This document shows positions 1 through 64,000 of a stretch of DNA of 64,000 bases, one piece after another. A program made the position numbers and the translations under genes. Source of the DNA: Deltaproteobacteria bacterium (GTDB lineage: Bacteria > Myxococcota > Myxococcia > Myxococcales > 40CM-4-68-19); assembly GCA_005879315.1 (NCBI GenBank), contig VBLC01000046.1, forward strand, positions 129,424-193,423. The letters are read 5' to 3'. The first letter of the stretch is position 1; every line of letters starts with the position of its first letter. A model generated the notes under the pieces. That model made no database searches. It had not been told where the DNA came from and was given only the letters and a program-made list of their open reading frames with translations.

Positions 1-827
1 TTTTGTACATTTTGCAAAGCCGCCACGTCCCGCTCCAGCACCGACCCCAGTTCGCGCTCGTGCTTTTGCAGGACGCGCCGCACGATCTCGACGAGAAAAT
101 CCTCCGCCAGATCCATCGCGCCTTCGAGGTCCATCCAGGCCACCTCGGGCTCGACCATCCAGAATTCGGTCAAGTGGCGGCGCGTCTTGCTCTTCTCCGC
201 CCGGAACGTCGGACCGAAGACGTAGGCCTTGCCCACCGCCATCGCCGCCGCCTCGCCGTAGAGCTGGCCCGATTGAGTCAGATAAGCCTTGCCGAGATCG
301 AAGTAGGGAACCTCGAACAAGGTCGAGGTCCCCTCGCAGGCGGCGGGCGTGAGGATGGGCGAGTCGACGAGGGTGTAGCCGCGCTCGTCGAAGTAGTCGC
401 GGATGGCTTTGATGATGGTGTGCCGCACGGCGAGGATGGCCCGCTGCCTCGCGGAGCGCAGCCAGAGGTGTCGCTGCTCCTGGAGAAAGCCGACACCATG
501 TTCCTTGGGCTGGATGGGGTAGCCCTGCTCGCCTTGGACGACCCGAAAGTCATTGACGTGCAATTCGAAGCCGAGCGGGCTGCGCGGGTCCTTGGCAACC
601 TTGCCGCGCACTTCGACCGCGGCCTCCTGCGGAACGCCAGCAGCGGCAGCGAAGACCGCCTCCGGCACGTCCTTCTTGGACACGATGCACTGGATGATGC
701 CCGTGCCGTCCCGCACCTGGAGGAAATGCAGCTTGCCGCTCGACCGCTTGCCGTACAGCCAGCCGCGCAGCAGGACCTCCTCGCCCTCGTGCGTCGCAAT
801 GTCGCTGACGTAGACGTGTTTCTCCAT
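1..827 (-). CDS. asnS: Asparaginyl-tRNA synthetase, C-terminal part outside window
   Basis: Class II aminoacyl-tRNA synthetase charging tRNA-Asn in the cytoplasm. Reading the reverse strand from ATG at 827 gives [18 protein letters not shown], an N-terminal OB-fold anticodon-binding domain (about residues 1-110), then the start of the catalytic core. The motif 2 region [21 protein letters not shown] is typical of AsnRS. Frame stays open to the window edge, so about 275 residues are visible and the C-terminal half with motif 3 is missing. The ORF track lists only its shadows because the gene runs off the end. It is divergent from the M1 peptidase gene, with 71 bases between starts. AspRS was considered, but the motif 2 wording fits AsnRS better. 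Confidence 0.93.
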
Positions 828-898
828 GGGGCGGCGGATGCTATTGCCTCGCTGGCCGCGCGTCGAGTAGACCGTGCGTCCTCGTAAGCGGAGGTACA

Positions 899-3097
899 TT
901 GATCCTCTCCATCCTCCTCGCAGCACTGCTGGCGCAGCCGGCCCCGCCGAAGCTCGAACCGGCGAAGCCGCAAGCGCCGAGCGGCCCCGGGCCCGCCGCC
1001 CAGCGGACCGGACCCGCGATCGATGAGGACGGCATCGAGATCGCCGGCGCCTCGGCCAGCACGGTGCGCACGCCGAGCAGCGACTCGGCCTGGGGTGGCG
1101 TCCGCAGCGGCCGCGAGGCCGAGCTCTCGCAGCGCGTGGCCGATTACCAGCTCGAGGCGTTGCTCGATCCCGACAAGCACACCGTCGAGGGAAAGGAGCG
1201 GCTCACCTGGCGCAACCGGAGCGACAAGCGCATCACCCACCTCTATCTGCACCTCTACCTCAACGCCTTCGAGGGGCAAGGCAGCACCTTCTTCAGCGAG
1301 ATGTCGCGATACGGCGGCTTCCGCAGCGGCGTGCAGACCAAGAAAGGCGAGTGGGGGTACATCGAGCTCAAGAAGGTCGAGCAAGGCGGAAAGCCGGTGC
1401 GCTGGAGCTTCGTCCATCCGGACGGCGGACCCTCGACCGATCGGACGGTGGTGCGCTTCGATCTGCCCACGCCGGTGCCTGCTCACGGCACGGCTGTCCT
1501 CGACATCGACTTCCACGACCAGCTCCCGCGCGTGGTCGCGCGCACCGGGTACTTCGACAAGTACCATCTCGTCGCGCAGTGGTTTCCCAAGATCGGCGTG
1601 CTGGAATTGCCCGGCGAGCGCGGCGCCGTTCGCCCCCGCTGGAACTGCCACGAGTTCCACCTCAACAGCGAGTTCTATGCCGACTTCGGCTCCTACCGCG
1701 CCGAGATCACCCTGCCCAAAGGGTACACGCTCGGATCGACCGGAAGGGAGATCGACCCCGCGCAAGAGACGCCGCAGGGCGTGCGCCACCGCATCGCCGA
1801 GGACGACATCCACGACTTCGCCTTCACCGCCTGGGACAAGTACGCGCCGCCGCTCGAGGGCGACTGGCAGGGCGTCCACGTCAAGGTGCTCCACGCTCCC
1901 GAGCACGCCGAGTCGGCGCGCATCGCGCTCCAGGCCACCATCGACTCGCTCGAATACTTCTCCCGCACGCTCGGCCGCTATCCCTACCGGCAGGTCACGG
2001 TGGTGGTGCCGCCCTTCAACGCCTGGGAATCGGGCGGCATGGAGTACGAGACGTTCTTCACCAGCGTCGGCGCCCTCGGGCCGCCGTATCTGCAGCTCGT
2101 CCGCTACGTCACCGTCCACGAATTCGGCCATGGCTACTTCATGGGTCTGCTCGCCTCGAATGAATTCGAAGAGCCCTTCCTCGACGAGGGTCTCAACGAG
2201 CTGTGGGACACGCGGATGCAGTCGCAGGAGTTCCTCCAGATCCCCGCGCCGGGCATCCTCGGCCGCATCGGCCTGCGCACCCCGAAGGTCTCCTGGTGGG
2301 ACTACGAGCGGTACGAGGGAGGCACCTCCCGCTTCCCGGCCGACCCCATCGCGGGCAATTCCTGGGACCGCTACTCGAGAGCGAGCTACGGGCTCGTCTA
2401 CGCCCGCACCGTGCTCGTCTTCCATGATCTCGAGCAGCGCCTGGGCGGCGATCTGCTGGCGCGAGGCTTCCAGGAATACTACCGGCGCTGGCACCATCGG
2501 CATCCGTCGACGGCCGATCTGGAGAAGACGCTCGCCGACGTCGCCGGGGAGAGGGCGCCGGTCGTCCACCGCTGGTTCGCGGAGCAGGTCTACGATCGCG
2601 CGCCGATCGACGACCGGGTCGTCTTGGTCGAGGCGCAGGAGATCCTGCTGCCTCTCGGCTTCGTCGAGCTGCCCGACGGCAAGCGGGTCGAGCGCGACGC
2701 CAAGGAGGTAGAGAAGCTGGTGCGCGAGGCGCGCGAAGCCTTCCGCAAGGCGCATCCCGACGCCAAGCCTTCCCAGCCGGGGCCTTTTCCCTGGCGCTCG
2801 ACGGTCGAGGTGCGCCGCTACGCCGCGCAGGTGCCGCAGAAGCTGCTGGTCAAGTTCGAGGACGGAACTAGCGAGACCATCGTCTGGCCCGAGGAGGAGC
2901 GCTGGCACCGCTACGTCTTCGAGCGGCCGGTGAAGATCGAGTCGGCCCAGCTCGATCCCGAGCGCAACTGGCTGCTCGATCTCGACAAGCTCGACGACGG
3001 CCGCACGCGGGAGAAGAGCGCGCTCGCGGGACGGCGCTGGACGCTCGAGTTCAAGGCCTGGAGCGAGCTTGCCCTCTCGCTCCTGGAGGCGCTGTGA
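899..3097 (+). CDS. M1-family zinc metallopeptidase, exported
   Basis: Predicted zinc aminopeptidase-like enzyme of 732 aa. The TTG start follows a good GGAGG (889-893) and opens a signal peptide ([13 protein letters not shown]) with a Pro/Ala-rich linker. The zinc site HEFGH lies at residues 407-411 and the third ligand E430 comes 18 residues later, the HExxHx18E pattern of family M1. The substrate motif reads GGMEY, a variant of GxMEN. About 230 residues follow the catalytic domain. The gene overlaps the next start by four bases (GTGA), so the two are probably co-transcribed. The location is probably periplasm or outer membrane surface. The physiological substrate cannot be read from sequence. 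Confidence 0.88.
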
Positions 3098-4086
3098 TCA
3101 CGCCGCGTCTCTATCGGCGCTCGCTGCGCAATGCGCTGCAGTGGCGGCTCCTGTTTCTCTGGTGGGCCTCCCTGCTTCTTCCGGGCTTCGTCGCCGCCCA
3201 TCCGGTCGGGCATTACCTGAGCTCCCAGCTTGACCACTCGACGCGCGCGAAGGACGTCGTCGCCTGGATGGACGCGTCCACGGCGGTCGATCTGCTCCGT
3301 CATCTGGGCGATGCGGGCGCTGGTGAAGCCCTGGTGATGGGCCTTCTCGGGGCCGTGGTGGCGCTCCTCTTCCTCGCTCCCTTCATGGCGGGAGCGATGG
3401 TCGCCGCGGCGCGCAGCGACGAGCCGCTCCCGCTGCATCGGCTGCTTGCCGGCGCAGGCGAGATGTACGGCCGCATGTTCCGCACCACCCTCTGCGGGCT
3501 CATCCCTGTCGGCATCGGCGCGGCGCTGGCGAGCGCGGCGTTGAAGGCGGCGCAATCGCTGGCGTCGAAGGCGATCTGGGAGACCCAAGCACAGCGCAGC
3601 TTCCGCATTCTCTTCGTCGTCGCGGCGATCATTTTCTTCCTCTTTCATCTTCTCGTCGACACGGCGCGCGCGCAGTTCGTCGCCGAGCCCGCGCGGCGGT
3701 CGGCGCTGCTCGCGCTCTGGAGCGCGGTGAGGCTGTTCTGGCGTCGGCCGCTGCGGGTCCTCGCCGTCGGCGCATTGGGCAGCGCCGTCGGGCTCGGCCT
3801 CGCTGCCCTGGCGATGGTGTTGCGATTGCGCATCGATCAGGCCGGTATATTCAGTATACTCATTGCCTGGATGCTCGCCCAGGCCGCGCATCTGTCGATC
3901 GGCTGGGGCAGGGCGGCGCGCATCTTCGGCATCGCGGAGCTGGCGCGCGCCGACACTGCCGATCGGGCTCGCTCCGAAGCCTTCCGCATGGAGCCGCCCG
4001 CGAGCAGCCCGCCGCCGGTCGTACAATCGGAGACGCTGGAGACGCTCGTCCCGCCGTCCGCCGTTCCCTTGTCGCCCTCGAAATAG
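3094..4086 (+). CDS. Multi-pass membrane protein of unknown function
   Basis: A 330-aa integral membrane protein starting at GTG, translationally coupled to the peptidase gene by a GTGA overlap. Hydrophobic segments are visible near residues 20-35, 80-105, 130-150, 170-190, 220-245 and 250-270. The segment LLGAVVALLFLAPFMAGAMVAAAR and later blocks resemble bacterial membrane proteins of the DUF4013/glycerophosphodiesterase-membrane type only vaguely, so I assign no family. The last 50 residues are Pro/Ser-rich and cytoplasmic-looking. A role together with the M1 peptidase is only inferred from the overlap. The 54-base gap to leuS has no obvious terminator. Confidence 0.75.
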   Translation: MITPRLYRRSLRNALQWRLLFLWWASLLLPGFVAAHPVGHYLSSQLDHSTRAKDVVAWMDASTAVDLLRHLGDAGAGEALVMGLLGAVVALLFLAPFMAGAMVAAARSDEPLPLHRLLAGAGEMYGRMFRTTLCGLIPVGIGAALASAALKAAQSLASKAIWETQAQRSFRILFVVAAIIFFLFHLLVDTARAQFVAEPARRSALLALWSAVRLFWRRPLRVLAVGALGSAVGLGLAALAMVLRLRIDQAGIFSILIAWMLAQAAHLSIGWGRAARIFGIAELARADTADRARSEAFRMEPPASSPPPVVQSETLETLVPPSAVPLSPSK

Positions 4087-4140
4087 GTTGTCCCGCATTT
4101 TTGTCGGGGCGCGGCTACAATCGCGCCGCGGAGGAAGACC

Positions 4141-6630
4141 TTGCAGGAGAAGTACGACCCGAAGTCGATCGAGCCCCGCTGGCAGGAGCACTGGGCCAAG
4201 CGCGACCTCTTCCGCGCCGGCAACCGCCGCGACGCCCCGAAGAAGTACGTGCTGGCGATGCTGCCCTATCCCTCGGGCGAGATGCACATGGGACATGCGC
4301 GGGTCTACTCGATCACCGACGTGCTGGCCCGCTACTCTCGCAAGCGCGGTTTCGACGTCTTCCATCCCTTCGGCTGGGACTCCTTCGGCCTGCCCGCGGA
4401 GAACGCCGCGATCAAGGAAGGCGTGCACCCGGCGGTGCGCACGCCGAAGAACATCGCCTCCTTCAAGGCGGACGTCATCTCGCTGGGCATCTCGGTCGAC
4501 TGGTCCACCGAAATCAGCACCAGCGATCCCGAGTACTACCGCTGGAACCAGTGGTTCTTCCTCCGCATGCTGGAACGCGGGCTCTGCTATCGCCGCCGCG
4601 CTCGGGTGAACTTCTGCCCCTCCTGCAACACCGTCCTCGCCAACGAGCAGGTCGAGGAAGGCAAGTGCTGGCGCTGCGGCTCGACCGTCATCGAGCGCGA
4701 GATCCCCGAGTGGGCCTTCCGCATCACCGCCTATGCCGATCGGCTCCTGGAAGGGCTGAACAAGATCGACTGGCCCGAGCGGGTGGTGGCGATGCAGCGC
4801 AACTGGATCGGCCGCTCCGACGGCCTGGAGATCGACTTCGCCGTCTCCGGGCGCAAGGGCAAGGCCTTCCGCGTCTTCACCACGCGCGCCGACACGATCC
4901 ATGGCGCGACCTACGTCGCGGCAGCGCCCGACCATCCGCTGGTGATGGAGCTGGCGCCGGAGGAGAAGAAGGCCGAGATCGCCGCCTTCGCCGAGAAAGT
5001 GCGCCGCGCCGCCAAAGAAGTGGGCGAGGGCGCGCAGGCCGCCGAGAAGGAAGGGCTCGACACCGGCATCCGGGTGCGGAATCCCTTCACCAAGAAGCAG
5101 ATCCCCGTCTGGGTGGCGAACTTCGTCCTCTCCGGCTACGGCACGGGCGCGGTCATGTCGGTGCCGGCGCACGACCAGCGCGACTACGAGTTCGCGGTCA
5201 AGTATGGATTGCCCATCGAGTGGGTCATCCGTCCCGCCGACGAGGACGAGGTCACCCAGGCCGCCGCGCGCAAGCTGGCCGAGCAGAACAAGGCCTTCAC
5301 CGAATACGGCTTCCTCTTCGACTCCGGCGAATTCTCCGGGATGCCCTCCGAGCAGGCGCGGCTGGCCATCGCGGCGGAAGCGCAGCGGCGCGGCATCGGG
5401 CGTCCCGCGGTGAACTACCATCTGCGCGACTGGGGCGTCTCGCGGCAGCGCTACTGGGGCACGCCCATCCCCATCATCTATTGCGATCGCTGCGATCCGG
5501 ACCACCGCGGCATTCCCGTCCCCGACAGGGATCTGCCGGTGGTCCTGCCCGACATCGACGTGAAAGAAGTGCTGACCGGCAAGGGTGAGCCACCGCTGGC
5601 GAAGGTCGCCTCCTGGGTGAACATCAAGTGCCCCAATTGCGGCGGGCCGGCGCGGCGCGAGGCCGAGACGATGGACACCTTCGTCGACTCGAGCTGGTAC
5701 TTCGCTCGCTACCTCGATCCGCACAACGACCGCGAGCCGTTCTCGCGGGCGCAGGCCGATCGGTTCCTTCCCATCGACGTCTACGTGGGTGGGCCCGAGC
5801 ACGCGGTGCTCCACCTGCTCTACTTCCGCTTCTGGACGATGATGATGGAGGAGCTGGGGCTGTGCGGCATTTCCGAGCCGGCGCAGAAGCTGGTCACCCA
5901 GGGCATCGTCAAGGGCCGCGACGGCGAGAAGATGAGCAAGTCGAAGGGCAACGTCGTCCCGCCCCGCGAGATCATCGAGCGCTACGGCGCCGACACCGCG
6001 CGGCTGTTCATCCTCTTCGCCGCGCCGGCGGAGAAGGACATGGACTGGTCCGACGAGCAGGTCGAAGGCCAGCACCGCTTCCTCGGCCGCGTCTTCCGGC
6101 TGGTGCAGGGCGCGCTGCCGAAGGTGCGCGACGCGCGCGCTGGAGGGCCGCCCGACGAGCTGCGCCGGCGGACGCACAAGACCATCCTGCGCGTCACGCA
6201 GCAGCTCGAGCGGCTGCAGTTCAACACCGCCATCTCCTCCTTGATGGAGCTGTCCAACGCCGCCGCGGACTACCAGGGCGATCCGGGCGTGCTGCGCGAG
6301 TGCCTGGAGATCCTCGTGCAGCTGCTCTCGCCCATGGCGCCGCACATCGCCGAGGAGCTATGGGAGGCGCTGGGCGGGAAGGGCGAGTTCTCTCTCTTGC
6401 AGTGGCCGCAAGCGGACCCGGCGCTGGTGGTCGACGACGCCTATTCCATCGCGGTGCAGGTCAACGGCAAGCTCCGCGGCGAGGTGCAGGTGGCGGCGAC
6501 GGCGGGCGAGGCGGAGATCCGCGAGATCGCCGCGCAGGACCCCAAGGTGGCCGGCTGGCTGCACGGAAAGACCGTCAAGAAGGTCGTCGTGGTCCCGCGA
6601 CGGCTGGTCAACTTCGTCATCGCCGGATGA
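4141..6630 (+). CDS. leuS: Leucyl-tRNA synthetase
   Basis: Class I synthetase that attaches leucine to tRNA-Leu and edits misacylated products. Length of 829 aa is normal for bacterial LeuRS. HMGH appears near residue 51 (PSGEMHMGHARVYS), a Cys-rich zinc-binding insert follows (CPSC...CWRC), then the CP1 editing domain with the T-rich stretch FTTRADTIHGATYVA, the KMSKS loop (GEKMSKSKGN) and the anticodon-binding C-terminal part. Start is TTG at 4141 after GAGGAAG. The final ATGA overlaps the start of lptE. The leuS-lptE order is the same as in E. coli. Confidence 0.97.
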   Translation: MQEKYDPKSIEPRWQEHWAKRDLFRAGNRRDAPKKYVLAMLPYPSGEMHMGHARVYSITDVLARYSRKRGFDVFHPFGWDSFGLPAENAAIKEGVHPAVRTPKNIASFKADVISLGISVDWSTEISTSDPEYYRWNQWFFLRMLERGLCYRRRARVNFCPSCNTVLANEQVEEGKCWRCGSTVIEREIPEWAFRITAYADRLLEGLNKIDWPERVVAMQRNWIGRSDGLEIDFAVSGRKGKAFRVFTTRADTIHGATYVAAAPDHPLVMELAPEEKKAEIAAFAEKVRRAAKEVGEGAQAAEKEGLDTGIRVRNPFTKKQIPVWVANFVLSGYGTGAVMSVPAHDQRDYEFAVKYGLPIEWVIRPADEDEVTQAAARKLAEQNKAFTEYGFLFDSGEFSGMPSEQARLAIAAEAQRRGIGRPAVNYHLRDWGVSRQRYWGTPIPIIYCDRCDPDHRGIPVPDRDLPVVLPDIDVKEVLTGKGEPPLAKVASWVNIKCPNCGGPARREAETMDTFVDSSWYFARYLDPHNDREPFSRAQADRFLPIDVYVGGPEHAVLHLLYFRFWTMMMEELGLCGISEPAQKLVTQGIVKGRDGEKMSKSKGNVVPPREIIERYGADTARLFILFAAPAEKDMDWSDEQVEGQHRFLGRVFRLVQGALPKVRDARAGGPPDELRRRTHKTILRVTQQLERLQFNTAISSLMELSNAAADYQGDPGVLRECLEILVQLLSPMAPHIAEELWEALGGKGEFSLLQWPQADPALVVDDAYSIAVQVNGKLRGEVQVAATAGEAEIREIAAQDPKVAGWLHGKTVKKVVVVPRRLVNFVIAG

Positions 6631-7097
6631 AGAAAGGCAGGCCTCCGGCGCTTCTCTTCGCCCTCGCCGTCGCCTGCGGCTACGCCCCCGTCCGCCGTGC
6701 GGCTCCGCGGGGGATTCATGTGGCGGCGGTGCGCAACGACACGGCGCAGGCCGAAGCGGGCGGCCTCTTCGCCCAGGAGCTGCGCGCAGAGCTGGCCGGC
6801 CGCGGGCGTCTCGATCCCGACGGCGCGCCGGGCGACGAGCTGGCCGCGGAGCTGATCTCGATCGCCTCTTTGCCGACCGCAGCCGGAGCCGACGGCGCGC
6901 TCGCTTTCGCCGTCTCGGCCGTTCTGCGCGTGCGCGTTGGCGGCTGGGAGGACACGTCCTCCGGCTCGGAGGAGTACGCGAGCGGCGTCGATGTGCTCGG
7001 GACCGAGGCCAACCGCCGCGCCGCGCTGCGCCGCCTGGCGCGGACTCTCGCGCGCGAGGCGATCGAACGCTACGACGTCGCCGACCGGTTCAAGTGA
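6627..7097 (+). CDS. lptE: LptE-like LPS-assembly lipoprotein
   Basis: A 156-aa protein with an N-terminal hydrophobic segment ending in the lipobox-like VACGY, followed by the phrase GIHVAAVRNDTAQAEAGGLFAQELRAEL, which matches the LptE pattern (strand-helix typical of COG2980). LptE plugs the LptD barrel and helps place lipopolysaccharide in the outer leaflet. The start overlaps the leuS stop by four bases, and leuS-lptE linkage is an established synteny. Overall sequence conservation in this family is low, so the assignment leans partly on context. Confidence 0.8.
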   Translation: MKKGRPPALLFALAVACGYAPVRRAAPRGIHVAAVRNDTAQAEAGGLFAQELRAELAGRGRLDPDGAPGDELAAELISIASLPTAAGADGALAFAVSAVLRVRVGGWEDTSSGSEEYASGVDVLGTEANRRAALRRLARTLAREAIERYDVADRFK

Positions 7098-7113
7098 TTC
7101 CGGTCACCAAAGT

Positions 7114-7127
7114 GTGATCGCGATCAC
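7114..7127. repeat. Perfect 14-bp palindrome at the lptE/rpsT junction
   Basis: GTGATCGCGATCAC is its own reverse complement. It lies between the lptE stop and the rpsT stop and overlaps the last codons of rpsT. There is no loop and no T-tract, so it is a poor terminator candidate. It could be a protein-binding site or chance. Confidence 0.4.
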
Positions 7128-7390
7128 TTCGCCGGCGGCTGCGCCGCTTTGCTCAAGCGCGAGATGCGCCGCGCCGCCTGACCCTTGTGGATCACGCCCT
7201 TCGAAGAGGCCTTGGCGATCTGCTTCACCGCCGCCGTCAGCTCGGTCTTGATCCTGGCCGCGTCGCCGGCGGCCGCCGCCTCGCGAAAGCGGCGCACGCT
7301 CGTGCGGAGCGCCGAAAGGATCTGCTGGTTGCGCGCGCGATGCTTGTGCGCCTGGCGGTTCTGCTTCTCTGCCGATCGGGTATTGGCCAC
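7124..7390 (-). CDS. rpsT: 30S ribosomal protein S20
   Basis: An 88-aa basic helical protein, MANTRSAEKQNRQAHKHRARN at the start and the conserved region GVIHKGQAARRISRLSKA near the end, diagnostic of bS20. It binds 16S rRNA during 30S assembly. Length is standard. It is transcribed leftward as a single gene, convergent with lptE. A TTGACA -35 element lies about 55 bases upstream of the start. Confidence 0.96.
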   Translation of the reverse strand: MANTRSAEKQNRQAHKHRARNQQILSALRTSVRRFREAAAAGDAARIKTELTAAVKQIAKASSKGVIHKGQAARRISRLSKAAQPPAK

Positions 7391-7416
7391 GAAAACTCCC
7401 GGAATTTAGGCGGTCG

Positions 7417-7445
7417 CAGTTAGCAACCGGTTGGGCTGGTGTCAA
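7417..7445 (-). promoter_or_regulatory. Candidate housekeeping promoter of rpsT
   Basis: On the minus strand, TTGACA (7445-7440) is separated by 17 bases from TAACTG (7422-7417), and the rpsT ATG follows about 27 bases downstream. The -35 is perfect but the -10 is poor, so the assignment rests on position and the -35. Confidence 0.4.
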
Positions 7446-7462
7446 CGCGCTCGGGACACAGG

Positions 7463-7683
7463 TTGTCCACGGGGCGAGAGGAGCCTCCTAGCACTCCGTC
7501 TACGTGCCGTCACGTATCTTCGACCTCCCTCGGAAGCAAGGGGCAGCACCTCGAAATCCCATGGGTTTTTTGGACGACAAAAATGAGACCGTCTCTTGCT
7601 GAACGCGGCCGAAAGGGATTGTTTTTTCTAAACTTGGCTTGAATCCACAGGCTATCCACAACTGCGGTGGCGCCTGTGGAGAA
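7463..7683. other. Cluster of DnaA-box-like 9-mers in an AT-rich spacer
   Basis: The 294-base rpsT-mazG spacer contains four 9-mers close to the DnaA box TTATCCACA: TTGTCCACG (7463-7471), GAATCCACA (7641-7649), CTATCCACA (7652-7660) and, on the reverse strand, TTCTCCACA (7683-7675). A locally AT-rich stretch (about 7556-7640, with runs such as gttttttct) adjoins the three clustered boxes. TCCACAGGC and GCCTGTGGA also form a 9-bp inverted repeat here. No gene is visible in the spacer. Confidence 0.4.
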
Positions 7684-7684
7684 C

Positions 7685-8497
7685 CTAGGAAGAAGACTTC
7701 TCGCGCGCCTTCGCCTCGTTCCAGAGCAAGTCCATCTCCGCGAGCGATGACGAGCGCGGCGAGCTCCCTTTCTCGCGCAACCGCGCTTCGATGTGATGGA
7801 AGCGGTTCTCGAAGCGCCGCAGCGCTCCGCGGAGCGCTTCTTCGGGGTGCACCTTGAGCCAGCGGCCCAGATTGGCGAGGGCGAAGAGCAGATCGCCCAG
7901 CTCATTCTCGATGCTCTCGCGCTGGCCCGCCGCCATCGCCTCTTCCAGCTCGTTCAGCTCCTCGCGCACCTTGGCGAGCACGCTCTTCGCATCGGGCCAG
8001 TCGAAGCCCACCGCGCCGGCTTTCTCCGTCAGCCGCTCCGCCCGCACCAGCGCCGGCAGCCCGACCGGCACGCCTCCGACGGCCGACCGCTCCGCAAGCC
8101 CCTTCTCCTTGCGCTCGTCGGCCTTGATCCTCTCCCAGTTCTTCACCACCTCGCGCGATCCCGAGACCGTCAGGTCGCCGAACACGTGCGGGTGGCGGCG
8201 GGTGAGCTTGTCCGCGATCGTCGCGGCGACATCGGCGAAATCGAACTTGCCCTCCTCGCGGGCGATGCGCGCCTGGAAGACGACCTGGAAGAGCAGGTCG
8301 CCGAGCTCCTCGCGGTGGTGCGCGGAGTCGCCGGCCTCGATGGCCTCGATGACCTCGTGGGCTTCTTCGAGCAGGTAGGGAGTGAGCGTGCGCAGGGTCT
8401 GCTCCCTGTCCCAGGGGCAGCCGCCGGGGTCGCGGAGCTTGTCCATGATGTCGAGCAGCCGGCCCACTGCGACTGCCGCTTTCGCCTGATCGGCCAT
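7685..8497 (-). CDS. mazG: Nucleoside triphosphate pyrophosphohydrolase MazG
   Basis: Hydrolyses (d)NTPs to monophosphate and pyrophosphate, a cytoplasmic housekeeping enzyme. Two tandem MazG domains are visible: the first has GGCPWDREQT, then EEAHEVIEAIEAGD and EELGDLLFQVVF, and the second has REELNELEEAMAAG and ENELGDLLFALANL, both with the ExxE...ExxD metal-binding pattern. I chose the ATG at 8497 (MADQAK) because homologues start near there. The track start at 8515 would add six residues and places GGAGGGG directly against the ATG. It is divergent from the TPR gene at 8577. Confidence 0.93.
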   Translation of the reverse strand: MADQAKAAVAVGRLLDIMDKLRDPGGCPWDREQTLRTLTPYLLEEAHEVIEAIEAGDSAHHREELGDLLFQVVFQARIAREEGKFDFADVAATIADKLTRRHPHVFGDLTVSGSREVVKNWERIKADERKEKGLAERSAVGGVPVGLPALVRAERLTEKAGAVGFDWPDAKSVLAKVREELNELEEAMAAGQRESIENELGDLLFALANLGRWLKVHPEEALRGALRRFENRFHHIEARLREKGSSPRSSSLAEMDLLWNEAKAREKSSS

Positions 8498-8576
8498 GCC
8501 GCGGCCATACCACATCCCCTCCAGATCCCCGGCGGTTTCCTTGCTGCTCTCTCGACGCAGCGGCTAGGATGCCGCC

Positions 8577-10568
8577 GTGGGGAGATCCCTGCGCGCGATC
8601 TACATCCTTGCCGTCGTTGCGCTGGCGGCGGCCGAAGCACGCGCCCAGCGGATGTCGGACAAGTCGGCGCCTCCGCCCGCGCCGCTGGTGACCGCGCCCG
8701 TGCCGCAGCCCGTGCCGGCGGCGACGGGCACCGGCGGCATCATCCTGCCGACGGAGAAGAGCTCCGACCTCCAGCAGCACTGGAACGCGCGCCGCGACTA
8801 CCTGCGCGACCGCGACGAGCACCGCGCCGACGACGAGGAGCAGCGCGTCCGCCAGCTCAAGGACGACCTCGCCATCGAGAATCTCTTCTTCATCTCCGGC
8901 GCGCTGGTGCGCGAGAGTCAGCAGGCGCTTGCGGCCGGAGCGCCGGCGCTGGCGGTGACGCGCTGCAAGCATGCGGTGGAGTTCGCCCCGGCGATGGCCG
9001 AGGCGCACAGCTGCCTTTCGCGCGCGCTCCTGGCCGAGAACATTTTCTCCCTCAAGTCCGCCGCCAGTGAATCGTTCGCCGCAGCCTCGGCGACGATGGC
9101 CGATCCGCGCTCGGGGCATGCCCTCCTCGCCAATGTCCTCGGCGTGCTCTTCATCGGCCTGCTCGCCGCCGGAGTCACCTTCGCCCTGGTGCTCTTCATC
9201 CGCTACGCGCAGCTCTACGCGCACGACGTGCATCACCTCTTCCCCCTCGGCGCGCGCCGCTGGCAGACGGCGATGCTGGCGGCGGTGCTGATCCTCCTGC
9301 CGCTCCTTCTCCAGCTGGGGCCGGTGCCGCTGATCTTCACTGCGCTGCTCGCCTGCGCGCTCTATACGACCACGCTGGAGACGGTGATCGCCTGCGCGCT
9401 CTTGCTCATGCTGGCGGCCTCGCCCTGGATGGCGCAGGCGATCGGTCGCGTCGCCGCTTTCGGCGGATCGGCGCTCGACGTCTGGCTCGTCGAGCACGGC
9501 CCGGGATCGCCGCCCGAGATCGCCCGGCTGCAGAAGCGGCTCGAGTTCGGCAACGACCTGGCGGTCGATTTCGCCCTGGCGCGCAAGGCGAAGCGCGACG
9601 GCGACTTCGCCACGGCCGAGAAGCTCTATCTGCGCGCGCTGGAAGTCCCAGGCGCCAGCTCCTCGGGGTTGGCGGCGGTGCGCAACAACCTGGGCAACGT
9701 CTATCTGCTCGAAGGGGAAACCAGCAAAGCTCTGGCCCAGTACCAGCAGGCCATGGACCTGCGCGAAAGCATGGCCGCGCCGCACTTCAACATGAGCCGC
9801 GCGCTCAACCTCGGCGGGGTGGATACGCTGGAGAAAGTCCAGGCCGAGCAGGCGCGCGCGCTGGAGCTGGGCCGCGAGGCCGTCGATCGATTCACCGCCG
9901 GCCAGCTGCAGGCGAACAAGAAGTCGAACAAGTTCGTCATGGACATCGCGCTCGACGACGCGCTGCTCGAGCCCTTGCTCGAGGCGGAGGAGCGCGTCGC
10001 CGATGGAGTGGCCGATGAAGTCCGCTCCCAGCTGGCCGGGCCGCTGAGCAACGAGGTCGCGTTTCTCCTTCCGCTCGTCGCCGGCGGCCTTTTCCTGCTC
10101 CTGCGCGCGGCGCGCGGCCGGATCAGGCCGAGCAACCGCTGCGAGCGCTGCGGCCGCGAGGTGTGCCGGCGCTGCGATGCCGAGGCGCGCCCGCAGGAGC
10201 AGCTCTGCGCCCAGTGCGTCAACGTCTTCATCCGCCGCACCGGGGTCGATCCGGCCGAGCGCCTTCGCAAGGAGTACGCGGTTCACGCCTATCACCGGCG
10301 CCGCGAGACCACCGCGCGCGTTCTCGGCCTCGTCTCCGGCGCAGGGCACGTCATGCTCGGCTATCCCCTGCGCGGCATCGTCTTCATGCTGGTGACGGCG
10401 TCGCTCGCGGCGAGCCTGCTCCTCTGGCGCGGCCTGGCGCGCGATCCGGTGGCGGTGCGCCAGGGCGTCTCGCTCCTGCGCATCGCCGCCAGCGCCCTCT
10501 GCCTCGTCGCCGTCTACGTCTTCTGCCTGCGCGATCTCCTCGCCCGCCAGCGCGCCGAGGGGGCCTAG
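8577..10568 (+). CDS. TPR membrane protein with a zinc-ribbon-like Cys cluster
   Basis: A 663-aa protein of unknown function. It begins at GTG with a signal-like segment and a Pro/Ala linker (residues about 20-55), then a charged helical region, a cluster of hydrophobic segments (about 180-290), TPR-like repeats (about 305-420: FALARKAKRDGDFATAEKLYLRAL, VRNNLGNVYLLEGETSKALAQY), another membrane segment near 500, a Cys cluster CERCG..CRRC...CAQC (about 522-550) resembling a four-Cys zinc ribbon, and a C-terminal hydrophobic hairpin. The DUF4388 gene follows after three bases, so the two probably share a transcript. A role as an envelope scaffold is only a guess. Confidence 0.75.
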   Translation: MGRSLRAIYILAVVALAAAEARAQRMSDKSAPPPAPLVTAPVPQPVPAATGTGGIILPTEKSSDLQQHWNARRDYLRDRDEHRADDEEQRVRQLKDDLAIENLFFISGALVRESQQALAAGAPALAVTRCKHAVEFAPAMAEAHSCLSRALLAENIFSLKSAASESFAAASATMADPRSGHALLANVLGVLFIGLLAAGVTFALVLFIRYAQLYAHDVHHLFPLGARRWQTAMLAAVLILLPLLLQLGPVPLIFTALLACALYTTTLETVIACALLLMLAASPWMAQAIGRVAAFGGSALDVWLVEHGPGSPPEIARLQKRLEFGNDLAVDFALARKAKRDGDFATAEKLYLRALEVPGASSSGLAAVRNNLGNVYLLEGETSKALAQYQQAMDLRESMAAPHFNMSRALNLGGVDTLEKVQAEQARALELGREAVDRFTAGQLQANKKSNKFVMDIALDDALLEPLLEAEERVADGVADEVRSQLAGPLSNEVAFLLPLVAGGLFLLLRAARGRIRPSNRCERCGREVCRRCDAEARPQEQLCAQCVNVFIRRTGVDPAERLRKEYAVHAYHRRRETTARVLGLVSGAGHVMLGYPLRGIVFMLVTASLAASLLLWRGLARDPVAVRQGVSLLRIAASALCLVAVYVFCLRDLLARQRAEGA

Positions 10569-10571
10569 CCG

Positions 10572-11723
10572 ATGGCTCTCTCCGGCACCCTCAAGGATTT
10601 CGGCATCGCCGACATCCTCCAGCTGATCGGCCACCAGACCAAGACGGGCCGGCTGAGCATGAGGAGCGGCAACGAGGAGGTGGAGGTCTTCTTCATCGAG
10701 GGCAACGTCGTCTTCGCCAGCGAGAAGGCGCGCAAGTCTTCCAACCTGCTCGGCGCCCTGCTCTTGCGCGCCGAGCTGCTCACCCAGCAGCATCTCGACG
10801 AGGCCCTGGCGACGCAACAGCGCACCTTGAAGCGGCTCGGCGACATCCTCGTCGATGGAGCGATCGTCACCCAGCAGCAGCTGGCGCAGATGATGCGGCT
10901 GCAGACCACCGAGACGCTCTACAAGCTCTTCGCCTGGAAGAACGGCTGGTACGAATTCTCCCAGGAGGACGTCGACAACTCGCGCAGCACCTTCGACGCC
11001 ATCCGCGCGGAGAGCATCCTCCTGGAAGGCTTCCGGCGCATGGACGAGTGGCCGCAGGTCCGCAAGAAGGTGCCCTGGACCGACGCCACTTTCGAGAAGC
11101 TGAAGGAGCTCGACACCCGCGACCTTCCCTCCATCGACGACGGGGGCCTCGGCCTCGATGGCGCGGCGGAGATCGACAAGCCCGCCGAGAAGCACAAGCT
11201 CGTCTACAAGCTCGCGGTCAACGGCAAGGACGTGCAGAAGATCATCGACGCCAGCCGGCTCGGCGAGTTCGAGGCTCTCAAGGCCCTGAGCGAGCTGATG
11301 GAATGGGGCTTCCTCAAGCCCCTGGCCCCCGAGCGGGGCGCGAAGGCGCTGGCGGCGGGCTTCAAGGCGCAGACCAAGAAGCTGACGGGAGCGGGGGCGA
11401 TCGTCCGGCTGGCGCTCTCCTTCGCCTTCTTCGTTGCGACGCTCTTCGTCGTCCGCTGGGTCGCGCCGCAGCTGGGCTCGGCGCGGCCCGAGAATCCCGC
11501 CCGCCACGGAGCGCTGGCGCGGGTCATCGCGCACGACCAGCTGGTCCGGCTGGAAAATGCGCTCGAGCTCTACAAGACGGAGCACGGCGACTATCCGCAG
11601 GCCTTGAAGCAGCTCGTCGAGGGACAGCTGCTCTCGGACCAGGACCTGCGCTATCCGTACCGGGAGCTCTACTACTATCGTCGGACGCCGCAGGGGTTTG
11701 TATTACTGCCTCCTCTTGATTAG
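10572..11723 (+). CDS. DUF4388-domain protein with a pseudopilin-like tail
   Basis: A 383-aa protein. The first ~100 residues (MALSGTLKDFGIADILQLIG, TGRLSMRSG, VFFIEGNVVFASE) match the DUF4388 pattern common in myxobacteria. A helical region resembling a T2SS/T4P ATPase N-domain follows (QHLDEALATQQRTLKRLGDILVDG). One membrane segment lies near residues 278-296. After it the tail reads LENALELYKTEHGDYPQAL...YPYRELYYYR, very like the C-terminal part of GspG pseudopilins. The polarity would put DUF4388 in the cytoplasm and the tail in the periplasm. The combination suggests a link between a cytoplasmic regulator and the envelope; function is unknown. Confidence 0.75.
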   Translation: MALSGTLKDFGIADILQLIGHQTKTGRLSMRSGNEEVEVFFIEGNVVFASEKARKSSNLLGALLLRAELLTQQHLDEALATQQRTLKRLGDILVDGAIVTQQQLAQMMRLQTTETLYKLFAWKNGWYEFSQEDVDNSRSTFDAIRAESILLEGFRRMDEWPQVRKKVPWTDATFEKLKELDTRDLPSIDDGGLGLDGAAEIDKPAEKHKLVYKLAVNGKDVQKIIDASRLGEFEALKALSELMEWGFLKPLAPERGAKALAAGFKAQTKKLTGAGAIVRLALSFAFFVATLFVVRWVAPQLGSARPENPARHGALARVIAHDQLVRLENALELYKTEHGDYPQALKQLVEGQLLSDQDLRYPYRELYYYRRTPQGFVLLPPLD

Positions 11724-11760
11724 ATCAGACGAGAGGCCCGATCCCGGGCCCAGGAGCTGG

Positions 11761-12729
11761 ATGGCCGAACCATCTGCGCGGCTGGAGCTGCTCGACAACG
11801 ATGGCGCACGAACTCTCGCCGGAGGGCGGAGCGAGAACCTCAAGCTGATCGAGCAGAGGTTCGGAGTTCACATCGGACAGCGTGGCAACGTCTTTCTCAT
11901 CTCGGGTGAGCCCGACAAGGTCGTGCTCGCCGAGAAGCTGCTCGGCCAGCTCAACGAGCTGATCCAGCGCAAGTACCCGTTGGGGCTGGAGGACGTGGAG
12001 CAGGCGAGCAAGGTCATGCTGGCCGATCCCGCCGCCGATCTCAAAGACATCTTCCTCGACACCATCTACGTCACCAACCGCAACCGGCCGGTGACGCCGA
12101 AGGGCTTCAACCAGAAGGCGTACATCGACGCCATCCGCAAGCACGACATCGTCTTCGGCGTCGGCCCGGCCGGCACCGGCAAGACCTACCTGGCGATGGC
12201 GATGGCGGTCGCGGCGCTCGTCGAGCGACGGGTGAAGCGCATCGTGCTCTGCCGGCCGGCGGTCGAGGCGGGAGAGAAGCTCGGCTTCCTTCCCGGCGAT
12301 CTCGCCGAGAAAGTCAGCCCCTACCTGCGGCCGCTCTACGACGCGCTCCACGACCTGATGGACATGGACCGCGCCCAGGACCTGGTCGAGCGGGGCACGG
12401 TGGAAGTGGCGCCGCTCGCCTTCATGCGCGGCCGCACCTTGAACGACGCCTTCGTCATCCTCGACGAGGCGCAGAACACCACCACCGAGCAGATGAAGAT
12501 GTTCCTCACCCGCCTGGGCTTCGGCTCCAAGGCGGTCATCACCGGCGACGCGACGCAGACCGACCTGCCCGCCGGCAAGGCCTCGGGCATGCTCGAGGCG
12601 CGCGTCATCCTCCGCGACATCGAGGGCATCCGCTTCTGCGAGTTCACCGACAAGGACGTCGTCCGCCACCCGCTGGTCCAGGAGGTGGTGCGAGCCTACG
12701 ATGCGGCGACGGTGAACAAGAAGGGTTAG
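11761..12729 (+). CDS. phoH: PhoH-family ATPase
   Basis: A 322-aa cytoplasmic P-loop protein with an N-terminal KH-like part (IEQRFGVHIGQRGNVFLISG), Walker A GPAGTGKT near residue 137 and Walker B FVILDEAQN. PhoH/YbeZ proteins are RNA-helicase-like ATPases usually encoded beside ybeY and a PgpH-type HD protein. I moved the start from the track position 11698 to ATG 11761 because GGAG lies just before it and the extra 21 residues overlap the previous gene and look unlike the family. The PgpH-like gene is two genes downstream but ybeY is not here. Confidence 0.93.
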   Translation: MAEPSARLELLDNDGARTLAGGRSENLKLIEQRFGVHIGQRGNVFLISGEPDKVVLAEKLLGQLNELIQRKYPLGLEDVEQASKVMLADPAADLKDIFLDTIYVTNRNRPVTPKGFNQKAYIDAIRKHDIVFGVGPAGTGKTYLAMAMAVAALVERRVKRIVLCRPAVEAGEKLGFLPGDLAEKVSPYLRPLYDALHDLMDMDRAQDLVERGTVEVAPLAFMRGRTLNDAFVILDEAQNTTTEQMKMFLTRLGFGSKAVITGDATQTDLPAGKASGMLEARVILRDIEGIRFCEFTDKDVVRHPLVQEVVRAYDAATVNKKG

Positions 12730-12738
12730 AAGGGGCGC

Positions 12739-14043
12739 ATGCTCCTCTTCCTCATCGCGGCGCTGCACGGCTCGCTCCATTTCATCGACGACGACTACCC
12801 CAAGGCGCTCGCCGAGGCGCGCGCGCAGCACAAGGCCGTCTTCATCGATTTCTGGGCGACCTGGTGCCACAGCTGCCTTTCCATGCAGCGGTTCGTGCTC
12901 AGCGATCCAGGGATGAAGCCGGTGAGCGATGAAGTAGTCTGGCTTTCGATCGAGACCGAAGCGGAGAAGAACCGGCCGGCGGTGGAGAAGTACCCGCTCG
13001 ATGGCTGGCCGACTTTCCTCGTCATCGATCCCGATAGCGAGCAGGTGATCGGGCGCTGGCTCGGGTCGAGCAGCGTCAAGGAGATGCGTGCTTTCGTCGA
13101 GGACGGCGCGCGCAAGTACCGGGCGAAGGGAAAGCTCGACGCGGCCGAGGCGGCGCAGCGCGACGGCGATCAGGCGCGCATCCGCGGAGACCTGAAAGCC
13201 GCGGCCGATGCCTATGGAAGGTCGGTGGCGCTGAGCAAGCCAGGCGATGCCCAGCGCTCCGAGCGGTTGACGCTCTACGTGAGTGCGCTGCGCAAGCTCG
13301 ATACGCCGGAGGCGGCGCGCACCTGCGTGGAGTTGGGGCTCAAGGAGGCGCGCAAGCTGGGGAACAGCGCGGTTGCGCTCGACTTCGTCTCGTACGCCGA
13401 CAATTGCGGTGAACGATTGCCGAAGGGAGACGCGCTGGCGAGGAAGATGCGGCAGCTCGCCATCGCGCGCATCCGCGAGGTGCTGCACGAGAAGGACGCG
13501 CCGCTCGCCGCCGACGACCGCAGCGACGGGCTCTCCACTCTCGCCCAGATGCTCGACGACGCCGCCAAGCACGAGGAGGCGGTAGCAGCGATGCGCGAGC
13601 GTGCGCGGCTGCTCGAGGCGGCCGCGGCGGCGGCGCCCGATGCGACGATGGCCTCCACCTTCGATCCGCACCGCACCGACACCTATCTCTACCTGGGCGA
13701 GCCGGAAAAAGCCGAGCGGCTCCTCGCCCAGCGCGAGAAGGAGATGAGCGAGGACTACAACCCGCCGGCGCGGCTCGCGCGCGTCTACTTCGAGGAAAAG
13801 AAGCTCGCCGAGGCGGAGGCGGCGGTCGACCGCGCGCTCTCGAAGATGACGCGCGGACAGCGGCGGCTCGGCATCCTCGGGCTCAAGGCGAAGATCCTCG
13901 GCGCCGAGGGCAAGCCGAGCGACGCCGTCGTGCGCGAGCAGCTCGAGGTCTCGCGCGAGCTGCCCAAGACGCAGCGCAATCCGCAGCTCGAAGCGAAGCT
14001 CGAAGAGCAGCTGAGGCGGTCCAAAGGTCAAGCAACTCGCTGA
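12739..14043 (+). CDS. Thioredoxin-fold protein with TPR-like C-terminal region
   Basis: A 434-aa protein starting with a short hydrophobic stretch (MLLFLIAALHG) that may be a signal peptide. Residues about 15-125 form a thioredoxin-like domain of the DsbD-gamma type with the redox motif W42-C-H-S-C46 and a cis-Pro loop GWPTFLVID. The rest is an alpha-helical TPR-like array (GDQARIRGDLKAAADAYGRSVAL and later repeats). It probably acts as a periplasmic disulfide reductase or adaptor. It starts nine bases after phoH, between phoH and the HD-hydrolase gene, where ybeY often sits. Confidence 0.8.
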   Translation: MLLFLIAALHGSLHFIDDDYPKALAEARAQHKAVFIDFWATWCHSCLSMQRFVLSDPGMKPVSDEVVWLSIETEAEKNRPAVEKYPLDGWPTFLVIDPDSEQVIGRWLGSSSVKEMRAFVEDGARKYRAKGKLDAAEAAQRDGDQARIRGDLKAAADAYGRSVALSKPGDAQRSERLTLYVSALRKLDTPEAARTCVELGLKEARKLGNSAVALDFVSYADNCGERLPKGDALARKMRQLAIARIREVLHEKDAPLAADDRSDGLSTLAQMLDDAAKHEEAVAAMRERARLLEAAAAAAPDATMASTFDPHRTDTYLYLGEPEKAERLLAQREKEMSEDYNPPARLARVYFEEKKLAEAEAAVDRALSKMTRGQRRLGILGLKAKILGAEGKPSDAVVREQLEVSRELPKTQRNPQLEAKLEEQLRRSKGQATR

Positions 14044-14076
14044 TCCGCGCAGACCTGCTAATATTCGGCGCCCGTC

Positions 14077-16479
14077 ATGCCTGCCCCGCAGCCGCCATCG
14101 TTGACTGCGCGCATCCTGCGCTTCCGGCGGGTGCGGCAGGGGCTCGCCCTCGCCCTCCTGGCAGCGGTTTCGGTGAGCGCCGCGTTCCTCCTGCCTCCTT
14201 CGCGCTTCACGCCCGCCATCCCCGGCGACGACGCGCTCGGCAAGCCCTTCTCCGGCACGCTGAAGGCGAACCGCGACTACGACGTCCTCGATCCCGAGAC
14301 GACCGCGGAGAAGCGCGACGAGGCCGCCCGCTCCGTCTGGCCCGTCTACGACTTCGACCGCAGCGCTGCCGAAGTGCTGCAGCGGCGCATCGCCGACGCC
14401 TTCGCCCAGGCGCGCGAGGCGCTGGCGCAGTGGAAGCGCAACAACCCCGCCAAGGCGCCGCACCTCGCCTCGCTCAGGCCCGGGCGCAGGATCGACCGCG
14501 AGGTTCTCGAGCTGGTCCTCTCCGGCCGCGACGAGTTCTGGAAGACGCTGCAGGCGGTGATCGACGACGACGAGTATCTGGAGCTGGCGCGCAGCGGCTT
14601 CGACGCCTCCGTCGAGCACGCTGCCGCGCGCCTGGCCGGGCTCGCCGCGACGGGATTCATCGTCGAAGAGCGTGGGCTGCTCGCGGCTGACCGCGACCGC
14701 GGCGGCATCGCCGTCCGCACGCTGCCCGGTCCGCTCTCGGGCGGACCCTACGGAGCGCCGCTGGCGGAACAGACGGTGCGCGACATCGATCGCATCAAGG
14801 ACCTGGCGCGCGCCCGCGCCGAGGTCGAGCGGCTCGCCGCGGAGCAAGTCGGCGAGCTGTCGCTGCCGCTCCGGCATGGGGTGGCCCAGCTGGTGCGTCG
14901 ATCGCTGCGGCCCAACCTCGCCTACAACGAGGGCGAAACGCGCCGCCGCCAGGAAGCGAAGCGGCAGCAGGTCAAGGACGTCCTCCTGCAGATCAAGAAG
15001 GGCGAGAAGATCATCGGCGACGGCGAGCAGGTGACCAAGACGCACCTGCTCATCTTCCAGGCGCTGCGCGCGGCCGGCCGCGCTTCCGAGGCCGAACAGG
15101 TCCGCTGGGGCGGCGGGCTCTTCGCCGCCCTGGTCTGCGCGGCGGTCTTCGAGTTCGGCCGCCGCAACGTGCGCAAGTTCCGCCTGCGCAGCCGCGACGT
15201 CGTGCTGATGGCAGCGCTGCTCGTCGGCCAGCTCCTGCTCGTGCGCGGCGCGCTGGCCGGCGCCGATGCCTTGCACGAGCTCGTCCGCGACCAGTTGCCG
15301 GTGCGGTTCGCCTTGCCGGTGGCGCAGGCGCTCCCCGCCGCGATCCCTTTCGCCCTCGGCTCGCTGCTGGTCCGATTCCTTCTCCAGTCGGAGGCGGCGC
15401 TCCTCTGGACGGCCGCGTTCGCGCCTCTTTGCGGATTGCTCGCGGGAGGCTCGCTGCAGGTCGCGCTCGCCGCGCTGGTGGGAGGCATCGTCGCCGCCGA
15501 CCGCATCGGTCACGCCGGCAGCCGCTCGGCCGTCTTCCGCGCCGGCCTCTTCACCGGCCTCGCCACCGCGGTCGTGCTCACGGCCTTCTCCATGTTCCAG
15601 GGCCGGCTCTGGTCGCTGGACGCTGCCGCCACCGTCGCCGCGGCCGTCCTCGGGGGCGCGATCCTCATGCCGATCCTGGCGCTGATCCTCGCGGCACTGC
15701 TCGAGGCGGTCTTCGGCTACGTCACCGACATCGAGCTGCTCAAGCTGGCCAGCTTCAACCATCCGGTGCTCAAGGATCTAATCGTGCAGGCGCCCGGCAC
15801 GTACCACCACGCCATCCTCATCGGCCAACTGGTCGAAGCAGCGGCGCGCGAGATCGGCGCCAATCCCCTGCTCGCGCGGGTGGGCGCCTACTATCACGAC
15901 ATCGGCAAGGGCAAGAACCCGCTCTTCTTCGGCGAGAACCAGAAGGGCGAGAACCGGCACGACCAGATCTCGCCGCAGATCAGCGCGCAGATCATCCAGC
16001 GGCACGTGCAGGACGGAATCGAGCTGGCCCGCCAGGCGAAGCTGCCGCGGCAGGTGATCGACTTCATTCCCCAGCACCACGGCACGCGCGCCATCGCCTA
16101 CTTCCTCCACCGCGCCAAGGAGGAGGCCGAGCGGACCGGCGGGCCGCCGCCGGGCGACGGCGACTTCCGTTACGCCGGACCCAAGCCGCAGACGCGCGAG
16201 ACGGCGCTGGTGATGATCGCGGACGCGGTGGTGGCCACCGCCCGCAATCTTTCCACCGCCGCGCCGGAGAAATTGCGCGCGCTGGTCGATCGCGCCATCC
16301 AGGCGGTGGTCGCCGAAGGACAGCTCGACGAATGCGAGATCACCCTGCGCGACCTGGAGAGGACCGCGCAGAGCTTCGCCGCCACGCTGGCGACGCTCTA
16401 TCGCGCTCCCGCCGACCTGCCGCCCAGCGCGCAGCGGCCGGCGTTGCGCGTGCTCGAGTCCGACGTCAGACGCGCGTGA
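14077..16479 (+). CDS. PgpH-type 7TM HD-domain phosphohydrolase
   Basis: An 800-aa membrane hydrolase. An N-terminal membrane segment (about 18-36), a large extracytoplasmic 7TMR-HDED-like domain (to about residue 340), seven clustered hydrophobic segments (about 345-545), then a cytoplasmic HD domain with YHHAILIGQLVEAA, ARVGAYYHDIGKGKNP and IDFIPQHHGT. In Firmicutes, PgpH degrades c-di-AMP; proteins of this architecture are widespread and I infer a cyclic dinucleotide substrate only by family. It ends in GTGA overlapping the MFS gene. It shares the phoH neighbourhood seen in many bacteria. Confidence 0.9.
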   Translation: MPAPQPPSLTARILRFRRVRQGLALALLAAVSVSAAFLLPPSRFTPAIPGDDALGKPFSGTLKANRDYDVLDPETTAEKRDEAARSVWPVYDFDRSAAEVLQRRIADAFAQAREALAQWKRNNPAKAPHLASLRPGRRIDREVLELVLSGRDEFWKTLQAVIDDDEYLELARSGFDASVEHAAARLAGLAATGFIVEERGLLAADRDRGGIAVRTLPGPLSGGPYGAPLAEQTVRDIDRIKDLARARAEVERLAAEQVGELSLPLRHGVAQLVRRSLRPNLAYNEGETRRRQEAKRQQVKDVLLQIKKGEKIIGDGEQVTKTHLLIFQALRAAGRASEAEQVRWGGGLFAALVCAAVFEFGRRNVRKFRLRSRDVVLMAALLVGQLLLVRGALAGADALHELVRDQLPVRFALPVAQALPAAIPFALGSLLVRFLLQSEAALLWTAAFAPLCGLLAGGSLQVALAALVGGIVAADRIGHAGSRSAVFRAGLFTGLATAVVLTAFSMFQGRLWSLDAAATVAAAVLGGAILMPILALILAALLEAVFGYVTDIELLKLASFNHPVLKDLIVQAPGTYHHAILIGQLVEAAAREIGANPLLARVGAYYHDIGKGKNPLFFGENQKGENRHDQISPQISAQIIQRHVQDGIELARQAKLPRQVIDFIPQHHGTRAIAYFLHRAKEEAERTGGPPPGDGDFRYAGPKPQTRETALVMIADAVVATARNLSTAAPEKLRALVDRAIQAVVAEGQLDECEITLRDLERTAQSFAATLATLYRAPADLPPSAQRPALRVLESDVRRA

Positions 16480-17624
16480 GGCTGTCGCGCAACGTCGTCA
16501 TCCTCGGTGTCGTCTCGCTCTTGGCCGATGTCTCGAGCGACATGGTGGTGCCGCTTCTTCCCGCCTTTGTCATTTCGCTGGGAGGAGGCGCGGCGTTCGT
16601 CGGCGCCATCGAAGGCGCTGCCGAGGCGACAGCGGCGCTCTTGAAGTACCTCTCCGGCGGGTGGGCCGACAAAGCGCGCCGCCTCCTGCCGCTGGCGGTG
16701 ATCGGCTATGCGCTGGCCGGGCTGGCGCGGCCGTTTCTCGCCGTCGCGCGGGCGCCCTGGCAGGTGCTGCTGGTGCGCAACATCGACCGCGTCGGCAAGG
16801 GCGTGCGCACCTCGCCGCGCGACAAGCTCCTTGCCGGCAGCGTCGAGGAAGGGCGGCTCGCGGAAGCGTTCGCCTTCCACCGGGGCATGGACAACGCCGG
16901 AGCCGCCGTCGGGCCGCTGGTCGCTGCGGGGCTCTTGCTGCTCTGGCCCGGCGATCTGCGCCGCGTCTTTCTCTTTGCGGCCATCCCCGGCGCGCTGGCG
17001 GTGCTGGCGCTGTTCGCGGTGCGCGAAGAGGAAGCGCCGCGCAGCGAGGAGCCGGCGGCGGAAGATCATCTTCACGGTGCGCGCGTGCCGCCTCGGCTCC
17101 TCGCCGCGATCGCGCTCTTCACGCTGGGCAACTCCACCGACGCCCTTCTCGTGCTGCGTGCGCAGTCGGTCGGCGTGGCCACGGTGCACCTGCCCGTGCT
17201 CTGGTCGCTGCTCAACGTCACGCGCGCCGTGCTCTCCTGGCCGGCGGGGCGGGCGGCCGACAAGCTCGGCCGGCGCCGCACCCTCGCTGCCGGATGGCTC
17301 TGGTACGCGCTCTGCTATGCCGGCTTTGCCCTGGCGAGCGCGCCGTGGCACGCGTGGGCGCTCTTCGCCGCCTATGGCCTGGTGGCGGCGCTCAGCGAAG
17401 GCACCGAGCGTGCGCTCATCGCCGCAGCCGTCGGGAAGGAGCGCCGGGGTCGCGCGCTCGGGCTCTACAACCTCATCTCCGGCGCGGGGCTGCTCGTCGC
17501 GTCCGTCGTCGCCGGCGTGATCTGGGAACGCGCCTCGCCCGCCGCGGCCTTGCTCACCGGCGCGGCCCTGGCAGCCGTAGCGGCTGCGCTGCTCGTCGCG
17601 GGCTCCGCCAGGCAGGCGGCGTAG
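16476..17624 (+). CDS. Major facilitator superfamily transporter
   Basis: A 382-aa protein with about 11-12 hydrophobic segments. The true start is GTG at 16476, overlapping the previous stop; the track ORF from 15429 is a same-frame extension. The N-terminal NVVILGVVSLLADVSSDMVVPLLPAFV and the loop GWADKARRLLPLAVIGYALAG resemble MFS drug/metabolite exporters, and the second half repeats the pattern (GRAADKLGRRRTLAAGWL). The substrate is not evident. Coupling to the HD hydrolase gene suggests co-transcription, not necessarily shared function. Confidence 0.85.
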   Translation: MRLSRNVVILGVVSLLADVSSDMVVPLLPAFVISLGGGAAFVGAIEGAAEATAALLKYLSGGWADKARRLLPLAVIGYALAGLARPFLAVARAPWQVLLVRNIDRVGKGVRTSPRDKLLAGSVEEGRLAEAFAFHRGMDNAGAAVGPLVAAGLLLLWPGDLRRVFLFAAIPGALAVLALFAVREEEAPRSEEPAAEDHLHGARVPPRLLAAIALFTLGNSTDALLVLRAQSVGVATVHLPVLWSLLNVTRAVLSWPAGRAADKLGRRRTLAAGWLWYALCYAGFALASAPWHAWALFAAYGLVAALSEGTERALIAAAVGKERRGRALGLYNLISGAGLLVASVVAGVIWERASPAAALLTGAALAAVAAALLVAGSARQAA

Positions 17625-17661
17625 GCTTTCGCCGCAGCACCGCTGTGCCCAGCTTTGAGCA

Positions 17662-18141
17662 ATGCGAGTGAAGATGGGGCGCGTCATCCTGCTCGATTAC
17701 CTGGTGCGCGTCGGAGACGGTCGTGTGGTCGAGTCGAGCTCGGGCAAGGGGCCGATCGAATACCTGCACGGCGCGAACCAGATTCTCCCGGCGCTGGAGC
17801 GGGTACTCGAGGGAATGATGGAGGGCGACCAGGCCGCCTTCAGCATCGCGGCGGAGGAGGCGTACGGCTCGCGCCGCGAGGACAACGTCATCTCGCTGCC
17901 GCGCGCTCTCTTTCCCGCTGATGTGAAGCTCGAGCGCGGGCTCTGCCTCTACGCGCGCGCTGCGGGAGGGCAGAGCTACCCGATCACCGTGCGGGAAGTG
18001 AAGGCCGACATGGTGGTCGTCGATCTCAACCATCCGCTGGCGGGCGAGCGGCTCTTCTTCGAGGTGAACATCCGGGGCGTGCGGCCCGCCGGGGAGCAGG
18101 AAGTGTTTCTGGGGAAGGCCGCGGCCGCCGAGGTCGTGTAA
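17662..18141 (+). CDS. SlyD-like FKBP peptidyl-prolyl isomerase
   Basis: A 159-aa cytoplasmic isomerase/chaperone. The FKBP core has SGKGPIEYLHGANQILPALERVLEGM, and the SlyD signature appears in EEAYGSRREDNVISLPRALF and VVVDLNHPLAGERLFFEV, with the inserted-flap domain between them. It lacks the His-rich metal-binding tail of E. coli SlyD. Start is ATG 17662; MGRVILL at 17674 is a possible alternative. It is followed by a repeat-rich convergent spacer. Confidence 0.88.
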   Translation: MRVKMGRVILLDYLVRVGDGRVVESSSGKGPIEYLHGANQILPALERVLEGMMEGDQAAFSIAAEEAYGSRREDNVISLPRALFPADVKLERGLCLYARAAGGQSYPITVREVKADMVVVDLNHPLAGERLFFEVNIRGVRPAGEQEVFLGKAAAAEVV

Positions 18142-18154
18142 ATACAACTGACAG

Positions 18155-18279
18155 ACCCGGGCCCGGGTTCGTACACGCGTGCGGGTAGGGGGACGCCGAC
18201 GGGTTCGGAAAGAAGTGCCGTGCCCGTAGCCGTCCCCGTCCCCGTGAACGTAAACGCACCCGGACCCGGGCCCGTTTTT
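18155..18279 (+). terminator. Degenerate hexanucleotide repeat with terminator-like ends
   Basis: Between two convergent genes. From 18220 the sequence can be cut into 6-mers of GTNNNC type (gtgccc gtagcc gtcccc gtcccc gtgaac gtaaac gcaccc ggaccc gggccc), and the left part has a similar 6-base rhythm. CGGGCCCGGGT (18158-18168) pairs with ACCCGGGCCCG (18264-18274), which is followed by TTTTT. This gives an 11-bp stem with a long inner loop that could end the transcript of the isomerase gene. Confidence 0.5.
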
Positions 18280-20513
18280 CAGCGTAGCAGTTCGAGCCAT
18301 CGTCTCGCTTCGATTGCGCGTCCGGGGGGCGCGTCTTTTCCCAGCGCCAAGAACGCCTCTCTCGCCATGGCGTCGTTGCCGAGGTGCCACGCCGCGATTC
18401 CCTTCATCCGCAGCGCCTCCTCGATGAACCTGGCGTCGGGCAGCTCGCGCGACAGCGCGCTCTCGGCGAAGCGCAAGCATTCCTGCCATGCGCCGCGGTT
18501 CTGCATCTGCTTGGCGATGAGGTAGGCGGCGAGCCCGTCGCGCGGTCGGGCCGCGTCCAGCTCGCGCAGCGCGAGGACGACCTCGGGGCCGGTGTTACCC
18601 TCTGCGAAGAGGGACCGCAGCGCCGGCCAGGTAACCCGATCGCGGACCGCGCGGAGCCGCACCGTCAGCGACCGCTCGGCGGCCTCGGTCTGCGGTAGCC
18701 GGGCCGCCTCTTCGTAGCGCGCGATCGCCTGCGGGACATCGCTCGCCTTCCACGCCGCATCGCCCGCCTGGACCAGCACCTGCGCCCGCAGCGGAGCGGA
18801 GATCTTGGGATGCGACAGCGCCTTGGCCTCCGTCTGCTGCGCGCGGGCGCTCTCTCCCGCGGCGATCTGCGCACGCGCCAGCTGCAGGAGCAGCGCCGGA
18901 TCGTCCGGCTCCATCTCGGCACAGCGGCTCCACAGCCCCGCGGCCGCGAGCACTTCCCCGCGTTGCACCGCCGCCAGAGCCTCGCGCTGCAGTCCGGCCA
19001 CCTCGTGCGCGCAACGTTTGCGGACGATCGCCGGCGCCGAGTATCGCTGCGAAGCCAGCGCCACCGCGCGCTCCGGCTCGTGCAGCGAGTCGAGGAATCT
19101 GCCGTGCTCTTCCGCGAGCGCGCCCAGATCGCCGAGCGAGTCGGAGCGGTACGCCTGCCGCACGAACGCCGGACCGCGCGTCTCCCACAGCCAACGGACG
19201 AACGAGCCCGCCGTGGTGTACGCCCGCGCTCCCGACTCGGCGTAGAAAAGGCCAGGCTGGAAGAGCCGCTGCACCTGGGGCATGAGATGGAGGTCGCGCA
19301 GCGCGCGCGCCTCCTCATGCACCGTGAATTCTCCCGCCGGCCAGTCGCCCGCCACCGCCAGGCCCTCGATGAGCGCCATGTCGGGGACGAGCCCGCGCAG
19401 CGATCCCGGAACGCCCCAGGGCCCGCGCGCGATGTCCGCCGCGAGTGCGTGGACCAGCTCATGGCGCAGGATCGGATGCGGCGCGGGCGCGTCGTTGGTG
19501 TGGATCTGCCGTAGCCACGGCTTGGTGAAGCTGGTCTCGGCCGCGCCGAGCAGCCGGCGCTTCTCGTCGGCCGAGCGGTAGAAGTAGACGTCGACCTTTC
19601 CGCCCTCGCCTCCTTCGCCGAGAAAATCGCGCGCCGCGAGATAGGACGCCTCGGCATCGCGCCCGAGAAGCGCCTGCTCCGCCGGCGCCTTCTCGCGCGG
19701 GAAGTGGAGCACCAGGTGCCCGGTCTCGAGCCGTCCGCCCAGCTCCGCATCGAGGAGAGATGCGCTCGCCTTCCAATGAAGGGCTTGCGCCTGCAGCGAT
19801 AGCCAGAGAGCGCCGACGGCGCAGAGCAAGAGGGGCACTGCAGAACGCCGCTGCCCATTGGCGACAAGAGCGACGCCGATGGCTGCGCCGGCATAGAGCA
19901 GCGTCGCTCCGCGAAAGATCCAGAGCGCGCTCGAGGGCCGGATGGCCTCGTCGTAGAGCGGTCCCGGGTACATTCCGCCCAGATGGTCGAAGACGAAGAC
20001 CTGCGGCCCGCGCAGGACCGGCCAAAGCGAAACGGCGAGCGCTGCGACGAAGATCGCCGCGACCGCGAGCCCCTCGCGGCGCGGCCAGAGAAAACCGCAG
20101 GCGACTCCGACCGCAGCCGAAAGCGCTCCGCTGGGGAGGGCCAGCGCTGCGTAGAGGGCCAATCCGCCGAGCGGCTCGCATGCCGGCCTGCGCAAGCCGT
20201 TGAGCAGGATGACGAGCACTGGAACGGCGAGCGCGCAAAGCCCAAAGCAAAGCGCGCGCCGCGCCGCTCGCGCCGGGGACGGTGCGGCGAGCTCGCGCTC
20301 CATGCGCGCCGCCGCCACTCCCGGCGCCGCGCCGAAGAGGCCGGCCGCGAGCGCGACGAGCTCGCTCAGCTCGTAGCCGAGATGATCGGCGAGCGGCAGA
20401 AAGCAGGCGACGAGCGCGAGGAGAAAGAGCGCGAAGAGATAGAGCCGCGGTCCGCGCCGCTGCCACAGCGCGCTTGCCCCCTCGGGCCACGTGCTGTCAG
20501 ACTGAACGCGCAT
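18279..20513 (-). CDS. Membrane-anchored gluzincin-like protein with TPRs
   Basis: A 744-aa protein starting at MRVQSDSTW; GGGAGG lies six bases upstream of this ATG. Residues about 25-260 contain six to eight hydrophobic segments. The soluble part has a zinc peptidase signature ILRHELVHALAADI with a downstream ALIEGLAVA glutamate, as in peptidase MA-like gluzincins, then TPR-like repeats to the end. It probably sits in the inner membrane with a periplasmic protease domain. Its start overlaps that of the divergent PilZ gene (CATG), so each promoter must lie in or near the other gene. The substrate is unknown. Confidence 0.78.
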   Translation of the reverse strand: MRVQSDSTWPEGASALWQRRGPRLYLFALFLLALVACFLPLADHLGYELSELVALAAGLFGAAPGVAAARMERELAAPSPARAARRALCFGLCALAVPVLVILLNGLRRPACEPLGGLALYAALALPSGALSAAVGVACGFLWPRREGLAVAAIFVAALAVSLWPVLRGPQVFVFDHLGGMYPGPLYDEAIRPSSALWIFRGATLLYAGAAIGVALVANGQRRSAVPLLLCAVGALWLSLQAQALHWKASASLLDAELGGRLETGHLVLHFPREKAPAEQALLGRDAEASYLAARDFLGEGGEGGKVDVYFYRSADEKRRLLGAAETSFTKPWLRQIHTNDAPAPHPILRHELVHALAADIARGPWGVPGSLRGLVPDMALIEGLAVAGDWPAGEFTVHEEARALRDLHLMPQVQRLFQPGLFYAESGARAYTTAGSFVRWLWETRGPAFVRQAYRSDSLGDLGALAEEHGRFLDSLHEPERAVALASQRYSAPAIVRKRCAHEVAGLQREALAAVQRGEVLAAAGLWSRCAEMEPDDPALLLQLARAQIAAGESARAQQTEAKALSHPKISAPLRAQVLVQAGDAAWKASDVPQAIARYEEAARLPQTEAAERSLTVRLRAVRDRVTWPALRSLFAEGNTGPEVVLALRELDAARPRDGLAAYLIAKQMQNRGAWQECLRFAESALSRELPDARFIEEALRMKGIAAWHLGNDAMAREAFLALGKDAPPGRAIEARRWLELLR

Positions 20514-20901
20514 GGCGCCTCCCGACGACCTCCGCAAGAGCCCGCGCGCTCCCATCCGCTTGCGCGTCGATTACGAGCGGATGAACTCCTTCTTCGCCGA
20601 CTACACCGCCAACATCTCCAAGGGCGGCACTTTCATCAAGACCGAGCGGCCGCTGCCCATCGGCACGCGCTGCCTGTTCTCCTTTTCCCTTCCCGCGCTC
20701 TCCGAGCCGCTGCAGCTCGAGGGCGAAGTGAGCTGGATCCTCCCGCCCGAGACGGCGCGGGAGCGGGGCGAGAACCCCGGGATGGGCGTGCGCTTCCTCT
20801 TCTCCGAACGCGCCGCGCAGCGCGAGTTCGAGGATCTGGTCGAGCGGATGATGGAGCAGAGCCTGGGCGAAGAAGTCGCGCAAGGCTTGCTCGAGCGCTG
20901 A
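20512..20901 (+). CDS. PilZ-domain protein of the myxobacterial type
   Basis: A 129-aa single-domain protein. It has the RxxxR-like basic start (SPRAPIRLRVDY), the NISKGGTFIKT turn corresponding to D/NxSxxG of c-di-GMP-binding PilZ domains, and GMGVRFLF near the end. The wording (GTFIKT..PLPIGT) fits the paralogous PilZ family abundant in Myxococcus xanthus. Whether it binds c-di-GMP cannot be read; the arginines are present but the spacing is not canonical. No strong SD is seen before the ATG, which shares bases with the divergent gene start. Confidence 0.85.
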   Translation: MAPPDDLRKSPRAPIRLRVDYERMNSFFADYTANISKGGTFIKTERPLPIGTRCLFSFSLPALSEPLQLEGEVSWILPPETARERGENPGMGVRFLFSERAAQREFEDLVERMMEQSLGEEVAQGLLER

Positions 20902-20903
20902 GG

Positions 20904-21347
20904 TCACTCGGGGATGTCGATGAACACCGCGCGGGTCCCCGGCCCGACGGCGTGCGCGGCGGCCTCGCCTCCGCCGACCTCGACGACATAGCGGGAGGGC
21001 TTCTTCACGGTGCGGACGATGTCGGTGCGCGGCTCGGCGCGCTCGACGACCCCGACGACGGTGCGGTCCTCGCCGAGAAAGATCATGTCGAGCGAGAGGA
21101 GCGTGTTGTGCATCCAGAAGCCGTGCTCGGCGGTGGCGGGGAAGAGGAAGATCATGCCGCGGTCCTGCGGCAGATCGCGGCGGAACATCAGCCCGCGCTC
21201 GCGATCCGCGCCGTTGGCGGCGATCTCCACCTTCACGATCCAGGGCCCGCGCGGCGTCTCGAAGCGCACCGAGCCAACCCGCAGCTCCGTTTTCTCCGCG
21301 GCCTGGCTGTGGCAGGCGAGAAGAAGAAGGAAAAGGGCACGCCGCAT
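20904..21347 (-). CDS. DUF192 family lipoprotein
   Basis: A 147-aa protein with a signal peptide ending in the lipobox LLACHS. The mature part has the DUF192 (COG1430) core: ANGADRERGLMFRRDLPQDRGMIFLFP, HGFWMHNTLLSLDMIFLGED and VFIDIPE. The function of this family is not established. The stop is three bases from the convergent PilZ gene, and the gene lies ten bases downstream of, and in the same direction as, the Cys-rich lipoprotein gene, so the two are likely an operon. Confidence 0.85.
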   Translation of the reverse strand: MRRALFLLLLACHSQAAEKTELRVGSVRFETPRGPWIVKVEIAANGADRERGLMFRRDLPQDRGMIFLFPATAEHGFWMHNTLLSLDMIFLGEDRTVVGVVERAEPRTDIVRTVKKPSRYVVEVGGGEAAAHAVGPGTRAVFIDIPE

Positions 21348-21356
21348 GGGCGACCG

Positions 21357-21740
21357 TTATCGCGCCGTCCTCACGCAATACCAACTGGAATTCACCTGGC
21401 CGAAGAGCTGCGAATACTTGTCCGGCGGAAGCCGCTGCTTCATCGCATCGAGGTATGCCGAGCTCAAGTTGAGCTGCGAACAGGTCATGCCCGCGGGACA
21501 GCTCGCGCCGGCTCCGGCGCAGGACTGCGAGCAGTAGCCGCTATTGAATCCCGGCGTGGCGAGGCAGGCAAAGCTCTCGCACTCGCTCGATCCCAGATAG
21601 AGGTACTCGCGCCCCGGCTGCGGTTGCAGCTCGCCGCCGTTGATGTCCTGGACGTGACAGGGCGCACCCAGATCGCTCCGCGCGCACGCTCCGGCAAGCA
21701 AGAGAAGTGTCAGGCGCGCGACGGTTCGGAACCCCTTCAT
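21357..21740 (-). CDS. Small Cys-rich lipoprotein
   Basis: A 127-aa protein. I moved the start from 21905 to ATG 21740, where a signal sequence begins (MKGFRTVARLTLLLLAGAC). The mature part has eight further cysteines in about 100 residues (for example CESFACL, YCSQSC, SCPAGMTC), suggesting disulfides outside the cytoplasm. It is divergent from the Nfs/Glt-like locus. In M. xanthus the gltBAC cluster also includes a lipoprotein gene, gltK, so this could be the positional counterpart, but I cannot confirm homology by eye. Confidence 0.7.
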   Translation of the reverse strand: MKGFRTVARLTLLLLAGACARSDLGAPCHVQDINGGELQPQPGREYLYLGSSECESFACLATPGFNSGYCSQSCAGAGASCPAGMTCSQLNLSSAYLDAMKQRLPPDKYSQLFGQVNSSWYCVRTAR

Positions 21741-21819
21741 GCGGGTGGAAAGTTGGTTCTCAGCCCCCCTTCCGCAAGGGGTTGCCCGCCTGGCGACCGG
21801 CTCCCATGTTTGCGGCGCC

Positions 21820-22473
21820 ATGCGCCTGCTGCCGCTCTGCATCATCGCCCTCCTTGCTACTCCTCTGCGAGCCGAGGGCCCGCCGGAGGCCGCGGACACC
21901 GTCACCGCCGTCCAAAAGAGGCCCCTGCGGCAGGCGAAGCGGCTGGAGATCCTGCCCTACGGCGCAATGAGCATCGGCGATCCGTATCTACAGCGCTGGG
22001 GCGCCGGCCTGCGTGCGATGTATCACCTCCGCGAGGGCCTCTCGCTCGGCCTGGACGCGACCGGCCTGGGCACCTGGGCGACCGAGGATTTCGTCATCGC
22101 CAAGCGCGAGCTGCATGCTCGCATCGTCGATTCGCGGCAGCGCGCATCGCTCGCGGCCGTCGTCTCGATCGCGCCGCTCTACGGAAAAGTGGCGCTGCCG
22201 GGCGATGCCCTGGTGCATTTCGAAACCTTCGCCGACGCCGGCCTGGGCGCCGCCGTCACCGAGACCGACGCCACCCGGGGCGTCCGGCCGCTGGTGACCG
22301 CCGGCATCGGCCAGCGCATCTTCCTCAGCGAGAGTTTCGCGCTCACCGCTCGGGTGGGCGGCAATCTCTACGCCGAACGCGTCAAGGTGCCCGACGGCAC
22401 CCTCACCAAGGCGATGGGCTTCTGGAGCATCGCCCTGGGCATTTCGTTCTATCTCCCCGGCGGTGAGCGATGA
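21820..22473 (+). CDS. Outer-membrane beta-barrel protein (GltA/GltB- or NfsA/NfsB-like)
   Basis: A 217-aa protein. The start is ATG 21820, where a signal peptide begins (MRLLPLCIIALLATPLRAE); the track start 21739 lies in the spacer. The mature part is alternating strands typical of small barrels: LEILPYGAMSIGDPYLQRWGAGLRAMYHL, and a C-terminal strand ISFYLPGGER. The next gene encodes a paralogue sharing GDP..rwGAG.Ra.yHl. Position at the head of a set of TPR, FHA and barrel genes matches the GltA/GltB and NfsA/NfsB barrels of M. xanthus. Overlaps the next gene by ATGA. Confidence 0.72.
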   Translation: MRLLPLCIIALLATPLRAEGPPEAADTVTAVQKRPLRQAKRLEILPYGAMSIGDPYLQRWGAGLRAMYHLREGLSLGLDATGLGTWATEDFVIAKRELHARIVDSRQRASLAAVVSIAPLYGKVALPGDALVHFETFADAGLGAAVTETDATRGVRPLVTAGIGQRIFLSESFALTARVGGNLYAERVKVPDGTLTKAMGFWSIALGISFYLPGGER

Positions 22474-23246
22474 AGAGGAGCGTCATCGCGGCCGCGTTCC
22501 TCCTCGCCGCCGCCCAGTCGCGCGCCGAGGAGGAGAAGCCGAAGGCCACCCAGGTGGCGGTGGGCGAGGCCCCCGAGAAGCCCAAGGTGACGGCGGTCGC
22601 GATGGGCGAGCTTCCGCCCGTCGCAGGCGCATCGCGCTACCGCGCGCCGGCCTCGCTGCCTCCGGTGAGCGCGCAGCTCTTCCACCTCAAGGGCATGCTC
22701 GAGATCGAGCCGCTCTTCGCCTTCTCCATCGGCGATCCCTTCTGGCGCACCTTCGGCGCCGGCATTCGCGCCGAGCATCACATGGACGAGCGCTGGTCGC
22801 TGTCGGGCCACCTCATCGGCGGCTTCTCGCTCCTGGCGGCGCCCATTCAGGTGTGCACCGACGTCTCCTGCGGCGATCCGGCAGGGGACAAGCTCCGCTC
22901 CACTCCCGGAAAGCTGCAGCTTCTCGTCGGCGCGGAGCTGGGCTGGGCTCCCGTCTACGGCAAGCTCTCGCTGATGGGCGAGCGCACGCTGCATTTCGAC
23001 GCCTACCTCAGCGCCGGCCCGGAGCTGGTGATGGAGCGCATCGCGCCGGACGCGGCCTCGCCGGAGGCCACGCGCTGGGCGCCGGGAGCGCGCGTCTCGC
23101 TCGGCGAGCGGCTCTTCTTCGGCGATCGATTCACGGTGCGCATCGCAGCCAGCGAGCTGGTCTACTCCGGCCGGGTGCGCGGGCGCAGCGAGGTGGAGCG
23201 CAAGTTGACCTTCGAGGGCGGGTTGGCCTGGCTGTTCGGGCGGTGA
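22470..23246 (+). CDS. Second outer-membrane beta-barrel protein (GltA/GltB- or NfsA/NfsB-like)
   Basis: A 258-aa paralogue of the preceding gene. It has a signal peptide (MKRSVIAAAFLLAAAQSRAEE), a charged repetitive linker with a VAVGEAPEKPK/VAMGELPP near-repeat, then barrel strands (IEPLFAFSIGDPFWRTFGAGIRAEHHM, LQLLVGAELGWAPVYGKLSLM) and a final strand ending FEGGLAWLFGR. Two cysteines in CTDVSC may form a disulfide in a loop. Translational coupling with the first barrel suggests they act as a pair in one outer-membrane complex. Confidence 0.72.
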   Translation: MKRSVIAAAFLLAAAQSRAEEEKPKATQVAVGEAPEKPKVTAVAMGELPPVAGASRYRAPASLPPVSAQLFHLKGMLEIEPLFAFSIGDPFWRTFGAGIRAEHHMDERWSLSGHLIGGFSLLAAPIQVCTDVSCGDPAGDKLRSTPGKLQLLVGAELGWAPVYGKLSLMGERTLHFDAYLSAGPELVMERIAPDAASPEATRWAPGARVSLGERLFFGDRFTVRIAASELVYSGRVRGRSEVERKLTFEGGLAWLFGR

Positions 23247-23259
23247 AGGGGATGATGAC

Positions 23260-24957
23260 ATGCGCATCTGCGCATCTTTGACGGCGGCCGCGGTGCTCGC
23301 TGCGGGAGCGGCGCGGGCCGCCCCGGCCAGAGGCGCAGCGGAGGCCGCTGCGCAGGAGGCCTTCTCGCGCATCGACGGCGAGCAGCTGACCGCGGTGCAG
23401 GCGCAGGCGCGGTTCTCGCAGCTCATCGCGAGCCTGGCGGAGGCCGGCCTTTCGCGCAGCGGCACGGCGCTTCTGGCGTCGCTCGCCGCCGATGAGAAGC
23501 AGAGCGAGGACGTGCGCGCCGGCGCGCGAGCCCAGCTGATCGCGCGCGCCGGGCAGGACGACAGCCTCGCCCAGGCGGCGCTGACGGAAAAGATCGCGCC
23601 GGGGAAGCTGCCGGCCGCGATCGCGGTGCGGTTGGCGCGCGGCCACCTGGAGCGCGCGCTGCAGCTCTCCCCTCCGGAGGAGGGCGGCGATTTCATCGGG
23701 CTCCAGCCGGGGCCGTCGCTGGTGCCGGCCTCGGGCGAACCGCTCGACAAGGAGCTGGCGCGCGAGATGGGCGCCCCGCAGCAGGAGGCGAACGGCGCGG
23801 CAAAGCCGCAGGCGCCTGCGCCGGAGACCGACCGCAGGGCGCTGCGCGAGCTGGACGCGGCCCGCGCGCTGGCCGCCTCGGTGCCGGCCGGCGATCCATC
23901 CGAGGGAGACGCGCGGGAGGTGGCGGGGCTCGCAGCGCTGGCAGCGGGCGACGCCGAGAGCGCGGCGAAGGAGTTCCTTTCGCTGGCGCAGCTGCCGATC
24001 GAGCGCGGCGACGAGGGCGCCTCGGCGCGACGAGACGCCGCCTTCCTGCAGCTCGCGCGCCTCGCCTACCAAGGCGGTGACGATTCCCGCGCGACCGCCC
24101 TCTACGAGAAGGTCGGCCGCGGCGCGCCCGAGTGGCTCGACGCGCTCTTCGAAGCGAGCTGGGCGCACTTCCGCCGGGGCGAGGATGAGAAGGCGCTGGG
24201 GAATCTCCTCACCCTGCACGCGCCTTTCTTCCAGGGGCGATTCTTTCCCGAGTCGTTCGTGCTCAAGGCTCTGGTGCTCTACGAGAACTGCCGCTACGGC
24301 GACGCGCGCCGCGCGCTCGACGAGTTCGACCGGCGCTACCAGCCGCTGCAGGAGGGCCTGACGTCCGCGCTGGAAAAGCTGACCACGCCGCAGGCCGCTT
24401 ATGAATTCCTCGCCCGCGGCGCGGTGGGGCTGCAGCCCTCGCCGGCGCGCGAGGAGATCGGACGCCTCGAGCAGGAGCTGCAGCCCGACGTCGCCGCGGT
24501 GGTCGAGCTGGCGCAGGAGATCGACTCGATCGACAAGCGGCCGGCCGCGTTCCGCGCCTCCAGGCTGGTGGCGCGCATGGCGACTTCGGCGCGGCAGGCG
24601 CGGCTCGACCTGATCGACGGCGCCGGCCGCAAGCTCCTCGCGCGGATGGGGGCGGAGCGGGCCGAGCTGCGCGAGCTGCTCGCCCAGTCGCTGCGGCTCT
24701 CCTACGAGATCGCCGGCCGGGAGAAGGAGCTCGCCACCTCGAACGAGCCGGGTCTCGCGGCGCAGCCGCAGCGCGATCCGCCCCAGGTCAAGGACGACGA
24801 GGAGGTATGGCCTTTCCAGGGCGAGTACTGGCGCGACGAGCTCGGCAGCTACCGGTACCAGCTCGGCCAGCGTTGCCGCCATGCGCGGCCCGCGCTGCCG
24901 CAGGCGGCGAAGGGCGGACCTGCGCCGGCCAAGGTGGCGGCCGAGCCCGGCCGCTGA
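23260..24957 (+). CDS. Exported TPR-like protein (GltC/NfsC-like position)
   Basis: A 565-aa protein with a signal peptide (MRICASLTAAAVLAAGAARA) and an all-helical body with TPR-like units (AREVAGLAALAAGDAESAAKEFLSLAQ, RLAYQGGDDSRATALYEKV, LVLYENCRYGDARRALDEF). Near the C-terminus EYWRDELGSYRYQLGQRC forms a compact aromatic block that is probably family-defining. Starts 13 bases after the second barrel gene. In the Glt and Nfs systems a periplasmic or OM-bound TPR protein (GltC/NfsC) follows the barrel pair. Assignment is by architecture and order, not by alignment. Confidence 0.65.
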   Translation: MRICASLTAAAVLAAGAARAAPARGAAEAAAQEAFSRIDGEQLTAVQAQARFSQLIASLAEAGLSRSGTALLASLAADEKQSEDVRAGARAQLIARAGQDDSLAQAALTEKIAPGKLPAAIAVRLARGHLERALQLSPPEEGGDFIGLQPGPSLVPASGEPLDKELAREMGAPQQEANGAAKPQAPAPETDRRALRELDAARALAASVPAGDPSEGDAREVAGLAALAAGDAESAAKEFLSLAQLPIERGDEGASARRDAAFLQLARLAYQGGDDSRATALYEKVGRGAPEWLDALFEASWAHFRRGEDEKALGNLLTLHAPFFQGRFFPESFVLKALVLYENCRYGDARRALDEFDRRYQPLQEGLTSALEKLTTPQAAYEFLARGAVGLQPSPAREEIGRLEQELQPDVAAVVELAQEIDSIDKRPAAFRASRLVARMATSARQARLDLIDGAGRKLLARMGAERAELRELLAQSLRLSYEIAGREKELATSNEPGLAAQPQRDPPQVKDDEEVWPFQGEYWRDELGSYRYQLGQRCRHARPALPQAAKGGPAPAKVAAEPGR

Positions 24958-24964
24958 TCCGTCG

Positions 24965-25054
24965 ATGCGAAAGGAAGTTCCCAGCCTGGGAGACATCGTT
25001 CACACCGCCGCCGTCGGCAGGCCGGCGCTGCCGGGCGCGAAGGTTGCAGCCTGA
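24965..25054 (+). CDS. Possible 29-aa ORF in the gap before the large TPR gene
   Basis: An open frame MRKEVPSLGDIVHTAAVGRPALPGAKVAA with no clear SD, in the 115-base gap between two genes of the Nfs/Glt-like locus. The gap otherwise shows only the strong GGGAGGGGAGGGG stretch that serves as SD for the gene at 25073. It may be noise. Confidence 0.15.
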   Translation: MRKEVPSLGDIVHTAAVGRPALPGAKVAA

Positions 25055-25072
25055 GAGGGAGGGGAGGGGTCC

Positions 25073-28000
25073 ATGCTCGTTCTCTTCATCGCCGCCGCCA
25101 TCGCTCAACAGCCCGCCCGCGACAAGGCGCTGCTCCACCCCCACGTCGAGCAGATCGTGGCGGAGAAGGAGCAGGAGCAGGAGCAGACACTGCGGCGCCT
25201 TCTTTCGCTGGGCGGTTCGGCGGAGGAACAGGCGGAAGTGACGGCCCGCCTCGCGGCGGTGCTGCGAGCGCGCGGTCTTTCCCTCTCCATCCGCGCCCAG
25301 GCCGAAGCCGACCAGGGCGACGAGGTCTCGGCAGGCCGCGATCGCGCCACCGTCGCCGCCGTGCGCGCCGAGGCCATCGCGCGCTATCGCGAGCTCTTGA
25401 AGAAATATCCCGCCGCGCCGCGCCTGGACGAGGCGCTCTTCTTCCTCGCCGACATCCTCCAGGACTCGAGCCGCGATCAGGAGGCGGTGGCCGCCGCCCG
25501 CGAGCTGGTGAAGAAGTACCCGCGCTCGCCCTGGGCGCCCGCCAGCCACGTCTTTCTCGGTGAGCATCTCTTCGACCAGGCCAAACTGGCCGAGGCGCTG
25601 CACGAGTACCGCGCCGCCGCCGAAGTGCCCGGAGACGAGGTCTATCCCTACGCGCTCTACAAGGCGGCCTGGTGCCGGTTCAATCAAGGCGCCTTCGTCG
25701 ACGCCATGAAGCTTCTGCGCCGCGTGGTGGAGGTCTCGGCTAAGGCCGGCGACGAGAACAAGGTCCACCTCGCCCGCGAGGCGCGCCGCGACTATGTCAT
25801 CGCCTACGCCCGCGTCGGCAAGCCCGAAGCGGCTCGCGACGAGTTCGCCCAGATCTTCGGCGCCGAGGCGGGCCGCAAGATGCTCGAGCAGTACGGCAAG
25901 CTGCTCTTCGAGACCGGCCGCGATCCCGAAGCGCAACTGGTCCACCGCCAGCTGCTCGAGATCCACGGCGACATCGCGGCGGCGGCGCTCGATCGAACAC
26001 GCCTGCTCGTCCTCGCCCAGCGCAGCGGCCGGCGCACCGAGCTGCTCCGCGAGGCGAAGTTGCTGACCGAGACGTTCCTGCGGGTGAAGAAGAACGCCGC
26101 GCCCGGCGACGAGGCCTTCGAGGAAGCGAGCCGCATCGCCGAGGAGACGCTGCGCAACCTCGCCGTGCAGATCCACAACGAGGCGCGCAAGACCGATCTG
26201 GAGGAGACCTGGGCGGCTGCGCGCTCGCTCTATTCGCAATACCTGACCATCTTCCCCGACGCGCCAGACGCCTACGAGCTGCGCTTCTTCTACGGCGAGC
26301 TCCTCTACGCGCAGGACGACAAGGGCGAGGCGGCCGGGATGTACGAGGCGGTCGTGCGGCAGGACATGGCGCGCAATCCGCCCGGCCGCTGGCTGCAGAA
26401 GGCAGCGTGGAGCGCGGTGCTCTCGCGCGACGAGTTCATCCGCGGCGATGCGAAGGAGAAGAAGGATACCGGCGAACGCCGCGCGCAGCGGCCGCTCACG
26501 GCCGACGAACAGAAGCTGGCCGCGGCCTGCCGCCTCTATCTGCTGGCGCTGCCCGAGGGTCCGCACGCCGTCGAGGTCGCCTTCAAGGTCGGCCGGCTCG
26601 AGTACGTCTCCAGCGACCTGCCCGAAGCCGAGAAGCATCTCTCCTGGGTCGCGCTCAAGCACCCCGAGCACGAGCTGGCCGAGTACGCCGCCAACCTGGT
26701 TCTCGACATCTCCAACCTGCGCAAGGATTGGGAGAGCGTGCACCGCTGGGCGATCAAGTTCCTCGAGGACAGGAAGCTGACTGCGCATGGGACGCTCGCG
26801 AACGATCTGCGGCGCATCGAGGAGGAGAGCGCGTACGGCATCTCCGACTCGACCGGGACGGACGAGAAGAAGGCGGAGACCCTGCTGGCGTTCGCCGCGT
26901 CTCATCCCAAGGGCGAGCTGACCGACAAGGCGCTCTTCGGAGCTGCCGCGGCCCTGTCGCGCGCCGGCCGTGTCGACGATGCGCTGGCGGCGCGCGCGCG
27001 GGTCTGGAAGGAGACGCCGGCTTCGCCGCTGGTGCCTCGGGCGCTGCTCTCGTCCGCTTCCGACCACGCCGCCGTCGGGGATGTCGGTGAGGCGGCCGCG
27101 CTGCTCGAGAAGTACGCGGCGGGTTTCCAGAAGCAGCACGCGCTGGAGAAGTGGCTGCGCGAGCACGGCAAGACCAGGAAGGCGAAGAGCGCGCCCGTCT
27201 ACGAAGAGACCAAGGCGCAGACCGCGCTGCACGACGCGGCCTTCTTGCGCGAGGCGCGCGGCGAGCTGCGACAGGCGCTGAGCGATCGCGCGCTGGCGCT
27301 GCAGCTGTGGAAGAAAGCGGCGGACTCCGACGACGAGCTCTTCGCCAAGGCCGCGCTGCGAGCAAGACTGGGTGAGGCGGCCCGCGCCGCGCGCGAGTTC
27401 ACCGCGGTCGCCCGCGAGGCGAAAGCGAAGCCGGCGCTGGAGTTGACGGCGCTGCGCGAGGCGGCGAGGCAGTACGCGCGCGCCGGCGAGACGGGAAATG
27501 CGCAGTGGTCGTGGACCGAGCTCGAGCGCGTCTTCAAGTCTCTCGCCCCGAAAGCGCGCGAGAAGCTGACGCCCGACGCGCTCGCGGCAGCCGCCGAGGC
27601 GCACTTCGCGCTCGGCACGCACGCCTTCGATCAATTCAAGCGGCAGCAGATCCAGCCGCCCTTGATGGCGACGCTCAACCGCAAGGTGACTCTCCTGCAG
27701 GCGGTGAAGAGGCGCGCCGAAGAGACCGTCGCCATGCGCCAGGCCGAGCCCGCCGTCTGCGCTCTGGCCCAGCTCGGCGAGGCGCAGATCCTGCTGGGGC
27801 AGGCCATCGCGCAGAGCCCCTTCCCGCCGCGGCTCAACGGGGAGCAGCGAAAGCTCTACCGCGAGATGCTCGAGGAGAAGGCGCAACCGCTCCAGGTGGA
27901 CGCGCGGGAGACCCTCAAGAGCGCCGACGAGAAGGCGCGCGAGCTGGGCGTGACCGGCAGCTGCGCCGCGAAAGTCTCCTCGCTCTTGGAGAAGGTCAAC

Positions 28001-29143
28001 GCCAAGCCCGGCGCGCGGCCGCAGATGCAGCTCGCGCCGGCGCCGCTCGCGCCCGCGTCGGAGTTCCTCGAGGCCGACGCCAAGCTGGTCGCGGCAGGAG
28101 AGCCGCAGCCGGGCGAGCGGGCGCGGCGGCTGCTGGACGACGCGCTTGTGGCGCTGAAGTCGGCGGACAAGATCAAGCCCGAGGAGCTGGTCGCCAAGTT
28201 CCAGGCGGCCGCCGAGGAGTCGGGCGCTCCGGGAATTGCGCTCTTCGACTACGCGGTGGCGCTCGATCGCGCAGGCCGCGCAGAGGAGGCGGAGAGCGTC
28301 TACCGGAAGATCGCCAAGGGCGAGCTGGGCTATCGCGCTGCAGAGCGGCTGGTCTCGCTGGCGCTCTCGCGCGGCGATGTCCGGGCCGCGCGCCAGGCGC
28401 TCTCGATCGCCGACTCCGCCTTGGCCGGCGATGCGCGCGCGAAGACGCTGCGAGCCGAGCTGGAGCTGATGCTGGGCGACGCTCCTGCGGCGAGATCCGC
28501 ATTGAGGCTGTCTCTGGCCCAGCGCCCGAACGACGTTCGGGCCCTCTGCGCGCTTGCGCGAGCACATCTGGCCCAAGGGGACAGGGGCGCTGCGAGACTG
28601 TTCGCCGCGCGCGCCGCCCAGGTCGATCCGCACCATGCGCTTCCGCTCATCGTCAAGGCGGAGGTCGCGCGGGCGGAGAACGACCCTGCCGCCGAGTTGG
28701 CCGCGGCGCGCGCGGCGGCGGAGGTGGATGAGCGCTCGGCGCTGGCCGCGCTGGTCCTGGGCCGCGCGCTCTTCGAGCGCGGATTGACGGGCGACGCCGT
28801 CGATCAATTCGCCCGCGCCGCCGCGCTCGACGCCGGCTCCTATCCGGCCGCGCTCGCCCTCGGACAGGCGCTCGCGGCATCGGGCCGCACGCAGGAGGCC
28901 GAGCAGGCGCTCGCCCGTGCGGTCGCGCTCGCTCCCAAGGCCGCCCAGCCGCACCTCGACCTGGCCCGTCTGAAGCTGGATGGCGACAACGATGCCCAAG
29001 CCGCGCTGTCGGAGGCAAAACTTTTCCTCGCGTTGTCCACGCAGCCTCCGCCCCCAGGGCATCCGATCCACGCCTTGGTGCAGCGCTGCGAGGAGGCGCT
29101 CAAACAGCGGGCGCAGGCATCGGTCGTGCAACAGGGGAAGTAG
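25073..29143 (+). CDS. Giant exported TPR protein (GltD/GltE- or NfsD/NfsE-like)
   Basis: A 1356-aa protein with a short signal peptide (MLVLFIAAAIAQQ) followed by TPR and HEAT-like helices across nearly the whole length: AIARYRELLKKYPAAPRLDEALFFLADIL near residue 105, many ALYKAAWCRFNQG-type units, and a classic TPR block at the C-terminus (ARLFAARAAQVDPHHALPLIVKAE, AVDQFARAAALDAGSYPAALALG). Such a scaffold fits the large periplasmic TPR proteins of Glt/Nfs complexes. M. xanthus has separate D and E genes; here only one long gene lies between the C-like and F-like genes, so D and E may be merged or one is absent. Confidence 0.7.
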   Translation: MLVLFIAAAIAQQPARDKALLHPHVEQIVAEKEQEQEQTLRRLLSLGGSAEEQAEVTARLAAVLRARGLSLSIRAQAEADQGDEVSAGRDRATVAAVRAEAIARYRELLKKYPAAPRLDEALFFLADILQDSSRDQEAVAAARELVKKYPRSPWAPASHVFLGEHLFDQAKLAEALHEYRAAAEVPGDEVYPYALYKAAWCRFNQGAFVDAMKLLRRVVEVSAKAGDENKVHLAREARRDYVIAYARVGKPEAARDEFAQIFGAEAGRKMLEQYGKLLFETGRDPEAQLVHRQLLEIHGDIAAAALDRTRLLVLAQRSGRRTELLREAKLLTETFLRVKKNAAPGDEAFEEASRIAEETLRNLAVQIHNEARKTDLEETWAAARSLYSQYLTIFPDAPDAYELRFFYGELLYAQDDKGEAAGMYEAVVRQDMARNPPGRWLQKAAWSAVLSRDEFIRGDAKEKKDTGERRAQRPLTADEQKLAAACRLYLLALPEGPHAVEVAFKVGRLEYVSSDLPEAEKHLSWVALKHPEHELAEYAANLVLDISNLRKDWESVHRWAIKFLEDRKLTAHGTLANDLRRIEEESAYGISDSTGTDEKKAETLLAFAASHPKGELTDKALFGAAAALSRAGRVDDALAARARVWKETPASPLVPRALLSSASDHAAVGDVGEAAALLEKYAAGFQKQHALEKWLREHGKTRKAKSAPVYEETKAQTALHDAAFLREARGELRQALSDRALALQLWKKAADSDDELFAKAALRARLGEAARAAREFTAVAREAKAKPALELTALREAARQYARAGETGNAQWSWTELERVFKSLAPKAREKLTPDALAAAAEAHFALGTHAFDQFKRQQIQPPLMATLNRKVTLLQAVKRRAEETVAMRQAEPAVCALAQLGEAQILLGQAIAQSPFPPRLNGEQRKLYREMLEEKAQPLQVDARETLKSADEKARELGVTGSCAAKVSSLLEKVNAKPGARPQMQLAPAPLAPASEFLEADAKLVAAGEPQPGERARRLLDDALVALKSADKIKPEELVAKFQAAAEESGAPGIALFDYAVALDRAGRAEEAESVYRKIAKGELGYRAAERLVSLALSRGDVRAARQALSIADSALAGDARAKTLRAELELMLGDAPAARSALRLSLAQRPNDVRALCALARAHLAQGDRGAARLFAARAAQVDPHHALPLIVKAEVARAENDPAAELAAARAAAEVDERSALAALVLGRALFERGLTGDAVDQFARAAALDAGSYPAALALGQALAASGRTQEAEQALARAVALAPKAAQPHLDLARLKLDGDNDAQAALSEAKLFLALSTQPPPPGHPIHALVQRCEEALKQRAQASVVQQGK

Positions 29144-29209
29144 GCGGGCGTAGCCGCCACCGGCAGCAGGCGGGCGGGCGGCCGGAACCGGGTCGCGGGG
29201 GAGGGGGGA

Positions 29210-29476
29210 ATGCTCAAGAAGCTCTTGCTTGCGGCCGCCGCGGCAGCCTTTCTCGGGACCGGCGCCGCCGCTGCAGATGACGCAGGCAAGAAGCCGCCGA
29301 CCGCGCGGCCCCGCCGAACCGTCCTCCACTTCGGCGAAGACGACATCCGAGGCGACATCACCCGGCCGGATGGAGAGCTCGTCCAGGCCCCGCGCAAAGT
29401 TTCCGATCAGAGTCTCGTGCGCGTGCGCCGCTCCTTTCTCGACCGCGCCCTCGCCGCTCCCCTCCATGGACGCTGA
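29210..29476 (+). CDS. Small exported protein (GltF/NfsF-like position)
   Basis: An 88-aa protein preceded by a strong GGGGGAGGGGGG SD. Signal peptide MLKKLLLAAAAAAFLGTGAAAA, then the block VLHFGEDDIRGDITRPDGELV and SLVRVRRSFLDRAL. The phrase FGEDDIRGDxxRPDGEL looks like a strongly conserved surface. It sits between the giant TPR gene and the FHA gene, exactly where the small GltF/NfsF protein lies in the known systems. Periplasmic location is inferred. Confidence 0.65.
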   Translation: MLKKLLLAAAAAAFLGTGAAAADDAGKKPPTARPRRTVLHFGEDDIRGDITRPDGELVQAPRKVSDQSLVRVRRSFLDRALAAPLHGR

Positions 29477-29503
29477 TCAAACCCTCCTCATGGACGGCAA
29501 CCG

Positions 29504-31435
29504 ATGATTCCGATCGTTCTCAAGGTCTACGACGGCGGGAAGCTCAGGGCGTCCCGGTCCTTCCTTGCCGAGCGGATCCAGATGGGGAGTGGCCCAGCCG
29601 ACCTGGTGCTCGACGCGCCCTCGGTCGCGCCCAGCCACGCCGTGATCGAGATCGCGCAGGGAGGCGTCATCCTCCGCGCCGTCGGCGCCGCGCCCGTCTA
29701 CCTGAACGGCCAGCCCATCCTCGCGGCGCCGCTGCGCCACGGCGACCTCATCTCCATCGGTGAATTGCGCATCATGGTCGAGCTGCAGAAAGCCGCGCCG
29801 GCGTCATCGCCGATGAGGCGGCCGCGGCTGCAGCTCATCACCGGTTCGGGCGAGGAGCAGCCGAAGTTCGACTCCGCGCATGCCCAACCGTCGTTGCAGG
29901 TGGTACGCGAGGATGTCGCGCAGCCTTCCGCGCTGGGCGCCGAGAGCGACCAGGGCCTCCACGCGCGCGCCGAGAGCGACCTGGGCCTCCATGTGCTCGA
30001 GCCCGAGATGCCCGCGCCGGCGGCCGCGCCCGCAGTGGTGGAGAACGCCGCGCTGGCGCTGCCCGAAGAGGAGCCGCCGCCTCCGCCGGCGCAGGCTCTA
30101 CCTCCTCTTCCCGAGACGGCGACGCAGGGCGGCGAGTGCGCCGAGGTGGAGCTCTTCTGGCACGACACGCGGCTGAGCGTCTGGCAGCTGCAGCCGGGCG
30201 AGAAGTTCGTCGCTGGCACCGACCCTGGCTGCCACGCGCTGCTCTCCGGCGTCGACCGCGCAGTGGTGCTGCGCAGCGACGTCAACGGCTGGACGGTCGC
30301 GGTTCCGCGCCCGCTCTCCATCACTCTCGAAGAGGGTGGCCGCACGGTGGGCGGACCCGAGCTTCTCGTGCGCGGTCGCAGCCAGGCCGACGCGCAGGGC
30401 CTGGTGGTCCCGCTGCCGCAGCGGGCGGTCGCGCTGCTCTCCAGCGGCGAACTGGCGCTGCGCATCCGCCGTGTCCGCAGCGCCGCGCGCGCGGGCTCCG
30501 AGCGCACCGATTGGAAAGGCGTCCTGGTCGCCTCGCTGGCGGCCCTGGCGATGATGTTCGGACTCCGGCTCTGGTCCAACTCGGTGCCGGTCAAGACCGT
30601 CGGCGAGCCCGAGCTGATCAAGTCCCGCCCGCTGGCGGTGCGCAGCGTGATCAAGCCCGTCGAGGCGCCCATCAAGAAGACGGAGCAGAACCAGGGCCGC
30701 AAGGATCCCGGCCAGGCCGTCGCCCGCCACATGGGGCCGGAAGGCCAGGCCGGCACCAAGACCGCTCCGCGCAGGGATGCGCGCGCCGAGCGCAAGATGG
30801 ACGACCGGGCGCTCCTCGCCCAGACCGGACTGCTCAAGGCTCTCGGCGCGGGCAAAGGAACCAACGACGTCTTCGGCGTGGCGTTGGAGAAGGGCACCGT
30901 CGACGCCATGGGCCACCTCACCGGCCCGCGTGTGGGCGACGCTCGCGGCGACGGCGGCATGGGCCTCAAGTCGCTCGGCGGCAAGGGTGGCGGCGGCGAC
31001 GGCTCGGGCCTCGGCCTGGCGCGCATCGGCACCAACGGCATCGGCGGCGGCTTCGCCAACTACGGCGACGGCAAGGGCGGCCTGCACGGCAAGGAGGACG
31101 GCGACATCGGCCTCGGCCCCGGCAAGCCACAGGTGGTCGGACAGATCGACCCCGAGCTGATCCGCAAAGTCGTCCACGACCACCGCGCGCAGATCCGCAC
31201 CTGCTACGAGACGCAGCTCAACACCCGGCCGACGCTGGCGGGCAAGCTTGTCTCCGCCTGGACCATCGACCCGAGCGGCGTGGTCACCGAGGCCCACACG
31301 CAGGAGAGCACGCTGCACGACCATGCGGTCGAGCAGTGCGTGGCGAGCAAGATCAAGACCTGGCGCTTCCCCATCCCCAAGGGCGGCGGCGAGGTCTTCG
31401 TCACCTATCCCTTCATCTTCACGCCGGGAGGCTGA
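29504..31435 (+). CDS. FHA domain, transmembrane, TonB-like tail protein (GltG/NfsG-like)
   Basis: A 643-aa single-pass inner-membrane protein. The N-terminal cytoplasmic part is an FHA fold (residues about 20-90: GSGPADLVLDAPSVAPSHAVIEI, VYLNGQPI, HGDLISIGELRIMV), which in this family would read phospho-Thr. The membrane segment is near 338-356 (VLVASLAALAMMFGLRLW). The periplasmic part has a Pro/Lys-rich stretch, a Gly-rich region (about 480-530) and a C-terminal TonB-like domain (about 548-643: HRAQIRTCYETQL, CVASKIKTWRFP, VTYPFIFTPGG) like the AgmX/PglI tail. This layout matches GltG and NfsG, which span inner membrane to periplasm and may transmit force or signal. Four bases separate it from the H-like barrel gene. 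Confidence 0.82.
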   Translation: MIPIVLKVYDGGKLRASRSFLAERIQMGSGPADLVLDAPSVAPSHAVIEIAQGGVILRAVGAAPVYLNGQPILAAPLRHGDLISIGELRIMVELQKAAPASSPMRRPRLQLITGSGEEQPKFDSAHAQPSLQVVREDVAQPSALGAESDQGLHARAESDLGLHVLEPEMPAPAAAPAVVENAALALPEEEPPPPPAQALPPLPETATQGGECAEVELFWHDTRLSVWQLQPGEKFVAGTDPGCHALLSGVDRAVVLRSDVNGWTVAVPRPLSITLEEGGRTVGGPELLVRGRSQADAQGLVVPLPQRAVALLSSGELALRIRRVRSAARAGSERTDWKGVLVASLAALAMMFGLRLWSNSVPVKTVGEPELIKSRPLAVRSVIKPVEAPIKKTEQNQGRKDPGQAVARHMGPEGQAGTKTAPRRDARAERKMDDRALLAQTGLLKALGAGKGTNDVFGVALEKGTVDAMGHLTGPRVGDARGDGGMGLKSLGGKGGGGDGSGLGLARIGTNGIGGGFANYGDGKGGLHGKEDGDIGLGPGKPQVVGQIDPELIRKVVHDHRAQIRTCYETQLNTRPTLAGKLVSAWTIDPSGVVTEAHTQESTLHDHAVEQCVASKIKTWRFPIPKGGGEVFVTYPFIFTPGG

Positions 31436-31438
31436 TCG

Positions 31439-31900
31439 ATGCTGCTCGCTCTCTTCCTCGCTGCCGCGCAGCCCTGGCTGCAGATGGAGGCCGGCCCGAT
31501 GTTCCTGCGCAACGGCGGCGGCGGGCCTCTCTTGCGGGTTTCGGTGGGCCAGCAATTTGCCGAACGACTCGGCGGAGAGCTGTGGCTGACCGCCGGGCTG
31601 CAGGGCCCAGCCGGCGGAGCGCGGGGCGATAGCGCGGTCCTGGGCGGAGGCGCGGGCGGGCGCGTGCTCCTGCGCTCCTTCGGCGAAGAAGGCAAGCTGG
31701 GCCTCTGGGCGCGAGCCGGGGTGGGCTGGTCGGCGGCCGCGGCCGGCAACGACGGCCAGGGACCCTCGGCATTCGGCGGCGCGCTGCTCTCCTTCCAGCC
31801 GTTCATGAAACGATTCACCGTCGGCCTCGAGGCCGACGCGCTCGCCTTCCGCAGGAACGTCGGGTTCGCCGTCCTGCCCTCCCTGCGCTGCAGTTTCTAG
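31439..31900 (+). CDS. Third small outer-membrane barrel (GltH/NfsH-like position)
   Basis: A 153-aa protein with a short signal peptide (MLLALFLAAAQP) and eight or so amphipathic strands (LLRVSVGQQFAERLGGELWLTAGL, FTVGLEADALAFRRNVGF), ending in SLRCSF with a terminal Phe as expected for Bam-dependent barrels. It starts four bases after the FHA gene and closes the locus, as GltH/NfsH do. An odd Cys lies two residues before the end. Confidence 0.7.
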   Translation: MLLALFLAAAQPWLQMEAGPMFLRNGGGGPLLRVSVGQQFAERLGGELWLTAGLQGPAGGARGDSAVLGGGAGGRVLLRSFGEEGKLGLWARAGVGWSAAAAGNDGQGPSAFGGALLSFQPFMKRFTVGLEADALAFRRNVGFAVLPSLRCSF

Positions 31901-31939
31901 CTCTGCGAGGCCCGGGCCGGGGTGTATGCTGCGCCCCCG

Positions 31940-33013
31940 GTGATCGTCCACCCGCCCATCCCCTTGCCCGACCGGTGGTCGCTCGGCGACCTCGAGCGCT
32001 TGCGGCTCATCCTTCGCGGCGGCTCGGTGATCGAATGGCGCCGGCTGCACTTCCGCGACAAGGCGGAAGTGGACCGCTACCTCCGCCTCTGTCTCTTCGA
32101 GCCGGACGATCCCTTCGACCGCGCCCGCCTGCAGCGCATCCTCGACGAGGCAGTCGACTACCTGCGCACCACCTTCCGCTACGCGGTGGCCGAGGAGGTG
32201 GCCAATCCGCAGCAGCTCCAGGATCTGTTCCTGCTGGCCTCCGGCGTGGGCGATCCCAAGCTGCGTCGCATCGCCTGCCTCGTGCTCAAGGTGATGCACG
32301 TCGTCCACCACGTCGAGGCGCGAGGCCTCCTGCATCGGGCGCGCGTCAGCGAGGAAGAGCTCTGCCAGATGGTCACGCAGCGGGTCGACTCGGCCATCGC
32401 GCAGCTCCGCCGCGAGGGCCTGCCCATCATCGCCGCGGCGGGCAGCGTGAAGACCCGACACAGCGTCATCACCAAGCTTCTCGCCAAGAAGGAGACGCTG
32501 GCGGCGCAGATCTACGACCGGGTCCGCTATCTCGTCGTGACCGCCGACCGCGAGCACGTCCTGCCCGTCCTGGTGCGGCTCTGCGATCTGCTCATCCCGT
32601 TCAACTTCGTCGTCCCCGGGCAGTCGCAGAACACGCTCTTCTCCTTTCGCAAGCTGGTGCGCGAGTCGGCCCAGCTGCGTGCGCTCGCTCCGGAGCTGCA
32701 AGTCGGCCTGCATCTCGAGGAGCACGACCGGAAGAACGGTGGCACCAACGAGTTCTCCGGCAACTCCTACCGCGTGCTCAACTTCGTGGTGGATCTGCCG
32801 GTGCGCCTGCCCGACCATGTGGTCGAGGCGGGCGATGGCCGCATCGCCTTCTGCATGGTCGAGCTGCAACTGGTCGACCGCGACACCAGCGCCGGGAACG
32901 AGAAGGGCGAGAACGCTCACTCGCGCTACAAGAAGCGGCAGCTGCGCACCGTGCTGCGCCGGCTCTCGCGCGGACTCGTTCTGCCCAAGGGGATGAAGCC
33001 CGCACCCAGGTGA
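31940..33013 (+). CDS. Conserved myxobacterial protein of unknown function
   Basis: A 357-aa cytoplasmic-looking protein. I prefer GTG 31940 (MIVHPPIPLPDRW); the track start 31922 adds six residues. The N-terminal block WSLGDLERLRLILRGGSVIEWRRLHF and the central KVMHVVHHVEARGLLHRARVSEEEL recall the TIGR04552 family of myxobacteria (from memory, not searched). The C-terminus is basic (SRYKKRQLRTVLRRLSRGLVL). A RelA/SpoT-like or other nucleotide fold was considered because of KTRHSVITKLLAK but not supported. No function can be assigned. Confidence 0.75.
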   Translation: MIVHPPIPLPDRWSLGDLERLRLILRGGSVIEWRRLHFRDKAEVDRYLRLCLFEPDDPFDRARLQRILDEAVDYLRTTFRYAVAEEVANPQQLQDLFLLASGVGDPKLRRIACLVLKVMHVVHHVEARGLLHRARVSEEELCQMVTQRVDSAIAQLRREGLPIIAAAGSVKTRHSVITKLLAKKETLAAQIYDRVRYLVVTADREHVLPVLVRLCDLLIPFNFVVPGQSQNTLFSFRKLVRESAQLRALAPELQVGLHLEEHDRKNGGTNEFSGNSYRVLNFVVDLPVRLPDHVVEAGDGRIAFCMVELQLVDRDTSAGNEKGENAHSRYKKRQLRTVLRRLSRGLVLPKGMKPAPR

Positions 33014-33023
33014 GCGCTTGCAG

Positions 33024-33050
33024 TTGACGGGCGGGATTCTTCGCGATAGT
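33024..33050 (+). promoter_or_regulatory. Candidate promoter of tRNA-Cys
   Basis: TTGACG (33024-33029) and GATAGT (33045-33050) with a 15-base spacer, placed about 18 bases before the mature tRNA 5' end. The spacer is short, so confidence is moderate. Confidence 0.4.
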
Positions 33051-33067
33051 CGCGCAGGTCCCGCGAG

Positions 33068-33143
33068 GGCACCGTCGCCAAGTTGGTAAGGCAAGGGACT
33101 GCAAATCCCTCATACCCCGGTTCGAATCCGGGCGGTGCCTCCA
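33068..33143 (+). tRNA. tRNA-Cys (GCA)
   Basis: The acceptor arms GGCACCG and CGGTGCC pair perfectly, the anticodon loop reads CTGCAAA with anticodon GCA, and the T-arm has GGTTCGAATCC. The discriminator T and the CCA end are encoded (33140-33143). Length is 76 bases. The stop codon of the convergent histidine kinase begins at the very next base. Confidence 0.97.
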
Positions 33144-35804
33144 CTAAACGGAGATCTCGCGCAGACCCCGGGCGGCGATCGGCGTGCGCGGCAAGATGGC
33201 GTGGAACACGCTCCCTTGCCTCGGCGTGCTGCGAACTCCCACCGATCCCCCCTGGGCTTCGACGAGGCGCTTGGTGAACGCAAGACCGAGCCCGGTGCCG
33301 CCGTACTTCTTGTTGAACCCGGCGTCGAGCTGCTGGAATTCGACGAAGAGGCGGCGCAGGTCCTCCGGCTTGATGCCGACTCCGGAGTCCTGCACCTCCA
33401 GCAGGAACGCGTCCACCCCTTCCGGCCGCGCCCGGACCACGACCGATCCGTCCGGCGGTGTGAACTTGAGGGCGTTGGAGAGGTAGTTGTAGAGCACCTG
33501 CTTGAGGCGGGTCGGATCGGCGAGGACGGGCCCGACCGCTTCATCGACCTCCATGCGAACCTGGATGCGGCCGCTCACCGCCGCGGGTTCCAGGCTGGAG
33601 ATCACCTCACCCACGATTTCGGGAATGTCGATCGGCTCGGGGTGGAGAATCAGCTTGCCCGATTCGAGCTTCACCAGATCGAGCACGTCGTTGATCAGGC
33701 GCAGCAAGTGACGGCCGCCGCTGAGAACGTGACTGAGGAACTCGTCTTGCTTGAGCGAGAGGGGCCCCACCTCGCCGGACTGAACGAGCTCGGTGAAGCC
33801 GAGGATCGCATTGAGCGGGGTCCGCAACTCGTGCGACATGTTGGCGAGGAACTCGCTCTTCATCCGGGACGCCTCGAGCAAGCGGTGGTTCTCCGCCTCG
33901 GCCCGCTGCATCTTCAGCCGCTTGTCTTCCTCGGAGGCCGCCAGCGCCTTGGCCAGCTCGTCCGACCGTTTCTTCTCGGTGATGTCGCGCCCCGTGCCCC
34001 GATAGCCGCGGAAGGTGCCGTCCTCGACCACGATGGGCATTCCGCTGATGCTGAGGTACTGCATCTCTCCGTCCGCGCCGGTGTGACGGCACTCGAAATC
34101 GCGGAACGTCTTGCGGCCGGCCATGGCCGCCTTGAGCTCGTCCCAGGAACCCGACGCCGGCGTAGTGTCGGGCAACTCCCAGAGGGCCTTGCCGAGCGAG
34201 TTCTCGGCCGTGTAACCCGACTTGGCCTGGGCCGCGTCGGACAGGCTGATGAAGTGCAGGCCCGCGTCCTGCTCCCAGTACCAATCCGAGGACAGCTCGG
34301 TCAGGCTGCGGAAGCGCGCTTCGCTCTCGCGCACGGCCTGCTCGGCGCGGGCGCGTTTGGTCACGTCGGTGTAGATGCTGACGGCGCCAGTGCCTGGAAC
34401 CCGGTATCCTCTGATCTCGAGAATGGTTCCATCCGGGCGCTCGTGCTCGAAGTGATGCGCCTCGAAGCGGCGCGCTTGATCGACGAGCACCCGCACTTGC
34501 TCCTCGCCATCGCCGGGCCCGTAGTCACCTCTCCGCACGCCGTAGCGAATGAACTCTTCGAATGAGGTACCCGGCTTGCAGAGAGCTTCGGGGAAATCGA
34601 GCAGCTCGCCGAATCGACGATTCGTGGCGATCACTTTCAGATTGTCGTCCGCGATGCTGATTCCCTGGTCCATGTACTCGAAGGTCTTCTCCAGCACGTC
34701 CTTGCTCTGGCGCAGTCGGATGAGCAACACGCAGCCGGCGATGGCGAGGGCGAGACCGACCGCGAAGCCAGGCAGGACGCGCGGGAGCACGCTGAGGACG
34801 GTGACTTCGACCTCGCTCTGCGGAACGTGCGCCACGATCGTGCCCCGAAGCATGGGGAAACGGCGCGAGGCGGCCAGGTTCGCGACGTGGTTGGTCGGCG
34901 AGGTGGGGCGCCAGAAGACCTTGCGCTCGTCGCCCTGGATCTCTTGAAACGGGAACGGGATCACGTCGTTGATCAGCTCCGCGGTCCGTTCCTGGAACCG
35001 CCGGCTCGACAGCATGGCGCGCTTCGCCTCATCCGACAGGGGCACGCTCGGATGAAAGAGGAGTTTCGGGTTCTTGCTATGGGCGACGCGGATTCCGTAC
35101 TGATCGAAGAGGGCAGAGAAGCTGCCCCGCCCGGCCGTGTCGTTCGCGGCTCGCAGTACCGCCCACAGCGCCTCTGCGCGGACGGAGAGGAAATAAACGC
35201 CGACGACGAGCCCGGCGGCCGATCGCACCGGCGCCGCGAAATTCACGGACGGCGTGTTACCGGTTTCTGCGGAGCTGATGAAGACGTCGGAAGTCGCCTC
35301 GACGCCGATGAGCGCACTCTGGAACTCCGGCCGCTCGCCGAGGTTCTTTCCGAGGAGGGGCCGCTCCGTGGCCGCGATGACTCTTCCGGCGGGGTCGAGC
35401 AGGCCCAGGCCGCGGATGGCGGGGCCTTCGCCGCGAAACACGTCGAGGCGGTCCTCGATCGAGGGCAGACTGCTGCGCCGCATCGCGGGCGAGCGGGCGC
35501 AGAAGGCTACGATCGCCTGGTCCCGCGCCGCGCGCGAGGCCGCCGCCTGGTACCCGCCGTACATGGCCTCCAGCGTGTGGCCCACCTCGTCGACGCGCGC
35601 CTGCAGAACGGCGACGTTGGCCGAGCGCACCAGGGATCGTTCGCGCTGCAGGCCGAACCAGGTCACGAGCAGCGGCGGCAAGACCAGGCCGACGAGCAGG
35701 AAGGTCAACAGCTTGCGGTGCAATCGCCAACGGCGGAGATCGACCGGGGAGACGTGCTGCTCCTCTGCTCCCGGCCTGCTCTCTGGCACAGCGTTCTCGG
35801 CCAT
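33144..35804 (-). CDS. Hybrid-free sensor histidine kinase with Cache-like and PAS domains
   Basis: An 886-aa membrane kinase. The SD GGAGG lies eight bases before the ATG. The first membrane segment is near residues 33-52, an extracytoplasmic dCache-like sensor follows (about 55-335), and the second segment is near 343-365. Two PAS units follow (DQGISIADDNLKVIATNRRFGELLDF and LSSDWYWEQDAGLHFISLSD with a PAC tail), then HisKA with MSHELRTPLN (His about 658) and HATPase_c motifs NYLSNALKFT, VQDSGVGIKPEDL and GGTGLGLAFTKRLVEAQGG. No receiver domain and no response regulator gene lies nearby, so its partner is elsewhere. The signal is unknown. Confidence 0.92.
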   Translation of the reverse strand: MAENAVPESRPGAEEQHVSPVDLRRWRLHRKLLTFLLVGLVLPPLLVTWFGLQRERSLVRSANVAVLQARVDEVGHTLEAMYGGYQAAASRAARDQAIVAFCARSPAMRRSSLPSIEDRLDVFRGEGPAIRGLGLLDPAGRVIAATERPLLGKNLGERPEFQSALIGVEATSDVFISSAETGNTPSVNFAAPVRSAAGLVVGVYFLSVRAEALWAVLRAANDTAGRGSFSALFDQYGIRVAHSKNPKLLFHPSVPLSDEAKRAMLSSRRFQERTAELINDVIPFPFQEIQGDERKVFWRPTSPTNHVANLAASRRFPMLRGTIVAHVPQSEVEVTVLSVLPRVLPGFAVGLALAIAGCVLLIRLRQSKDVLEKTFEYMDQGISIADDNLKVIATNRRFGELLDFPEALCKPGTSFEEFIRYGVRRGDYGPGDGEEQVRVLVDQARRFEAHHFEHERPDGTILEIRGYRVPGTGAVSIYTDVTKRARAEQAVRESEARFRSLTELSSDWYWEQDAGLHFISLSDAAQAKSGYTAENSLGKALWELPDTTPASGSWDELKAAMAGRKTFRDFECRHTGADGEMQYLSISGMPIVVEDGTFRGYRGTGRDITEKKRSDELAKALAASEEDKRLKMQRAEAENHRLLEASRMKSEFLANMSHELRTPLNAILGFTELVQSGEVGPLSLKQDEFLSHVLSGGRHLLRLINDVLDLVKLESGKLILHPEPIDIPEIVGEVISSLEPAAVSGRIQVRMEVDEAVGPVLADPTRLKQVLYNYLSNALKFTPPDGSVVVRARPEGVDAFLLEVQDSGVGIKPEDLRRLFVEFQQLDAGFNKKYGGTGLGLAFTKRLVEAQGGSVGVRSTPRQGSVFHAILPRTPIAARGLREISV

Positions 35805-35977
35805 CGCGATCCTCCATCAGGTACTCAGCAAGCAGTGGGCCAAGCAGGCAACCGTACGAGACCGCTCGCCGCAGGAGGCGGCACGCTCTTGGCGCGCGCG
35901 GATAGGGAAAGGGCGCACAGCGCACGACAGGACTCTGGCGTCGGCACCATGGTGTCGGAGCAGGAGATGCGGACCGC

Positions 35978-35997
35978 GCCCGGCGCTGAGGCCGGGC
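35978..35997 (-). terminator. Hairpin directly after the hydrolase stop
   Basis: GCCCGGC and GCCGGGC form a 7-bp stem with a 6-base loop and touch the stop codon of the alpha/beta hydrolase gene. There is no T-tract, so it is at best a weak terminator or 3'-end stabiliser. The rest of the spacer 35805-35977 shows nothing recognisable beyond the kinase SD. Confidence 0.3.
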
Positions 35998-36648
35998 TCA
36001 GTAGGCGGGCGCGCCGGCCGAGAGCGGCTGCATCCAGCGGCTGAACCATTCCGTGGCCAGCCGCGAGACTTCCTCGAGCGCGCCGGGCTCCTCGAACAGA
36101 TGCGTCGCGCCGCGCACCAGCACCATCTCCTTCTCGACCCGCAGCTGATCGAAGGCCTGGCGGTTCAGCTCGATCACCACTCCGTCGCGGCTCCCGACGA
36201 TGAGCAGCGTCGGGGCCTGCACGTCGCGCAGCGCTGGCCCGGCCAGGTCTGGCCGCCCGCCGCGCGAGACCACCGCGGCGATCCCGCGCGGCCGCATCGC
36301 CGCCGCGATCAATGCCGCCGCCGCCCCGGTGCTGGCGCCGAAATAGCCGACCGGCAGATCGGCCAGCTCGCCCGGCAGGGACTCGCGCAATCCCGCCAGC
36401 CGCCTCGCAAGCAGCATGACGTCGAAGCGGAGATGCTTCGTGTAGCGCTCCTCGATCTCTTCCTCTTCCGTGAGCAGGTCGAGCAAGAGCGTCCCGAAGC
36501 CCGCTTCGTTCAAGTCAGCGGCCACCGCGCGGTTTCGCGGGCTCAGCCGGCTGCTGCCGCTGCCGTGCGCGAACAAGATCAGCCCGCGCGCACCCGAGGG
36601 AAGATGCAGATCGCCTTCCAGCTCCACGCCGCCGGCAGCGAAGCGCAT
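35998..36648 (-). CDS. Dienelactone-hydrolase-like alpha/beta hydrolase
   Basis: A 216-aa protein starting at ATG 36648; the track ORF extends upstream in the shadow of the PRTase gene. GLILFAHGSGSSR is the oxyanion-hole region, VGYFGASTGAAAALIAA carries the nucleophile elbow as GASTG (Ser), VGSRDGVV the acid and RGATHLFEEP the catalytic His. The gene overlaps the phosphoribosyltransferase stop by ATGA. The same two domains occur as neighbours or fusions in other bacteria, from general knowledge. The physiological ester is unknown. Confidence 0.85.
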   Translation of the reverse strand: MRFAAGGVELEGDLHLPSGARGLILFAHGSGSSRLSPRNRAVAADLNEAGFGTLLLDLLTEEEEIEERYTKHLRFDVMLLARRLAGLRESLPGELADLPVGYFGASTGAAAALIAAAMRPRGIAAVVSRGGRPDLAGPALRDVQAPTLLIVGSRDGVVIELNRQAFDQLRVEKEMVLVRGATHLFEEPGALEEVSRLATEWFSRWMQPLSAGAPAY

Positions 36649-37310
36649 CAGCGCACCTCCTCCGGCTGCCCGCCGCCGCTGGCGAGCAGCTGGTGCACTT
36701 CCTCGTCCGTGGTCTGCGAGAAGTCGTCGTACCAGAGGCCGACGGCGCGGAAGGGTTCGGGGGTCGCGCCGCAGACGATGTCGTCCACCTCGGCGCGGAT
36801 GCTCTCGCAGGTCGAGGCCGCCGCGATGGGCACTGCCACCACCAGCTCGCGCGGCCGCAATTGCCGAAGCGCCTGCACCGCTGCGCGCATCGACGAGCCG
36901 GTCGCGAGGCCGTCGTCGACGAGGATGACGACCTTGCCCTCGACCTGCGCCGGGGGGCGTCCGTCGCGGTAGGAGCGCTCGCGCCGGATCAGCTCGCGCA
37001 GCTCGTCGGCCGCGACGCGCGAGAGGGTCCCCTCGTCGATCCCGAGCGCGTCGACCACTTCGTGGTTGAGCACCACGATCCCTCCGCTGGCGAGCGCGCC
37101 CATCGCCAGCTCCTCCTGGCCGGGCACACCCAGCTTGCGGACGACGAAGACATCGAGCGGCGCACGGAGCCGCTGCGCGATCTCCCACGCCACCGGCACT
37201 CCCCCGCGCGGGAGCGCCAACACGACGACGTCCGTCCGCCCCTGGTACTTGCCCGCCAGCGCCTGGGCGAGGACCCGCCCTCCGTGCCGCCGATCGCGGT
37301 AGAGAGCCAT
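36648..37310 (-). CDS. Phosphoribosyltransferase-domain protein
   Basis: A 220-aa protein. I set the start at ATG 37310 (MALYRDRRHGGRVLAQAL), since the track extension looks non-coding and overlaps the divergent activator region. The PRPP-binding loop VVILVDDGLATGSSMRAAVQAL and the flexible-loop region match the COG1926 type of predicted phosphoribosyltransferases rather than purine or pyrimidine salvage enzymes. It is coupled to the hydrolase gene. The reaction is not known. Confidence 0.85.
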   Translation of the reverse strand: MALYRDRRHGGRVLAQALAGKYQGRTDVVVLALPRGGVPVAWEIAQRLRAPLDVFVVRKLGVPGQEELAMGALASGGIVVLNHEVVDALGIDEGTLSRVAADELRELIRRERSYRDGRPPAQVEGKVVILVDDGLATGSSMRAAVQALRQLRPRELVVAVPIAAASTCESIRAEVDDIVCGATPEPFRAVGLWYDDFSQTTDEEVHQLLASGGGQPEEVR

Positions 37311-37404
37311 CGGGGAAAAGCTAGCGATGGTTTCGTCGGAGGCCCGGCCGCCGCCTCGGCAAACGCTGCGCTGCGCTCGCCTGCACGCTGTAGAATGCCC
37401 CGCC

Positions 37405-38847
37405 ATGGTGGGGACACTCACTCCCGCGATGGGGCTGAAGCGCAAGGCGCTCGCGCTGCCGCCGGGGCCGGCCCTCTACCTGGCGCTGCACTGCGATCAT
37501 CCCGCGGCGCCGCCCTCGCGCCATCTGCTCGTCGATGCCGACGTCGTCTTCATCGGCCGCGGTCCCTCGCGCAGCAACGCGCGCCTCGCCGAGGGGGGCC
37601 TGCGGCAACTCTCGCTCTACGTCGCCGACGACTGGATGTCGAGCCGCCACGCCACTCTCCGCCGCTCGGGCGAACGCTGGATCGTCGAGGACACGGGTTC
37701 GCGCAACGGGACCCTGCTCAACGGCCAGGCCTGCTCGCGCGCCGTGCTCAAGGATGGCGATCTGCTCGAGCTGGGCCACAGCATCCTCCTCTTCCGCGAG
37801 TCGGTGCCGCGCACGAGCGACGATGTGCCCGACCTCGACGCCTCCCGCCTTCATCCTCCCGCGCCGGGGCTGGCGACGATGGTGCCGGCGCTGTCGGCGG
37901 AAGTGGCGCGCCTCGGGACGGTCGCGCGCTCGGTCGTGTCGGTCGTCATCCACGGCGAGACGGGCAGCGGCAAGGAGCTGGCCGCGCGCGCCATCCATCT
38001 GCTCTCGGGGCGGAGCGGCTCCTTCGTGGCCGTCAACTGCGGCGGCATCGCCAAGACGCTGGTCGAGACGGAGCTGTTCGGCTACCGCAAAGGCGCCTTC
38101 TCCGGCGCCGACGAAGACCGCCCCGGGCTGATGCGCAGCGCGGACAAGGGCACGCTCTTTCTCGACGAGATCGCCGACCTGCCCGCGGCTGCGCAGGCCG
38201 CGCTCCTCCGCGCGCTGCAGGAGCACGAGGTGCTGCCGGTCGGCGCCACGCGGCCCGTCAAGATCGACGTGCGCGTGCTGGCCGCGACGCACTTCGACCT
38301 GCCCAAGCTGGTCGCTGAGGGACAGTTCCGCGCAGATCTCTTCGCCCGCATCTCCGGATTCACCGTCCGGCTGCCGCCGCTGCGCGAGCGGCGCGAGGAC
38401 CTCGGCATCCTGGCGGGCGACATCCTCCGCCGGCTGGCGCCTGACCTGCTCGACCGCGTCTCGCTCACCACCGACGCGGCTCGCGTTCTCTTCCGCCACG
38501 GATGGCCGCTCAACATCCGCGAGCTGGAGAAGTGCCTGGCCACCGCGCTCGTCCTGGCCGCGGGAGAGCCGATCGATCTTCCCCATCTGCCCGACTGGGC
38601 CCGCGGCGGCGCCCCCGGCCACAGGCAGCTCCTCGCGCCCGTTGCAGGGCCCGATCTCACCGGCCGCGAGGTCTCCGCCGACGACCAGCGGCAGCGCGAC
38701 GAGCTGGTCGCGCTCCTCAAGGAGCACCGCGGGAACATCTCCTCGATCGCCCGCGCGATGGGCAAGGCGCGCATGCAGGTGCAGCGCTGGCTGAAGCGCT
38801 TCGGGATCGATCCGCAGACTCGCACCCACGGCAGATCAGCTACTTGA
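37405..38847 (+). CDS. FHA-domain sigma-54-dependent transcription activator
   Basis: A 480-aa enhancer-binding protein with ATG 37405. It has an N-terminal FHA domain (about 35-135: VVFIGRGPSRSN, WMSSRHATLRR, SRNGTLLNG, GDLLELG), then AAA+ with Walker A GETGSGKE, an L1 loop reading GAFSGA instead of GAFTGA, Walker B GTLFLDEIADLP, and the R-finger region. The C-terminal Fis-like HTH is at VALLKEHRGNISSIARAMGKARMQVQRWLKRFG. The FHA domain implies control by Ser/Thr phosphorylation instead of a receiver domain. A sigma-54 promoter lies just downstream, before a small membrane protein gene that is a likely target. Confidence 0.93.
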   Translation: MVGTLTPAMGLKRKALALPPGPALYLALHCDHPAAPPSRHLLVDADVVFIGRGPSRSNARLAEGGLRQLSLYVADDWMSSRHATLRRSGERWIVEDTGSRNGTLLNGQACSRAVLKDGDLLELGHSILLFRESVPRTSDDVPDLDASRLHPPAPGLATMVPALSAEVARLGTVARSVVSVVIHGETGSGKELAARAIHLLSGRSGSFVAVNCGGIAKTLVETELFGYRKGAFSGADEDRPGLMRSADKGTLFLDEIADLPAAAQAALLRALQEHEVLPVGATRPVKIDVRVLAATHFDLPKLVAEGQFRADLFARISGFTVRLPPLRERREDLGILAGDILRRLAPDLLDRVSLTTDAARVLFRHGWPLNIRELEKCLATALVLAAGEPIDLPHLPDWARGGAPGHRQLLAPVAGPDLTGREVSADDQRQRDELVALLKEHRGNISSIARAMGKARMQVQRWLKRFGIDPQTRTHGRSAT

Positions 38848-38861
38848 CGTATCCGCTCCTC

Positions 38862-38877
38862 TGGCACGGCGGCTGCT
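38862..38877 (+). promoter_or_regulatory. Sigma-54 (-24/-12) promoter
   Basis: TGGCACGGCGGCTGCT matches TGGCACG-N4-TTGCT with one mismatch, and GG and GC have the right spacing. It begins 14 bases after the stop of a sigma-54 activator gene and about 38 bases before the ATG of the 56-aa membrane protein. Confidence 0.65.
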
Positions 38878-38914
38878 CTAGCCTCCTCCGCGAAGTCCTG
38901 CTGGAGGGAAGCAA

Positions 38915-39085
38915 ATGCTGAAGCTGATGCGTGAGTGGGGATTCCCGGTCGGTCTCCTCGGGCTCTGGGGCGTCGTCGCCGCCTACACCTTGCATGCGCT
39001 CGTCGGCCTGCAGACCACCCAAGTCCCCGTGATGCTGGCGCCGCCGGTGGTGATCGAAGTTCCCCGCGCGACCCACGGCTCCTGA
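38915..39085 (+). CDS. 56-aa single-pass membrane protein, absent from the ORF track
   Basis: ATG 38915 follows CTGGAGGGAAGCAA, a strong SD. The protein begins MLKLMREWGFPVGLLGLWG, has one hydrophobic segment (about 9-30) and ends in VVIEVPRATHGS. It is framed by a sigma-54-like promoter upstream and a perfect 14-bp terminator downstream, so it is a complete monocistronic unit. No homologue is recognised. A regulatory or stress-induced membrane peptide is plausible but speculative. Confidence 0.7.
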   Translation: MLKLMREWGFPVGLLGLWGVVAAYTLHALVGLQTTQVPVMLAPPVVIEVPRATHGS

Positions 39086-39126
39086 TTCGTCGACCTCGCC
39101 GCTGCGCAGGTACTGAGCTTGCAGTC

Positions 39127-39174
39127 GCGGGGGCGCGCCGGTAAGGGGGGAACGGCGCGCCCCCGCTTTTATTT
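39127..39174 (+). terminator. Strong Rho-independent terminator
   Basis: GCGGGGGCGCGCCG and CGGCGCGCCCCCGC form a perfect 14-bp stem with a 12-base loop, followed by TTTTATTT. It separates the small membrane protein gene from the methyltransferase gene. Confidence 0.9.
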
Positions 39175-39198
39175 GGGGCGCGGTAGGTTGCGCGCGGA

Positions 39199-40320
39199 AT
39201 GTTCCGCTCGTGGTACGCGACCTGTCCGCGCGGCGCCGAGCCAGCGCTGGAAAGTGAGCTGCGCGCGCTGGGCGCGAAGGGCATCCGCTCCAGCGTCGGC
39301 GGCGCGCGCTTCACCGGCGAGCGCGAGATCGCGCTGCGGGCGTGCCTCGAGCTGCGGACGGCGCTGCGCGTCCTCGAGCCGGTCGGCGATTTCCCGGCCC
39401 TCGACGCGGATGACCTCTACGCCGGTGCCGCCAGCCTGCCCTGGAAGGAGCTGATCGCCAGAGGGCAGACCTTCGCAGTCTCGGCGAGCGGCCGCACCGA
39501 GCGGCTCGTTCATACCCATTTCGTCGAGCAGCGGATCAAGGACGCGGTCGTGGACCAGCTGCGCGAGTCCGCTGGCTTCCGTCCGGGCGTCGACCCGCGC
39601 GCCCCCGACGTGCTGCTCGTGGCCCATCTCGCGAAGGGACGGTGCAGCGTCTCGCTCGATCTGGCCGGCGAGCTGCTCTCCAATCGCGGCTACCGGATCC
39701 GCACGGTCGAGGCCCCGCTGCGCGAGGCGCTCGCCGCCGCCGTCGTCCTTCTTTCCGGCTGGGAGGGAAAGACGCCCCTGCACGATCCGGTCTGCGGCTC
39801 GGGGACGCTCGCCATCGAGGCTGCTCTCTTTGCCGCCAGACGCGCACCGAACGCCGCGCGCCGGCTCGCCTGCGAGAAATGGCCGCGCACCAGCGCGGAG
39901 GACTCGCGGGTTCTGGGCGATCTACGCGCCGAGCTGCAGCGGCGCGTCGTCGAGCCGCCGCCCATTCTCGCGTCCGATCGCGATCCCGAAGCGATCGCAG
40001 CGACACAGGCCAACCTGCGCGAAGCCGGCGTCGCGGTGCGCGTCTTCCAGGCCGACGCGCGCGACATTGGCCGGCTCGACCCACCCGGCCAGCTGCTCCT
40101 CAATGTTCCCTATGGCGAGCGCCTCGAGGCGGGCGGCCGCAAGCAGCTCAAGACCTTCTATCATCAGCTCGGCAAGAGCCTGCGCGCGCTCGCCGGCCAC
40201 CGCGCCGCGATTCTCAGCGCCGGCGAAGATTTCGAGAGCGCCTTCGGGGCCCGCCCGCGCTCACGCCACACGCTCTGGAACGGACCGTTGAAGTCCGTCC
40301 TCTACCGGTACCAGTTCTAG
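39199..40320 (+). CDS. THUMP-domain RNA m2G methyltransferase (RlmL N-half type)
   Basis: A 373-aa SAM-dependent RNA methyltransferase of COG0116. A ferredoxin-like/THUMP part occupies residues 1-160 (FRSWYATCPRGAEPALESEL, PDVLLVAHLAKGRCSVSLDLAGELLSNRGYR). The Rossmann domain follows with HDPVCGSGTLAIEAA, ASDRDPEAIAATQANL, and motif IV as NVPYGERL. The usual form is NPPYGERL; the first Pro is Val here. It lacks the RlmK half present in E. coli RlmKL. The target is probably 23S rRNA, by family. Its stop overlaps that of the convergent small gene by CTAG. Confidence 0.87.
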   Translation: MFRSWYATCPRGAEPALESELRALGAKGIRSSVGGARFTGEREIALRACLELRTALRVLEPVGDFPALDADDLYAGAASLPWKELIARGQTFAVSASGRTERLVHTHFVEQRIKDAVVDQLRESAGFRPGVDPRAPDVLLVAHLAKGRCSVSLDLAGELLSNRGYRIRTVEAPLREALAAAVVLLSGWEGKTPLHDPVCGSGTLAIEAALFAARRAPNAARRLACEKWPRTSAEDSRVLGDLRAELQRRVVEPPPILASDRDPEAIAATQANLREAGVAVRVFQADARDIGRLDPPGQLLLNVPYGERLEAGGRKQLKTFYHQLGKSLRALAGHRAAILSAGEDFESAFGARPRSRHTLWNGPLKSVLYRYQF

Positions 40321-40571
40321 GGCTTCTTCTCGAAGTCCTCGCCGGAGACGTCCTTGGGCAGGTCGCCCGCGCTGTGCGCGCGGCCGCTCTTTTCGGCCCG
40401 ATCGAACTCGTCCTTGTAGTTCTCCACCTCGCGCTCCGCCTCGAGGCCGGTCTGCACGGTGTCGGTCCGCTTGGCGAAGTCGGTCGCGGCCTCGCGATAC
40501 TTCTTGTCAGCCGACTTGCTCCCCTCGCCTTCGTTCTGCCTGCCGAGGCCCTTGCGCAGCTTGTCGTCCAT
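40317..40571 (-). CDS. Small charged hydrophilic protein of unknown function
   Basis: An 84-aa protein, start moved to ATG 40571 because GGAGG precedes it by seven bases. The sequence is almost entirely hydrophilic (ADKKYREAATDFAKRTDTVQ, ENYKDEFDRAEKSGR) and likely disordered or helical, of the type seen in stress-related small proteins. No family is recognised. Convergent with the methyltransferase gene with shared CTAG stops. Confidence 0.6.
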   Translation of the reverse strand: MDDKLRKGLGRQNEGEGSKSADKKYREAATDFAKRTDTVQTGLEAEREVENYKDEFDRAEKSGRAHSAGDLPKDVSGEDFEKKP

Positions 40572-40658
40572 GGATGCGCCTCCACGGTAAAAGATGATGA
40601 CGCCCCAGGGGATTTCCAACGAGCGCCCGCCCGGACGCCGAGGCAGCGGGCTTGCGAA

Positions 40659-42527
40659 TCAGCGCCGGTCGAGGGCGCGCAGCTCTTCCGCCGCGAACTT
40701 CGCCTCGACGTCGCGAGTGGCTTGCTCGAGGGCCTTCTGGAAAAGACTGCGGGCTCCAGCGCGGTCGCCGCCTGTCGCGCGCAGAAGCGCCAGGTAGTAG
40801 TAGGCTTGGCAGAGCTGCGACGGCTTCTCGTCCTCATCGGCCTCGCCCGCGGTCTTGAGCGCCGCATCCTCGCTCTCTTGCCCCGCATAGACGCGCACCA
40901 GCGGCGCCGGCCAGTCTTCGTCGTCCAGCTCGCGGACGTACCGGGCCGCCTCGTTCTTCGCCTGCTCGGCGCGGCCGCTGCGACGCAGCAGCGCGTAGAG
41001 CTCGAGGTGCGAGCGGATGTCTCCGGGATTCCGGTCTGCCTGTGCGCGCAGCATGTCTTCGGCCTGCTTCGGCCTGCCCGCGTTGGCCACGGCGCGGGCG
41101 CCGGTGATCACGCCCAAGCTCGCCTCCGGCTGGCGAAGAACGGCGCGCAGGTGCTCGCCAAGCTGCTGCTTGAACTGCTTCTCGTCGAAGACGGGCGGCT
41201 TCGGAACAGGCGGGATGGGTGACACGCCGGGGACGACCGGCTGCGGCGGAAGCCCCGTGCGCCGCTCCAGCTCGGCCCGCCGCTGCCTGGACGAGCGCCG
41301 TTGGACGATCACCCCGGAGCAGAAGGCCGCCAGGATGGCCACGGTCGCCAGCGCGAGGACAGATCTCGTCGATCGCCGCCGCGGCGCGGCTGCGACCGGC
41401 GCTCCTTGCCCCAGGCTCTCCAGCGCGCGGGCCATCCCGGCCCCGTCGGCGAATCGGCGCGATGGCTCTTTCTCCAGCGCGCGGGAGACGACCGCCGCAA
41501 GTCCCTGCGGCGCGGAAACAGGCAGCGGGTCCGGCTGCGCCGTGAGAGTCGCGTGCCCTGCCTCGATCAGCGACCGGCCGCGGAAGGCGCGCCTTCCCGA
41601 GAGCATCTCGTAGAGGATCGCGCCGGCGCTGAAGACGTCGGAGGGAGGCCCGGCCTTCTCGCCTCGCGCCTGCTCCGGCGAGAGATACCCCGGCGTCCCG
41701 AAGATGGCGCCGCTGACGGTGAGTGCGCTGTCGCCCTCGGCGGGTGTGACCAGCTTGGCCAGACCGAAGTCGAGAATCTTCAGTCGGCCGTCTTCGGTGA
41801 CGAAGACGTTCTCGGGCTTGAGGTCGCGATGCACGACGCCGCGTCCGTGCGCCGCGGCCAGCCCGCGCGCGAGCTGTAGTCCGAGATTGTGCGCTTGCGC
41901 GGGCGGCAGCGGTCCCTTTGCGAGCACGGTGCGCAGCGTGTGCCCTTCGAGGAGCTCGGTGACGAGAAACGGCACGCCATCCTCCTCGCCGAGGTCGTAC
42001 ACGGCGAGCACGTTCGGGTGCTCGAGCGAACCGGCCATGCGCGCCTCCTGCTCGAAGCGGCGCACCCGCTCGGGCTCGTGCGCTCCGGTGACGACCTTGA
42101 TCGCCACCCGGCGGCCGAGCCGCGTGTCCATCGCAGCCAGCACGCGGCCCATTCCTCCAGCGCCGAGCTCGCGCTCGATCCGATACCGGCCGTTGGCCAG
42201 CGTCGCTCCCTTCTCGAGTGCGGCTTGCGGCGGCGCGGTGGCAGGCGCGGGCGTGGCCGGCCCGGGCGAGATCTGCCTCGGCGATCGCGGCGGCGCCTGC
42301 GTCAGGACGAAGCCGCGCCGGGTCAGGTCGAAGAACCAGGAGATCACCGCCGTCGCCAGAAGGCCCAGCGCAGCGATCCAGATCAGCGCCCGCATCGTCC
42401 AGGGCGGCAGATCCATGCCGTGCACGACGATGTCGGCGAGCTGCAGCCCGCCCGCCGCCACGACGGCGTAGGCGGTCACCGCGCCGAGGACGCCGCGCCG
42501 CCGCAGCTCGGACAAGGAGAGGTTCAC
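40659..42527 (-). CDS. Ser/Thr protein kinase with membrane N-domain and C-terminal TPRs
   Basis: A 622-aa protein from GTG 42527 (VNLSLSELRRRGV); the track start adds an upstream 16-residue stretch. Two membrane helices lie within the first 80 residues, like the SELRRR domain found in some class III cyclases. The kinase domain is at about 105-370: GAGGMGRV P-loop, AIKVV Lys, HRDLKPENV catalytic loop, DFGLAKL and GTPGYLSPEQ. A third membrane segment lies near 405, and TPR-like repeats fill the rest. It could phosphorylate the Thr recognised by the nearby FHA activator or the FHA barrel-locus protein, but that is only inference. Confidence 0.92.
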   Translation of the reverse strand: MNLSLSELRRRGVLGAVTAYAVVAAGGLQLADIVVHGMDLPPWTMRALIWIAALGLLATAVISWFFDLTRRGFVLTQAPPRSPRQISPGPATPAPATAPPQAALEKGATLANGRYRIERELGAGGMGRVLAAMDTRLGRRVAIKVVTGAHEPERVRRFEQEARMAGSLEHPNVLAVYDLGEEDGVPFLVTELLEGHTLRTVLAKGPLPPAQAHNLGLQLARGLAAAHGRGVVHRDLKPENVFVTEDGRLKILDFGLAKLVTPAEGDSALTVSGAIFGTPGYLSPEQARGEKAGPPSDVFSAGAILYEMLSGRRAFRGRSLIEAGHATLTAQPDPLPVSAPQGLAAVVSRALEKEPSRRFADGAGMARALESLGQGAPVAAAPRRRSTRSVLALATVAILAAFCSGVIVQRRSSRQRRAELERRTGLPPQPVVPGVSPIPPVPKPPVFDEKQFKQQLGEHLRAVLRQPEASLGVITGARAVANAGRPKQAEDMLRAQADRNPGDIRSHLELYALLRRSGRAEQAKNEAARYVRELDDEDWPAPLVRVYAGQESEDAALKTAGEADEDEKPSQLCQAYYYLALLRATGGDRAGARSLFQKALEQATRDVEAKFAAEELRALDRR

Positions 42528-42634
42528 CGCGCGGAGCCTAGCTCGCCGGCAGCCGTTCTGCGCCGGAAAACGCACCCTTGTTCAGGTGTGGTGCCTTGCG
42601 GCCTTCACGGCCGAATCCTCTAGTGTCCGAGGCC

Positions 42635-43270
42635 GTGTTCTGGAGAAGGAGCTACGATCGGCGGGATGCGCTCGCTGTTGCCGAGAAGGCGAAGGCTCGC
42701 GGCAGCGTGCGAAAGGCAGTTCGCTGGTATCGCAAAGTGCTCGACCACGACCCCAACGATCTTCCGGTGCGGGCCAAGATCGCGCCGCTCCTCGCCCGCC
42801 TCAAGCGCTGGGACGAGGCGAAGAGCAATTTCGACGTGGCCGCGGCCGGGTTTCTCTCGGCCGGTTTCGTTCCCAAGGCCATCGCGGTCTGGACGGTGGC
42901 GGCGCAGACATTCCCCGAGCACGTCGAATACTGGGAACGCATCGCCAACGAGCAGGTCAAGTCCGGCAAGCGGCAGGACGCGGTGCAGTCGCTGCTTCTC
43001 GGCCGCTCGATGCTTCGCCACAAGCGGCAGCGGCCGCTGGCCGCGCTCCTTCTGCGCCAGGTGCTGGCGCTGGAAGGAACGCACGTCGATGCGACGCTCG
43101 ATCTCGCCGATCTCCTGCGCCGCGACGGCATCCGCGAGGAAGCGAGGCGGCTTCTCGCGGGGCTGCTCGGAGTGGTGGCCGGCCGCGCCCAGCGCCGCCG
43201 GGTCCGCTTTGCCCAGTTCCGCCTCGAACCCACTTTCCGCGGCGCCTTCGACTGGGCGTTTGCCCGCTGA
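42635..43270 (+). CDS. TPR protein
   Basis: A 211-aa soluble protein from GTG 42635 (MFWRRSYDRRDAL); GTG 42623 is an equal alternative and the track start 42578 lies in the divergent promoter region. The body is TPR-like: AEKAKARGSVRKAVRWYRKVLDHDPND, AGFVPKAIAVWTVAAQTFPEHVEYW and LRQVLALEGTHVDATLDLADLLR. It is divergent from the kinase gene and 24 bases before the next membrane protein gene, so it could be co-transcribed with that group. No specific partner is known. Confidence 0.75.
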   Translation: MFWRRSYDRRDALAVAEKAKARGSVRKAVRWYRKVLDHDPNDLPVRAKIAPLLARLKRWDEAKSNFDVAAAGFLSAGFVPKAIAVWTVAAQTFPEHVEYWERIANEQVKSGKRQDAVQSLLLGRSMLRHKRQRPLAALLLRQVLALEGTHVDATLDLADLLRRDGIREEARRLLAGLLGVVAGRAQRRRVRFAQFRLEPTFRGAFDWAFAR

Positions 43271-43294
43271 CGTTTCAAAAGGAGGAAGAAGGAA

Positions 43295-44734
43295 ATGGAA
43301 CACCTTTATCTCTGGCCGACGAACCCGGCCGCGTCGTTGCTGGCGATTTGGGTGCTCAGCCAGGTCTTCCTCTATTTCGCGCGGGCGCCGATGCACCGCG
43401 CCTTCCGGGCCCTTGCGCGCCTGACCGGCGGAGCCTTCCGGATCGCAGCGCGCTGGTGCCGGGGAATGGGGCAGATCGTCGCCAAGCGCGACCACGAGAT
43501 GATCGTCGAGATGGGCAAGGGTGACCTCGAGGCCAAGATCGGCCGCGAGTTCCACCGCGTCGAGGGCGCCTTCGCCAAGGAGCTGGCCCGCTATCCCGAC
43601 CTGCACCGCAAGATCGATGACGTGGTGACCAAGGTCGACGCCGACTTCCAGGAGTGCGCCACCGCCTCGCCCGAGGCCCCGGGCTGGACGGAGGCGGTCG
43701 CGGCGGTGGCGAAGATGCCGCCCAACAGCGACCGCGTGGTGCAGAAGGTCCTCGAGGAGATCCAGAAGTCGGCCACCGCCGGCGAGAAGAAGGCGCTGCA
43801 GGAGTTCCGCGACGCCACCTCCAAGCGGCACAAGATCCTCGGCAGCATGGCTCCCGCCTGGAAGGAGCTGACCAAGCTCGCCAGCGAAGTGAGCAACGCC
43901 GTCACCGGCGCGCTCGAGTCCACCAAGCGCATCGACGGTTACATGACGCAGTACGAGAAGGTGCGGCAGGCCGATCAGAAGGCGGTGCGCTCCTTGGGGT
44001 GGAACTCGACGCAGCTGTTCGTCGTCTCGGTGCTGGTGATGGCCGTGGCGATGGGCGGCGCGTTCGTCAACTTCAACCTCATCGCGCTGCCGATGAGCGA
44101 GCTCGTTCCCTCCGGCAGCCGCATCGGCGGCATGCCGGTGGCGACGGTGGCCGCGCTGGTGATCGTGCTGATGGAAGTGGCGGCCGGCATCTTCGCCATG
44201 GAGATGCTGGGCATCACCAGCTTCTTCCCCAAGCTCGAGCTGCTCCCCAAGTCGCGGCGGCGGATGATCCTCACCGTTGCGCTGGGCGGCCTCTTGCTCC
44301 TCGCCTGCATCGAGGCGTCACTGGCGATCCTCCGCGAGCAGATCGTCGAGTCCTCCAGCGTGCTGAAGCAGGCTCTCGCCGGCGTCTCGGCGGCGCCGGT
44401 GGCCCAGACCGCGACCTCGAAAATCCCCGTCATCGGGCAGGCTGTGCTGGGCTTCGTGCTGCCCTGGATTCTCGCCATGGTGGCGGTCCCACTCGAGACG
44501 CTGATCTCGACCGGCGGCCACATCGTGCTCAGCGCGACGGCAGGCCTCCTGCACCTCGGGAGCATGCTCTCGCGGCTGGGCGGCCACCTCATGCGCTACC
44601 TCCTCGAGGGGCTGCGGCACGTCTACGACATCTACATCGTCATTCCGCTGCAGATCGAGAAGATGGTGGGCAGCAGCAAGGGGGCTCAGGCGCTCCCGCC
44701 CGTCGCCTCGCTGCGGCCGGGGAGTCGCCCATGA
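43295..44734 (+). CDS. Large membrane protein of unknown function
   Basis: A 479-aa protein with SD AGGAGGAAGAAGGA. It has an N-terminal membrane segment (about 12-28), a long charged helical region (about 55-235), then four membrane segments (about 245-265, 285-305, 325-345 and 390-415) and a hydrophobic C-terminal region. The architecture suggests a coiled-coil stalk and membrane channel or anchor. It overlaps the VWA lipoprotein gene by ATGA, and the spike protein gene follows. No named family is recognised. Confidence 0.7.
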   Translation: MEHLYLWPTNPAASLLAIWVLSQVFLYFARAPMHRAFRALARLTGGAFRIAARWCRGMGQIVAKRDHEMIVEMGKGDLEAKIGREFHRVEGAFAKELARYPDLHRKIDDVVTKVDADFQECATASPEAPGWTEAVAAVAKMPPNSDRVVQKVLEEIQKSATAGEKKALQEFRDATSKRHKILGSMAPAWKELTKLASEVSNAVTGALESTKRIDGYMTQYEKVRQADQKAVRSLGWNSTQLFVVSVLVMAVAMGGAFVNFNLIALPMSELVPSGSRIGGMPVATVAALVIVLMEVAAGIFAMEMLGITSFFPKLELLPKSRRRMILTVALGGLLLLACIEASLAILREQIVESSSVLKQALAGVSAAPVAQTATSKIPVIGQAVLGFVLPWILAMVAVPLETLISTGGHIVLSATAGLLHLGSMLSRLGGHLMRYLLEGLRHVYDIYIVIPLQIEKMVGSSKGAQALPPVASLRPGSRP

Positions 44735-45378
44735 AGCGGATCGCGCTCGCTGCCCTGTTGGCGGCTTCTTGCTCGAGCGGCACGCAGTACGCCCACGCCG
44801 TCTGCGCGCTGGTCGACGTGTCGGGCACCTACGTCGACCAGAAGGAAGAAGTGGTCAACGTCATCCGGCGCGGCCTTTTGCCCAAGCTCACCCCGGGCGA
44901 CAGCATCTACGTCATCCGCATCGACGACGAGAGCTACAAGAAGAACAACGTCGAAGCGTCGCTCAAGCTCGACATCCGCCCCTCGCGGGCGAATGCCCAG
45001 AAGCTCGCCTTCGCCTCGCAGCTGGACGCCTTCGCCCACCGCAGGACGCGGGCCGGGCACACCGACATCCGCGGGGCGATGATGCTCGGCGCCGAGTACC
45101 TGCGCGAGAGCGGGGCGGGCCGCAAGACGATGGTGGTCTTCTCCGACATGGAGGAGGACCTGCCGCGCGGCGTGAAGCGCGACCTCGCCCCCGACGAGCT
45201 CAAGGGCGTGCGGGTGGTGGCGATGAACGTCAAGCGGCTCGCCGCCGACAACGCCAACCCCGGCGCCTATCGGCAGCGGCTCTCGACCTGGGAGAAGCAG
45301 GCGACCGGCCACGGCGCCAAGGATTTTCGCGTCGTCCTCGATCCGGAGAAGCTGCTCGAGATGCTCGACGAGGGTTGA
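44731..45378 (+). CDS. VWA-domain lipoprotein
   Basis: A 215-aa protein starting at ATG 44731, coupled to the previous gene; the track ORF from 43654 is a same-frame shadow extension. Signal peptide MKRIALAALLAASCSSG contains a lipobox (LAASC). The VWA domain has a MIDAS-like DVSGTYVD (DxSxT rather than DxSxS), GHTDIRGAMMLGAEYL and MVVFSDMEED. VWA proteins of this kind bind metal and partner proteins. Its genomic pairing with a membrane protein suggests a complex. Confidence 0.82.
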   Translation: MKRIALAALLAASCSSGTQYAHAVCALVDVSGTYVDQKEEVVNVIRRGLLPKLTPGDSIYVIRIDDESYKKNNVEASLKLDIRPSRANAQKLAFASQLDAFAHRRTRAGHTDIRGAMMLGAEYLRESGAGRKTMVVFSDMEEDLPRGVKRDLAPDELKGVRVVAMNVKRLAADNANPGAYRQRLSTWEKQATGHGAKDFRVVLDPEKLLEMLDEG

Positions 45379-45387
45379 CCGACCGTT

Positions 45388-45415
45388 GCCCCCGGGTGTC
45401 GAATGACCCGGGGGC
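45388..45415 (+). promoter_or_regulatory. Hairpin covering the SD of the spike gene
   Basis: GCCCCCGGGT and ACCCGGGGGC form a perfect 10-bp stem with an 8-base loop, ending three bases before the GTG start at 45419. The only SD-like stretch (GGGGG) lies in the 3' arm, so folding would hide it. No T-tract follows, so it is not a normal terminator. Confidence 0.5.
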
Positions 45416-45418
45416 GCA

Positions 45419-46132
45419 GTGGCCGAGAACATCTACAAGCTCTTGCAGGGCGCGGAGGAGACCGCCCAGACCTCGCAGGCGTCGATCTTCGGCGTCGAGG
45501 TGGCGCTGGTCACCAACGTCAACGATCCGCAGAAGGAGGGGCGGGTGAAGGTCTGCCTGCCGCGGCTGCCGGGAAAGCCCGAGAGCGGCTGGGCTCGCAT
45601 CGCCCAGCCCGCGGCAGGCCCCGGCCGCGGGATGTATTGGCTCCCGCTGGTCGGCGACGAAGTGCTCGTCGGCTTCGAGCGCGGCAGCGTCAGCCATCCC
45701 TACGTCATCGGCTGCCTGTGGAACGGCAAAGACAAGCCGATGAAGAACGCCTTCAATCCCGACAACACCACGCGGATGATCCAGACCGCGTCCGGTCACC
45801 TGGTCATCCTCGAGGACAAGGACGGCGAGGAGAAGATCATCATCGCCGACAGCTCGGGGAAGAGGACCGTCACCTTCGACGTGAAGGCGAAGAAGTTCAT
45901 CGTCGAGGCGAAAGAGGGAGACGTCGAGATCAGCGCAGAGAAGAAGATCGTGCTGCACTGCGAGGATCTCGAAATCAAGTCGACGAAGACGGGCAAGGTG
46001 GACATCGGCAGCACCTTCGATCTGGTGGTGTCCGACAAGGGCGCGCTCAAGGCCGGGCCGCAGATGAACCTCAAGGCCCAGCGCGTGGATCTGAACCCGA
46101 GCGGCGGGGCGGGATCGGGCGGTGACGACTGA
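45419..46132 (+). CDS. Phage baseplate gpV/VgrG-like spike protein
   Basis: A 237-aa protein with a GTG start. The N-terminal OB-fold of gp5/gpV type is clear: VALVTNVNDPQKEGRVKVCLP, ARIAQPAAGPGRGMYWLPLVGDEVLVGFERG and HPYVIGCLWNG. After it, a repeat of short beta strands (ILEDKDGEEKIIIADSSGKRTVTFDVKAK, KKIVLHCEDLEIKST) looks like the trimeric beta-helix of a spike. There is no gp27-like half as in VgrG. Spikes need a PAAR tip, and one is encoded 0.7 kb downstream. No sheath, tube or baseplate gene is in the window. Confidence 0.85.
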   Translation: MAENIYKLLQGAEETAQTSQASIFGVEVALVTNVNDPQKEGRVKVCLPRLPGKPESGWARIAQPAAGPGRGMYWLPLVGDEVLVGFERGSVSHPYVIGCLWNGKDKPMKNAFNPDNTTRMIQTASGHLVILEDKDGEEKIIIADSSGKRTVTFDVKAKKFIVEAKEGDVEISAEKKIVLHCEDLEIKSTKTGKVDIGSTFDLVVSDKGALKAGPQMNLKAQRVDLNPSGGAGSGGDD

Positions 46133-46141
46133 ACTTGGTGT

Positions 46142-46226
46142 TGGTGCCCAGGGCGAGATTCGAACTCGCACGCCTTACGGCGCCGCCCCCTCAAGACGGT
46201 GTGTCTACCAGTTCCACCACCTGGGC
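46142..46226 (-). tRNA. tRNA-Leu (GAG)
   Basis: Reverse strand. GCCCAGG pairs with CCTGGGC, the anticodon loop reads TTGAGGG with anticodon GAG, and a long variable arm (GGCGCCGTAAGGCGT) marks class II. CCA is encoded (46144-46142). Length is 85 bases. It follows secG, as in E. coli (secG-leuU). Confidence 0.95.
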
Positions 46227-46275
46227 GAGAGCGAGAGGGAAGCGCTTCTAGCACTGCTCCGATCTCGCTGCAACG

Positions 46276-46695
46276 CTACTTCTTGACGGGCGGCGGCGCG
46301 CTCTGACCTGGGGCGGGCGCGCTGGTCGGACCCGGCGCGGGTACCGCCGCGCCGCCTGTGACCGGAGCGGGCGCAGTCTGTCCCGTCGGCTCGAGCGGCT
46401 TCGGCTCGGAGGTCTTCTGTGTCGCCTGGGCCGCCAGGTTGCGCCGCGCGCGCAGTACCGAGTCGCTGTGCGACGACCTCCAGGCGAGGCTCAACGAAGT
46501 GAGCATGAAGATGATGGCGCAGACGGTGGTGACCTTGGAGAGAAAGGTCACCGATCCGCGACCGCCGAAGACCGTGTTCGCCCCGCCGCCGCCGGCGAAG
46601 GCGGCCATCGCGTCGCCTTTTCCCGGCTGCAGGAGGATGACGAAGATGAGAAAGACGCTGACGACGACATGGACGGTGACGATGAAGGCGAACAT
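46276..46695 (-). CDS. secG: SecG preprotein translocase subunit
   Basis: A 139-aa protein starting at ATG 46695 (MFAFIVTVHVVVSVFLIFVILLQPGKGDAM). It has two membrane helices with the conserved LLQPGKG loop and a Gly-rich stretch AFAGGGGANTVFGGRGSVTFLSKVTT, which is the SecG signature. The C-terminal 60 residues are Pro/Ala-rich, common in this phylum. The tRNA-Leu(GAG) gene lies 49 bases downstream. The unit sits in reverse orientation between the spike and PAAR genes. Confidence 0.95.
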   Translation of the reverse strand: MFAFIVTVHVVVSVFLIFVILLQPGKGDAMAAFAGGGGANTVFGGRGSVTFLSKVTTVCAIIFMLTSLSLAWRSSHSDSVLRARRNLAAQATQKTSEPKPLEPTGQTAPAPVTGGAAVPAPGPTSAPAPGQSAPPPVKK

Positions 46696-46810
46696 GGGGC
46701 AGCGCGAATAACACGCGGGCAGCGAGGCGGCAAGGCCGGGCGGCTGCCGGCCCGCCCGCTTTCCGGCCGTGCGCGGAACTGGTAAAGTTTCTCTCGGGGG
46801 AGCGCGAAGA

Positions 46811-47635
46811 ATGCCCGGCGCGGCGAGGCTCGGAGACAAGGCCCAGGTGCAGGCGGACGCCCACGGCTGCCCGGCCTGTCCTCATCCCGGGACGGGGCCC
46901 ATCGTGGTGGCGTCGACGAATGTCTTCGTCAACAGCAAAGGCGCGGCGCGCAAGAAAGACCTGGGCATCCATGCCGCCTGCTGCGGACCGAACCTCTACA
47001 ACATCAAGGAAGGTTCCCCCACCGTCTACGTCAACGGCCAGCCCATGGCCCGCATGCAGGATGGTACCAAGCACTGCGGCGGCGACGGCAACATTACCGA
47101 GGGGTCTCCCGACGTGCTCATCGACGACGGCGCCAGCGGCGCCGGCCTGGGCAGCTACCTCGTCAACGCCACCAAGATCCTGCTGGAGAAAACCGCGGCG
47201 ACCAAGGCGGCGCAGGCGAAAAAGATCTCCGACACGCACAAGGGCGGAGAGCCGGCGAAGGGCGGCGGCCGCGATCTCGCCAAGGACGAGAAGCCGGCGA
47301 AGAAGTCGGGCTCGATCACCGCCGCCAGGTGGGCCGTGCAGCGCGCCGCCAACGGACAGGAAGTCGAGCTGCACATCGAGACCCAGGACGGCAAGGGCCA
47401 GCTCACCATCGAGATCTGGGCGCAGAGCGCCGACCGCACGCAGGACAAGAAAGTGAAGAGCGAGAGCGCCTCGGCCGGCAAGAGAGTGAAGAAGAAGATC
47501 AAGCTGGCGATCCCGCCCGATGCTGCGGCGGGCAACGAATGCTCCTTCTACTTCGTCGTCAAGGACGAGGAGGGCGGCGAGCAGAGAAGCGATCCGCTCT
47601 TCGTCGACCGCGCGCCCTTCAAGTTCTCCGTCTGA
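46811..47635 (+). CDS. PAAR-like spike-tip protein with C-terminal extension
   Basis: A 274-aa protein starting at ATG 46811 (MPGAARLGDKAQVQADAHG). The N-terminal ~110 residues have PAAR features: MPxAARxGD start, CPACPHPGTGPIVVASTNVFVNSKGAAR, GSPTVYVNGQPMARMQD and GSPDVLIDDG. After a helical linker (about 115-170) the C-terminal ~100 residues look like a beta-sandwich (ARWAVQRAANGQEVELHIET). The tail may be cargo or an adaptor. PAAR tips sharpen contractile injection spikes. The gpV-like gene is on the same strand, with secG-tRNA-Leu between. Confidence 0.82.
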   Translation: MPGAARLGDKAQVQADAHGCPACPHPGTGPIVVASTNVFVNSKGAARKKDLGIHAACCGPNLYNIKEGSPTVYVNGQPMARMQDGTKHCGGDGNITEGSPDVLIDDGASGAGLGSYLVNATKILLEKTAATKAAQAKKISDTHKGGEPAKGGGRDLAKDEKPAKKSGSITAARWAVQRAANGQEVELHIETQDGKGQLTIEIWAQSADRTQDKKVKSESASAGKRVKKKIKLAIPPDAAAGNECSFYFVVKDEEGGEQRSDPLFVDRAPFKFSV

Positions 47636-47661
47636 GGGCGAGCGCGCTCAGGCTTGCCTGA

Positions 47662-48372
47662 TCACATTTCGATGAGGCCTTTGCGCAGGCCCTCGGTGAC
47701 GGCCTCGACGCGGTTGGTGACGTCGAGCTTCTCGTAGATGTGCTCGAGATGCGTGCGCACGGTGGCGCGCGAGAGGCCGAGGACCTGCGCGGCCTCCTTG
47801 TTCGAGAGGCCCTTGGCGATGAGGCGGAGAATCTCGATCTCGCGCTCGGTGAGCGGCCGCATGGGGGGTTCTTCGCGGTGGCCGGGCGGCAGCGGCGCCT
47901 TCTCCGGCGGTGCACCTTCCTCCGGCACGTGGAAATGCCGCAGCAAGCGCCGCGCGAGATTGGGCTGGATGATCGTCCCGCCCGCCTTCACCTCGCGGAT
48001 GGCCTCGATCACTTTCTCCGACGGCGCGCCCTTCAAGAGATATCCGCTGGCGCCGGCCTTGACGGCCTCGATGACCTTCTCCTCTTCGTCGAAGATGGTG
48101 AAGACCAGCACCTCGATCTGGGGCCAGCGCTTCTTCACCTGGCGCGTGACCTCGATGCCGGTCATCCGCGGCAGGCCCAGGTCCTGGAGGATGACGTCGG
48201 GCGGCGGCTGCTTCTTCTCGAGGAGCTCCAGCGCGGCTTCGCCCGAGAGCGCGGTGCCGACCACCTCGATCTCCGGCGACTCCTGGAGGATCTTGAGCTG
48301 GTTCTTGAGGATCTGCGGCTGGTCCTCGACGATCAGGACCCTGATCCTCGGTGCTGCGGTTGCGGCGCTCAT
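47662..48372 (-). CDS. NarL/LuxR-family response regulator
   Basis: A 236-aa regulator starting at ATG 48372. It has a receiver domain with VLIVEDQ, the phospho-Asp region DVILQDLGLPRMTG, and Lys in YLLKGAPSEKV, followed by a Pro-rich linker and a C-terminal LuxR HTH (LTEREIEILRLIAKGLSNKEAAQVLGLSRATVRTHLEHIYEKL). It overlaps the kinase stop by ATGA, so it is the partner of the adjacent HisKA_3 kinase. Its targets are unknown. Confidence 0.93.
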   Translation of the reverse strand: MSAATAAPRIRVLIVEDQPQILKNQLKILQESPEIEVVGTALSGEAALELLEKKQPPPDVILQDLGLPRMTGIEVTRQVKKRWPQIEVLVFTIFDEEEKVIEAVKAGASGYLLKGAPSEKVIEAIREVKAGGTIIQPNLARRLLRHFHVPEEGAPPEKAPLPPGHREEPPMRPLTEREIEILRLIAKGLSNKEAAQVLGLSRATVRTHLEHIYEKLDVTNRVEAVTEGLRKGLIEM

Positions 48373-49691
48373 CTCGGTAGCTCCTCTCCGGCGTAAACGG
48401 TCAGCTCGATGCACGTCCCGTGGCCGGGCTCGGACGTCATCCGGATCTGTCCACCGACTTTGTGGGCGCGCTCGCGCATGTTGGCGAGCCCATAGTGTCC
48501 GTCGCGCGAGAGAGCGGCCGGCTCCTTGGGAAGGGCGAAGCCGTTGCCGCGGTCCTGCACGGTGAGCCGCGCCGAGCCGGAGGTGAAGGTGAGAGTGACC
48601 TCGACCGGCGTCCCCTTGCCGCAATGCTTGCTCACGTTGGTGAGCGATTCCTGCAGCACGCGGAAGAGAGCGAGCGCGCTCTCGGGCCCGACCTGCCGCT
48701 CGCGGCCGACGCGCGAGAAGCGCACCTCCAGCCGATGCCGGCCGCTCGCCATCTTGCAGTAGTCCGCGAGCGTGGCGACGAGGTCGAAGTCCTCCTTCAT
48801 CATCCGCAGCGAGCGGCGCAGCTCGTCCATCGAGTCTTCCGCCGCCTGGTGCAGGTCGGAGATCTCCTTGCGGATGGTGGGGAGGATGGCCGCGCGGGCC
48901 TCGCTCGTGCCCTGCAGGCGCGAGCGCACTTCCGAGCCGTCGATCATGTTGAGCAGATACTCGCTCTGGATGGCGACCGAGCTGAGCACTCCGCCCAGGC
49001 CGTCGTGGATCTCGCGCGCCAGGCGATTGCGCTCTTCCATCACCGCCATCTCCTTCAGCGCGAGCGAGAGCTTCTGCAGCTCGCGGTGCTTCATCCTGTC
49101 GCGCTCGTTCAGATAGACCATGACGTAGACGAGGATGCAGTTGATGGCCGAGTACCAGAGCAGGATGAAGATGTCGACCTGCACGACCGCGTGGCCGCCG
49201 AGGAGCTGATCGAGCTTGGCTACCGCCGGGAAGGTGAGCAGCGGCGGCACCACCGAGAGCGGAGTAGGGAAGAGCACGACGAAGAGCGTGGTGAAGAGCA
49301 GCTGCGCCGCGAGCAGCGGGCTGCGCAGGCCGCCGGTGACGCTCACCAGCCAGACGAGAACGCAGAGGTCGGCGCAGAGCGTGATGAAGGTGAGCGCGCG
49401 GCCGACCTTCTTCCTCGGCAGGAAGACGTAGTTGGCTGCGCTGTAGGCGACCATCACCAGATACACGGCGAAAGCGCCAGGCCCGCCGACGCCGAACGCC
49501 TGCGACCAGGCGGGCACGCCGATGACTCCGAGGCCGAGCACGAGGAAGGCGAGCCGGGCGTAGAAGAGAGCGCGCGCCCGGGTGATGAAGCGGTCCTCGG
49601 TGAACCGGGTGGCGCCGCCGATCTCCAACTTGCCGCCGAACAGACCGCCGCCCCGCGCGGGAGGGAGCACGGCAGCGGTCGTTTCGCTCAC
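48369..49691 (-). CDS. HisKA_3 sensor histidine kinase (NarX-like)
   Basis: A 440-aa membrane kinase with about five to six hydrophobic segments between residues 40 and 205 and no large periplasmic sensor. Then a helical linker and HisKA_3 motif EERNRLAREIHDGLGGVLSS. HATPase_c motifs are FRVLQESLTNVSKH, VQDRGNGFALP and HYGLANMRERAHKVGG. The encoded pair with the downstream regulator is a standard two-component system; the membrane part probably senses lipid or small-molecule changes. Confidence 0.92.
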   Translation of the reverse strand: MSETTAAVLPPARGGGLFGGKLEIGGATRFTEDRFITRARALFYARLAFLVLGLGVIGVPAWSQAFGVGGPGAFAVYLVMVAYSAANYVFLPRKKVGRALTFITLCADLCVLVWLVSVTGGLRSPLLAAQLLFTTLFVVLFPTPLSVVPPLLTFPAVAKLDQLLGGHAVVQVDIFILLWYSAINCILVYVMVYLNERDRMKHRELQKLSLALKEMAVMEERNRLAREIHDGLGGVLSSVAIQSEYLLNMIDGSEVRSRLQGTSEARAAILPTIRKEISDLHQAAEDSMDELRRSLRMMKEDFDLVATLADYCKMASGRHRLEVRFSRVGRERQVGPESALALFRVLQESLTNVSKHCGKGTPVEVTLTFTSGSARLTVQDRGNGFALPKEPAALSRDGHYGLANMRERAHKVGGQIRMTSEPGHGTCIELTVYAGEELPR

Positions 49692-49730
49692 GGCGCGCGA
49701 CGATAGCAGCCGCGCGAGGGAGCGAGCAAT

Positions 49731-49982
49731 CTACCGATCGGCGGCGCAGGCGGCCGCGATCTCGGGGTGGCGCTCGCGAATGTAATCGAGGCGGTCGCGC
49801 GACTTGCCGGTCTTCTCGTCGAAGAGAGGCGTGCCGCCGGCGTAGACGGTGTCCTTCGGATCGCCGAAGGAATTCAGGCCGCGAGCCGTCAACTGCGCGT
49901 CGAGGCAGGAGGGGGGCGCGGCCGCACGCTCCTGTGCCCGCTGGCAGGAACAGAGCAGCAAGAAGACAACCGCAGTGCGCAT
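49731..49982 (-). CDS. Small predicted lipoprotein
   Basis: An 83-aa protein with signal peptide and lipobox LLCSC (MRTAVVFLLLCSCQRAQERA). The mature part (CLDAQLTARGLNSFGDPKDTVYAGGTPLFDEKTGKSRDRLDYIRERHPEIAAAC) has two Cys that could pair. It is 39 bases upstream of the kinase gene, in the same direction, so it may head that operon. No family is recognised. Confidence 0.6.
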   Translation of the reverse strand: MRTAVVFLLLCSCQRAQERAAAPPSCLDAQLTARGLNSFGDPKDTVYAGGTPLFDEKTGKSRDRLDYIRERHPEIAAACAADR

Positions 49983-49999
49983 CGCCTTAGAATGCCACC

Positions 50000-50626
50000 G
50001 TGACGCCGCTTCTGCGATGGGACAGCGCGCTGCTCAAGCTCGAGCTTCTCGGCGACCCGCGTCTGGCCTGGCCCGGCGGAGTGACGCTCTCGGGCAACCA
50101 GGCGCTGGCGGCGGCGCAGTCTGCGCGCGGGCTCATCGCAGTCGCGCTGCGCGGGGTGGTGACGCACGAGATGCGCCAGGCGCTGCGGCTTTGGGGAGCG
50201 ACGCTGCTGCCTTCTGCGCCGCCCGCGCCGGATCTGTCGGCGGAGTTCGCGCGCACGCTCGGGACGGAGCTGGCCGCCGAGCTTTCGCAGGAGCCGCCGC
50301 TTCTCGTCGCTCCCGCAGGTGAAGCGTCGATGCTGCTCGGCGCGCTGCGCGCATTGCGGGCGAGATGGCCGAAAGTGCGCGGCGTGGCTTTGGTCGCTGG
50401 CGACGAAGAGCTCCCCGATCTGCCCCGCGAGGCTCCCGAGGGAGTGGACCGGCTCGCCATCTCCTGCGCTCAGGCTCGCGACGCTCGTGCGAGAGTCGCG
50501 CGCGAGCTGGGTCTTCTCGCCGGCCATGCCTCGGCTGCGGCAGCGGCGTATGCGCAAGAGCACGGGGGAGTCGCTCTCGTGACCGGACCGGGCGAGCGCG
50601 AGTTCTCCCTCGATCCTCCGAGATGA
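50000..50626 (+). CDS. Degenerate cysteine-synthase-fold protein lacking the PLP lysine
   Basis: A 208-aa protein starting at GTG. Compared by eye with the CysM gene 1.8 kb downstream: TPLLRW and LKLELLGDP correspond to TPLVRL and AKLEWFNP, LSGNQAL to TSGNTGI, and RVARELGLLAGHASAAAAAYA to RLARDEGLFAGHSAGAAAFGA. The segment carrying the PLP lysine (GGSVKDR) is deleted, and the GTGGT phosphate loop is gone, so it cannot bind PLP normally. It is coupled to the E1 gene (ATGA). Probable role is regulatory or structural, as a pseudoenzyme of the sulfur-carrier locus. Confidence 0.7.
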   Translation: MTPLLRWDSALLKLELLGDPRLAWPGGVTLSGNQALAAAQSARGLIAVALRGVVTHEMRQALRLWGATLLPSAPPAPDLSAEFARTLGTELAAELSQEPPLLVAPAGEASMLLGALRALRARWPKVRGVALVAGDEELPDLPREAPEGVDRLAISCAQARDARARVARELGLLAGHASAAAAAYAQEHGGVALVTGPGEREFSLDPPR

Positions 50627-51270
50627 AGACGATTCTCATTCTCGGTGTCGGTGGCCTGGGGTGCCCCGCTGCGCTCGCGCTGAAAGAGGCTGGTGTGCCG
50701 CTGCGGCTGGTATTGGTCGACCCCGATCGGGTCGAGCGCTCGAACCTGGCTCGCCAGATCCTCTTCAGCGAAGCGGACGTCGGCCAGCCCAAGGCGGAAG
50801 TCGCCGCGCGGAAGCTGGGAGCCGAGGCGCGCGTCCTGCGCTTCGAGCCGTCTACAGCGGCAGACTTGCTCCGGGGCTGCGACGTCCTCCTCGACGGCAC
50901 CGATGACTTCGCCACGCGCTTTCTCGCCAACGACGAGGCCGTCCGGCGCCGGATTCCATTGGTGCACGGCGCCGCGCTCGGCTGGACCGGCCAGCTTCTC
51001 ACTGTCCTCCCTGGCCGCAGCGCCTGCCTGCGCTGCTTCTTCGAAGGGCCGCCGGCGCCGGGTGCGCTGCCTACCTGCGCGGAGGCGGGCGTGCTCGCAC
51101 CTCTCTGTGGAGCCGTCGGCGCCGCCATGGCCGAGGCGGCCCTGGCTGTCCTCTCGGGCAAGGCGAAGGCGGGCGTCCTGCGCCGCTGGGATGCCCGGCG
51201 CGGAGCCGAGCGTCCGCTGGCGCTCCGCCGCGATCCGCTCTGCGCCGTCTGCGCAGGCGTGGCATCCTAG
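50623..51270 (+). CDS. ThiF/MoeB/MoeZ-type E1 enzyme, short form
   Basis: A 215-aa adenylating enzyme. It starts directly at the nucleotide-binding strand (MKTILILGVGGLGCPAALAL), and keeps DPDRVERSNLARQILF, DVGQPKAEVAARKL, DGTDDFATRFLAND and two CxxC pairs (CLRC, CAVC) for zinc. It would activate the C-terminal Gly of the sulfur carrier with ATP. Unlike MoeB/ThiF it lacks the N-terminal helix with RYSR(H/Q), which in MoeB supplies an Arg to the partner active site; that segment appears in the separate gene at 51560. There is no rhodanese domain. Track ORF from 50365 is an extension in another gene. Confidence 0.85.
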   Translation: MKTILILGVGGLGCPAALALKEAGVPLRLVLVDPDRVERSNLARQILFSEADVGQPKAEVAARKLGAEARVLRFEPSTAADLLRGCDVLLDGTDDFATRFLANDEAVRRRIPLVHGAALGWTGQLLTVLPGRSACLRCFFEGPPAPGALPTCAEAGVLAPLCGAVGAAMAEAALAVLSGKAKAGVLRRWDARRGAERPLALRRDPLCAVCAGVAS

Positions 51271-51284
51271 AGGCGGAGGAACCG

Positions 51285-51566
51285 ATGCCCATCACCGTCA
51301 AGATTCCCGCGCCGCTCCGGTCGCTGACCGCCAACCAGAGCGAAGTGGCCGTCGAGAACGCGGCCACCGTCCAGGACGCCCTGGAAGAGCTGTCGCGCAA
51401 ATACCCGGGGCTCAAGGACCGCTTGCTCGACGAGAAGGGCGCCCTGCGCCGCTACGTGAACCTGTTCCGCAACGACGAGGACATCCGCCACGGCCGGGGG
51501 CTGGCCACGTCGCTCGCGGAGGGCGACAAGCTCACCATCGTGCCGGCCATCGCGGGCGGATGCTGA
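51285..51566 (+). CDS. CysO/MoaD-like sulfur carrier protein ending GGC
   Basis: A 93-aa beta-grasp protein. MPITVKIPAPLRSLTANQSEVAV, VNLFRNDEDIRHGRGLATSLAEGDKLTIVPAIAGGC resemble Mycobacterium CysO, which carries a thiocarboxylate on its final Gly. Here a Cys is encoded after GG (GCG GGC GGA TGC TGA), so the protein must be trimmed before activation, or the Cys has another role. The JAMM protease encoded four genes on could remove it. The last codons overlap the start of the next gene. Confidence 0.88.
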   Translation: MPITVKIPAPLRSLTANQSEVAVENAATVQDALEELSRKYPGLKDRLLDEKGALRRYVNLFRNDEDIRHGRGLATSLAEGDKLTIVPAIAGGC

Positions 51567-51865
51567 GTCCCGAGCAGCAGGAGCGGTATTCGCGCCATCT
51601 CCTTCTCGACGGGCTCGATCAGGAGAAGCTGCTGGCCGCGGCCATCCGCGTCCGCGGCACGACCCGCGCGGCGCGCTGGGCCGCGAGGTATCTGGCGGCG
51701 AGCGGGGTGGGTCGGCTCATCGTCGACGAGCCCTCCTGGGAGCCTGAGTTGCGCGCGCTCGGCCCGTGGCTGCAGCTGGGCGGCGAGGCGCGCATGGAGA
51801 TCGCGCCGCAGGGCGAACCCTTCGACGGCGCCTGGGCTGCGCTGGAAGTCGTGCGTGGTCTTTGA
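51560..51865 (+). CDS. Truncated E1-like protein with the RYSRH helix but dead Rossmann
   Basis: A 101-aa protein, start ATG 51560 inside the carrier stop region. MLSPEQQERYSRHLLLDGLDQEKLLAA is the N-terminal helix of MoeB/ThiF proteins. The following IRVRGTTRAARWAARYLAASGVGRLIVDE lines up with VLVVGAGGLGSPAALYLAAAGVG but has lost the Gly-rich ATP loop. The rest is short and carries no catalytic residues. It overlaps CysM by 11 bases. The complementary content of this protein and the short E1 suggests they form one enzyme. The track lists it only inside a longer frame (50693..51865). Confidence 0.7.
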   Translation: MLSPEQQERYSRHLLLDGLDQEKLLAAAIRVRGTTRAARWAARYLAASGVGRLIVDEPSWEPELRALGPWLQLGGEARMEIAPQGEPFDGAWAALEVVRGL

Positions 51866-52742
51866 TTCCCTCGCCGGCGCAGTCGGCAACACCCCTTTGG
51901 TGAGGCTGAGATCGCTCGAGCCCGGCGGGGTGGAGATCCACGCGAAATTGGAGTGGTTCAATCCCGGCGGCAGCGTGAAGGACCGCGCCGGACTGCAGAT
52001 CATCCGCGAGAGCGTCGAGAAGCTGCGCGGCCGGACGTTGATCGACTCGACCAGCGGCAACACCGGGATCGCCTACGCCTGGATCGGCGCGGCGCTGCGC
52101 GTGCCGGTGGCGCTGGTCATGCCGGAAAACGTGTCTGAAGCGCGCAAGCGCATCGTCCGCGCCTTTGGAGCGCAGGTCATCTATTCCGATCCGCTCGAGA
52201 CCTCCGACGGCGCCATCCGCCTGGCGCGCCAGCTGGTGCGCGAGCAACCCGATCGCTGGTTCTACGCCGATCAGTACTCCAACGAAGCGAACCCGCGCGC
52301 CCACGAGCTGGGCACGGCGCGAGAGATCTGGGACCAGACCGGCGGCCGGGTGACTCATGCAGTGGTCGGAATCGGCACCGGCGGCACCATCATGGGAGTC
52401 GGCCGCGGCCTGCGCGCGCGCAACCGGCGCGTGCAGATCGTCGCCGTCGAGCCGGCGGAAGCGCTTCACGGCCTGGAGGGCCTCAAGCACATGCCCTCGT
52501 CGATCGTGCCCGCCATCTACAAGGAGTCCGAGCTGGACCGGAAGCTCTCGATCCCCACCGATGCCGGCTGGGACATGGCCGAGCGGCTCGCGCGCGACGA
52601 GGGCCTCTTCGCCGGCCACAGCGCCGGCGCGGCCGCCTTCGGCGCACAGCTGGTGGCGCGCGAGATCGCCGAGCGAGGCGAGACCGGCGTCGTCGTCACG
52701 CTGTTCCCCGACCGCGCCGACCGTTACATTGCCCCGGCATGA
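51855..52742 (+). CDS. cysM: CysM-type cysteine synthase (sulfur-carrier dependent, by context)
   Basis: A 295-aa PLP enzyme from GTG 51855. GNTPLVRL, the PLP lysine K42 in GGSVKDRAG, substrate loop STSGNTGIAYAW, phosphate loop GIGTGGTIMG and LFAGHSAGAAAFGA are all intact. In Mycobacterium, CysM uses CysO thiocarboxylate and O-phosphoserine. Here CysO-like and JAMM genes flank it, so I infer the same chemistry, though O-acetylserine use cannot be excluded by eye. It overlaps both neighbours. Confidence 0.9.
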   Translation: MVFDSLAGAVGNTPLVRLRSLEPGGVEIHAKLEWFNPGGSVKDRAGLQIIRESVEKLRGRTLIDSTSGNTGIAYAWIGAALRVPVALVMPENVSEARKRIVRAFGAQVIYSDPLETSDGAIRLARQLVREQPDRWFYADQYSNEANPRAHELGTAREIWDQTGGRVTHAVVGIGTGGTIMGVGRGLRARNRRVQIVAVEPAEALHGLEGLKHMPSSIVPAIYKESELDRKLSIPTDAGWDMAERLARDEGLFAGHSAGAAAFGAQLVAREIAERGETGVVVTLFPDRADRYIAPA

Positions 52743-53182
52743 TCGCGCCGGAGGTGCTCCGCCAGATCGCCGCGCACGCGCGCTCGACCTATCCGGCCGA
52801 GTGTTGTGGGCTCTTGTTGCGCGACCGGAGCGGCGCGATCTCTTTCCGGCCGATCCCCAACATCGCCGGCTCGCCGGAAGCGCGGCCCACCAGCTCGCGC
52901 ACCGCTCGCGACGGATATGTGATGGATCCGAAGGCGCTGCTTTCGGCAATGCAGGAAGGCGACCTTTGGGCCATCGTCCATAGCCATCCTGACGTCGGTG
53001 CCTATTTCTCTAAAGAAGACAGAGACATGGCGCTAGGCGATGGGGAGGAGCCACTCTGGCCCGGCGTGCGATATCTGGTCGTTTCGGTGCGCGCCGGGCG
53101 CGTGGAGGGCGCCCGCATCTATACCTGGGATAGTTCCCGCGGCGATTTTGCAGAAGAAGAAGTTATCGGAATAATCGAATAG
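52739..53182 (+). CDS. JAMM/Mov34 metalloprotease (Mec+-like)
   Basis: A 147-aa zinc protease with all catalytic residues: E21 in PAECCGLLL, H81-S-H83, S91 and D94 in the HSHxxxxxxxSxxD pattern. Mec+ of Mycobacterium releases cysteine from CysO-cysteine by cutting after GG. The carrier in this locus already has GG-Cys encoded, so this enzyme probably matures it as well. Coupled to CysM by ATGA. The last 40 bases and the following 52-base spacer are AT-rich compared with the rest of the locus. Confidence 0.9.
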   Translation: MIAPEVLRQIAAHARSTYPAECCGLLLRDRSGAISFRPIPNIAGSPEARPTSSRTARDGYVMDPKALLSAMQEGDLWAIVHSHPDVGAYFSKEDRDMALGDGEEPLWPGVRYLVVSVRAGRVEGARIYTWDSSRGDFAEEEVIGIIE

Positions 53183-53234
53183 ACATTCATTAGGCGCGAA
53201 TGTATGGTGCGCCAATCTCTTGGAGCGCACCGCG

Positions 53235-54026
53235 ATGAATCTCGGCAGCTCGTCGAATGGCTTCACCGTCTGGTTTACCGGAATGAGCGGCGCCGGCAAA
53301 TCGACGCTGGCGCAGGGTCTGGCTAACCGCCTGCGACGACTGGGGAAAATAGTCGACGTGATGGACGGCCCGGAAGTCGAGCAGATGCTCGGGGTCGGCA
53401 AGGGCGGCACCAAGGACGAGCGCAATGCCGAGGCGCGCAAGCTGGCCTGGGTTTGCAAGCTCGTGACGCGGGGCGGCGGAACCATTCTGCAATCGGCCAT
53501 CGAGAGTCCCTATCGCGAAACCCGCGACGAGGCGCGGCGGCAGATCGGCCGGTTCGCCGAGGTCTTCGTGGAGTGCCCCATCGAAACACTCATCCATCGC
53601 GACCGGAGCGGCCGCTACAAGCGCGCGCTCGCCGGCGAGTTGAAGACGCTCGTCGGCATCACCGAGCCTTACGAGCCGCCGGTGCATCCGGAGGTGGTCG
53701 TCGACACCAGCAAGCACTCGGTCGACGAAGCCGTCGAACACATCCTCGGCCAGCTCGTCGCGCAGCGGCTGCTCGATCCGGAGTTCGCCGCCTTGAAATC
53801 GCGGCCGCGCCTGCAGGCGCGCGCGCCGCTGCCCGAGCAGCCGAAGCCTGCGGCGGCGAAGGTGGAGAAGCCTCGTCTCGCCAAGGTGAAGAAGCTGCGG
53901 CAGCACAAGGCGGCCAAGCCTTCCAAGCCGGCCAAGGCGCAGCGGCGGGCGCCGGCGCGCAAGTCGGCGGCCGCGCGCACGGCGCGGGTGGGGCCACAGC
54001 GGCGCGGCGGAAAGCGCAAGCGCTGA
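53235..54026 (+). CDS. APS-kinase-like protein with lysine-rich tail
   Basis: A 263-aa protein; ATG 53235 (MNLGSSSNGFTVWFTGMSG) is preferred over TTG 53220. Residues 1-175 are an APS-kinase fold: GMSGAGKST P-loop, DVMDGPEVEQML, ESPYRETRDEARRQIG, EVFVECPIETLIHRD, GITEPYEPPVHPEVVVDT. Some positions differ from active CysC, such as KLAW in place of the usual IRRIGF and TILQSAIES in place of the usual VICAAISP. Residues about 205-263 are Lys/Arg/Ala/Pro-rich (AAKPSKPAKAQRRAPARKSAA), like histone H1 tails. Catalysis is plausible, but the tail suggests nucleic acid or protein binding. Confidence 0.8.
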   Translation: MNLGSSSNGFTVWFTGMSGAGKSTLAQGLANRLRRLGKIVDVMDGPEVEQMLGVGKGGTKDERNAEARKLAWVCKLVTRGGGTILQSAIESPYRETRDEARRQIGRFAEVFVECPIETLIHRDRSGRYKRALAGELKTLVGITEPYEPPVHPEVVVDTSKHSVDEAVEHILGQLVAQRLLDPEFAALKSRPRLQARAPLPEQPKPAAAKVEKPRLAKVKKLRQHKAAKPSKPAKAQRRAPARKSAAARTARVGPQRRGGKRKR

Positions 54027-54029
54027 GCC

Positions 54030-54845
54030 ATGCTGCAGGCCAAGCGCGAGGCGGCGCTGCAGCGCCTGCGCGGGCTGGGCAGCGCGCTGGTGGCCTATTC
54101 GGGCGGCGTTGATTCGGCGCTGCTCCTGGCGCTGGCGCGCGAGGCCTTGGGAGCGCGAGCCGTCGCTTTCACCGCCGTTTCGCCGGCCGTGGCGCCCGAT
54201 GAGCTGGAGGGCGCGCGCTCTCTCGCGCAGGAGCTGGGCGTCGAGCACGTCGAGCGCGCCTCGGGTGAGCTGGAGGATCCCCACTACGCTCAAAATCCCG
54301 TCGACCGCTGCTACTTCTGCAAGACCGAGCTGTACCGGCTGGCCGAAGACGAGGCCCGGGCGCGCGGGCTCGCCGCCGTCGTGGCGGGGACGAATGCGGA
54401 TGAGCTCCTCGACTACCGCCCAGGCCTGCGCGCAGCGCATGAGCACCAGGTGGTCCAGCCGCTTGCCGAGGCGGGGTTGAGCAAGGCGGAGATCCGCCAG
54501 CTGAGCCGCGAGATGGGCCTGCCCACCTGGGACAAGCCGCAGCAGCCCTGCCTCTCCTCGCGCATTCCCTACGGCACGGAGGTGACGGCCGAGCGGCTCG
54601 CCCAGCTGGCGCGCAGCGAGATGGCCCTGCGCGCTCTCGGTCTGCGCGAATTTCGCGTCCGGTACCACGGCGACGTCGCCCGCATCGAGGTCGCCGAGGG
54701 AGAGCTGGACCAGCTCCTGCGCGTCCGCGACCAAATCGCGCGAGTTCTAAAAGAATCCGGCTTCAAGTTCGTCAGCCTCGACCTCGAGCCCTTCCGCAGC
54801 GGCCGGCTCAACGAAGCGGCTGGCCTCGTGCCTCTCCGCCGCTGA
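54030..54845 (+). CDS. larE: LarE-family ATP-dependent sulfur transferase
   Basis: A 271-aa PP-loop protein. AYSGGVDSALLLALA is the ATP-binding loop, and DRCYFCKTELY plus QQPCLSSRIPYG provide three Cys in the positions used for a [4Fe-4S] cluster in LarE proteins of the multi-Cys type. LarE normally supplies sulfur for the nickel-pincer cofactor of lactate racemase; no larB or larC is present. In this operon it may deliver sulfur to the carrier or tRNA-like acceptors. Four bases separate it from the APS-kinase-like gene. Confidence 0.88.
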   Translation: MLQAKREAALQRLRGLGSALVAYSGGVDSALLLALAREALGARAVAFTAVSPAVAPDELEGARSLAQELGVEHVERASGELEDPHYAQNPVDRCYFCKTELYRLAEDEARARGLAAVVAGTNADELLDYRPGLRAAHEHQVVQPLAEAGLSKAEIRQLSREMGLPTWDKPQQPCLSSRIPYGTEVTAERLAQLARSEMALRALGLREFRVRYHGDVARIEVAEGELDQLLRVRDQIARVLKESGFKFVSLDLEPFRSGRLNEAAGLVPLRR

Positions 54846-54931
54846 TCATCGGTCGATCGGCGGCTGCCGCCCGGGCAATCGCTCTCGTACCATGCGCGCG
54901 CTCATTCCCGAGCTCGGGAGGTCGGTCGCGC

Positions 54932-57406
54932 ATGCCTATCGTCTCGTCCAGTCCGCGCGGCAAGCGGGTCCGCCTCGCCCTCGCCGCAGCGCTGCTCGCC
55001 GCCGGCTGCTCGGGCGGCGGCGGGTGCGGCACCTCCTGCGGCGGCGCTTTCAAGGCGGTCGACGAGCAGGGCCATCCCATCCAGTTCACCGGCGCGCGCC
55101 TCGACAACGTCGCGCAGGTCCGGCTGACCCGGAGCGGCTTCAACTTCCTCAACGCCAGCCACCTGAACGAAATCCTCGGCGCCCTCAACTCCGGCGCCGG
55201 CCTCTCCATGCCCTGCATCGAGAAGGACGCCCTTCTCGACGCCTGCCTCGGCAGCTTCGGCCTGCGCTTCAGCGTCCTCGCCGGCGACACCAACTTCAAC
55301 GGGTCCTGCGACGCGGCCGACTCGACCCCGCTGCACATCGCCTTCAAGGACGTGAGCTGGATTCTCCTTCCCCCCGGCACGCTGCGGGCGCACATCGTCC
55401 TGCACCTCAAGACCGGGGACATCTACCTGCGCACCAAGGAGGAGCACAGCACGCTCTGCGGTGGCACGAGCGCCATCCAGCTGCGCGCCTTTTACGACGA
55501 CGAGCTCCCCGGGCTGCCGGAGAAAGACACGGTGGTCGACCTCGACCTCGGCTTCAGCACCGCTCCGGACGGAAGGCTGCAGATCAATTTTCCCAACGCC
55601 TCGCTCGACGCCATCGTCGCGAACTTCCAGCCGGGAGCACTCTGGCTCGACGGCAACGTCGGCACCGATCCGCCCATCGCCCCGAACGCGGCCGGCAAGT
55701 ACTTCGGCAACGGGTGCGATTCGAGCGCCCGTGGCACCTACGCCGTGACCAAGAATGGTGGCGCGCAGCTGAGCTGCTCGCAGGTCTTCACCGACTTGTC
55801 CGCCGGCTGCGATCCGAACGGCAGCAACGGCGCCCTCTGCGGCATCGTCGAATATGTGCGCGGCTCTCTCTTCGATGATCTCAAGAACCATTTCGCGAGC
55901 CACATCGTCAGCGTGCTGCGCGCGCAGCTCGACAACCTCCGCTGCCAGCGCGCGAGCGACAGGCAAAGCAGTCCAGTCGCGTGCGACGGCAATCATCCCT
56001 GCCCAGCCGACGACGACGGCCACGCCCTCGCTTGCGATCTCGCGCGCGGCGTCTGCTACTCGCCCGCGGCAGGCACCGGCAACTTCAACTGCGAGCCGAT
56101 CCCGCTGGCCATCGCCGGGCAGCTCGACGTGAGCCACCTCACCGAGAGAGTCGGCTTTCCGCCCGAGACGAAGCTCGACATCTTCGCCGGCCTGGGGAGC
56201 AAGGGCGCGGCGGGCCTCGTTGACGGCAACGGGCTGCAGCTCTCGGCCCAGGCGGGGACGGCGCCCGCCTCGCCGCTCCTGGCGCTTTGCGTGCCGCCCG
56301 CGCAGCAGGCTTCCGCGGTCGACCCACCGCCGATGGATTTCGAGGCCAACAAGCCCGCCGGCGTCACCAGCTACGATGCCGCTTTCTCTCTCGCCGGCGC
56401 GATGCTCAACCGCGGTTTTCTCGACGCCTACCATGCTGGCCTCCTTTGCGTGGCGGTGACCCACAAGACCACGCCGTACATCTCCAGCGGGCTGTTCAGG
56501 CTCTTCCTGCCTTCGCTGGGGCTGGTCACTGGCGACAAAGAGGTGCCGATGAACGTCCTCTTCCGGCCCACCCAGCCGCCCTACGTGCGCGTCGGCCGCA
56601 ACACCACCAAGGTCAATCCCGACGGGAGCATCACGCCGGACGATCCGCTGCTCACGCTGGCTTTCAAGCAGCTCGAGGTCGACTTCTATGCGCTCGTCGA
56701 CGAGCGACAGGTCCGTCTCTTCACGCTGCAGGCCGACCTGCAGCTGCCGCTCGGCATCCGGACTTTTGCCGAGCCGAACGCGGACACGCTGCAGCCCGTG
56801 CTGGGCGGGCTCGAGACCCTGCTCACCAACGTCTCGGCGCTCTCGCCCGACGGCGGCCCCTATGGCCCGAGCGATCTGCTCGCGGAGGATCCGGGCGCGC
56901 TCAAGGACCTGCTTGCGGCGGTGTTGCGATTGGCGCAGCCGCTGCTCGCCGGCGTGATCAAGCCGATGGTGCTGCCGACCATGCTCGGCCTGCGCTTCGG
57001 GGTCGAGGGCATCGCGGGCGCCGTACCGATGACGGACGTCGGGAGGGGCGGCTATCACCATCTGGCGCTTTGGGCGAACGTGAACGAGTGTGGGAGCTCC
57101 TGCGCGCCTCGCACCGTGCGCACCGAGGCGCGAGTGGCGAGCGCCCAAGCCCCGGCAAGCCTGGAAAGGGCCCTGCGTCCCGAGCTCGAGATGGAACTCT
57201 TCTCACAGGCGCGCTGGGCAGAGTTCAGCTATCGGGTCGACGGCTCGCTCTGGTCGCCCTGGATCGGAAATGTCTCGCGGCTGACCATCCACGATCCGCT
57301 CTTCCTCCTGCCGGGGCATCACCTCGTCGAGGTCACCTCGCGCGAGGCTGGTGACGACCGGACCATGGACCGCGAGCCGGCGACGGTGGACTTCGTCGTC
57401 AACTGA
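54932..57406 (+). CDS. Large Cys-rich lipoprotein of unknown function
   Basis: An 824-aa protein with a twin-basic N-terminus and lipobox LLAAGCSGG. Cys-rich patches (GCGTSCGG, DGNHPCPADDDGHALACDLARGVC) lie in a mostly beta body (QFTGARLDNVAQVRL, HIVLHLKTGDIYLRT). Hydrophobic C-terminal segments resemble a lipid-binding tube rather than membrane helices (LLAAVLRLAQPLLAGVIKPM). No known domain is seen. It probably sits at the outer membrane. It is 86 bases after larE and convergent with truA. Confidence 0.7.
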   Translation: MPIVSSSPRGKRVRLALAAALLAAGCSGGGGCGTSCGGAFKAVDEQGHPIQFTGARLDNVAQVRLTRSGFNFLNASHLNEILGALNSGAGLSMPCIEKDALLDACLGSFGLRFSVLAGDTNFNGSCDAADSTPLHIAFKDVSWILLPPGTLRAHIVLHLKTGDIYLRTKEEHSTLCGGTSAIQLRAFYDDELPGLPEKDTVVDLDLGFSTAPDGRLQINFPNASLDAIVANFQPGALWLDGNVGTDPPIAPNAAGKYFGNGCDSSARGTYAVTKNGGAQLSCSQVFTDLSAGCDPNGSNGALCGIVEYVRGSLFDDLKNHFASHIVSVLRAQLDNLRCQRASDRQSSPVACDGNHPCPADDDGHALACDLARGVCYSPAAGTGNFNCEPIPLAIAGQLDVSHLTERVGFPPETKLDIFAGLGSKGAAGLVDGNGLQLSAQAGTAPASPLLALCVPPAQQASAVDPPPMDFEANKPAGVTSYDAAFSLAGAMLNRGFLDAYHAGLLCVAVTHKTTPYISSGLFRLFLPSLGLVTGDKEVPMNVLFRPTQPPYVRVGRNTTKVNPDGSITPDDPLLTLAFKQLEVDFYALVDERQVRLFTLQADLQLPLGIRTFAEPNADTLQPVLGGLETLLTNVSALSPDGGPYGPSDLLAEDPGALKDLLAAVLRLAQPLLAGVIKPMVLPTMLGLRFGVEGIAGAVPMTDVGRGGYHHLALWANVNECGSSCAPRTVRTEARVASAQAPASLERALRPELEMELFSQARWAEFSYRVDGSLWSPWIGNVSRLTIHDPLFLLPGHHLVEVTSREAGDDRTMDREPATVDFVVN

Positions 57407-57424
57407 GAGATCGCGCTTGGCGCG

Positions 57425-58087
57425 TCAGGGGAAGGGGTCCATCTCCGGTGGATAGAACACCTCCACGAGCGTAAGGCCGTGCGCGGGGGCCGTTGCGCCC
57501 ATCCACGGCCGGTGCCGCGCGGCCAGCTCCCGGAGCGACTCCGGCGAGGCATAGCCGAGCGCGACTGCACCGAGGTGCCCGGCGAGATTGCGAATCTGAT
57601 GCTTGCGAAAGGCTCGCGCCTCGACGAGGAGGATGCCCTCGTCGTCGAGAGACCAGCTCGACAGGGGCGGCGCGGGCCGGTGCAGCTTGGAGGGCGAGGC
57701 GAGGCCGGACAGCTCCGGCAGCCCGAGAAGGCCACGCAAGGCCGTGCGCGCCCGCTCCCAGTCGCCGCGCGGCACGAACGAGGACATGCGATACCGGTAG
57801 CGCTTGCCGATCGCGCTCGCCCGCGCATGGAACGACGGATGCGCCTCGGCCCAGCGAAGGAGACGCAGGCCTTCGGGGAACCGCAGCGCAGGAAACTCGG
57901 GCGCGCTCGCACTGCGGAACGACGCGACTTGTCCTTCCGCAGCGACCCCGGCATCGGTGCGCGAGGCGCCTTGCACGGTGTGGCCGAGAATTTCCTCCAG
58001 CGCTCCCTGCACGGTAGAAAGTCCAGGCTGCTTCTGCCAGCCGCGGAAGGCGCTGCCGTCGTAAGCGAGGAGGAGTGCGAAATTCAT
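57425..58087 (-). CDS. truA: tRNA pseudouridine synthase TruA, short form
   Basis: A 220-aa enzyme making pseudouridine at tRNA positions 38-40. Start moved to ATG 58087. Catalytic D45 in GASRTDAGV is intact, along with YDGSAFRGWQKQ, HARASAIGKRYRYR and FRKHQIRNLAGHLGAVALG. It is about 30-40 residues shorter than usual because the segment after YRYR, the forefinger-like insert, is reduced. It is divergent from clpX. Confidence 0.9.
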   Translation of the reverse strand: MNFALLLAYDGSAFRGWQKQPGLSTVQGALEEILGHTVQGASRTDAGVAAEGQVASFRSASAPEFPALRFPEGLRLLRWAEAHPSFHARASAIGKRYRYRMSSFVPRGDWERARTALRGLLGLPELSGLASPSKLHRPAPPLSSWSLDDEGILLVEARAFRKHQIRNLAGHLGAVALGYASPESLRELAARHRPWMGATAPAHGLTLVEVFYPPEMDPFP

Positions 58088-58242
58088 TGCCGCTTCCGTC
58101 GATCTTGCGGTCAGGCAGGCGCCCGCACAGGGTCGCATTCTGGCGCAGATCGCCCGCCCTCTATATTTTTCATTACGGTGTTCGGCGGAGATGGTTGCCC
58201 GGCTGGCTGGGCCGCGCGTACACTTGGTAGCGTGGAGGTGAG

Positions 58243-59535
<1,293 letters not shown>

Positions 59536-59555
59536 GAGCAGAGCGTGTTGAAGAG

Positions 59556-59593
59556 GCCTTCCCGCCCTGCGTCCAAGCGGGTAGAGGCTTTTT
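59556..59593 (+). terminator. Probable Rho-independent terminator after clpX
   Basis: GCCTTCCCGC and GCGGGTAGAGGC pair as 4 plus 5 bp around a small internal bulge, with an 11-base loop, followed by TTTTT. It is 20 bases after the clpX stop. Confidence 0.65.
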
Positions 59594-59605
59594 CGGGAGG
59601 CCCGC

Positions 59606-60574
59606 ATGAAGCGCATTCTCCTCGCTGCTCTCTTTCTCTCGCTTCCGGCGCTGGCGCAGGAATATCCCGGCGACGACGACTACTCCTGGCAGATGCGGGA
59701 GCCGCCGCCGCCCGACTACGACCAGCCGCCGCCTGCCGATTACGACGAGCCTCCGCCGCCTGCGCGGCGGGGTCCGACGCTCGACGACTTCCGCGGCGAC
59801 CGCGAGCTTTCCGGGTCCGGCGAGTGGCTCGACACGCCGGAGTACGGCACGGTGTGGCGGCCCACCAGTGTCGACTCGGACTGGCGGCCGTATCTCTACG
59901 GGCACTGGGAGTGGACGACGGTCGGCTGGGCCTGGGTGAGCGACGAGCCCTTCGGCTGGGCCGTCTATCACTACGGCCGCTGGGCGTACATGGGCTCGTG
60001 GGGATGGGCCTGGGTCCCCGGCCGCGTCTGGGCTCCCGCCTGGGTCGCCTGGCGCTGGGGCAACGGCTACGCCGGCTGGTGTCCGCTCGGGCCGCGCCTG
60101 GTGGTCTGGGAGCAGCCGCAACTCTGGGTCTTCGTCTCGGCGAATCACTTCCTCGATCCGGTTCCGCGCTATGTCGTGCCGAGGACCGAGCTGCCCGTTC
60201 TCTACGCGCGGGCGAGGGCGCTGCCGGTGCAACCTGGGCCGCGCGCTGGACCCATCGCCGGAGCGGTCGCGCGCGCGACGGGACATTCAGTGAGGCCGAT
60301 GCCCATCCGCGAGGCTTCTTCGCCGCGAGCGACGGGCGGCGGGGCGGGTGTCTGGTACTACCGGCCGCGCACGGCTCCGCTGGCGGCGCCGGTCGGGACT
60401 CCGCGGCCGCACGCACAGGTGACGACGGGCGGCGGGCAGCGCTTCTACCGCGGCGCGCCTGCGGCCGTCAGATCTGGCGACGCGCCTCGCCCTGCTCCGG
60501 CGCCTCACGCGACCGGCACGAGGACTGCGCCGCAAGCGGAGTCCGGCTCCGAACAGAAACCGCATGCCCGGTGA
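59606..60574 (+). CDS. Exported Trp/Pro-rich protein (DUF6600-like)
   Basis: A 322-aa protein with signal peptide MKRILLAALFLSLPALAQ, a Pro/Asp/Tyr repeat region (PPPPDYDQPPPADYDEPPPP, about 30-55) and a Trp-rich block (about 90-170) with repeated GxW/WxxGW units such as YGHWEWTTVGWAWV and YGRWAYMGSWGWAWVPG. The C-terminal third is Pro/Ala/Arg-rich and likely disordered. This resembles DUF6600 proteins of the periplasm; function is unknown. It follows clpX after a terminator. Confidence 0.75.
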   Translation: MKRILLAALFLSLPALAQEYPGDDDYSWQMREPPPPDYDQPPPADYDEPPPPARRGPTLDDFRGDRELSGSGEWLDTPEYGTVWRPTSVDSDWRPYLYGHWEWTTVGWAWVSDEPFGWAVYHYGRWAYMGSWGWAWVPGRVWAPAWVAWRWGNGYAGWCPLGPRLVVWEQPQLWVFVSANHFLDPVPRYVVPRTELPVLYARARALPVQPGPRAGPIAGAVARATGHSVRPMPIREASSPRATGGGAGVWYYRPRTAPLAAPVGTPRPHAQVTTGGGQRFYRGAPAAVRSGDAPRPAPAPHATGTRTAPQAESGSEQKPHAR

Positions 60575-60598
60575 GCCATCACTAGATTAGCCGGCGAC

Positions 60599-61537
60599 AT
60601 GGCCGGCCGTCGGCAGCAGATCCTCTTCGCGGTGCGCGTCGCCGCGTGGCTCGTGATGGGCGCGCTGGTCATCGGCCTCGCGCGGCGGATGAACTGGGAC
60701 GAAGTCTTCGGCGCATTCGCTGCCGCCGACCTGCGGCTGGCGCTGGTAGCGACGCTCTTCGGCGTCCCTTGCGTCGCCCTGCAGGGACTGCGCTGGTCGT
60801 CGCTGGTCAATGCCGTGCGCAAGGTCCCGTTCGCGACGCCGGTGGCGGCGATCTTCGTCGGCCAGGCCGCGAGCGCCTTCCTTCCCATGCGCGCCGGCGA
60901 GGCAGTCCGCACCGAGCTGCTCGCGCGCGCCACCGGGATGGGCCGCGCCGCATCGCTCGGGACCGTCGCCCTCGACCACAGCGTGAACGGCCTGGTGATG
61001 TTCGCCATCGCCGGCTCGCTGCCGCTGCTCTTGCCGGTGCCGCGCTGGATGGCGATCGTGCTCTGGAGCGGCATGGCCGGAGCCATCGCCCTCGCGCTGG
61101 TCCTGCTGCGGCTCTCGCGCACTCCCAGCTCCAGCGAAGGCCGACTCGGCCAGCTCATCGCCAAGATGCGCTCGGGCCTGGTGGCGCTGCGCAATCCCGC
61201 AGCGGTTGCGAGGGCTGCGGGCTTCTCCGCCGCCTCGTGGAGCGTGGAAATCGCCGTCGCGATGCTGGCGCTGGCGGCCTTCCATCTGCCGCACGACCTG
61301 CCGCACGCCATGGCAGTGCTCTTCGGCGTCAGCCTCGCGCAGGCGATCCCGGCGCCGCCCGCCTCGCTGGGAAATTTCGAGCTCGGCGCAGGCACGGCGC
61401 TGGTCGCGTTCGGCGGGCCGCCCGAGCATGCCGCGGCTTTCGCCATCGGCTACCACGCCATGCAGCTCCTGCCGACGCTGGTGGCGGGCGGCTTGATGCT
61501 CTCGCGCTTCCGCCTACGCCTCCCCCAGCACGCGTAG
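60599..61537 (+). CDS. Lysylphosphatidylglycerol-synthase-TM/flippase-like membrane protein
   Basis: A 312-aa protein with about seven to eight membrane segments. The pattern LQGLRWSSLVNAVRKVPF, FVGQAASAFLPMRAGEAVRTELLAR and LAQAIPAPPASLGNFELGAGTALVAF matches the UPF0104/LPG synthase TM family. Such proteins move or modify lipids, but this one lacks a synthase domain. Its last 24 bases overlap the convergent dipeptidase gene. Confidence 0.85.
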   Translation: MAGRRQQILFAVRVAAWLVMGALVIGLARRMNWDEVFGAFAAADLRLALVATLFGVPCVALQGLRWSSLVNAVRKVPFATPVAAIFVGQAASAFLPMRAGEAVRTELLARATGMGRAASLGTVALDHSVNGLVMFAIAGSLPLLLPVPRWMAIVLWSGMAGAIALALVLLRLSRTPSSSEGRLGQLIAKMRSGLVALRNPAAVARAAGFSAASWSVEIAVAMLALAAFHLPHDLPHAMAVLFGVSLAQAIPAPPASLGNFELGAGTALVAFGGPPEHAAAFAIGYHAMQLLPTLVAGGLMLSRFRLRLPQHA

Positions 61538-62545
61538 GTAATTGCCGCCGAGGATGCCGCGCAGCTCCGCCTCGCTGAATCCGCGGCGCGAGAGCAGCTC
61601 GGTCAGGTCGGGATAGCGGCGCGCCTCGCGCATGCCTTCGACGCTGTAGACCCAGCCGTCGAAGTCGGTGCCGATGCCGATGTGCTCGGGCCCCGCGACC
61701 AAGGCGCCGTGGACGATGGCGTCGGCCATGGCATCGATCGAAGGTCCGCCGAGGATCTTGTTCCAGGTGATGATGCCGGCCACTCCTCCCGAGCGGGCGA
61801 GAATTCGCAGCTGCTCGTCGGAGATGTTGCGCTCCAGATCGGCGAAGCGGCGAAAGCCGGTATGGGTGGCGAGGAAAGGTCGCGCCGCCGTGCTCGCCAC
61901 GTCGGCAAAGGAGCGGTCGGAGCAGTGCGTGACATCGACCAGCACTCCCAGCTCCTCGCAGCGCCGGACGACCTTGCGGCCCAGTTCCGTCAGGCCGGGA
62001 GCGCCGCGCAGGACGGCAAACCAGGGATGGCCGGGGATCCGCGCCGGCTGGGCGATGCCATTTTGTACAAAATGCGTGAGCGTCAGGTAGCGCAGGCCGC
62101 GGGCAGCGAGCTGCTCCAGCTTCTCCAGCGAGCGCTCGATGTGATGCCCCCCTTCCGCCGCATGCAGCACGGCGAGCTTGCCACTCTGCAGGATCCCTCG
62201 GACCTCCCCCCGCCGCCGGGCGACCTGCGCCAGCGCTGGGTGCCGCGCGCAGAGAGCCTCGAGCGCCTCGAACGTCCCGAGCGCCGCGCGAAATGGGCGC
62301 ACGGGCAGCACGGCCGGCGCATACGCGCAGTTGGTCAGCACCCGCAGCCCGCCCGCGCGCGCGCGCGGAAGGTCGAGCTGCTGGCGCAGCGGATTCCAGC
62401 GCCGCGGCGGTTTGTGCTCACGCCCGAGATCGCGCCGCAGGTAGTAGGCGTTCAGTCCCGGATGCGCGTGCAGATCTGCGACCGGCGCCGCCTCGTGGAC
62501 GGCCCTTGCGTCGATCGGCGCGACCTCCGGACGATAGATGAGCAC
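61514..62545 (-). CDS. M19-family membrane dipeptidase
   Basis: A 343-aa zinc peptidase of the renal dipeptidase family. Its GTG start lies immediately after the Hsp70 stop. ADLHAHPG has the N-terminal metal ligands, AAEGGHHIE the central region, VDVTHCSDRSF and THTGFRRF further ligands, and GIGTDFDGW the C-terminal Asp. No signal peptide is evident, so it may be cytoplasmic. It may be co-transcribed with the Hsp70 gene. Substrates are probably D- or mixed dipeptides. Confidence 0.88.
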   Translation of the reverse strand: MLIYRPEVAPIDARAVHEAAPVADLHAHPGLNAYYLRRDLGREHKPPRRWNPLRQQLDLPRARAGGLRVLTNCAYAPAVLPVRPFRAALGTFEALEALCARHPALAQVARRRGEVRGILQSGKLAVLHAAEGGHHIERSLEKLEQLAARGLRYLTLTHFVQNGIAQPARIPGHPWFAVLRGAPGLTELGRKVVRRCEELGVLVDVTHCSDRSFADVASTAARPFLATHTGFRRFADLERNISDEQLRILARSGGVAGIITWNKILGGPSIDAMADAIVHGALVAGPEHIGIGTDFDGWVYSVEGMREARRYPDLTELLSRRGFSEAELRGILGGNYLRVLGEA

Positions 62546-64000
62546 TCAGTGCTGCGTCACCCGCACCGTCGTCTTCATCTGCTTGCCGGTGTCGAGGTCG
62601 CGCGCCGACATGGTGAGGATGCCCTCGATGTTGACGTCGAAGGTGATCTCCAGCCGCGCCTTCCCCGCCGGCCCGGGCTTGAGGCCGCTGAAGAGGAAGT
62701 CGCCGAGCAGCTCGTTGTGCGACACCTCCGGGGCGTCGCCCTGGAAGATGCGCATGGCCACTTCCGTCTGGCCGTCGTAGCTGGTGGTCGCCTCGACTGC
62801 CTTGGCGTTGGGGATGGCGGCGTTGCGCGGAAAGACGGTGTGGAACGCGCCGCCCGCTTTCTCCAGCCCGATGGCCATCGGGATCACGTCGAGCAGCTGC
62901 AGCTTGAGGTTGGAGTCGTCCTCCAGCGAGTGCGCATAGAGTGCCGCGCCGATCGCCACCGCCTCGTCGGGGTGCACTCCCTTCGAGGGGGCCTTCCCGA
63001 CGATCTCGGTGAGCCGCTTCTGCACCGCCGGCATGCGCGTCTGCCCGCCGACGAGGAGCAGCTCGTCCACTTTCGCGGCGTCGAGGCCCGCGTCGCCCAT
63101 CACCCGCGTGAGGATCACGATGGTGCGATCGACCAGGCTCTTCGTCAGCTCCTCGAGCAGCTTGCGGGTGAAGACGAAGTCGATGTTGAGCGGCTGTCCC
63201 TGGGGCGTCATGGTCACGAACGGCACGCTGAAGGGGGCCTGCTCGCGGCTGGAGAGATCGATCTTGACGCGCTCGGCGAGGTCCTTGATCCGCTGCATCG
63301 CCACCGGGTCGGTGGAGAGATCGATCTGGTGCTTCTTCCGGAACTCCTCGATCACGTGCTTGATCATCGCCTGATCGAAGTCGAGCCCGCCGAGGAAGAT
63401 GTCGCCGCCGGTGGCTTTGACCTCGAAGACGCGGTCGCGGATCTCGATGATGGAGACGTCGAAGGTGCCGCCGCCGAGGTCGTAGATCACCACCGTCTCG
63501 TGCAGGTTCTTGCCGATGCCGTAGGCGAGCGCGGCGCTGGTCGGCTCGTTGATGATCCGGACCACCTCGAGCTGGATCATCTTGCCGGCGTCCTTCACCG
63601 CCTGCCGCTGCCGGTCGGTGAAGTAGGCGGGGACGGTGACGACGGAGCGGCTGACCTTCTCTCCCAGATAATCCTGCGCGACGCCGCGGATCTTGTTCAA
63701 AATCTTCGCGCTGATCTCGGCGAGCCGGAAATTCTTGTGGCCGACGTCGAGGACCACGTCGTTGCGCTCGCCCGGCTTCATGTCGTAGGCGACCGTCTTT
63801 TGCATCAGCGCGACGACGTCGCTGGAGAAGGAACGCCCGATGAGGCGCTTGGCCGCATAGACAGTGTTGCGCGGATTGAGCTGCCACTGGCGCTTGGCTT
63901 CGTGTCCGATCAGCTCGTTGCCCTTCTCGTCGATGGCGAAGACGGAGGGGATGATGAACTCGCCGCCCTTGTAAGGGATGAGCTTGACCGTATGGTCGTC
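62546..64000 (-). CDS. Hsp70/DnaK-family protein, N-terminus outside window, lid missing
   Basis: About 484 residues are visible. The nucleotide-binding domain has VYDLGGGTFDVSIIEI, the region INEPTSAALAYG and LLVGGQTRMPAVQKRL, and the SBD-beta is present (VFPRNAAIPNAKAV, VNIEGILTMSARDLDTGK). The protein then ends at KTTVRVTQH, without the alpha-helical lid. The first ~30 residues lie beyond the window edge. A total near 515 aa is much shorter than DnaK (about 610-640). It is a paralogue, not the housekeeping DnaK, and is co-oriented with the dipeptidase gene. The track start 63805 is internal. Confidence 0.9.
   Translation of the reverse strand, partial: DDHTVKLIPYKGGEFIIPSVFAIDEKGNELIGHEAKRQWQLNPRNTVYAAKRLIGRSFSSDVVALMQKTVAYDMKPGERNDVVLDVGHKNFRLAEISAKILNKIRGVAQDYLGEKVSRSVVTVPAYFTDRQRQAVKDAGKMIQLEVVRIINEPTSAALAYGIGKNLHETVVIYDLGGGTFDVSIIEIRDRVFEVKATGGDIFLGGLDFDQAMIKHVIEEFRKKHQIDLSTDPVAMQRIKDLAERVKIDLSSREQAPFSVPFVTMTPQGQPLNIDFVFTRKLLEELTKSLVDRTIVILTRVMGDAGLDAAKVDELLLVGGQTRMPAVQKRLTEIVGKAPSKGVHPDEAVAIGAALYAHSLEDDSNLKLQLLDVIPMAIGLEKAGGAFHTVFPRNAAIPNAKAVEATTSYDGQTEVAMRIFQGDAPEVSHNELLGDFLFSGLKPGPAGKARLEITFDVNIEGILTMSARDLDTGKQMKTTVRVTQH

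Follow-up and report, generated by a model that had tools for sequence, protein, structure and literature searches.

A basic-tailed APS-kinase-like protein with an altered APS site in a myxobacterial sulfur-carrier operon

What does a protein of the adenylyl-sulfate (APS) kinase family do in a genome in which no ATP sulfurylase is found, and why does it end in a long basic tail? The question is raised by one gene in a 64,000-nucleotide stretch of a Myxococcota genome (the window). The gene (53235..54026, + strand; ORF list, NCBIfam and Pfam profiles, alignment) encodes a tail-type APS-kinase-like protein of 263 residues, with an ATG start at 53235 and a stop codon at 54024-54026; an alternative TTG start at 53220 would give a protein five residues longer. 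The initial annotation described it as an APS-kinase-like domain fused to a histone-H1-like tail, a description borne out by the PF01583 and TIGR00455 matches and by the composition of the tail.

The APS-kinase-fold domain (residues 8-177; 53256..53765, +; alignment and Foldseek fold match) matches PF01583 with 132 bits over residues 9-157 and passes NCBIfam TIGR00455 (apsK) at 151.8 bits, the cut-off being 138.7. Foldseek places the core closest to APS kinases, and the nearest folds are APS kinases complexed with APS (top match 5cb8, TMt 0.92, 40% identity). The tail (residues ~187-263; 53793..54023, +; composition and predicted model) is rich in Lys, Arg, Ala, and Pro and includes a conserved KSAAARTARV segment and a GGKRKR end. 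In an AlphaFold2 model made from 17 related sequences, the core is confident and the tail is disordered, with ten-residue pLDDT means of ~46-54. By composition and predicted model, the tail is thus basic, disordered, and K/A/P-rich, as is expected of a histone-H1-like tail.

The absence of an ATP sulfurylase gene, first remarked for the window, extends to the whole host genome (G000), a MAG that is 97.55% complete in 125 contigs. The PF01507 family covers both CysD and CysH. Family searches of the host genome found neither PF01747 (ATP sulfurylase) nor PF01507, and hence no recognised CysD, CysH, or PAPS reductase; because the absences rest on such searches in a fragmented MAG, that of the sulfurylase is not absolute. 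The single APS_kinase-family match in the genome is the window kinase. Among 195 genomes of the phylum, the kinase profile matches in 162, PF01507 in 117, and PF01747 in 32, and some two dozen genomes of the same order, each at least 90% complete (lists compared by hand), have a kinase match with neither sulfurylase family. These include two single-contig genomes, G031 (locus L076) and G161 (locus L072), both with tail-type kinases. A sulfite-reductase-like protein is present in the host genome, though no sulfate-activation or PAPS reductase gene was found there: two NIR_SIR matches (G000:C88:10351-11517; L020, L021) fall in one 1029-residue open frame.

Active-site residues are numbered here as in Mycobacterium tuberculosis CysC; they include N500, an extrapolated position whose Asn we take to bind APS and which is absent from the roles assigned in the study of that enzyme. 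That study assigns the Mg water to D478 and, as a likely role, that of base to D480; the phosphosulfate contacts are R483 and R497, the adenine of APS lies between F492 and F576, R559 packs against the adenine of ATP, and K562 stabilises the transition state (PMC4373884). By alignment, the window kinase keeps the P-loop Lys, D44 (=D478), R63 (=R497), and R122 (=R559), together with the SPY motif, and is changed at P46 (=D480), E49 (=R483), G58 (=F492), E66 (=N500), S125 (=K562), and L139 (=F576). The earlier statement that the P-loop and Asp motifs are kept therefore holds for the P-loop (GMSGAGKST) and for the first, Mg-binding Asp of the D-G-D motif (D44), but not for the second, the catalytic-base Asp, which is Pro (P46).

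The same pattern runs through 55 tail-type proteins tabulated with 15 canonical ones. R559 is kept in 55/55 tail-type members, R497 in 54/55, and D478 in 53/55, whereas F492 survives in none of the 55, N500 in one, R483 in three, and K562 in about four; D480 is lost in about two thirds (~17 have it), and in 41/55 position 564 is occupied by Arg or Lys. The canonical APS kinases retain the APS-side residues in all 15 cases, with Tyr replacing F492 in two, and likewise R559, R497, and D478. Of 60 columns invariant in the canonical proteins, 30 hold in at least 90% of the tail clade and 11 in less than 30%, the latter including R483, N500, and K562. The lid motifs RD..G.YK..A..GE and GI.EPYEPP are strongly kept. 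A conserved acidic residue at 481 was considered as a clade signature and dropped, as Glu also occurs there in canonical Myxococcota CysC.

Compared with APS kinases (CysC/PAPSS kinase domain; PF01583, TIGR00455), the window kinase thus shares the fold, P-loop, Mg Asp, adenine-stacking Arg, R497, and lid motifs, but it lacks R483, F492, N500, and K562 (D480 is often lost in its clade), adds a basic disordered tail, and belongs to a genome in which no sulfurylase was found. Mg-ATP binding is expected from the sequence, since the P-loop, D44, and R122 are kept; APS kinase activity is unlikely, since the base Asp, R483, F492, and K562 are all gone. The initial annotation held that inactivity on APS would speak against an essential role of the fusion; such inactivity is indeed predicted, but it would point to a new role rather than to an unimportant fusion.

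In a tree of 73 kinases, the 55 tail-type proteins form one side of a branch with support 97/95, by which the tail-type kinase is one monophyletic family across the Myxococcota order. The clade spans f1 to f10 (working labels for locus families; L012, from Archangiaceae, is in f6) and roughly tracks host families. The close relatives are mostly MAGs, with start codons assigned by script in the fetched sequences. Canonical tail-less APS kinase paralogues occur beside the tail-type kinase in f6 genomes (L082-L088, L090, L091). No published description of the family was found in the open-access literature.

These data bear on one rival explanation, that the protein is a genuine, divergent APS kinase that makes PAPS and whose low-complexity tail is irrelevant. 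The TIGR00455 score, the 5cb8 fold with bound APS, and the retention of R497 and the SPY motif are what such an enzyme would show. This reading is nonetheless very unlikely, given the loss of R483, F492, N500, K562, and often D480, the lack of any APS source found in the host genome, the separate canonical CysC of many relatives, and the retention of the kinase where both ATP-sulfurylase families are missing.

The tail, for its part, is a constant feature of the family. It is present in 54/54 complete tail-type orthologues, with a median of 35% K+R and 3% D+E and a length, set by a scripted cut, of 30-241 residues; it is absent from canonical CysC (0/15, nine of the 15 from same-order genomes). 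This was the comparison proposed at the outset, where absence of the tail from most orthologues was to count against the fusion, and the outcome is clearly the opposite. A basic C-terminus is found in all 54 (shuffle mean 17.6/54) and the motif [AP][ATV][AT]R[ATK]AR in 29/54 tails (shuffle mean 0.3), both counts being inflated by kinship among the sequences. Scripted gene prediction on the window and related loci gave 337 control genes; basic low-complexity tails occur in 29 of them, of which ~25 are the tail-type kinase itself. The tail thus characterises this gene and not the genomes at large, and the control rejects the idea of a general trait of GC-rich genomes. An assembly artefact was also rejected, as the tail occurs in single-contig genomes. 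Among close relatives, dN/dS is ~0.08-0.15 in the kinase domain versus 0.33-0.62 in the tail, which indicates strong purifying selection on the domain and faster, yet still constrained, evolution of the tail. A polycationic disordered tail would most simply be a tether to a polyanion.

The gene order of the window operon, all on the + strand, is truncated PALP, ThiF, MoaD, pseudo-E1, CysM, JAMM, kinase, and LarE. At its head, a truncated, CysM-like PALP paralogue (50000..50626; 32 bits, below the cut-off of 35) is probably non-catalytic; it is conserved in the locus family to which the window belongs. It is followed by a ThiF/MoeB-like E1 (50623..51270; profiles) and a MoaD/CysO/SAMP1-like sulfur carrier (51285..51566; NCBIfam and Pfam profiles). 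After the pseudo-E1 come a CysM-type cysteine synthase (51855..52742) and a JAMM/JAB metalloprotease of Mec+/desampylase-like type (52739..53182), both assigned by NCBIfam and Pfam profiles. The larE gene, encoding an ATP-dependent sulfur transferase of the CXXC-C type (CYFC ... PCLSS; 54030..54845; NCBIfam profile, synteny, motif), starts 3 nt after the kinase stop codon. Upstream, and transcribed divergently, is a two-component pair of response regulator and histidine kinase (47662..49691, - strand; ORFs, synteny), which is syntenic across most of the order.

Across the order, the usual operon partners of the kinase are ThiF, a degenerate ThiF, TusA, MoaD, and the JAMM protease; TusA was not seen in the window itself. 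The larE gene is immediately downstream of the kinase in 30/31 loci with a continuing contig (the exception is L070). A place in the same operon is evidence of co-regulation and does not establish a common reaction; the constant link of the kinase to LarE and sulfur carriers suggests that it serves a step in a sulfur relay. In several f2 loci MoaD and JAMM were not found; these retain ThiF, TusA, pseudo-E1, kinase, and LarE and add a weakly DsrE-like gene, which suggests a DsrE/TusA-type sulfur relay. This short gene precedes ThiF-TusA in f2 genomes (e.g., L076:5507-5881).

CysO-CysM-Mec+ is a cysteine biosynthesis pathway of Mycobacterium, and the window shares with it the genes for E1, a MoaD-GG carrier, CysM, and JAMM. 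These neighbours would suit an L-serine kinase supplying O-phosphoserine to CysM in a CysO-type pathway. CysM, however, is found at the locus in the window's own family, L069, and L073 and is missing in most f6 members and in every kinase-bearing f2 member. With CysM thus lacking at the locus through most of the order, a serine kinase feeding CysM was rejected as the general role; it is a most unlikely reading of the window kinase. The locus further differs from the pathway as described in its kinase, LarE, TusA, and pseudo-E1.

The MoaD protein, whose SAMP1 score exceeds the cut-off (78.1 vs 60), raises another possibility: the Lys-rich tail could be the target of MoaD conjugation, and the kinase would be switched by a ubiquitin-like modification and its removal by JAMM. 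The JAMM protein resembles a desampylase, albeit with a score under the cut-off, and an E1 is present with a second E1-like partner. Against this stand the persistence of the tail in several f2 genomes with no MoaD or JAMM found at the locus, the lack of any E2-like gene noticed, and the capacity of MoaD to serve as a plain sulfur carrier, all of which leave tail conjugation a decidedly improbable account. MoaD ends in AIAGGC in the window and in GG or GGR in relatives; an extra residue beyond GG would have to be removed, a task that might fall to the neighbouring JAMM protease.

Among described arrangements, the nearest is row 4e of Table 1 in Iyer et al. 2006, in which ThiS/MoaD, JAB, E1, SirA, and adenylylsulfate kinase genes accompany sulfate transporters, ATP sulfurylase, and PAPS reductase (PMC1779556). 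In row 4e (PMC1779556) as at the tail-type locus, a single operon unites a rhodanese-less E1, MoaD, JAB, TusA/SirA (in relatives of the window), and a homologue of APS kinase. Unlike row 4e, the tail-type operon has no sulfate transporter, ATP sulfurylase, PAPS reductase, or sulfite reductase that could be found, its kinase is modified and tailed, and LarE and pseudo-E1 are added. The tail-type kinase probably descends from an APS kinase that once belonged to a sulfate-assimilation operon; the ancestral operon would have been row 4e-like and then have lost its sulfate-activation genes.

With regard to LarE, the CXXC-C motif is the mark of [4Fe-4S] enzymes that receive their sulfur from an external source, and the Thermotoga [4Fe-4S] LarE was shown to take sulfur from IscS (PMC9283937). 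The window LarE shares the CXXC-C motif with the Thermotoga enzyme, as well as a LarC elsewhere in the host genome; it differs in its association with a kinase and a MoaD/TusA/E1 relay. A LarC match was obtained in 175/195 genomes, the host included. A sacrificial LarE regenerated by MoaD thiocarboxylate was considered and dropped, as this LarE carries the motif of the [4Fe-4S] type.

The two E1-like genes appear to be complementary. The window ThiF begins directly with the Rossmann motif and has no N-terminal arginine-finger helix, and the pseudo-E1 (51560..51865, +; sequence comparison), shrunken to ~100 aa, is a ThiF N-terminus with the arginine-finger motif QERYSRHLLL. Full-length pseudo-E1 relatives occur in L060, L072, and L076; in the relatives compared (L060:9192-9833, L072:8731-9381, L076:6990-7682), the degenerate ThiF paralogue keeps RYSRQ/H-ILL, and the neighbouring ThiF has no arginine-finger helix. 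From sequence, the pair looks like a bacterial heterodimeric E1. The eukaryotic SUMO and NEDD8 E1s are heterodimeric; no obvious precedent for the pseudo-E1 was found among the open-access papers listed. A bolder and improbable proposal makes the locus a conserved myxobacterial sulfur-relay machine, in which pseudo-ThiF supplies the arginine-finger helix to the catalytic ThiF of a heterodimeric E1, as in SUMO/NEDD8 E1s, and the tailed kinase is a dedicated new enzyme that phosphorylates a nickel-pincer thio-cofactor nucleotide intermediate or a nucleic acid, its basic tail delivering the acceptor.

The explanation favoured here, to which we give slightly better than even chances, is that the window kinase is a neofunctionalised paralogue of APS kinase: it retains ATP binding, has lost APS recognition, has gained a basic tail, and serves the sulfur-relay/LarE route, either by acting on a different acceptor or as a regulator that binds ATP. 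In such a mechanism, the P-loop would bind Mg-ATP and the lid would close as in APS kinases; phosphate would pass to an acceptor other than APS, for which a nucleotide or an intermediate of the sulfur-relay/LarE (nickel-pincer) pathway is a likelier candidate than APS. Alternatively, the kinase may merely sense ATP and scaffold the relay. The tail would act as an electrostatic tether to a polyanion (a nucleic acid or an acidic partner protein) and so hold the kinase at the site of the sulfur-transfer complex.

The chief competitor, appreciably less probable though a real possibility, is a pseudokinase that binds ATP and transfers nothing, an energy-sensing scaffold of the E1/MoaD/LarE relay held in place by its basic tail. 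In its favour, most members lack the catalytic Lys and most lack the base Asp, yet the ATP site is intact, and other apparently degraded paralogues (truncated PALP, pseudo-E1) share the operon. Since K562 is missing from the majority and D480 from about two thirds, the family may have given up phosphoryl transfer altogether, a point against the favoured explanation. Pure scaffolds, however, usually drift in the lid motifs that are strongly kept here, and the basic residue at 564 (41/55) may stand in for K562. The K562 of about four members and the D480 of ~17 also count against the neofunctionalised paralogue.

A curated model labels tail-type proteins as adenylyl-sulfate kinase across an order of bacteria, and metabolic reconstructions based on annotation alone may assign sulfate activation to genomes with no known ATP sulfurylase. 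If the neofunctionalised reading is true, the family shows clearly how an APS kinase can be turned to a different acceptor, and in many f6 members the true CysC of the same genome provides a natural internal control; the family also raises the question of which phosphorylation or ATP-sensing step a MoaD/TusA/LarE relay needs, and why it needs a polycationic tail.

A separate divergent clade is formed by APS-kinase-like proteins of Planctomycetota (L015:3493-4092, L016:1973-2572, L017:1017-1616). In these, DSGRIRQ replaces DGDxxR, K562 is lost, and the C-terminus reads ...RLxDLGY[IL]; the genes lie outside any sulfur operon seen.
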